This document shows positions 1 through 33,659 of a stretch of DNA of 33,659 nt, one piece after another (positions within the stretch are counted from its first letter, which is position 1; each line of letters starts with the position of its first letter). The notes beneath the pieces were generated by a model. The model was not told the origin of the DNA, did no database searches, and was given only the letters and a program-made list of their open reading frames with translations. A program made the position numbers and the translations under genes. The stretch lies in assembly GCA_947508055.1 (NCBI GenBank), contig CANNRR010000021.1:1-33659 (forward strand), given 5' to 3'. This DNA is from Burkholderiales bacterium (GTDB lineage Bacteria > Pseudomonadota > Gammaproteobacteria > Burkholderiales > Burkholderiaceae_C).

Positions 1-58
1 CAGATTCTACGGAATGCATCAGCCTTAATGGCACAGGATTACCCTATATGCAGACGTA

Positions 59-92
59 AAAAAGCCCCGATTCCACAATGGAAACCAGGGCT
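59..92 (-). terminator. Rho-independent terminator of tRNA-Val
   Basis: Minus strand reads AGCCC-tggTTTCCA-ttg-TGGAATcg-GGGCT followed by TTTTT, immediately downstream of the tRNA 3' CCA. Confidence 0.75.
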
Positions 93-99
93 ATCCTGT

Positions 100-176
100 T
101 GGTAGGCGCGATTGGACTCGAACCAACGACCCCCACCATGTCAAGGTGGTGCTCTAACCAGCTGAGCTACGCGCCT
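100..176 (-). tRNA. tRNA-Val (anticodon GAC), CCA encoded
   Basis: Minus strand AGGCGCG TA GCTC..GAGC A CCACC TTGACAT GGTGG GGGTC GTTGG TTCGAGT CCAAT CGCGCCT ACCA; full cloverleaf with GAC at positions 34-36. Confidence 0.95.
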
Positions 177-256
177 ACAGTATTCGAGAGGCCGAAGTAT
201 AGCAGCATAGTTTGGTGCTTTGTCACAGGACACCGCAATCCATGACTACGCGATAA

Positions 257-278
257 TTGACGTTTACGTAAACGTCAA
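257..278. promoter_or_regulatory. Perfect 22-bp palindromic operator, LiuR-like
   Basis: TTGACGTTTACGTAAACGTCAA is its own reverse complement; lies 33 bp upstream of the SDR ATG. Confidence 0.75.
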
Positions 279-310
279 ATCTTTTTCACAACTACTCTCA
301 AGGAATCCCC

Positions 311-1069
311 ATGGACATTTCTGGCAAGGTCTTTATCGTCACCGGTGGCGCTTCTGGCTTGGGCGAAGGCACTGCACGCATGCTCACCGCCAAGGGCGGC
401 AAGGTCGTCATTGCGGACATGCAAGTCGAAAAAGGTGGGGCTATTGCAAAGGAGCTCGGCGGCGCCTTTGTGAGGTGTGACGTGAGCCAGGAAGCTGACG
501 GACAAGCCGTTGTAGCCAAGGCAGTTTCCATGGGTAAGCTTATGGGTCTTGTTAATTGCGCTGGTATTGCACCAGCGGAAAAAACCATTGGCAAGAACGG
601 TGCTCACAGCTTGGCGGTATTCAGCAAAACCGTTACTGTGAACTTGATCGGCAGCTTCAACATGATTCGCCTGGCGGCCGATGCCATGGCCAAAAATGAT
701 CCCGAGTCAACGGGCGAGCGCGGCGCCATCATTTCCACCGCTTCGGTGGCAGCGTATGACGGTCAAATGGGGCAGGCGGCCTACGCCGCATCCAAGGGTG
801 GTGTGGTGGGCATGACCTTACCCATAGCCCGCGACCTGGCACGCAACGGCATTCGCAACATGACTATTGCACCCGGTATTTTTGGCACGCCGATGATGTT
901 TGGCATGCCCAAGGAGATACAAGATTCACTGGCCGCAGCCGTACCCTTCCCTTCCCGCCTGGGCACTCCGCAGGACTACGCTAAACTGGCCTTGCACATC
1001 TTTGAGAACGATATGCTCAACGGCGAGGTCATTCGCCTTGACGGAGCCATTCGACTAGCCCCACGGTAA
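311..1069 (+). CDS. SDR family oxidoreductase, 3-hydroxyacyl-CoA dehydrogenase type-2 (HSD10)-like
   Basis: 252 aa; N-terminal [13 protein letters not shown] nucleotide-binding motif, [15 protein letters not shown] catalytic Yxxx[12 protein letters not shown]. Confidence 0.9.
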
Positions 1070-1072
1070 ACG

Positions 1073-1105
1073 ACCCTCACCGAAAGGCGAGGGTTTCATT
1101 TTTTA
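1073..1105 (+). terminator. Rho-independent terminator after the SDR gene
   Basis: ACCCTC-aCCgaaaGGc-GAGGGT followed by TTCATTTTTT, just after the stop at 1069. Confidence 0.8.
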
Positions 1106-1292
1106 TCTGGCTTAACGCAGTTGCTGCTCGAACGTGAATTGCATTCGCTAGTGACGCCAGTGATACCTTGTTTTGCGTCGTTTGCAATGCGTTGTAAATG
1201 GGTTTTTACCAGCGCACTCAGTTTAAGTCGCAACCGACCCCCCACAGGGGACTGTAAAAGCAACGCGGACTCTTACACATACCCCAACCAGC

Positions 1293-2129
1293 TCAACGAC
1301 CGACTGTACGCTGTTCCGAGCGCGCCAGCGTCCACAGCAGACCGACCCCGACGGAGGTACCCGTGGTTTGCTGGATCAGCGGGCTGGCCTTGCTGGTCGC
1401 GCCCTCCATCAGCTCGTGACGCACAAAGCCATACACGCGCACATCGGGCGTAAGGCTTTTTGCCAGTCGCAGCCCCAGACGAGTCGTTATCAAACCCGCC
1501 TGGGCATCAAACGCGGGGCGTGTAGCGGTGGCATAAGGCGTTGAAACGCCAAAAAAATAGTTGTTGAGATCTTTGTCACCAAAGAAAAGACTGGCCGTCG
1601 CAGACAAGCTCCAGCCGCTGCCCACGTCGCGCACTTCCAGCCCCAACTCCGGCTCAAACGCATAGCCCTGCTGGCGAACGCCATTGTTGAACTCAAGCAC
1701 AGCACGCATCGGCACCTCCAACCGCACCCGTGTGCCCGGTGCGGGCCTAGCCAGCGTGAACTTAACCCTGGGGCCAAACTCGACCAGCGTGCCCAGGTCG
1801 CTCATGCCTTTGCGTACGGTGAGGTCATCGGAGCTGGCAGGCAACGAAGCAGAGAAGCCCAGGTCCAGCTCGATGTCGTCGCTGCTGAACAAACGCGCGC
1901 CCACGTCGCCGCGCTCCACGCGGAACACCTCACCCCGGTAGACGAATATGGGTAACGCCAAAGAGCGCGATGCGCGGTCTGATGAGCCCGGGTAGGCCGG
2001 TGTGGTGACCGTACCGGCAAACACACCAAGCTCCCACAAGGGCAGTAGTGCGGACTGGGCCTGAGCAGCCGTCGAGACGACCGTCGCCAAGACCATAGTG
2101 GACACCCACTGTGCAAACTGTTTACTCAT
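1293..2129 (-). CDS. MipA/OmpV family outer-membrane protein
   Basis: 278 aa with signal peptide ending ...STAAQAQ; WELGVFAGTVTTPAYPGSSDR...LALPIFVYRGEVFRVERGDVGARLF is typical of MipA/OmpV. Confidence 0.85.
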   Translation of the reverse strand: MSKQFAQWVSTMVLATVVSTAAQAQSALLPLWELGVFAGTVTTPAYPGSSDRASRSLALPIFVYRGEVFRVERGDVGARLFSSDDIELDLGFSASLPASSDDLTVRKGMSDLGTLVEFGPRVKFTLARPAPGTRVRLEVPMRAVLEFNNGVRQQGYAFEPELGLEVRDVGSGWSLSATASLFFGDKDLNNYFFGVSTPYATATRPAFDAQAGLITTRLGLRLAKSLTPDVRVYGFVRHELMEGATSKASPLIQQTTGTSVGVGLLWTLARSEQRTVGR

Positions 2130-2158
2130 TTCGATCCTATGTGCATTGGTGATTGTCG

Positions 2159-3667
2159 CTACCGCTTGTCGTTGCTTCCGTCACGTCCATAGACGCGGCA
2201 CAGGTGGGCCAGGCGGATGGCGTGCTCGGGCAGCACTTGCGGCCAGTCAAAGCGCCACTCCCAGTAGCCCTCACACCTGCCGGGGAAGTTCATGCGGTGC
2301 TCGGTCCCCAGGCCCAAAATATCCTGCATAGGGTGGATGGCGGTGTCCGCCACGCTGGCGCAAGACGCGCGAATCAGGTCCCAATGAATGTCGCTGCCAT
2401 CCACGGCGAGGTAGTCACGCAAGTACTGGCGCTCTTTCTCCAACGCTGATTTCCACCAACCCCGACTGGTGTCGTTGTCGTGCGTGCCGGTGTAGACCAC
2501 AGTGTCGTTCTGGTGGTGGTGCGGCAAAAAAGTATTGGTGCTATCGCCACCAAAGGCAAACTGCAGGATGCGCATACCGGGGAAGGCAAACCGGCGTCTC
2601 AAGGCCTCCACATCCGGCGTGATCTCGCCCAGGTCTTCGGCAATGATGGCCAACGGCCCCAGAGCCGCGTGAATGGCATCAAACAGCGGCGCACCGGGGC
2701 CGGGCAACCACTGGCCTTTCATGGCGGTGGGCTCGCTGGCGGGCACTTCCCAGTAGCTGGCAAAACCCCGAAAGTGGTCGATGCGCACAATATCGACCAA
2801 CTCGAACGTGCGTTTGATGCGCTCTATCCACCACGCGTAACCTTCACTGGCGTGCGCACTCCACAGGTACATGGGGTTGCCCCAGCGTTGGCCTGTTTCG
2901 CTGAAATAGTCGGGCGGCACACCAGCCACCACGCGTGGGTGGCCATCGGGGTTGAGATCGAACAGGTCCTGGCGCGCCCACACTTCGGCGCTTTGGTAGG
3001 CAATAAAAATGGGCGCGTCACCCACGATCTGGATGCCGCGCTGGTTGGCATAGGCACGCAGCTTGAGCCACTGGGTGAAGAAGCGCCACTGGCAAAATTT
3101 CCAGAACGCAATACGCAGGGCGTGCTCTGCACGGGCTGCGTCCATAGCGGCCGGTGTGCGCTGGGCCAAGCCACCCTCCCACTCGCACCAATCTTTCCAA
3201 TGGAAATGCTCGGCCAGCGACATGAACAGAGCGTAGTTGTCGAGCCAGTCAATATTGGCTTCACAGAACGCGGCGAATTCCGTCAGGCTCTGGGGTTTGG
3301 CGTCTTGCGCAAAGGCGCGTGCCGCACGCGACAGACGCTCCATACGCCAAGGCCACACGGCTGCAAAATTTTGACGCTCGATCTCAAAGCCGACATCGGG
3401 CGTCAAGTCGCCGAGCGACAACCAGCCGTGTTGAAGCAGGTCATCCATATCGATCAGCAGAAGGTTACCGGCAAACGCGGAACTGCTCATGTAAGGCGAA
3501 TTCCCCGGGCCAATTCCGCTTAGCGGCAGGATTTGCCACAGTTTCTGGCCGGCGCTTTGCAGCCAGTCCACGAAATGGTAGGCCGCTGAGCCCAGGTCGC
3601 CACTGCCGTGCGGGCCGGGCAAGGATGTGGGGTGCAGCAGCACGCCGCTATTGCGTGGAAACTTCAT
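2159..3667 (-). CDS. malQ: 4-alpha-glucanotransferase (amylomaltase, GH77)
   Basis: 502 aa; RNSGVLLHPTSLPGPHGSGDLG, PLSGIGPGNSPYMSSSAFAGN, VRIDHFRGF, AEDLGEITPDV, YTGTHDNDT motifs. Confidence 0.95.
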   Translation of the reverse strand: MKFPRNSGVLLHPTSLPGPHGSGDLGSAAYHFVDWLQSAGQKLWQILPLSGIGPGNSPYMSSSAFAGNLLLIDMDDLLQHGWLSLGDLTPDVGFEIERQNFAAVWPWRMERLSRAARAFAQDAKPQSLTEFAAFCEANIDWLDNYALFMSLAEHFHWKDWCEWEGGLAQRTPAAMDAARAEHALRIAFWKFCQWRFFTQWLKLRAYANQRGIQIVGDAPIFIAYQSAEVWARQDLFDLNPDGHPRVVAGVPPDYFSETGQRWGNPMYLWSAHASEGYAWWIERIKRTFELVDIVRIDHFRGFASYWEVPASEPTAMKGQWLPGPGAPLFDAIHAALGPLAIIAEDLGEITPDVEALRRRFAFPGMRILQFAFGGDSTNTFLPHHHQNDTVVYTGTHDNDTSRGWWKSALEKERQYLRDYLAVDGSDIHWDLIRASCASVADTAIHPMQDILGLGTEHRMNFPGRCEGYWEWRFDWPQVLPEHAIRLAHLCRVYGRDGSNDKR

Positions 3668-3683
3668 GTCAATGGTATGTCAA

Positions 3684-6164
3684 TTAAGCAGGTGCAGTGG
3701 CCGGATTGAAGGAAGGAACCACGTTCCAGATACCTCGAGCATACTGTGCGATGGTGTGGTCGGAAGAAAAGACCCCCATGGCCGCTACGTTGGCAATGGC
3801 GCAGCGGGTCCAGTCCTCAGGGCGGCGGTACAGCGCATCCACCCGCAAGTGGGCGGCAACGTAACTGGCGTGGTCGGCCAGCAGAAAGTAACGGTCCTTG
3901 TGTCCGAGCAAGCTGTCCACCAGGTCTTGATAGCGGCCTGGTTCATCGGGCGAGAAAGCGCCACTCGAAATGGCGTCGAGCACGGCGCCCAGACCCGGGT
4001 TGTTTTGCAACACGGTTTGACTGTTGTAACCTGCTGATTCCCAAGCGGCCACTTCAGGTGTTTTGAGGCCGAAGATGAAGATGTTGTCATCGCCCACGGC
4101 CTGACGAATTTCGATATTGGCGCCATCATCAGTGCCGATAGTTAGTGCGCCGTTCATCGACAGCTTCATGTTGCCCGTGCCTGAGGCTTCGGTGCCGGCA
4201 GTGGATATCTGTTCGGACAAATCGGCGCCGGGCATGATGACCTCGGCCACCGACACGCCGTAGTTGGGGATAAACACCACCTTTAATTTTCCGTCGATGC
4301 GTGCATCGTTGTTTACCACCTGCCCCACGTCGTGGATCAGGCGGATGATGCTTTTGGCCGTACGGTAGCTCGACGCCGCCTTGCCCGCAAAGATGACCGT
4401 TCGCGGCTGCCAGTCGGCATCCGGCTGGACAAGCATGGACTGATAGCGGGTGATGACGTGCAGCACGTTGAGCAACTGCCGTTTGTACTCATGGATGCGC
4501 TTGACCTGCACATCAAACAGGCTGGTGGGATCGACAATGATGCCTGTGGTCTTGGCAATATAGGACGCCAGGCGCGTCTTGTTGGCGGCTTTGATCGCGC
4601 TGAAGGCTGTCCGAAAATCGACATCCGATGCGAGCGGTGCAATGTGTTTGAGCTCCATCAGGTCACTGCGCCAGCGCTTGCCGATGTGCGTATCCAGCAG
4701 GCCCGCCAAACCGGGATTGCACTGGGCCAGCCATCGGCGGGGCGTCACACCATTGGTAACGTTGACAAAGCGATCCGGCCATAAGGTGGCAAAGTCAGCA
4801 AACAGGGTCTCCACAAGCAAATCAGAGTGCAAGGCCGACACGCCATTGACCCGGTGGCTGCCCACGATGGAAAGGTTTGCCATGCGCACACGGCGCTCGC
4901 CCGACTCATCAATCAACGACAGACGTGACAGGAAGGCCTGGTCATACGGCCTGCAGGCGGATGCAAGCAGCAAAAAATCGTGGTTGATGCGATAAATGAT
5001 TTCCAGGTGGCGCGGCAACAGACGCTGCATCAATGCCACTGGCCACGTCTCAAGCGCTTCTGGCATGAGGGTGTGGTTGGTATACGAAAAGGTACCCTGA
5101 CAAAGACTCCACGCCGTGTCCCACTCCAGGCCGTGCTCGTCGCACAACAATCGCATCAGTTCGGCCACGCTCACAGCCGGGTGTGTGTCGTTCAAGTGAA
5201 TAGAAACCTTCTCGGGAAAATTGAGCAGGGTCTCGTTTTCACCCAGGTGGCGCTGCACCAGATCTTGCATGGCAGCGCTGACCAGAAAGTATTCCTGCTT
5301 GAGGCGCAACTCGCGACCGGCCTCGGTACTGTCGTTGGGGTATAGCACCCAGGAAATGCTTTCACACTGGTTTTTATAGGCCGCAGCGGCGGCAATATCT
5401 CCATCGTTAAAGGCCTGCAAGTCCAATGCCTGCGGTGCCAGCGCCTTCCAAAGTCGCAGCGTGCTGACACGGTCGGTGCCATGGCCTGGCACGACCATGT
5501 CATGAGCGCGTGCCATAACAGTGCTGCCATTGGCCCAGACCGACTTGCCATCCACATGCTCTACCGTACCGCCCAGACGCACGATGTAGGTGGCATCTTG
5601 ACGGGGAAACTCCCACGGCGTGCCGCCGACGAGCCAGGCATCGGGTCCTTCGGTCTGGGCACCCTGCTCCAACCGCTGCGCGAACATACCAAACTCGTAA
5701 CGCAAACCGTACCCAAACGACGGCAAACCCAGCGTAGCCATGGAATCCAGGAAACACGCTGCAAGCCGACCAAGACCACCATTGCCCAGCGCCGCGTCAG
5801 GCTCGTGCGCCATGGTGTCCTCCAGCGTGTGCGCATGGGCCTGCAGCGCCTGGGCTGCCGGGCCGGTCAGGTTCAGTGCATCCAAGGCATTGGACAACGA
5901 ACGCCCCATCAGGAACTCCATGGACAGGTAGTACACGCGCTTGGGCTTGGCAGCAGTATCGTGCGCATGCGTGGCGGCCCAGCGACTGGCGAGTTGATCC
6001 CGTGCGAAGCGCGACAGCGTCTGCATCTGCTCATGAAGGCTGCTCGATGGATGTGTGGATGCCATTTTTTGACTCAACTGCGCATCCACCGCATGCAACG
6101 CACGTGCGGTCATCTCGCGTGAGGGCTGAAAAGATGGCTCGGCCCGATCAGTGGCATATGTCAT
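3684..6164 (-). CDS. glgP: Glycogen/maltodextrin phosphorylase (GT35)
   Basis: 826 aa; NGGLGRLAACFLDSMATL, LNDTHPAVSVAELMR, TNHTLMPEALETW, PLP-site region GTEASGTGNMKLSMNGALTIGTDDGANIEI. Confidence 0.95.
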   Translation of the reverse strand: MTYATDRAEPSFQPSREMTARALHAVDAQLSQKMASTHPSSSLHEQMQTLSRFARDQLASRWAATHAHDTAAKPKRVYYLSMEFLMGRSLSNALDALNLTGPAAQALQAHAHTLEDTMAHEPDAALGNGGLGRLAACFLDSMATLGLPSFGYGLRYEFGMFAQRLEQGAQTEGPDAWLVGGTPWEFPRQDATYIVRLGGTVEHVDGKSVWANGSTVMARAHDMVVPGHGTDRVSTLRLWKALAPQALDLQAFNDGDIAAAAAYKNQCESISWVLYPNDSTEAGRELRLKQEYFLVSAAMQDLVQRHLGENETLLNFPEKVSIHLNDTHPAVSVAELMRLLCDEHGLEWDTAWSLCQGTFSYTNHTLMPEALETWPVALMQRLLPRHLEIIYRINHDFLLLASACRPYDQAFLSRLSLIDESGERRVRMANLSIVGSHRVNGVSALHSDLLVETLFADFATLWPDRFVNVTNGVTPRRWLAQCNPGLAGLLDTHIGKRWRSDLMELKHIAPLASDVDFRTAFSAIKAANKTRLASYIAKTTGIIVDPTSLFDVQVKRIHEYKRQLLNVLHVITRYQSMLVQPDADWQPRTVIFAGKAASSYRTAKSIIRLIHDVGQVVNNDARIDGKLKVVFIPNYGVSVAEVIMPGADLSEQISTAGTEASGTGNMKLSMNGALTIGTDDGANIEIRQAVGDDNIFIFGLKTPEVAAWESAGYNSQTVLQNNPGLGAVLDAISSGAFSPDEPGRYQDLVDSLLGHKDRYFLLADHASYVAAHLRVDALYRRPEDWTRCAIANVAAMGVFSSDHTIAQYARGIWNVVPSFNPATAPA

Positions 6165-6189
6165 ACAAGTGCTCCAAAATCCAATAAAA

Positions 6190-6204
6190 TGTAGTAAAAC
6201 AACA
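6190..6204. promoter_or_regulatory. RpiR/HexR-like operator site A, upstream of the phosphorylase gene
   Basis: TGTAGTAAAACAACA, imperfect palindrome 26 bp upstream of the glgP start; same pattern as sites B, C and D. Confidence 0.55.
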
Positions 6205-6300
6205 CACTAATGTTATCACTTACGGCGCCACAAATACTGATAAAAATATCATTTCGAAAGTAATATTCGATGAATATAGACAATGAAATTCAAATAACTA

Positions 6301-6315
6301 TGTAGTTAAATTACT
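6301..6315. promoter_or_regulatory. RpiR/HexR-like operator site B, upstream of the phosphorylase gene
   Basis: TGTAGTTAAATTACT, close to the HexR-type TGTARTWAAATTACA pattern. Confidence 0.55.
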
Positions 6316-6394
6316 AAAAAATGAGGAAGATGCAGACATGGCTATTCCATGCGACGAGCTGAGCCCAGAGAGACAAAAAAGCGGGTTGATTGCT

Positions 6395-8314
6395 TCAGCG
6401 ACTTTGCTGGGTCAGATGCGCCAACGAGCCCGCCACACTGACACCAGGTGCCTTGCGGCGTGCACCGACACCGTGCGCCCCGGGTACAACCTCATCGAGT
6501 TCGACTGTCGCCTCGTTACCCAATGCTGGCACCGCTGCACCACGATGCAAAGTAACACCAACCACCAAGATATCCACCATCAAAAGATGCAAAATGCGAC
6601 TGATCATGGGCACCTGCGTGGCAATGTCTTCGACATGGTCGACGATCAAAGCCAAGTCTGCTTTGCGGGCTAGGGGTGACTGACTCTCGGTGATAGCAAT
6701 CACTTTGGCACCGCGCGCCTGGGCCTTTTCGGCCACTGCCAGCAACTCCGTAATGCGGCCGCTACCGCTGATGATCAGCACCACCACGCTAGGTGTCAAC
6801 AAATTGGCGGCCAAGGTCTGCAACCGCGGATCGGTATGCGCCACCGCCGACACGCCAACGCGCAAGAACTTGAATTGAGCGTCGTTAGCTACTGCACCGT
6901 AATGCCCCACGGCATAAATCTCCACCCGAATCGAATCCGCAATAAGACGCATGGCACGCTCCATGCTGTCGCGGTTCAAATGGTCACGCGCCTGCAGAAT
7001 CGCCGATGCCGTATTGCCCAACACCTTGGCACCAAGTTCCAGCATAGAGTCATCGCCGGTCACCTGGGTGTGGGTAATCGGAATGGTGCCGGTCAAGCCG
7101 GATGCCAGCCGCAGTTTAAAATCCGACAAACCTTCGCAACCCAATGAACGACAAAAACGGATCACGGTGGGTTGACTGACATCGGCAGAGCGTGCAATCG
7201 TGGCGATCGGGTCATTCAAGGCAGATCGAGGTTGAGCCAGCACGTGCAGCGCAACCCGCTGTTCGGCAGGCGACAAACTGGTCAGTGCTCGGCGAATTTG
7301 CCCCAGGATAGCTGACCCGTTGGCTCCGTCAAGCTCGCGCAATTGTGACGTCAAAATAGCCGAAGCTCCCAGCAAGGTGGCATCGACAGCGGTAATCACA
7401 AAGGTCGGAATGCCCTTCATGTAATCCGCGAATCGGCCCTTGTCTTCAAAGCGCTCGCGAAACGGGGACTGATCAAAGTACAGACCCAGACGGGGCACAA
7501 TGCCACCACCAATATAAATACCCCCAAAGGCGCCCTGACTCACCGCCAAATTGGCTGCGGCGGTTCCCAAAATGGCGCAAAAAACATCAATAGTTTCTTT
7601 GCAGAGCGCATCGCTGCCGTCCAACGCCAGACGGGTGATTTCGGGCGCATCCAAAACGTTCTCCGGCAACCCTGCGCGGTCAGTCAAGGCCCGAAATATC
7701 AGTTCGATGCCAGAGCCCGACAACAGACGCTCAAACGACACGTGCGGGTATTGGCGCCATGCATATTGGAGGATGGCAATTTCACGCTCGTCTTGCGGCG
7801 AGAAACTGGTGTGCCCACCCTCGGTACCCAGCGCAATCCAGCCATCGCCGGCAGGAATCAAACCCGAAACGCCGAGACCCGTTCCTGCGCCAATTAGTCC
7901 AACCACGCTGCGCGGAACAGCAACACCCCCACCAAACTGGTGACGCTGTTGTGCAGAAAGACCGGGTACAGACATCGCCAACGCGGTGAAGTCGTTCACG
8001 ACCACCAGGTTGTCAAAGCCCAACCGCTGGCGCATTTCCCCAATCGAAAACTTCCAGTGGTAATTGGTCATGCGCACTTCGTCACCCGCCACCGGGTTGG
8101 CAATTGCCACCGCCGCATGTTTGATGTCTCCATGCGAGACACCCAGTAGCCCCGACAGGTAAGCCGAAACGGCCGCATGAAAGTCAGGAAAATCAGCGCA
8201 ACGCAATGATGCACTTTGCTCGAACACGCGGGGCGCAACTTCGAGTGCAAACCGCGCAAACGTACCGCCAATATCGGCAATCAGGCGCGGATGGTCAAAG
8301 CGGGCTTCGGACAT
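6395..8314 (-). CDS. Bifunctional glucokinase / RpiR (HexR-like) transcriptional regulator fusion
   Basis: 639 aa; N-terminal glucokinase (ADIGGTFARFALE, VVNDFTALAMS, IGAGTGLGVSGLIP, EGGHTSF), then HTH_6 (LNDPIATIARSADVSQPTVIRFCRSLGCEGLSDFKLRL) and SIS domain (IYAVGHYGAVANDAQFKFLRVG). Confidence 0.93.
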   Translation of the reverse strand: MSEARFDHPRLIADIGGTFARFALEVAPRVFEQSASLRCADFPDFHAAVSAYLSGLLGVSHGDIKHAAVAIANPVAGDEVRMTNYHWKFSIGEMRQRLGFDNLVVVNDFTALAMSVPGLSAQQRHQFGGGVAVPRSVVGLIGAGTGLGVSGLIPAGDGWIALGTEGGHTSFSPQDEREIAILQYAWRQYPHVSFERLLSGSGIELIFRALTDRAGLPENVLDAPEITRLALDGSDALCKETIDVFCAILGTAAANLAVSQGAFGGIYIGGGIVPRLGLYFDQSPFRERFEDKGRFADYMKGIPTFVITAVDATLLGASAILTSQLRELDGANGSAILGQIRRALTSLSPAEQRVALHVLAQPRSALNDPIATIARSADVSQPTVIRFCRSLGCEGLSDFKLRLASGLTGTIPITHTQVTGDDSMLELGAKVLGNTASAILQARDHLNRDSMERAMRLIADSIRVEIYAVGHYGAVANDAQFKFLRVGVSAVAHTDPRLQTLAANLLTPSVVVLIISGSGRITELLAVAEKAQARGAKVIAITESQSPLARKADLALIVDHVEDIATQVPMISRILHLLMVDILVVGVTLHRGAAVPALGNEATVELDEVVPGAHGVGARRKAPGVSVAGSLAHLTQQSR

Positions 8315-8379
8315 GTCTGTTTCCCTTGATCATAGATGTGTCAAAGGCGACAGCTTAACCGGGGAAGCGAGGCGCTTTG

Positions 8380-9354
8380 TCAAGGCAACGTGTCGAGCGC
8401 CCGGCCAGCACCCACCAGGGCCGGCGTGGACGCGGTGATAACCCAAACCGGCAACACGGAAAGCCACTGCCGGTAGCGCCCCTTGTTTTCAAAACACTGC
8501 CGAAATAAGGCGTCATCAAATGCAGTTCCCAGCCGCGGTACAACGCCCCCTCCAATATAGACACCACCGAGCGACCCCAGCGTTAACGCCAAATTGCCGG
8601 CCACGCTGCCCAAAAAACGGGTGAAATAATGCACCGCCTGCACACACTGTGCGTCCGACCCGGCTATTGCGGCAGTCGTCACATCGGAGGCCACCAGTGC
8701 GCGCGCAGGTCGATCTTCCAGCGCGCATATGACCTGATACAAATTGACCAGACCCGGCCCTGAGAGCACACGCTCTGCACTGACGTGGACAAACTTTTTG
8801 CGCAGCAGGGATAGCAAGTCGGCCTCAGTGTCATCGCTGGCAGACAGCGTCACATGGCCACCCTCGCCGCTCAAGGCGGTGTAGTGCCCTGCTGCGTCCG
8901 GCACCAGTCCAGACACGCCCAGGCCTGTGCCAGGACCCAGCAGTGCGATGGTAGCGCCCGCTACTGCAGTTCCGCCACCTATGGGACGGAGGTCAGCCGC
9001 CTTTAGCGCAGGCAAACTCATGGCCATCGCGGTAAAGTCATTAACCACCAGGCAACGCTCCAACCCCAACGCCTTTTGAAACGCAGCAATAGAGAAACGC
9101 CAAGTACCGTTGGTCAACCGCACTTCGTCACCCGTTACCGCTGTTGCGATACCGATACCCGCCCAAACGGGGTTCTTGCGGCCATGTGCCTCCAAATATT
9201 TGACTGCGGATTCATGAATGGATGCGCTCGCCTCGCAAGGTTGAACCGAGATATCGGCCAAATCAGCAACAGCAGACTCCTGCCACGCCCAACGGGCATT
9301 GGTTCCGCCAATGTCTCCCAACAACCTCGGATAGCCTTGATCCATTCTCAACAT
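8380..9354 (-). CDS. glk: Glucokinase (ROK-independent Glk family)
   Basis: 324 aa; LLGDIGGTNARWAW, VVNDFTAMAMSLPAL, LLGPGTGLGVSGLVP, GEGGHVTLSASDDTE. Confidence 0.92.
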   Translation of the reverse strand: MLRMDQGYPRLLGDIGGTNARWAWQESAVADLADISVQPCEASASIHESAVKYLEAHGRKNPVWAGIGIATAVTGDEVRLTNGTWRFSIAAFQKALGLERCLVVNDFTAMAMSLPALKAADLRPIGGGTAVAGATIALLGPGTGLGVSGLVPDAAGHYTALSGEGGHVTLSASDDTEADLLSLLRKKFVHVSAERVLSGPGLVNLYQVICALEDRPARALVASDVTTAAIAGSDAQCVQAVHYFTRFLGSVAGNLALTLGSLGGVYIGGGVVPRLGTAFDDALFRQCFENKGRYRQWLSVLPVWVITASTPALVGAGRALDTLP

Positions 9355-9408
9355 CCTTTATGGTGACCAATGAGTGGCCCTATTTGCAGTCAACCAACAT
9401 CAAAAAAA

Positions 9409-9434
9409 TACCCCATCGGGTAAGCGATGGGGTA
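9409..9434 (-). terminator. Intrinsic terminator-like hairpin inside the glk 5' leader
   Basis: Minus strand TACCCCATCG-CTTACC-CGATGGGGTA followed by TTTTTTT; perfect 10-bp stem, 55 bp upstream of the glk ATG. Confidence 0.7.
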
Positions 9435-9514
9435 AACCGTTTTAAAAACCCAACCAACCCAAAACATCCCTTGCATTAACAAAACCGCATCGCTAGGTTT
9501 CAACTGAAGCTCGA

Positions 9515-9542
9515 CATGTAAATGTAGTTTGATTACAGTCAA
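9515..9542 (-). promoter_or_regulatory. Predicted sigma70-like promoter of glk
   Basis: Minus strand TTGACT (9542..9537), 16-nt spacer, TACATG (9520..9515); the -10 is weak (3/6). Confidence 0.4.
9523..9537. promoter_or_regulatory. RpiR/HexR-like operator site C, in the divergent glk/TonB-receptor region
   Basis: TGTAGTTTGATTACA; falls between the predicted -35 and -10 of the glk promoter. Confidence 0.6.
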
Positions 9543-9777
9543 AAACGAAATACAAACCATTTCATCGGAATCAGGATAAGTTTAGACCAAAACCGTTGCT
9601 ATTTGGGCAAAATAAGCGCATAAATTCACAAAATCTTTACTTTTAAGGGTTTATACCTATGTCTGAATATTTCTTGTTTTGATACAAATGGGATGCAGCC
9701 GAGGATTCACCGAATGTCGGCCTAGCCTTTGACGCCCCTCAATGAATGTGCAAACCACGTGTACTAGGAAATAATTT

Positions 9778-12627
9778 ATGAAGAACACCCCCACTCAGCG
9801 CGTCGGCGCGCTCAACACACGCAGATCGCTGTTCAAACTAGGCCCTATCGCTGCGGGTTGTGCCGCGTTGATCATTACCAGCAATGGCGCCTTTGCGCAA
9901 GATGCGTCCGGCCTCAGCACTGTCACAGTTACCGGTATTCGTAAAGGTATTGAAGCAGCGATTTCAACCAAGCGAAACTCCGACTCGATCGTGGACGCAA
10001 TCTCTGCGGAAGACATCGGAAAGCTGCCTGATGCCACGGTCGCTGAATCGATCGCACGGTTGCCAGGTGTAACAGCCCAGCGCGACATGCGCACTGGCAA
10101 GGCATCGACCATCAGCATCCGTGGCATGTCGCCTGATTTCAACGGGTCGCTGTTGAATGGTCGCGAGCAAGCGTCTACAGGCGACAGCCGTGCGCCGTCG
10201 TTTGACGTCTATCCCGCTGAGTTGATGAGCGGGATCGTTGTCTACAAAACACCTGACGCCCAATTGGTAGGACAAGGCCTGTCATCCACGACCGATCTTC
10301 GCACTCTGAAGCCACTAGATTTCCCAGGCCGCACAATTGCCGTCAATTTGAAAAAGAAGACCACAGGCATTGGCTCTGGCGCTCCGGAACAGGGTGACGG
10401 CAATAATGGCAGCTTCTCGTATGTCGACCAATTTGCCGACCGCACCATTGGTTTAGCCCTGGGTGTGACGCGAACGCGCGAAAGCAATAACCAGCAAGTC
10501 AAATTTGACTCATGGGGTGGATGGGCGGCGGACTGGAATAACCCTGCCACAGGTGCTTCGGTCAAAGTACCCGGCGGCTTCAAAGCCGATGTCGAGACCA
10601 CTGGTCAAGACCGTGATGCCGTGTTGGCCGTGCTGCAATTCAACCCTAGCAAAGATTTTAAAACGACCGTTGACGTTCTGTCCTCAAAAGGCAAGGGCAC
10701 TTACCGTCGCACCGGTCTGGAAGGCGCGGTTGCGGGCGGCGCCGGCGATTATGATCCCGATGGCGTATTGAGCAACGCAACAGTTGTCGGCGGTGTTGCA
10801 ACATCGGGCACGATTAACAATTACAAGGGTGTGGTCCGTAACCATATGACCACCTATGACGACAGCCTGGTGTCAATTGGCCTGAACTCCGCCTTGACGA
10901 CCGGGACATGGACAACCACTCTCGACTTGGCAAATTCCAAGGCTACACGTGACGAGCAGCGCTATGAAACCACGGCCGGTCAACCAGGGGATTACAAAGG
11001 CAATACAGCTGGCCTTGCGCCTCTGGGCAGCATTTCCTGGACCGGCTTCAACGGTAGTAATTTCGAGGACGTGAAGTACGCGACGAGCGTGAACTACGCC
11101 GACCGCTCCAAGATCGCGTTGACTGATATCAACGGATGGGGCGGTACCGACAACGGCATGCGTTTTGCGCAGGCAGGTTATTTGGCTCGACCCAGTGAAA
11201 CTGACACGGTCAACAATTTCCGTTTGACTGAAGCCAAGGAACTGGATTGGGGCCCGCTGGTATCCGCCCAGTTTGGTGTCAATGTCGCCAAGCGGGAAAA
11301 GCAGCACTCGTCTTTGGAGTACACGCTTCAGATCAAAGGCCAGGGTGCTTTGGGTTCCGTGCCAATTCCCGGAACGACCACCATGACTACGGCAAATGGC
11401 GTTCCAATTGCCACCTTCGACCCTGCTGGAAGCGACGGCAGCATTTATGGTCTGGTAAACAAGGTTGACGGCGGCATTGTAGAGAAGCAATGGGGCGTAA
11501 CCGAAGACGTGACGACGACCTTCATCAAGGGTGATATCGACAGCACCGTCTTGGGCATGCAACTGCGCGGCAATGTTGGCACGCAGTTTGTGAACAGCAA
11601 GCAGAACTCCACTGGTGTCACTTACAACACTAGCGCCTGCCAAAAGACTGCTGCGACATGTCCCACCAACACGGTGTCACTGGGCTCCAGCTATACCGAC
11701 GTATTACCAAGCTTGAACCTGGCCTTGAGCTTGCCTAATGATCAGGTTCTGCGCTTCGCCGCAGCCAAAGTTATGGCACGTCCATCCATGGCGGACATGA
11801 AGGCAACTGGCAGCTTTGGCCTAGCCCAAACTGGTTCCGACGCGATCAACCCGATCTTGCGCGGCGGTGGCGGAAACCCTGGTTTGGAACCCTTCCGTGC
11901 CAACGCTGTCGACCTCTCGTTCGAGAAGTATTTTGGCAAAAAGGGCGTGATCAGCGTAGCAGCTTTCTATAAGAACCTGGATAGCTATATCCTGTCGATT
12001 GGGCGTCCTGTTGATTTCGCACCCTACATTTCCGCATCCGCTTCGTTGCCTTCTACAGGTCTTTACAAGGGGTCAACCAAGGGCATATGGACAAGCAAAA
12101 TCAACGGAACGGGCGGCAAAATCCAGGGTTATGAAATAAACTTTGACGTCCCCTTCTCGCTGGCAACTGCGGCGCTTGACGGCTTCGGGATGCAAATGAA
12201 CATCTCGGACACAACCAGCGATGTCAAGCTGCCCTCCAACTCGGTAGATGGCAAGGATCTAGGTGCCAGCATTCCGCTGCCAGGTTTGTCGCGTACGGTT
12301 AAGAACATGAAGCTGTACTACGAAGCCAATGGCTTCCAAATCGGGGTTGCCCAGAAGACCCGTTCCGCGTTCATTGGAGAAATCACCGATTTTGAAGACT
12401 CAAAGAAGACGACCTGGATCAAGGGCGAGTCTATCGTTGATTTGCAATTGGCTTATGAATTCCGCACTGGTTACTTCAAGGGCTTGTCTCTGACCATGTC
12501 GGCAAACAACTTCGGCGATGCGAAGTTCCAGCGCATGACAGTTGACGATACGACCGGTGAGGAGAAAATCGTTGACTCAGTCCAATACGGCAGGACCTAC
12601 AACTTCGGTCTGAACTACAAGTTCTAA
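9778..12627 (+). CDS. TonB-dependent receptor, likely maltodextrin/alpha-glucan-related
   Basis: 949 aa; signal region then STVTVTGIRKGIEAAISTKRNSDSIVDAISAEDIGKLPDATVAESIARLPGVTAQR plug domain; C-terminal YGRTYNFGLNYKF beta-strand. Confidence 0.92.
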   Translation: MKNTPTQRVGALNTRRSLFKLGPIAAGCAALIITSNGAFAQDASGLSTVTVTGIRKGIEAAISTKRNSDSIVDAISAEDIGKLPDATVAESIARLPGVTAQRDMRTGKASTISIRGMSPDFNGSLLNGREQASTGDSRAPSFDVYPAELMSGIVVYKTPDAQLVGQGLSSTTDLRTLKPLDFPGRTIAVNLKKKTTGIGSGAPEQGDGNNGSFSYVDQFADRTIGLALGVTRTRESNNQQVKFDSWGGWAADWNNPATGASVKVPGGFKADVETTGQDRDAVLAVLQFNPSKDFKTTVDVLSSKGKGTYRRTGLEGAVAGGAGDYDPDGVLSNATVVGGVATSGTINNYKGVVRNHMTTYDDSLVSIGLNSALTTGTWTTTLDLANSKATRDEQRYETTAGQPGDYKGNTAGLAPLGSISWTGFNGSNFEDVKYATSVNYADRSKIALTDINGWGGTDNGMRFAQAGYLARPSETDTVNNFRLTEAKELDWGPLVSAQFGVNVAKREKQHSSLEYTLQIKGQGALGSVPIPGTTTMTTANGVPIATFDPAGSDGSIYGLVNKVDGGIVEKQWGVTEDVTTTFIKGDIDSTVLGMQLRGNVGTQFVNSKQNSTGVTYNTSACQKTAATCPTNTVSLGSSYTDVLPSLNLALSLPNDQVLRFAAAKVMARPSMADMKATGSFGLAQTGSDAINPILRGGGGNPGLEPFRANAVDLSFEKYFGKKGVISVAAFYKNLDSYILSIGRPVDFAPYISASASLPSTGLYKGSTKGIWTSKINGTGGKIQGYEINFDVPFSLATAALDGFGMQMNISDTTSDVKLPSNSVDGKDLGASIPLPGLSRTVKNMKLYYEANGFQIGVAQKTRSAFIGEITDFEDSKKTTWIKGESIVDLQLAYEFRTGYFKGLSLTMSANNFGDAKFQRMTVDDTTGEEKIVDSVQYGRTYNFGLNYKF

Positions 12628-12638
12628 GGTCACTTTTT

Positions 12639-12664
12639 CCTGCTATTGCACACGCGATAGCAGG
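12639..12664 (+). other. Hairpin in the 3' UTR of the TonB-receptor gene
   Basis: CCTGCTAT-N10-ATAGCAGG, perfect 8-bp stem, without a following T-tract. Confidence 0.5.
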
Positions 12665-12692
12665 TTGAAAAACCTACTTGACTTGACACTGC

Positions 12693-12730
12693 AAAACCCT
12701 GTTGGCTGAGGCACACAGGGTTTTTTCTTT
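12693..12730 (+). terminator. Rho-independent terminator between the TonB receptor and the halogenase
   Basis: AAAACCCTGT-tggctgaggcac-ACAGGGTTTTTTCTTT, 10-bp stem plus T-tract. Confidence 0.9.
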
Positions 12731-12758
12731 ATAGTTACTCATTTCGTATTTGAATTCC

Positions 12759-14276
12759 ATGCACACCACTCCCATCAAAACCATTGTCATCGTCGGGGGT
12801 GGCACATCCGGCTGGATGACCGCAGCGGCACTTTCCACAATCCTCAAAGGCCGCTACACCATTCGTTTGGTGGAGTCGGACGAAATCGGCATCATTGGCG
12901 TCGGAGAAGCGACGATTCCCATGATCCAACGTTTCAACAAGATCGTCGGAATTGATGAGTATGAATTTCTCAAGGAAACCCAAGGCACCTTTAAGTTGGG
13001 CATCGAATTTGTCAACTGGGGCAAGTTGGGCGATCGCTACATGCACGGATTCGGCCGCATAGGACAAGACCTGTGGACGGTTCCCTTCGAACAATACTGG
13101 CGCAAGATGCGCGCCATGGGGAAGGCGCAGGACCTGGAGGCGTACTCGATCACGCGAATGGCATCCAAAGCCAACAAGTTCATGCCGCCTGCGGCGGATG
13201 TCACCAATTCCCCGCTGAACGACATCGCGTACGCCTACCATTTCGATGCCAGTCTGTATGCCAAGTACTTGCGCAAGCTATCCATCGAGCGCGGTGTGGT
13301 GCGAACCGAAGGGATGATCGTACAGGTCACCCAACGCGGGGGCGACGGATACGTTGATGCATTGGTGTTGGCCAATGGCGAACGCATTGAAGGTGATCTG
13401 TTCATCGATTGTTCGGGCATTCGCGCCTTGCTGATCGAAGAGACCCTCAAAACCGGGTACGATGATTGGTCGCACTGGTTACCATGCGACCGGGCGCTGG
13501 CGGTGCCGTGCGAGTCGGCCGCGACACTAACACCCTATACCCGATCAACCGCACACGGCGCGGGTTGGCAATGGCGCATACCGCTGCAGCACCGGATTGG
13601 CAATGGCCATGTGTATTGCAGTAAGGCCATCAGCGATGACGAAGCCGCAGCAACGCTGCTCGCCAACCTGGACGGAAAACCGCTGGCCGATCCACGCTTG
13701 TTCAAATTCACCGTCGGTATGCGAAAGAAGGCATGGAACCGCAATGTGATCGCCATCGGGCTGGCAGGGGGCTTTCTGGAGCCACTGGAATCCACCAGCA
13801 TCCACTTGGTACAAGCTGCGGTTTCGCAGCTCATCGATTTCTTTCCTGATGCGGGTTTCAGCTCGACCGATGTGGATGAATACAACCGCCAAAGTCGCTT
13901 CCACTTTGAGCGTATCCGTGACTTCATCATCCTGCACTACAAGGCGAACCAACGCGAGGATTCTGACTTCTGGAAAGCCTGCGCCAACATGGAAGTACCG
14001 CGGACCTTGACCGACAAGATGAACCTCTACCGTTCGCGTGGACGCATCGTGCGGTTTGACAACGAACTGTTTGCCGAAACCGGTTGGCTGCAGGTGATGC
14101 AAGGACAAAACGTTCCAACCGAAGGCTACAACACCCTGGTCGACTTGCAGTCGGAAGAGGCCACGGCAGAGTATCTGGAAAGCGTACGTACTGTCATTGC
14201 CAAGTGCGTGGACGTGATGCCTGACCATGCCGCCTACATTACCCGCAATTGCGTTGCGCCCAAACTGAAGATGTGA
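12759..14276 (+). CDS. FAD-dependent tryptophan-halogenase-like protein
   Basis: GGGTSGWMTAAAL FAD site, TFKLGIEFVNW (conserved Lys), WQWRIP (WxWxIP motif), GGFLEPLESTSIHLVQAA. The ORF track starts at 12750; ATG 12759 is an equally good start. Confidence 0.92.
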   Translation: MHTTPIKTIVIVGGGTSGWMTAAALSTILKGRYTIRLVESDEIGIIGVGEATIPMIQRFNKIVGIDEYEFLKETQGTFKLGIEFVNWGKLGDRYMHGFGRIGQDLWTVPFEQYWRKMRAMGKAQDLEAYSITRMASKANKFMPPAADVTNSPLNDIAYAYHFDASLYAKYLRKLSIERGVVRTEGMIVQVTQRGGDGYVDALVLANGERIEGDLFIDCSGIRALLIEETLKTGYDDWSHWLPCDRALAVPCESAATLTPYTRSTAHGAGWQWRIPLQHRIGNGHVYCSKAISDDEAAATLLANLDGKPLADPRLFKFTVGMRKKAWNRNVIAIGLAGGFLEPLESTSIHLVQAAVSQLIDFFPDAGFSSTDVDEYNRQSRFHFERIRDFIILHYKANQREDSDFWKACANMEVPRTLTDKMNLYRSRGRIVRFDNELFAETGWLQVMQGQNVPTEGYNTLVDLQSEEATAEYLESVRTVIAKCVDVMPDHAAYITRNCVAPKLKM

Positions 14277-14278
14277 AA

Positions 14279-16273
14279 ATGAAGTGTTTCGATAGTGATT
14301 CGATGGGTTTGCGCCGACGCACGGTGCTGTTTGGCGCCGCACTTCCGTGGGTGAGCGCACCGGTATGGGCTGCCTCAGCAGCGCCGGATGCGACCCGTTT
14401 TTTTCGTGACGAGGAAACCCTGTCAGTGCATCTGTCGCCGGACGGGAAGCGCGTTGCTTTACGCACCGTGGCCAAACACCGTGGCGTGATGCTCAGCGTG
14501 CTCGATCTGGCCTCCATGCAACCCACTATCCTGCACAGCCAGGAGATTGCCGACGCGTGCAATGTGGCCTGGACCAGCCACAATCGCCTGATTTTTTCGG
14601 TCGAGGAGCGCCGGTTACCAGAAGGTCTGGTCGATTCCGGTCCCGGCCTGTACACCATCCAGGCCGACGGCACCGGTTTTCGGCAGCTGGTGGAACGCCA
14701 GGAATTAGTCAGAGTGGAAAAAATCGATGGAGGCGGGATTTCCGGTGCTATGGCAACCGGGGCCGCCCCTATGGCCGGTGGCGCATCCGTCGGCCAAGAG
14801 GGCATGGGTTTTAAACAGATTCCGGATGCACCAAACATCCAGAACCTGCGGGAAGTTGAGTCCGACCGACTACACCCCTGGAACACCTATGTGCTCTCGC
14901 CCTTAGAATCAGCGACTCCTGAAAGCATCATGGTATGGCGTCCCAAGGGAACAAAGGGCGCAGCGGTCGAAATATTGGAGTTGAACCTGCGCACCGGACG
15001 TGCGCGCGCGCTTGATGTGCCCGGCGAGGTGATCGTAGCCCACGCTGATGCAGCCGGGAACTTGCGCGCAGCGGTTGTTCGCAATGGATCCACAGTATCC
15101 ACCGTTTGGCGTGATCCCGTCACCAGCCAATGGCGGACTTTGGCAGACTGCGCGCCCGAATCCGAAGCGGATTGGAGCATCAAACACATCGACCCACACG
15201 GCACCTTGTATGTCAGCGCCCGCCGCGGACAAGATAAGTTGGCATTGTGGTCTTACGATGTGAACGCCGCCCGCTGGTCTGCCGCGCCGCTGGCGCAGTC
15301 TCCCCAATATGACGTGGATGCACAAGTGTTGGTGAGCGAGCACAAGGTCGTAGGATTCCGGTTCACGATTGATGCCGAAGTGACCCTTTGGATCGACGCG
15401 AATTTCAAAACCCTGCAGCAGCAACTGGACCAGTTGCTGCCCCGCACGGTGAATCGAATTGCAGTTGCGTCGCAGGGCAGCCCGCAGACTCTCGTTGAGG
15501 CGTTTTCAGATACCCAACCGATGGTCTACCTCCTGTACAACTGCGAATCTCGCAAGCTAACAAAACTGGGCTCGTTGCGTCCTGACATCGCATCCAGGGA
15601 TATGGCCGGCATGGACGTGCAACGTTTTGCGGCCCGCGATGGCCTGCAAATTCCGGTCTGGGTCACGCGACCCAACGGTGCTGCCTCCGGGGCCCTGCCT
15701 ACTGTGGTGTGGCTGCCTGACGCAATGAATGCACACAGCGAACAATGGTACTGGGATGCGGTACTGCAATTCCTGGCGGCCCTGGGCTATGCCGTCCTGC
15801 GCCCGGAACTGCGGGGTACACGCGGCCTGGGACTGCGCCATTTCCAGGCCGGCAACGGTCAGTCCGGCACTGGCACCATTGACGATCTCGCCGACACCGT
15901 TCAGTGGGCAATTGCACAAGGAATCGCCGACCCCAAACGCATTGCAGTTGGTGGCTCGGGTTTTGGCGCCGGAGTCGGCCTTATGGCAATGGCGCGCTAC
16001 CCACAACTCTTTCGCTGTGGAGTGGCACTGTCTGCATCCGGCATCCAACCGGTATTGCTACGCCAACCGGTGTTGCTGGCCAATGGCGACAAAAACAAAG
16101 TAGTTCTGCAAGACCAGTCAGAGTCCATTCGCAAGGCCGTTCAGGCGGGCAACCCGGCTGCAGAATGGATTGTCTACAAGGGTGAAGGACACTCACTTCG
16201 TGACCCGGCCAACAAGGTCAACTTCTACAACCGTGTGGCGAAATTTCTGGATGACCACATGCGAGCTTCCTGA
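14279..16273 (+). CDS. S9 (prolyl-oligopeptidase)-like protein with atypical catalytic motifs
   Basis: Signal region RRRTVLFGAALPWVSAPVWA; C-terminal alpha/beta-hydrolase fold LGYAVLRPELRGTRGLGLRHFQAGNGQSGTGTIDDLADTVQWAIAQGIADPKRIAVGGSGFGAG, GEGHSL. Start 14279 is 2 nt after the halogenase stop. Confidence 0.8.
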   Translation: MKCFDSDSMGLRRRTVLFGAALPWVSAPVWAASAAPDATRFFRDEETLSVHLSPDGKRVALRTVAKHRGVMLSVLDLASMQPTILHSQEIADACNVAWTSHNRLIFSVEERRLPEGLVDSGPGLYTIQADGTGFRQLVERQELVRVEKIDGGGISGAMATGAAPMAGGASVGQEGMGFKQIPDAPNIQNLREVESDRLHPWNTYVLSPLESATPESIMVWRPKGTKGAAVEILELNLRTGRARALDVPGEVIVAHADAAGNLRAAVVRNGSTVSTVWRDPVTSQWRTLADCAPESEADWSIKHIDPHGTLYVSARRGQDKLALWSYDVNAARWSAAPLAQSPQYDVDAQVLVSEHKVVGFRFTIDAEVTLWIDANFKTLQQQLDQLLPRTVNRIAVASQGSPQTLVEAFSDTQPMVYLLYNCESRKLTKLGSLRPDIASRDMAGMDVQRFAARDGLQIPVWVTRPNGAASGALPTVVWLPDAMNAHSEQWYWDAVLQFLAALGYAVLRPELRGTRGLGLRHFQAGNGQSGTGTIDDLADTVQWAIAQGIADPKRIAVGGSGFGAGVGLMAMARYPQLFRCGVALSASGIQPVLLRQPVLLANGDKNKVVLQDQSESIRKAVQAGNPAAEWIVYKGEGHSLRDPANKVNFYNRVAKFLDDHMRAS

Positions 16274-16298
16274 TTCCAACTGGCGCTGCGCAACGACC

Positions 16299-16877
16299 CT
16301 ACTCTTTCTTGAGTAGGTAATTGAAACTGAACGATATTCGATCTGAGTTGGTCATGTTGGCGCTCACGCGGTGAAAGACTTCAGACCGGAAAAGGACCAA
16401 GCGGCCGACCTGGGGTTTGACAACGAAGTTACCAAAATACTTGGCCTGCATGTCGGTAGGAACAATTGAAAAGTCTCCGTCCTCTCCGTTCGTATTGAAG
16501 TAATACGCTCCACTGACGGGTAAACCATCGGCGCCACGTTCGTGGTTGTGACGCTCCTGGAATCCGAACTGCCGGGTGATGTTGATCCAGCTTTGGGTGT
16601 AGGCAGGGTCAACGCTCAGATCGTGGTCCACACGTGTAGCCCGGACAAACGCGAGAATGCTGGTCTCGACGAAACCTCTTAGCGCGTCCAGTCTGGCATG
16701 GGTGAACAAGTCTTTTTCGTTGTTGAAGGAAGTCAGCACGTTGTCGCCCCAGGTCGGCTCAAGCAGACCTTCTATCAACGGCCTCTGAGACAGGACTTCG
16801 CGGGCGATTGCCTCGATGGTCTCTTGATCGGCCTGCTCAATCGCAATCAACGTGGGAAACAGGGTTTCAATATTCAT
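16299..16877 (-). CDS. Putative 2OG-Fe(II) oxygenase, TIGR02466-like
   Basis: 192 aa; SWINITRQFGFQERHNHERGADGLPVSGAYYFNT..., GRLVLFRSEVFHRVSANMTNSDRISFSFNYLL. Confidence 0.75.
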   Translation of the reverse strand: MNIETLFPTLIAIEQADQETIEAIAREVLSQRPLIEGLLEPTWGDNVLTSFNNEKDLFTHARLDALRGFVETSILAFVRATRVDHDLSVDPAYTQSWINITRQFGFQERHNHERGADGLPVSGAYYFNTNGEDGDFSIVPTDMQAKYFGNFVVKPQVGRLVLFRSEVFHRVSANMTNSDRISFSFNYLLKKE

Positions 16878-18076
16878 GGCGTCACCTTGCGTATCAGCGG
16901 ACCGAGTTGTTTCAATTTAGGAGCAACCACAGGCACCGTCAACATGGTGCTGGCCACTGCCATGAGCAGCAGGGCCGTAAAGGTCTCATTGGTGATGATG
17001 TTCTTGTCCAGTAGGATGTTGACGAAGATGATCATGATCAGCGCCTTGGTCTGCAGTAGCCAGCCAATGATGGACGCTTCACCTTTTCCCCACTTCAGGA
17101 CCTTGCCAGCCACGTGAACGCCGACGAGTTTGCCGGAGACTGAGGCAACCAGCAGTCCACCGGCGGCTGCGAATACCATCGCTCCACCCACGTTCCAATT
17201 CGTGCGCAAACCGGTACTCAAAAAGAAAACCGGCATCATGACCATCAGCACATGGTGGCGCAGCAAGTCCATCTGCTCCTGGTTAAACCAATCCGCGTCC
17301 ATCACTGCGCCCGCCAAAAAAGCACCGACCATGAAGTGCAAGCCGGCCCAGTCAGCGGCAAAACTGCAGGCCGCCAGCCAGATCAGGCTGGCATACCAGC
17401 GGTCACGCTCGGCTAAACGAACCATCAGATAGCGAAAGGCCGCCGTGGCGCCGCCAAACACAAACAAAAACGTCACTTGCCGGCCCACACGGGTCCAGTC
17501 CAGCAGAATGATGGCCAACACGCCCCAGATCGCAATATCGTCCAGGCTGGCGTAACGTAGGATGCGCTGGCCCAGTGGGGCCCGCAGGATATCGAGTTTT
17601 TCCATCAACAAAATCAGGATCGGCAAAGCGGTCACGGCGCAGGCCATGCCGACACCCACTACAAACTGCCATGGCCTGCCACCGGTCCCCATCCACCCGT
17701 CAAAAGACAACATGCCGAGCGCCGCAACGCCGCCAAAAAGTAGCGGAACACCCAAGGCAAAACCGGCGGTGATGCCACTTTCGCGTCGATTGGTCCAGGC
17801 CTGCTTCAAGTCCAATTCGATCCCGGCAATCATCACGAACAGCATGACGGCCCACCAGGCAATACCGTTGAGCGACTGAATGACCTGCGGATTGAAAACA
17901 AACTGGTAGTACTGCGGATACACCGCCCCCAGAATGCCGGGGCCCAACAAGATGCCAGCAATGATTTGCACCACCACCAGCGGTGCGTAGTAGTCCGTGC
18001 GTCCCAACCGCCAGATGAGGTAGGGCACGGTGAAGATGATCAGCATCGCGATCAGGAATATTTCAGTGGTGTTCAT
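16874..18076 (-). CDS. Cation:proton antiporter, CPA2 family-like
   Basis: Start set at MNTTEIFL (18076), giving a 4-nt overlap with the upstream gene; multi-TM; GILLGPGILGAVYPQ, IAGIELDLKQAW, FLAGAVMDAD. Confidence 0.85.
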   Translation of the reverse strand: MNTTEIFLIAMLIIFTVPYLIWRLGRTDYYAPLVVVQIIAGILLGPGILGAVYPQYYQFVFNPQVIQSLNGIAWWAVMLFVMIAGIELDLKQAWTNRRESGITAGFALGVPLLFGGVAALGMLSFDGWMGTGGRPWQFVVGVGMACAVTALPILILLMEKLDILRAPLGQRILRYASLDDIAIWGVLAIILLDWTRVGRQVTFLFVFGGATAAFRYLMVRLAERDRWYASLIWLAACSFAADWAGLHFMVGAFLAGAVMDADWFNQEQMDLLRHHVLMVMMPVFFLSTGLRTNWNVGGAMVFAAAGGLLVASVSGKLVGVHVAGKVLKWGKGEASIIGWLLQTKALIMIIFVNILLDKNIITNETFTALLLMAVASTMLTVPVVAPKLKQLGPLIRKVTP

Positions 18077-19083
18077 GGCGCTCCTAGGATACGCGACACC
18101 TGCGGCGAGGTGGTGTGCCCGTTGGTCAGCAAAAAGATCAAGGGTATCTCCACGCGCGCAGCCCAATCCGTCTCGCTGTGGCCGGTTCCCTCAAACACGC
18201 GGGAGTTCCAATTGTCCGCTGCATAGCCCAAGTCCCTTCCAATGGCATCGACCTGAATCTGGTGCTTGCCATAGATCGCATCAAGCCCTGTCGTGCCATG
18301 GTCGATATAGATTCGGTGCGATCCAGGACGTGGCAGGTTTCCCCGCAAGTAGGTGAATGCAGCAAGTGGGAAAACTTCGTTTTGAAGCTGCTCAGGAGTC
18401 CCCCACGCACTGGGCCGCCCGACCCAATGTGTGGACAAAGCCGCTACACCGCCAAACACGCCAGGGTATTCGCACAGGGCATACAGTGAAATCATGCCTC
18501 CCATGCTGGAGCCCATGAGAAAGGTAGCGGCAGGCTCGGTCCTCGTGGAGTAGGTGCTGTCAATCACCGGCTTGAGTTCTTCCACGAGGTAACGCAGATA
18601 GGAATCGGCCATGGTGCGGCCCCATTGCGCCCGCCGGACATAGTCTTCGCGCACTTCGGCTGGCACCAGTGCCAAGTATTTCTCGGGGTAGTACTCACTG
18701 TAGCGGTACTTGCCGTTGTTGGGGATGCCCACCACAATCGTGTCCTGCACCCTGCCCTGTTTCATCAACTTTGATAGCACCTCATGCACGTTCCACGCTG
18801 CCTGGTTCCAGGTTTTGCTTGCATCGAACAGGTTTTGTCCGTCCGGCATGTACAGCACGGCGTAGCGTTTGTCCGGTGTGTAATCGGCAGGCAGCCACAC
18901 GTCAATGGGACGGGCATCCACGATTGCCGACGCCACCCCAGTCAGTCGCTCGATGCGACCCACAGAGACGGATGGTGGTGCGTCGGCCCAAGGGGCGTCT
19001 GCCTGTCCCAGAAAGGGCGTCAACAGCATAGGGGCTCCACTCAAAAGCTGTACAACACGGCGCCGATTGCTCCAGCGATTCAT
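18073..19083 (-). CDS. Alpha/beta-hydrolase, esterase-D/CE1-like, secreted
   Basis: 336 aa; VLYMPDGQNLFD, FLMGSSMGGMISLYAL nucleophile elbow, GTGHSETDW His region; N-terminal signal-like segment. Confidence 0.85.
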   Translation of the reverse strand: MNRWSNRRRVVQLLSGAPMLLTPFLGQADAPWADAPPSVSVGRIERLTGVASAIVDARPIDVWLPADYTPDKRYAVLYMPDGQNLFDASKTWNQAAWNVHEVLSKLMKQGRVQDTIVVGIPNNGKYRYSEYYPEKYLALVPAEVREDYVRRAQWGRTMADSYLRYLVEELKPVIDSTYSTRTEPAATFLMGSSMGGMISLYALCEYPGVFGGVAALSTHWVGRPSAWGTPEQLQNEVFPLAAFTYLRGNLPRPGSHRIYIDHGTTGLDAIYGKHQIQVDAIGRDLGYAADNWNSRVFEGTGHSETDWAARVEIPLIFLLTNGHTTSPQVSRILGAP

Positions 19084-21512
19084 TGCACTCGCTTGAAGAC
19101 AGAGTAGCCCCCGGCTGTCCGCACATCGGGCGCCACCACGCTGAACCCACCCGCGGGAACCGTGACCGTCGCCATGGATGCCATCACCCGAACCGGCTTG
19201 GCATTTGGGTTTAACAAGTCCACCAGCGACGAACCATTCATCAGTTTCGAGTTGGCCATCAACACACGTTCGGTCACCGGTGTTTTGCCCGGATTGGCCA
19301 GCACTACCACAGTGTCCTGCACACGATCGGTGTAGCGCTCAAACGCCAGCAGCTTATGGCTGGTGACCAGACGGAAATTGCCAATGCGCAGGGCGCGGTG
19401 GTCTTTGCGCAGCTGAATGAGTTGTTTGGTCCACTGCAGCGTGGAGTTGCTACTGCGCACCAAATCCCAGCGCATCGGCGAACGGTTGGCCGGGTCTTCG
19501 CCTCCGGTCATGCCCAGCTCACTCCCGTAATAAAGGTTGGGCGCACCGGGCAGCGTGAACTGCAGCAGTTGGGCCAGGCGTTGTTGCGGCACCTTTGGCA
19601 GCACGTGGGTCAGCCGGTCGTTGTCATGGTTGTCCAGCAGCAGCCACGACTTCAACATGGGTTCGATGCCGGACTCCCGCACCGTGCGGTCAATCATGGC
19701 TACAGCAGTAGGCGGTGCAATCAGGCCGTTGACAGTATTCAAAATCACATCGCGCAGCGTGAAGTTCATCACCGCATCCACAGCGGGAAACCACTCTTTG
19801 GGGAAATTGGGGATTTCGCCGACCACCAGCGACCCCGGCCGGGCAGCGTGCGCCGCGGCGGTCAACTCTGCCAGGTACTTGGGACCCAGGTCGGGCGCCA
19901 CATCCAGACGCCAGCCGTCAATGCCGTCGCGCAACCAGGTCTGCACCACCGAGTCTGGCTTGGCATAGAGGTAATCCCGCACGGCGGGGTTTTCCAGCTT
20001 GAGTTCCGGCAGGTTGGGAGCCTGATACCAGCCGCGCGCACCGCCCGGGTATTGGTCACCAAAGAAAAACCAGTCTCGAAATGGGCTATTGGGATTGGAC
20101 TGAGCCTCTTTGAACTTTTCCGAGTTGCGGCCCATGTGGTTGAATACCCCGTCCAGTACCAATTTCATACCCTTGGTTTGCGTCGCATTGGTCAGTTGGG
20201 TCATATCCTCCCGGGTGCCAAATTCGGGTGATATTTTCAAATAGTCCAGCGCATCGTATTTGTGGTTGGTGTAGGCCAGATGAATGGGGTTGAGGTAAAG
20301 CACGTCTACGCCCAAGTCCTGCAGGTAACCCAGTTTTGAGGTCACGCCAGGTAGATCACCACCCCAAAAGTCCAGCTCGTGGCTCCACACGTTGGCCGAT
20401 TTTTGGTACGTGCCGCGCTTGGTCTCCTCGTTCCAGCGGTGCAGCACTTTGGGCGCCGGGTACAGGGCGCGCTTGGCATCCAGATTCACCGGCGGCACGA
20501 AGCGGTCGACCATCACCTGGTAGACGATGGCACCGTTGCGCCAATCCTGCTCGCGGGCTGTGAACACACCAGCCAAAGGGATATCAGACGGACCTGCATA
20601 GGGCGGGGCTGCCAGCCCGGTGGTAACGACACCTGCAGTATTCACCGCGACCGGTTTCCCGACACGACGCGCCTGCTGCAAAAAAGGTACGAGTTGATCG
20701 CGCCAGACCCGATACCCAACAGCATTCGGATGCAGGCCATCATTGAAGTAGCTGTCAATCTGCTGGCCTTTGGCGTCGACAAAATCCGAATAGAGATCCA
20801 GATAGGAAAGGTAGCCGGCGTAGGGCGGGCTCACCGCCAACGCTACCAGTCTCTTATTCACCGGCAATACAACAGCAGTATTCTTGGTGGCCTCATTGGT
20901 TGGAAGCAGAGACTGCAATACGATGTGGGCATTGGGACGTGCCTGGTGCAACCTGGCGATGACCGCGCGAATGCCTTCAAACACGCTGTCGGCCACTGGC
21001 TCCTCAGCGTCCCAGGTGTTGTTGATCCCAATGAGCAAAACGATGAATTCCGGGTTTAGCGCCGGATTGTCCAGCTGCCCATCGCCACCCTCCAATCGGG
21101 GCGCCAGTCTCTTCAGGACATGCTCGATGCGGTCACCTGAAATGCCCAGGTTCAGCCCATAGTTTTCTGGGTGCGAACGGTCAAAAGACTGGTCCCAGAC
21201 TTTTCTTCCAAATTTTTGCCCCTTCACCCAGGGGTTGTCATCCAGAAGCCAGAAGTCCGAAATGGAGTCTCCGACAAACAGCAATTTGACAGCACCAAGG
21301 TCTTTGGCACTGCGCAGATGGGCATCAATGTCATCTGCCCGGCGTTGCCAGTGCTCGATGCGCGCTGACGGCTTTGTCGATTTGAATTCGGCCGCGCAAA
21401 GTGCACTTGACAACACACACCCTGCCAGCGCTGTCGTGGTCCAACGCATTGCATTGCGTGACCAGGCTCTGATCATGGTTCGGGTTCCGAGGATAGGTTG
21501 TCGGGTTGTCAT
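19080..21512 (-). CDS. SGNH/GDSL hydrolase fused to GH13 alpha-amylase
   Basis: 810 aa single ORF; N-terminal LLFVGDSISDFW, LGISGDRIEHVL, LIGINNTW, DGLHPNAVGY; C-terminal VLDGVFNHMG, DGWRLDVAPD, VVGEIPNFP, LLLDNHDNDR. Confidence 0.9.
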   Translation of the reverse strand: MTTRQPILGTRTMIRAWSRNAMRWTTTALAGCVLSSALCAAEFKSTKPSARIEHWQRRADDIDAHLRSAKDLGAVKLLFVGDSISDFWLLDDNPWVKGQKFGRKVWDQSFDRSHPENYGLNLGISGDRIEHVLKRLAPRLEGGDGQLDNPALNPEFIVLLIGINNTWDAEEPVADSVFEGIRAVIARLHQARPNAHIVLQSLLPTNEATKNTAVVLPVNKRLVALAVSPPYAGYLSYLDLYSDFVDAKGQQIDSYFNDGLHPNAVGYRVWRDQLVPFLQQARRVGKPVAVNTAGVVTTGLAAPPYAGPSDIPLAGVFTAREQDWRNGAIVYQVMVDRFVPPVNLDAKRALYPAPKVLHRWNEETKRGTYQKSANVWSHELDFWGGDLPGVTSKLGYLQDLGVDVLYLNPIHLAYTNHKYDALDYLKISPEFGTREDMTQLTNATQTKGMKLVLDGVFNHMGRNSEKFKEAQSNPNSPFRDWFFFGDQYPGGARGWYQAPNLPELKLENPAVRDYLYAKPDSVVQTWLRDGIDGWRLDVAPDLGPKYLAELTAAAHAARPGSLVVGEIPNFPKEWFPAVDAVMNFTLRDVILNTVNGLIAPPTAVAMIDRTVRESGIEPMLKSWLLLDNHDNDRLTHVLPKVPQQRLAQLLQFTLPGAPNLYYGSELGMTGGEDPANRSPMRWDLVRSSNSTLQWTKQLIQLRKDHRALRIGNFRLVTSHKLLAFERYTDRVQDTVVVLANPGKTPVTERVLMANSKLMNGSSLVDLLNPNAKPVRVMASMATVTVPAGGFSVVAPDVRTAGGYSVFKRVQ

Positions 21513-23992
21513 TGGCGGGTTCCCAGCAAAACGACGCCAAACAGTGCGGGCAGCGTGATGTTCAATTCACCGTTGACGGCGGCTACCGCCGGCCCCCCCA
21601 AAACATCCGAAAAATGCGAAGCAGAGACACCCGCAGGCAGCTTGACCTTGACCGTTTGTTGCGACGTGGCATTGTTAGTTGCAGTGATGGCAACGCTGCT
21701 GCCAAGTTGACGGAGCAAAACGATGGTGTGGTCATCGACATGCAACGGCGCGTCTATCGTGCCCCGGCGCAGTACTGCGTGCTGACTACGCAAACCAATC
21801 AATTGTTTGAACGTAGCCAACATGTCGGCGTCGGGTTTGCCGCCCTGGTCCGCCCATGGATAGGTGGCCCGGTTGTAGGGATCGTCACCGCCGGTCACCG
21901 CCACCTCGTCGCCGTAGTACACCGTGGGCGCGCCGGGAAAGGTCATCTGGAACAGCACGGCCAGCTTGAGCCTTTGGCGGGCCTCGGCTATGGTCTTGGC
22001 ATCGGTCGTATCGGCATGCCAACCAAACTGGTGCAGGGCACGCGCCTGATCGTGGCCGGAGAGCAGGTTCATCAGCGCATAGAAGGCCTGGGGCGGATAG
22101 GCCTCACGCATGTGTTCGATGTTGGGGTACAGGCTGCGCGCCTTGCCGCCGCCTGCATAGTCCAGCACGGTATTGCGGAAGATGTAGTTCATGGTCGAGT
22201 CGAACATGTCACCCAGAAAATATTTCGACGCATCGAACCAGGTCTCCGCCACGGTCAGGGCATCGGGCTTGTGCGTTTTGATGGCGCCACGCCACTCGCG
22301 CCAGAAGTCGTCTGGCACCCAGGGAACCACATCCATGCGCCAACCGGCAGCGCCCCGGTCCAGCCAGGTCTTCATCACCGAGTCGTTGGCGCCATACGCA
22401 AAGTCGCGCCAACTTCTGGATGCCTTGTTCAGTTCCGGCAGGTCGGCGACATCGGTCCAGCCTTTGTACTGTTTGGCCGGGTCGGTCTGGCTGGCGTCCA
22501 GTGTGTACCAATCGGCGTACGGCGACTGTGTGTTGATTTTGCCGCCCTGAAAGGCACCGTTGGCGCCATGGTTGCCAAAGCGGTTGAAATACACGGAATC
22601 ATTGCCCGTATGGTTCAGGCTGGTGTCTGTTATGACACGCATGCCACGCTTTGTGGCCTCGGCCGTGAGTCTGCTGAAATCGGCGTTGGTTCCAAAACCG
22701 GGGTCAATCTGCTGGTAGTCCGCCGTGTCGTATTTGTGGTTGCTGGCGCCTTTGAAGATGGGCGTCAGGTAAAGTGTGTTGGCGCCCAACTCCTTGATGT
22801 AGTCCAGCTTCTGGATGATGCCTTCAAGGTCGCCGCCAAAGAAGTCGTTGTTGAAGTGCGCGTCCGACCCGTCGCCACTTCCCGGCACATACGGCTTGTC
22901 GTTCCAGTTCTGGTGGAGTTCCACCGTGTGGTCATGGTGCTTCGCGACACCGGGTTTGGGGTCGTTGGCCGGGTTGCCGTTGCGAAAGCGGTCCGGGAAG
23001 ATGTAGTAATAGACGACATCAGGCGCCCAGTCCGGCACCTTGAAGGCAGCATCAAATACAGTCTGCCGAAAACGGCGGATGGCGCGGTTGACCTTGGGTT
23101 TGAAATCGACCACTCCCACACCGCCTGAGCCTTTTTCGCGGGTCCAGAATACGGGGTCACGGTTGTTTTGCAGCACATAGGTGGCACCACCTGCTTCGAC
23201 TTCAAACCAGTAGCCGTTTACGTTGACGCTATCGAACTTATAGCTCCCGAACCATACTTCGCGGGGGCCAGGAGTCTGGGTGGCAGTGTATTCTGCTCCG
23301 TGTCCCCCGCCCACTGTGTGGGCTCCTCCTTGACCTGCGCAGAACGCACTGCCACCCAGCCTCCCCGGAGACGTGTTCACCAGCGAAATTCGGTCAATTT
23401 CTGTGTACTCCAGCACTTCCTGGTTGCCCTCCAGCCTGCGTTTCTCAATCACCAGCGTGATCTTTGACGCACCTGGCAGGGCCGAAACCGAGAACTCCAC
23501 AAGCGTGCCCGCCACCACTGCGCCAAAAGGCTTCTTGTGCGCCAGCGCGCGGGAATCAAATTGCAGGCTCAACGCGACCGGGTCTGTTACGACACGCGCA
23601 TTGGGGTCGATAAATGTCTTGGGACCAACGGTGACGATCGGCTTGCCACTAGCAAATACCAGCTTCATAGTTTGTTCACCCACAAAACTCAAACGCATGT
23701 TGCCTCTGGCGCCCATTGCCAGGTCGCCGTTTGCGCTCTTGCCCACCGTGCTGGCGTCCTGCCACGCGGAATCGCCAATCTTGAAGTCGTGCGCGGCGCC
23801 GAGCTTGACGTTGAGGTAGTACGCATTGCAGCTGTACTGGAATGCCGAGTCCTCCTGTGCCGCCCAGTTGTTCATGCTGCCACGCAAATAAAGCGTGGTG
23901 TCGCCGAATGGGCTCGCATGGCAAACCGGCTGCGGAGTCGCCTGCGCCCAACCCGCAATGAGGGCCAAGCCCAGCGCTATCCAGAATTTCAT
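21509..23992 (-). CDS. Secreted GH13 alpha-amylase family glycoside hydrolase with N-terminal beta-sandwich region
   Basis: Start set at MKFWIALGLALIAGWAQA (23992); VITDTSLNHTG, GWRMDVVPW, TVAETWFD, LLSGHDQAR. Confidence 0.9.
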   Translation of the reverse strand: MKFWIALGLALIAGWAQATPQPVCHASPFGDTTLYLRGSMNNWAAQEDSAFQYSCNAYYLNVKLGAAHDFKIGDSAWQDASTVGKSANGDLAMGARGNMRLSFVGEQTMKLVFASGKPIVTVGPKTFIDPNARVVTDPVALSLQFDSRALAHKKPFGAVVAGTLVEFSVSALPGASKITLVIEKRRLEGNQEVLEYTEIDRISLVNTSPGRLGGSAFCAGQGGAHTVGGGHGAEYTATQTPGPREVWFGSYKFDSVNVNGYWFEVEAGGATYVLQNNRDPVFWTREKGSGGVGVVDFKPKVNRAIRRFRQTVFDAAFKVPDWAPDVVYYYIFPDRFRNGNPANDPKPGVAKHHDHTVELHQNWNDKPYVPGSGDGSDAHFNNDFFGGDLEGIIQKLDYIKELGANTLYLTPIFKGASNHKYDTADYQQIDPGFGTNADFSRLTAEATKRGMRVITDTSLNHTGNDSVYFNRFGNHGANGAFQGGKINTQSPYADWYTLDASQTDPAKQYKGWTDVADLPELNKASRSWRDFAYGANDSVMKTWLDRGAAGWRMDVVPWVPDDFWREWRGAIKTHKPDALTVAETWFDASKYFLGDMFDSTMNYIFRNTVLDYAGGGKARSLYPNIEHMREAYPPQAFYALMNLLSGHDQARALHQFGWHADTTDAKTIAEARQRLKLAVLFQMTFPGAPTVYYGDEVAVTGGDDPYNRATYPWADQGGKPDADMLATFKQLIGLRSQHAVLRRGTIDAPLHVDDHTIVLLRQLGSSVAITATNNATSQQTVKVKLPAGVSASHFSDVLGGPAVAAVNGELNITLPALFGVVLLGTRQ

Positions 23993-24012
23993 GCTGTTTC
24001 CACGTTCGAGTC

Positions 24013-24903
24013 TTAACCCTTTACGCCGCCAGAAGTCAGACCCGAAACAATCCAGCGCTGTGCGGCCAGAAACACCAGGGTGATCGGCAAGCCCGACAGC
24101 ACCGCTGCGGCAGCAAAATCGCCCCACAGGTAGCGCTGCTCGTACAGGTAATACTTGGAGCCCACAGCCAGTGTCAGATTGGGCTCTTCACGCAACAGCA
24201 CGGACGCAATCGGGTACTCGATGATGGTGCCAATAAAGGCCAGCACAAACACCACCATCAAAATCGGTACCGCCATAGGCAACAGCACTTTGTAAAAAGC
24301 CTGCCACGAAGTGGCACCGTCCACCTTGGCGCACTCTTCAATCTCGGTCGGTATGGTCTCAAAATATCCTTTGATGGTCCAGATGTGCATGGCCACGCCG
24401 CCGATATACGCCACGATCAACCCGCCGTGTGTCTCAATGCCCAGCCAGGGCACCACGCCACCAATGGCCTCAAAAATGGCGTAGATGGCCACCAGCGCCA
24501 CGGCCACCGGAAACATTTGCAGCAACAGCATACTGTTCAGAATGGCTGACTTGAAGCGGAACTTCAGCCGCGCAAAACCGTAGGCCGCCGTGGTGGAAAC
24601 ACCAACAATCAGCAGCGATGAAATGGTGGCAATCTTGATCGAATTCCACAACCAAAGCAGCACCGGAAATGGCGGCTGCACCACCACACCGTCCGCCTGT
24701 GTGTACGAGAACCCCAACGCCAGCTTCCAGTGCTCCAGGCTGATTTCGGACGGTATCAAGGAGCCAGTCGCAAAGTTGCCCGGCCGCAGGGAAATGGACA
24801 CGACCGCCAGCAGCGGGAACAGAGTAATCGCGATCAGCATCCACAAGCCAACGTGCGCGGCCACGATGCGCCAGCGCTGGCTTTTACCGGTAACAACGGC
24901 CAT
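24013..24903 (-). CDS. malG: Maltose/maltodextrin ABC transporter permease
   Basis: 296 aa; EEC-type loop [32 protein letters not shown]. Confidence 0.93.
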
Positions 24904-24905
24904 GG

Positions 24906-26282
24906 TTAGTGCCCTCCTTTGCGTTTGTCTTTGGACTGGGTCAGCTTCAGGTTGACCAGAGACAAAATGGCGACCATGAAAAAGATCACGGTCGATATGG
25001 CAGCTGCCAGTCCAAAGTTGGCACCCGCGTCGGTGAACGCAATGCGGTAGGTGTACGACACCAGAATGTCCGTCGTGCCCGCGGGCAACTTGGTGTTGAG
25101 GTAGTCGGGTCGGCCATCGGTCAGCAGGCTGATCAACACAAAGTTGTTGAAGTTGAATGCAAAGGCGGAAATCAACAGTGGTGTCAACGGCTTGACGATT
25201 AACGGCGCGGTGATTCGGAAGAAGTTGGTAAGCGGTTTGGCGCCGGCAATGGCCGAGGCTTCATACAAGTCCGCGGGAATGGACTTGATCAGCCCCGTGC
25301 ACAACACCATGATGTAGGGGTAGCCCAGCCAGGTGTTGACGATCAAAATCATGGTCTTGGCCAGCATCGGGTCGGCAAACCAGGCAGGCTTGACACCAAA
25401 CAGCGCGTCCAGAATGGTGTTGATCTCGCCAAAGTTCTGGTTAAACAAGCCCTTGAACACCAGAATGGAAATGAAGCCCGGCACGGCGTAGGGCAGGAAA
25501 AGCAGGGTACGGTACAGCGTGCGGTACTTCAAGGCTTCCCAGTTCAGCACCACGGCCAGCGTCATGCCGATGGCAGTCGAAAACAGCACGGTCAGCCCCG
25601 CAAACACCACCGTCCAGATGAAGATGGAAACAAACGGGCCGCGCATGTCGGCATCACCAAACAGGCGCGCGTAGTTGGCAAAGCCCACACCCACCTTGAA
25701 GCCAGGCTGCAGGCGCTCGCCCTGCCCGTCTTCGAAGTAGCCCGTGTCACGGTTGGGATGGTAGACCACACCGTCAGCCAGACGTTTGAGCGAACCGCCA
25801 GTCTGCGCCTGCCACAGCGGCTCAAAAACTGCATACTCGCGCAAGCCCGCATAGACCAGAACACTCTGGTCTGGCAGGGTCAGGCGCAACGCCTGCAAGG
25901 CATCGCGGTTGGCAACCACTTGCCGAAGGGTGAAGGGTGCCGACAATTGCTGGTCTGCTGCCAAAGGCTGCATCGCAACAGCAGCGGTCTGGGCTGCCCC
26001 CAAAGCCACGGGCGCGGATGCAAAGCGGGTGTTGCGGGCGCCCTCGCCTTGCGGTGTCAGCACCAGTCGCACCCGTTCGCCATCCGCATACAGCCTAAAG
26101 CCGTAGGCCCGCGCCTCGCTCACCTCCGCTTGCTCCAAGAGGTAACCACGCGCACGGTCTTCGCTCAACAGATTGCTGGCAGAGTAGTTGGTAAAGCCAA
26201 TCTGCACGGTGTAGACCAGCGGAAAGGCCACGAACAACAGCATCGCCAAAACACCAGGAAACAGGTAGCGCCAGGCGTTCAT
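24906..26282 (-). CDS. malF: Maltose/maltodextrin ABC transporter permease
   Basis: 458 aa; [12 protein letters not shown], long periplasmic P2-like loop, [28 protein letters not shown]. Confidence 0.93.
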
Positions 26283-26283
26283 G

Positions 26284-27471
26284 TCATTTCACCAGCATGC
26301 GTGCGGCTGCGCCATCGAGCGCGTCCTTGGGTGACTGGCGACCCTGGGTAATGGCCTCCAGCGCGGCGTCCATCGCCGGGAAGAACTTGCCCAGTTCGGG
26401 TATGTTGGGCAGGGGCTCACCCATGCGAGCGTTCTCCATCGTGGCGCGGATATTGGCATCACCAGACAGTTCGGCAAAATAGACCTTGTTGGCCGGTGTA
26501 CCCAGCGGTACGTCAGCTGAAATGGTCTTGAGGCTGTCAACCCGCAGCAAGTGGTTCTCAATGAATTCACGGGCAATGTCCTTGACCTTGCTGGGTGCGG
26601 CAATCATGCAGCCCAGTACGCCCACGAACGACTTGGAGGGCTTACCCGCAATCACCGCAGGCACAGGGGCCACGGTGAAATTGACCTTGGCCTTGCGCGC
26701 GTTGTCCCATGCCCAGGGGCCGGTGATCATCATGGCGATTTCGCCACGTGCAAAGCCCGCTTCCATCTCGGCATAGCGCGCACCCCGGGGCATATAGCCT
26801 TCTTCGATCAGACGTGACAGCATGGTGGCACCCGCCAATGCGCCCGGCGAATTGACACCCACTACCTTGGGATCCAGCTCGCCTGCTGCCGTGCGGCCAA
26901 ACACCTCGCCGCCAGCACCCGCCAGCATGGGCCAGCTGAAGAACGATTTGTTGTAATCCCAAAGAAGCGCCTTCTTGCCTTTTTTGACCAGTTCTTTGTC
27001 CAGCGCCATGACTTCATCAAACGAAGCGGGAACGGTCTTGACCAGATCACGGTTAACGATCAAGCCTACAGCCTCGATGGACAGCGGATAGCCCCACACC
27101 TTTCCCTTGTAAGTGAATGCTTTCCAGGCAGACGCGTCAATCTCGTCACGCACACGTTTGGGCGGGTGGATAGGCACCAGCAGCCCGGATCGAGCCCATT
27201 CGCCTGTGCGGTCATGCGGCCAGCAAAAAATGTCAGGCCCTTTGCCAGCAGCAGCAGCAGCCTGAAACTTGTCGGTAGCACCCTCGGGGTGCTGCACAAC
27301 AACCGTCACACCCGACTCTTTGGCAAAGGCATCGCCCACTTTTTGCAGTCCGTTGTAACCCTTGTCGCCATTGATCCAGACCAGGAGCTTGGGTGCGTCG
27401 CCGGCATGCAGCGGCGGCACAAAAACACCAGCCAATGCGGCCGCAAGGGCCAATCGACAGGCGCGCATCAT
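26284..27471 (-). CDS. malE: Maltose/maltodextrin ABC transporter substrate-binding protein
   Basis: 395 aa; signal peptide, [59 protein letters not shown]. Confidence 0.93.
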
Positions 27472-28577
27472 GTAGCCTCTTGCGCAACGGGCAGTCGTTT
27501 GAAGGCCTTGCCTGCGGCGTCAAACAGGTAGCAGCGGTCAGGCTCCACACCCAGCTCCAGTGTGTCCCCATCCGACACAGGCACCACACCCACCAGCTCG
27601 CAGGTCAGGTCTTCCTGAACACCGTCAAACGCGCAGTAGGCGTAGGTCACACTTCCCAGAGACTCGACAAACGTCACTTGGGACACCAGGCGGTTCGCGC
27701 CGGGCGAGCGCGTGATGTGCTCGGGCCGGATGCCCAGTGTGACCTTGTCACCGGTCTGTGCGGTCTGGGCGTCCACTGCACAGCGAATCAGCGCGCCGTC
27801 TTTCAGCCGCACCGTCGCTTCGCATGGGCTGCCCAAAACCATTTCCGCTTCAATAAAGTTCATGCCGGGTGAGCCGATGAAGCCCGCTACAAACAGATTG
27901 TCTGGATGGTTATAGAGGTCCAGCGGTGAGCCCACTTGTTCAATCTTGCCAGCTGAAAGGACTACGATTCTGTCGGCCAGCGTCATGGCCTCCACCTGAT
28001 CGTGGGTAACGTAAATCATCGTCGTCTGAAGGTCTTTGTGCAGCTTGGCAAACTCGTAGCGCATGCGCACGCGCAAGGCGGTGTCAAGGTTGGACAAGGG
28101 CTCGTCAAACAAAAACACATCCGGCTTGCGCACAATGGCGCGGCCAATTGCGACACGCTGGCGCTGACCGCCCGACAGGTCCTTTGGCTTGCGATCCAGC
28201 AGGTGCTGGATGCCCAAAATCTTGGCTGCGTGCTGCACCAGTCCATCGACTTCTGCCTTGGGCATCTTGTTCAACTGCAAACCAAATGCCATGTTGTCGT
28301 AAAGGTTCATGTGCGGGTACAGCGCGTACGACTGGAACACCATGGCAATGCCGCGCTCGGCCGGCGGCACATCGTTCACCAGACGCGAACCGATGTGCAA
28401 CTCACCACTGGTGATGTCTTCCAAACCCGCAATCAACCGCAGCAAAGTGGACTTGCCGCAGCCAGATGGACCCACAAACACGACGAACTCGCCGTCGCGT
28501 ATATCGAGGTCTACGTTCTGCAATATTTTGACATCGCCAAACGACTTGCCAACACCTGTTAACTTAACATCCGCCAC
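27468..28577 (-). CDS. malK: Maltose-type ABC transporter ATP-binding protein
   Basis: 369 aa; [54 protein letters not shown]-terminal regulatory/TOBE region. Confidence 0.95.
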
Positions 28578-28626
28578 GTCATACCCCCGTTCAGCGCACA
28601 GCCCAATCTGCGCGCTGGCATGGCTA

Positions 28627-28655
28627 AGTATACTCAGCGAAAAGTAGTTTTACAA
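28627..28655 (-). promoter_or_regulatory. Predicted sigma70-like promoter of the malK operon
   Basis: Minus strand TTGTAA - 17 nt - TATACT, about 50 bp upstream of the malK ATG. Confidence 0.6.
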
Positions 28656-28657
28656 CA
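28643..28657. promoter_or_regulatory. RpiR/HexR-like operator site D, upstream of malK
   Basis: AGTAGTTTTACAACA (minus TGTTGTAAAACTACT), overlapping the predicted -35. Confidence 0.55.
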
Positions 28658-28692
28658 TGCAATGCAACCAATATACGGCATGCAAAATGCCA

Positions 28693-28708
28693 TATTCATC
28701 TATGAATA
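28693..28708. promoter_or_regulatory. Palindrome in the malK/MATE divergent region
   Basis: TATTCAT-CT-ATGAATA, perfect 7-bp arms. Confidence 0.4.
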
Positions 28709-28765
28709 AAGGGTTTTCCCTTGTATTTTGTATTATTACTACCTAAGAAATCCAACTAACGCACC

Positions 28766-30151
28766 GTGTTCGATAGCCACCCGACAACTCACAAGCCAGC
28801 CGAGACACTGCACGTATTGGCGGTTGCCTGGCCGCTGCTGGCCGAGCTGGTGCTTGGCTTTGGAGTCGGTTTTGTGGGCATGTGGCTGGTCTCCAAGGAA
28901 TCAGACACTGCGGCTGCAGCGTTCGGCTTGGCTAACCACGTCCAAGGCGCCTTTTTTCTTCTGTTTCGCATCATCAGCATGGGTGTAGGCGTGGTGATCA
29001 CCCAAAACCTGGGCGCAGGCAACCGCCGCGATGCGGACCGCACCGCCTTAGCAAGCTTGGGAGCCAGCACCTGGCTGGGGGTTGGCAGTGCACTGCTGCT
29101 GTTGGTAGCCACCAACCCGCTGCTGGGCGCCATGCAGGCCGCGGCCGCGGTGCGGATCATGGCTGAGCCCTACCTGCATCTGCTGGCGCTAGCACTGCTT
29201 CTGGACGCATTCAATGCAAGCATGGCCGCCGTCATGCGCTCACACCTACACACCCGCGAGACCATGCTCAATATTTTGTCCATGCACGCGCTGCATATTG
29301 CCCTTTGCTTTCCCCTCATGCGGGGCGCGGGGTCGATCCCCGCATTGGGCATGATCGGCTTCGCGGTGGCACTGGCCATCAGCCGCGCGTTTGGACTGGG
29401 TGTGCACCTGTGGCTGTGGCGCTCCATGCTGCGCCTACAGCCCACTTGGCGGGACGCCGTTGCCATTCGCTGGGGCAGCCTACGTTCTTCAGTGGCCATT
29501 GGCCTGCCAGGCGCTGCCGAGGCGATTGCCTACCGCATGGCCATTCTGGCGTCAGTCACCGTGGTCTCCGGCATGGGCACCACCGAACTGGCCACGCAGG
29601 GCTATGCCATGCAGATCATGAACGTAATCGTGCTTTCCACAGTGGCGCTGGGCTTTGCGGGCGAAATTCTGGTTGGCCATTTGATTGGTGCGGGCGAACT
29701 GCGTCAGGCGCTGCTGCTGGTGCGCAAATGCTTGTTCTGGGGGCTAGCAGTGTCGTCCACCGTTGCAGTGCTGACCGCCCTCACTGCCCCGTGGACTCTG
29801 CGTCTGTTTACCAGCGATGCCACCATCATCGCCAAGGCGACAACGTTACTGTGGATCACCGTTTTGCTGGAGCCGGGACGCACATGCAACATTGTGGTCA
29901 TCACAGCACTGCGGGCGGTGGGCGATGCGCGCTTTCCAGTGCTGGCAGGTTCGGTGTCCATGATCGTGATCATGGGCTTCGGGTCGTGGCTACTGGGTGT
30001 GCACTTTGGCTGGGGCCTGACCGGCGTCTGGTTCGCCTATGCCTTGGACGAATGCGTGCGCGGTGGCGTCATGGCTGCGCGCTGGTTCGGGCTTGGCTGG
30101 GTGAAACAGGCGGTTGCGTCGCGCAGGTTGGTGAATCGTTCAGCCATCTGA
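28766..30151 (+). CDS. MATE family efflux transporter (apparent GTG start)
   Basis: 461 aa, about 12 hydrophobic segments; WPLLAELVLGFGVGFVGMWLVS, GVVITQNLGAGNRRDA, LPGAAEAIAYRMAI. Confidence 0.88.
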   Translation: MFDSHPTTHKPAETLHVLAVAWPLLAELVLGFGVGFVGMWLVSKESDTAAAAFGLANHVQGAFFLLFRIISMGVGVVITQNLGAGNRRDADRTALASLGASTWLGVGSALLLLVATNPLLGAMQAAAAVRIMAEPYLHLLALALLLDAFNASMAAVMRSHLHTRETMLNILSMHALHIALCFPLMRGAGSIPALGMIGFAVALAISRAFGLGVHLWLWRSMLRLQPTWRDAVAIRWGSLRSSVAIGLPGAAEAIAYRMAILASVTVVSGMGTTELATQGYAMQIMNVIVLSTVALGFAGEILVGHLIGAGELRQALLLVRKCLFWGLAVSSTVAVLTALTAPWTLRLFTSDATIIAKATTLLWITVLLEPGRTCNIVVITALRAVGDARFPVLAGSVSMIVIMGFGSWLLGVHFGWGLTGVWFAYALDECVRGGVMAARWFGLGWVKQAVASRRLVNRSAI

Positions 30152-30219
30152 CAAGCCACCCGATCCAATGTAAGCTTCATTGCGCGGTCTACCCCGGCAC
30201 CCTCATCAACGACAGTGAA

Positions 30220-31188
30220 ATGACCATGCCTTCCGAACCCAATACGCCCCAGGGTTGCACCCCACCAATGCAGTCCGACTTTGTAGTTTCAGGCTACGTG
30301 ACGAACCGCCCGAACGGCCTGTCGACGGTACTAAAGTGGGGCAAGATCAGCGTATTCACCTTGATCGCCTTGTCGGTAATACTGGGTCTGTGGGGACACT
30401 CTCGCTGGGCATGGGACACCCACACGCGCGTGCAAGCGTTGGAAGCCACAACCCAACAAACAAAAGTGCGCCCAGCGCGGTACGACGAAGGCGAGTTGGC
30501 CACTCTGCCGCCCGTGGTGCGCCGCTATTTCTCCCAAGTGTTGAACGCGAACCAGCCTATCGTACGCAGGCTGTATTTGGAGCAAACTGGCACGTTCAAC
30601 CGCAGTTTCCAGGTCGGGCAATGGGAGCCGTTCACGGCCCGCCAGCGGGTGTCCACCAACCGCCCTGGCTTTGTGTGGGATGCATCCATGACCATGTCGC
30701 CAGGTATCACGGTACGCGTGGTCGATGCTTACGTGGCGGGCGTTGGCAGCTTGCAGCCCTCAATCTTCGGGCTGTTTGACTTGCAGGGAAGCCACGGCAC
30801 GGAGGACATTGCGCGCGGGGAGCTGATTCGCTTTTTTGCCGAGGGCGTTTGGTACCCTACCGCACTGCTGCCCAGCCAGGGCGTGCAGTGGACACCTGTG
30901 AATGATCAAACAGCCCAGGCAGCGTTGACCGATGGCCCGCTGACGGTGAGATTGCAGTTCACATTCAATGTGCAGGGCTTGGTGGAGCGCATCAGTAGCG
31001 CCGAGCGCAGTGCGCTGGTAGACGGAGTGATGGTGCCCACGCCATGGGAAGTTCGTCTATTCAATTACCAATCGCAAAGCGGCATGCTGGTGCCGCAGGA
31101 CGCAGAAGTGGCATGGCTCCCTGCAACGGGGCGCGTGCCATATTGGCGCGGGAAGATCGAAAAATTCGACTACGACATGCCGCGCTAA
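30220..31188 (+). CDS. DUF6544-like protein with N-terminal TM segment
   Basis: 322 aa starting from ATG 30220; LPPVVRRYFSQVLNANQPIVRRLYLEQTGTFN, WYPTALLPSQGVQWTPVND, ARYDEGELATLP. The track ORF from 29305 includes an N-terminal stretch that is only a shadow of the MATE gene. Confidence 0.75.
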   Translation: MTMPSEPNTPQGCTPPMQSDFVVSGYVTNRPNGLSTVLKWGKISVFTLIALSVILGLWGHSRWAWDTHTRVQALEATTQQTKVRPARYDEGELATLPPVVRRYFSQVLNANQPIVRRLYLEQTGTFNRSFQVGQWEPFTARQRVSTNRPGFVWDASMTMSPGITVRVVDAYVAGVGSLQPSIFGLFDLQGSHGTEDIARGELIRFFAEGVWYPTALLPSQGVQWTPVNDQTAQAALTDGPLTVRLQFTFNVQGLVERISSAERSALVDGVMVPTPWEVRLFNYQSQSGMLVPQDAEVAWLPATGRVPYWRGKIEKFDYDMPR

Positions 31189-31230
31189 AGGAGCAACGAC
31201 CGGCAACCGAATGCAGGCAATCGGGCCTCG

Positions 31231-31725
31231 TCAACCTATCGATGTTGGGCCGTTGCTGGCCGACTTGGGTTGCGCCGCGCGCGCGCCTCCGTTGTTTACC
31301 GACCAAGGAATGACGGCGGCCTGATCCAGCGGCTTGGCCTTGGTGAACAGGGCCTGCCAGAAGAATCCGCTCTGAAAAATAATGACTTCAAACAGGATAT
31401 AGCTCTGCGAGCTGCTGGAGAGCCACAGGTTGTACGTAGGATAGAAGACGAAGGGCGATGTCAGCAAGGGCAGAATAATGCGCTCCACCTGCACCGACTC
31501 CAGCCCCTTGCCCATATTGAACAAGTCCCAGTAGTAGTTGGAGAACATGCCCGTCACCATCCAGCAGGTGAGGTGCCACACAAACACGATGCCGTGGTTG
31601 CGTGCCAGCAAGGCGATCCAGGGGGCAGAGTTTTCGTCGGCATTCACGATAAGAACCATGAACGCACCCGTGGTGAAGAACACCACAAAGTAGATGAACA
31701 TCAGGAATTTGAGTGCTCTGGACAT
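31231..31725 (-). CDS. Small hypothetical integral membrane protein
   Basis: 164 aa, about four hydrophobic segments; no family recognised. Confidence 0.65.
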   Translation of the reverse strand: MSRALKFLMFIYFVVFFTTGAFMVLIVNADENSAPWIALLARNHGIVFVWHLTCWMVTGMFSNYYWDLFNMGKGLESVQVERIILPLLTSPFVFYPTYNLWLSSSSQSYILFEVIIFQSGFFWQALFTKAKPLDQAAVIPWSVNNGGARAAQPKSASNGPTSIG

Positions 31726-31784
31726 GAACCCCCCGGTTAGTAATTCGCGCTATCTTACCCGGTGATTCGGTGCATTTAGTCAAA

Positions 31785-31816
31785 TTGGGACAGAGCTGAA
31801 GGTCTGTCCCGCAAGA
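31785..31816. repeat. REP-like palindromic element, copy 1
   Basis: TTGGGACAGAGCTGAAGGTCTGTCCCGCAAGA; GGGACAGA...TCTGTCCC 8-bp stem. Confidence 0.75.
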
Positions 31817-31830
31817 ACACCCTTGATCAG

Positions 31831-31863
31831 TTGGGGACAGAGCTGAAGGTCTGTCCCGCAAGA
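31831..31863. repeat. REP-like palindromic element, copy 2
   Basis: TTGGGGACAGAGCTGAAGGTCTGTCCCGCAAGA, identical to copy 1 except for one extra G; ends 2 nt from the CoA-transferase B stop. Confidence 0.75.
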
Positions 31864-31865
31864 TT

Positions 31866-32510
31866 TCAGATTAACGTCACGCCGGTCTTTGCCTGCACAT
31901 CCTCGCGGCTGACACCGGGCGCCAGTTCCACCAGCTTAAGGCCCAGTGGAGTGACGTCCATCACGGCCAGGTCGGTGATGATGCGGTCCACCACGCCTAC
32001 GCCGGTCAATGGCAAGGTGCATTTGGGTAAAATTTTCAGGTCAATCGTGCCATCTTTCTTCTTGGCAACATGCTCCATCAGCACAATGACGCGCTTGACG
32101 CCCGCTACCAAGTCCATCGCGCCGCCCATGCCCTTGACCATCTTGCCGGGGATCATCCAGTTAGCCAGATCGCCCTGCTCACTCACTTGCATGGCGCCCA
32201 GAATCGACAGATTGATCTTGCCGCCACGGATCATGGCGAAGCTGTCATGGCTACCGAAGATGGATGAGCCTTTTTGCGTCGTCACGGTTTGCTTGCCGGC
32301 GTTGATCAGGTCGGCATCGACCTCATCTTCGGTGGGGAACGGACCGATGCCCAGCATGCCGTTCTCGCTCTGCAACCACACCTCTTTGTCGGCTGGCACA
32401 AAGTTGGCCACCAGGGTGGGGATGCCTATGCCCAGGTTCACATAAAACCCGTCTTCCAGTTCTTGTGCAGCACGCGCTGCCATTTGGTCTTGATTCCATG
32501 CCATGATCAA
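31866..32510 (-). CDS. 3-oxoacid CoA-transferase subunit B
   Basis: 214 aa; [49 protein letters not shown]. Confidence 0.93.
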
Positions 32511-33214
32511 ACTCCCTCTTTCGGTGTAATGGTCCGCTTTTCGATGCGCTTCTCGGGGTTAGGGTTGTGCACGATGCGGTGCACGTAAATGCCGGGCAGG
32601 TGAACCTGATCGGGCACCATGTCGCCGGTTTCCACGATTTCTTCCACTTCCACTACACATATCTTGCCTGCCATGGCCACTGCGGGGTTGAAGTTGCGCG
32701 CGGTCAGTCGAAACTGCAAGTTGCCCGACTTGTCGGCACGGTGCGCCTTTACCAGTGCCACCTCGGGCAGCAGGGCGTGTTCCATGACGTATATCTCGCC
32801 ATCAAATTCGCGCAGTTCCTTGCCTTCAGCGACGATGGTGCCGACACCGGTCTTGGTGAAGAAGGCGGGAATACCTGCACCACCGGCGCGCAGCTTCTCG
32901 GCCAGGGTGCCTTGCGGCGTAAATTCGAGTTGCAGCTCGCCCGCCAGATATTGGCGTTCGAACTCCTTGTTTTCGCCAACATAAGAGGAAATCATCTTCT
33001 TTATCTGGCGCGTCTCGAGCAACCTGCCCAGGCCGAAGCCGTCAACACCGGCGTTATTGGATATGACGGTGAGGTCTTTCACACCGCTGTCGCGCAGCGC
33101 GTCAATCAACGCCTCGGGAATGCCGCACAAACCAAAGCCGCCAACCGCCAGCAACTGGCCGTCCTTGACAATGCCGTCCAGCGCAGCCGCTGCGTTCGGA
33201 TATAACTTATTCAT
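32507..33214 (-). CDS. 3-oxoacid CoA-transferase subunit A
   Basis: 235 aa; [54 protein letters not shown]. Confidence 0.93.
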
Positions 33215-33250
33215 CGCACCTGTCTCCTTTTAAATTTCAATCGGTATACG

Positions 33251-33276
33251 ATACTACCTATCCATATACGTAGTAT
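33251..33276. promoter_or_regulatory. Interrupted dyad in the divergent CoA-transferase / PAS-protein region
   Basis: ATACTAC-N12-GTAGTAT, perfect 7-bp arms, 37 bp upstream of the CoA-transferase A start. Confidence 0.5.
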
Positions 33277-33300
33277 TTCGTAAAGCACAACACGCATCCG

Positions 33301-33344
33301 TTGGGGTCAGAGCACATCGCTGGAGCGAGTGGCCTGACCCGCAA
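33301..33344. repeat. REP-like palindromic element, variant copy 3
   Basis: TTGGGGTCAGAGCACATCGCTGGAGCGAGTGGCCTGACCCGCAA; stem GGGTCAG/CTGACCC plus inner CAC/GTG and TCGC/GCGA; same TTGGGG...CCCGCAA ends as copies 1 and 2. Confidence 0.7.
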
Positions 33345-33349
33345 TTCCT

Positions 33350-33659
33350 ATGACAATTGACTACCGCCTCGCCTTCGATATGGCCCCGGTCGGCCTGGCG
33401 CTGTCGCGCAACCGCACCATCATCGACTGCAATCAGCGTTTGTGTGAAATGTTTGGCACCGCACGGGAACAACTGATCGGCCAATCGTTTCAGGTGTTAT
33501 ACCCCAGCGCCGACGAGTTCGAGCGCACCGGCGAGCGGATCAGCCCGATCCTCAACCGCAGCGGCACCTACGCCGATGACCGGATCATGCGCCGCGTGGA
33601 CGGTCGTCTCAAAGGCGAGGCCTTCTGGTGCCACGTCACCGGACGCGCGCTTAACCGCC
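33350..33659 (+). CDS. N-terminal PAS domain of a probable regulator or sensor (truncated by the window end)
   Basis: Not in the supplied ORF track because it lacks a stop; open to the window end: MTIDYRLAFDMAPVGLALSRNRTIIDCNQRLCEMFGTAREQLIGQSFQVLYPSADEFERTGERISPILNRSGTYADDRIMRRVDG... Confidence 0.8.
   Translation, partial: MTIDYRLAFDMAPVGLALSRNRTIIDCNQRLCEMFGTAREQLIGQSFQVLYPSADEFERTGERISPILNRSGTYADDRIMRRVDGRLKGEAFWCHVTGRALNR

Follow-up and report, generated by a model that had tools for sequence, protein, structure and literature searches.

The glk locus and the divergent TonB receptor gene

The window, a stretch of 33,659 nucleotides from a Rhodoferax genome (G000), contains one minus-strand maltodextrin cluster, which encodes glucokinase (glk), a glucokinase-RpiR/HexR fusion, an alpha-glucan phosphorylase and a 4-alpha-glucanotransferase. 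The plus strand, divergent from the glk cluster, carries a TonB receptor gene and a halogenase-like gene; GH13 enzymes and one MalEFGK-like transporter are encoded further along the same locus. The 810-aa protein encoded at 19080-21512 combines one GDSL lipase/acylhydrolase domain with one alpha-amylase (GH13) domain. The genomes used for comparison (the other G-numbers) are Rhodoferax relatives, mostly fragmented MAGs, one per species. In these relatives the glk gene aligns to the ATG at 9345, and AAGGA at 9358-9354 is the ribosome-binding site of this ATG; the listed start at 9354 probably lies nine bases too far upstream. The positions of the features are collected in Table 1.

The TonB receptor adjoining glk (9778-12627; same locus in L112-L121) is of at least three types, which have been exchanged among species. 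Identity is 38-41% between most types and up to 97% within one type; between G084 and G000, the glk genes are 86% alike and the TonB genes only 40%. The promoter and signal-peptide regions are conserved across these swaps, which points to an exchange of receptors as modules downstream of a constant promoter. Few non-coding stretches of the locus are as well conserved as the element at 9642-9688 (TTTGTATCAAAACAAG...GACATAGG...TAAACCC) upstream of the receptor gene. It was found in all TonB-upstream regions examined and probably serves as the promoter of the TonB gene or as a site for a regulator.

Table 1. Features of the glk/TonB locus and of the phosphorylase promoter, in window coordinates
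Feature	Position	Strand	Remark
Glucokinase-RpiR/HexR fusion gene	6395..8314	-	likely candidate for the regulator at the operators
Operator TGTTGTTTTACTACA ahead of phosphorylase gene	6190..6204	-	score 21.3
Second, weaker operator ahead of phosphorylase gene	6301..6315	-	score 15.9; 111 nt upstream of the first
glk, glucokinase	8380..9345	-	start probably 9345, not 9354
Degenerate remnant of the start-proximal glk operator, TGTTGGTTGACTGCA	9385..9399	-	intact in relatives as TGTTGTTTGACTACA; G000 keeps only this remnant
Intrinsic terminator: perfect 10-bp hairpin (9434-9409) and T7 (9408-9402)	9402..9434	-	kept with compensatory changes in nine sequences
Conserved 5' flank GGTTGGTTGGGTTTTTAAAACGGTTTA, A-tract side of the terminator	9433..9459	-	common to relatives' glk leaders and TonB-receptor 3' ends
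Proposed antiterminator segment AGCGATGCGG	9485..9494	-	conserved in no relative
RccR/HexR-type (RpiR family) operator TGTAGTTTGATTACA	9523..9537		best match in the window
Candidate -10 box TAAACT of the leader transcript	9579..9584	-	spacing to operator kept in six genomes
TonB-dependent receptor gene, divergent	9778..12627	+	in G096, G003 and G071 the receptor here has the homologous terminator at its 3' end

The terminator hairpin and its relation to the TonB receptor gene

The hairpin ahead of glk is formed by TACCCCATCG-CTTACC-CGATGGGGTA and is followed by T7 (full stem-loop TACCCCATCGCTTACCCGATGGGGTA, minus strand). The perfect 10-bp stem and the T7 run, which a preliminary description of this DNA had reported, were confirmed at 9434-9402. 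That description placed the stem 55 nt before the glk ATG; the position of the hairpin is real, but counted from the probable start at 9345 the stem ends ~63 nt before. As revealed by a blastn search of the intergenic region in 100 genomes of the genus, the hairpin region is matched in G084, G116, G022 and G075. In these four other Rhodoferax species the hairpin is also located ahead of glk, with base-pair changes that preserve the stem; the G084 hairpin is letter-for-letter identical to that of the window. In G012 the same element lies upstream of the TonB gene with no glk behind it: it is flanked by the TonB upstream region and by the 3' end of one GH13 gene, and glk, which has a promoter of its own, lies beyond the TonB gene. 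Over nine copies of the element, the stem forms in 98.8% of cells, compared to 36-57% for slid controls. Compensatory changes affect two stem pairs, the outermost one and one that goes from UA to CG; the loop varies freely (CTTACC, TTCACC, TCAA and CTTGCG). No further convincing copies were found elsewhere in the window's genome, and a search of 400 genomes of the family gave only marginal matches, at ordinary terminators. Judged by its sequence and conservation, a genuine, conserved intrinsic terminator precedes glk.

To place the element, a covariance model was built from six intergenic copies, none of them from a TonB 3' end, and was run over 103 Rhodoferax genomes. It gave only nine strong matches, its own six plus G096 (E-value 2.4e-9, 55 bits), G003 (4.5e-6, 41.5 bits) and G071 (6.6e-6, 40.8 bits); in 14 key genomes, the off-locus background is no higher than 26.8 bits. 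All three additional matches lie at the same locus, directly 3' of the stop codon of the TonB-receptor gene and on the same strand (AATTACAAGTTTTAAGTAGGTTGGGTTCTCAATAGCGTTTCCCCCATCG in G096). The flank was also aligned without the hairpin. GTAGGTTGGGTTCTCAATAGCGTTT from the TonB 3' end of G096 aligns to GTTGGTTGGGTTCTCAAGAG-GTTT, which is common to the glk leaders of G022 and G075, and scores 42 against G075 and 33 against G022, whereas none of 24 unrelated terminator flanks scored above 20. The flank of G003 scores 32, whereas those of G071 (19) and G012 (18) are both within background. The hairpin and its 25-nt 5' flank thus match terminators directly after the TonB stop in G096 and G003. 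G071 was accepted because of its position, its hairpin and its TonB gene, which is 89% identical to that of G003; G012 is tied to the element by position and hairpin, its flank alone being weak.

On these comparisons, we regard the hairpin as homologous to the 3' terminator of the TonB-receptor gene at the same locus. Since the element is found in G012 without glk and also behind TonB genes, it belongs to the locus and not to glk. The earlier remark that there is no minus-strand gene for the hairpin to terminate is true in the window's genome, but in relatives the homologous element ends the TonB-receptor gene. No TonB coding remnants were seen by eye between the operator and the hairpin in G075, and the glk tree favours neither the intergenic nor the post-TonB position as the older one.

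Operators and promoters of glk

In Pseudomonas carbon metabolism, the 15-bp RccR operator TGTAGT-N3-ACTACA is read by an RpiR-family protein (PMC5489143); our operator comparison rests on the motif from that study. The TGTTGTTTGACTACA operator matches this site, and the predicted operators carry the 15-bp palindrome near presumably regulated promoters. The sites at 9523-9537 and 6190-6204 score like the sites of the relatives, with ~0.25 chance sites expected in the window at scores >14. In hairpin-free relatives two operator sites lie ~110 nt apart before glk, a spacing like that of the phosphorylase pair; in G022 and G075, the operator at the phosphorylase promoter is immediately preceded by TAAACT/TAGACT. 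The glucokinase-RpiR/HexR fusion is the likely protein acting at these operators. The preliminary description had extended control by the glk leader to the phosphorylase gene, a suggestion weakened by the operator pair which this gene has of its own (6190-6204 and 6301-6315); the phosphorylase is therefore probably expressed by itself, with no need of the glk leader.

Most hairpin-free congeners (G009, G104, G003, G071, G096, G025 and G078), and also G012, have one compact glk promoter adjoining the glk start, which consists of TAnACT (TA[GAC]ACT) and TGTTGTTTGACTACA or a close variant. This promoter has decayed in G022 and G075, where the glk operators remain and the -10 is lost, and the start-proximal stretch has been deleted in G000, G084 and G116. 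Between the T-run and the glk start of the latter three genomes no TAnnnT -10 box was found, and glk is therefore probably transcribed through the terminator in them. A non-sigma-70 promoter downstream of the hairpin, which would have escaped detection, is possible.

The hairpin had been described as lying downstream of a predicted promoter. Our consensus scan of 8500-10500 gave no minus-strand sigma-70-like site. The best candidate for the leader promoter is the TAAACT box at 9584-9579; in each of the six element-bearing genomes it precedes the operator (9537-9523) by 47-48 nt (47 nt in both G000 and G084). It has no clear -35, and among the hairpin-free genomes only G071 and G096 have near-matches. 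The box could also be fortuitous, passed on together with the rest of the region. Within 9579-9598 (CAACGGTTTTGGTCTAAACT), one CAACGTTTT-like motif recurs in the own glk promoters of G003 and G071 (ATCAACGTTTTCCC); it is possibly an activator site or a second repressor site.

Explanations for the terminator before glk

The preliminary description had proposed a conditional attenuator, in which 9494-9485 pairs with 9432-9423 and blocks the terminator upon a signal. The pairing itself was confirmed: AGCGATGCGG and CCCCATCGCT form nine Watson-Crick pairs over ten positions. A 9/10 match occurs in only 1.4% of dinucleotide-shuffled leaders (16% with G-U allowed), but it is weak on its own because it was picked after the fact. 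The best Watson-Crick matches of the relatives fall at unrelated places and reach 6/10 in G084, 7 in G116, 6 in G022, 8 in G075 and 7 in G012. G022 is without the antiterminator segment altogether, and the operator-to-hairpin stretch, which would hold it, is 41-141 nt in length and not alignable among the element-bearing genomes. Lack of conservation had been named beforehand as grounds against the switch; none of the five element-bearing relatives has the alternative pairing, not even G084 with its identical hairpin. When forced, it gives -24.7 kcal/mol, 9.5 kcal/mol weaker than the terminator fold (-34.2); with the 3' arm left out, the best leader fold is still 2.6 kcal/mol stronger. The suggestion of a riboswitch found no backing either, as the leader has no match to a known riboswitch or leader RNA at the gathering score in Rfam 15 (best 18.1 bits, 49.5 needed).

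Taken together, the comparative test refutes the switch and retains the terminator. From the claim of conditional termination there remains a glk gene that is probably transcribed through a genuine terminator, but the RNA switch is without support. A fixed attenuating terminator is plausible. The conditional attenuator as first proposed is very improbable, although it could be confined to the window's species alone. One terminator plus a 9/10 complement in a single leader is not an attenuator.

The explanation we prefer, with a probability of about 0.5, is that glk stands behind an inherited TonB-type terminator, has lost its own promoter, and is expressed by leaky read-through under DNA-level repression by an RpiR-family protein. 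An inherited intrinsic terminator would have come into the glk/TonB intergenic region of some Rhodoferax; in the sub-clade of the window, the former start-proximal promoter of glk has been lost. Transcription of glk would probably start at a promoter further upstream, with TAAACT at 9584 as the candidate -10, and the gene would be reached only by RNA polymerase reading through the terminator. The expected products are a short leader RNA of ~165-175 nt and less full-length mRNA. On/off control would most likely be exerted by the operon-encoded RpiR/HexR-type repressor at 9523-9537, at the DNA level and not by an RNA switch.

Other explanations account for part of these observations. The stretch from promoter to hairpin may be a small-RNA gene of ~120-230 nt with a function of its own, read-through into glk being incidental. 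The unit of TAAACT, operator 47-48 nt on and terminator is also present in G012 with no glk behind it, and the 25-nt single-stranded flank beside the stem is more conserved than the remainder of the leader, both as such a gene would have it; however, conservation of the flank may reflect no more than its A-tract, which is part of the terminator, the variable, non-alignable operator-to-flank stretch (41-141 nt) would be unusual for a small-RNA body, and no Rfam family reached threshold. We consider the small RNA rather unlikely. In the literature, nothing relevant was found on glk attenuation or a small RNA in Rhodoferax. Slightly less probable still is an inert relic or an insulator against stray transcription between the divergent genes, with an unrecognised glk promoter downstream of it. 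It agrees with a terminator that came with the locus and not with glk, and with the 150-200 nt, including operators, which G022 and G075 keep between hairpin and glk; against it stand the missing TAnnnT box from T-run to start in G000, G084 and G116, and the perfect stem with compensatory changes in nine sequences, which argues for selection on termination.

Attenuation by a leader peptide, through a frame of 25 codons spanning the hairpin (9467-9390, MFWVGWVFKTVYPIAYPMGYFFDVG), is hardly credible. A similar frame exists in G084 (MSWFGRVFKKVDPIAYPMGFF...), and that of G116 reads VLKKVDPIVHPMGFF on inspection. However, the residues in common are those over the conserved stem and flank, a segment that does not code for protein in the TonB 3' copies; the ribosome-binding sites are in unfavourable positions, and the frame does not persist in G022, G075 or G012. 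The leader peptide was rejected, as its frame is kept only in G000, G084 and G116.

Returning to the inherited terminator with read-through, we tentatively consider one further step, which is possible but doubtful: a host 3' terminator was captured before an unrelated metabolic gene, the promoter of which was then lost, so that glucokinase became dependent on read-through, possibly regulated, as an emerging attenuator. As part of the same tentative scheme, living species may represent the intermediate stages, with a terminator and a decayed promoter in G022 and G075, and a deleted promoter in G000, G084 and G116.

Like classical terminator/antiterminator attenuators and riboswitches, glk has an intrinsic terminator in its presumed 5' leader; different from them, no conserved alternative pairing, aptamer or leader peptide was found here. 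The 15-bp operator is like that of RccR/HexR control in Pseudomonas (PMC5489143), and the operon here encodes a glucokinase-RpiR/HexR fusion. The ligand of the Pseudomonas RccR/HexR proteins is KDPG (PMC5489143), whereas the predicted regulator here is fused to a second glucokinase domain, and its operators are putative. The nearest described kind is the exapted 3' terminator, the capture here having possibly run from the receptor gene toward glk. In 'mobile attenuators', a 3' terminator has been exapted as an element of a 5' region (Naville and Gautheret 2010, PMC2965389); in the same way, a terminator related to the 3' end of one gene stands here immediately ahead of another, unrelated gene, whose expression it may attenuate. 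The donors of mobile attenuators are insertion sequences and prophages (PMC2965389), whereas the related terminator here is that of a host TonB-receptor gene at the same locus. If true, the glk leader would show a 5' terminator arising stepwise from the 3' end of an ordinary gene, with neither a mobile element nor a sensing switch.
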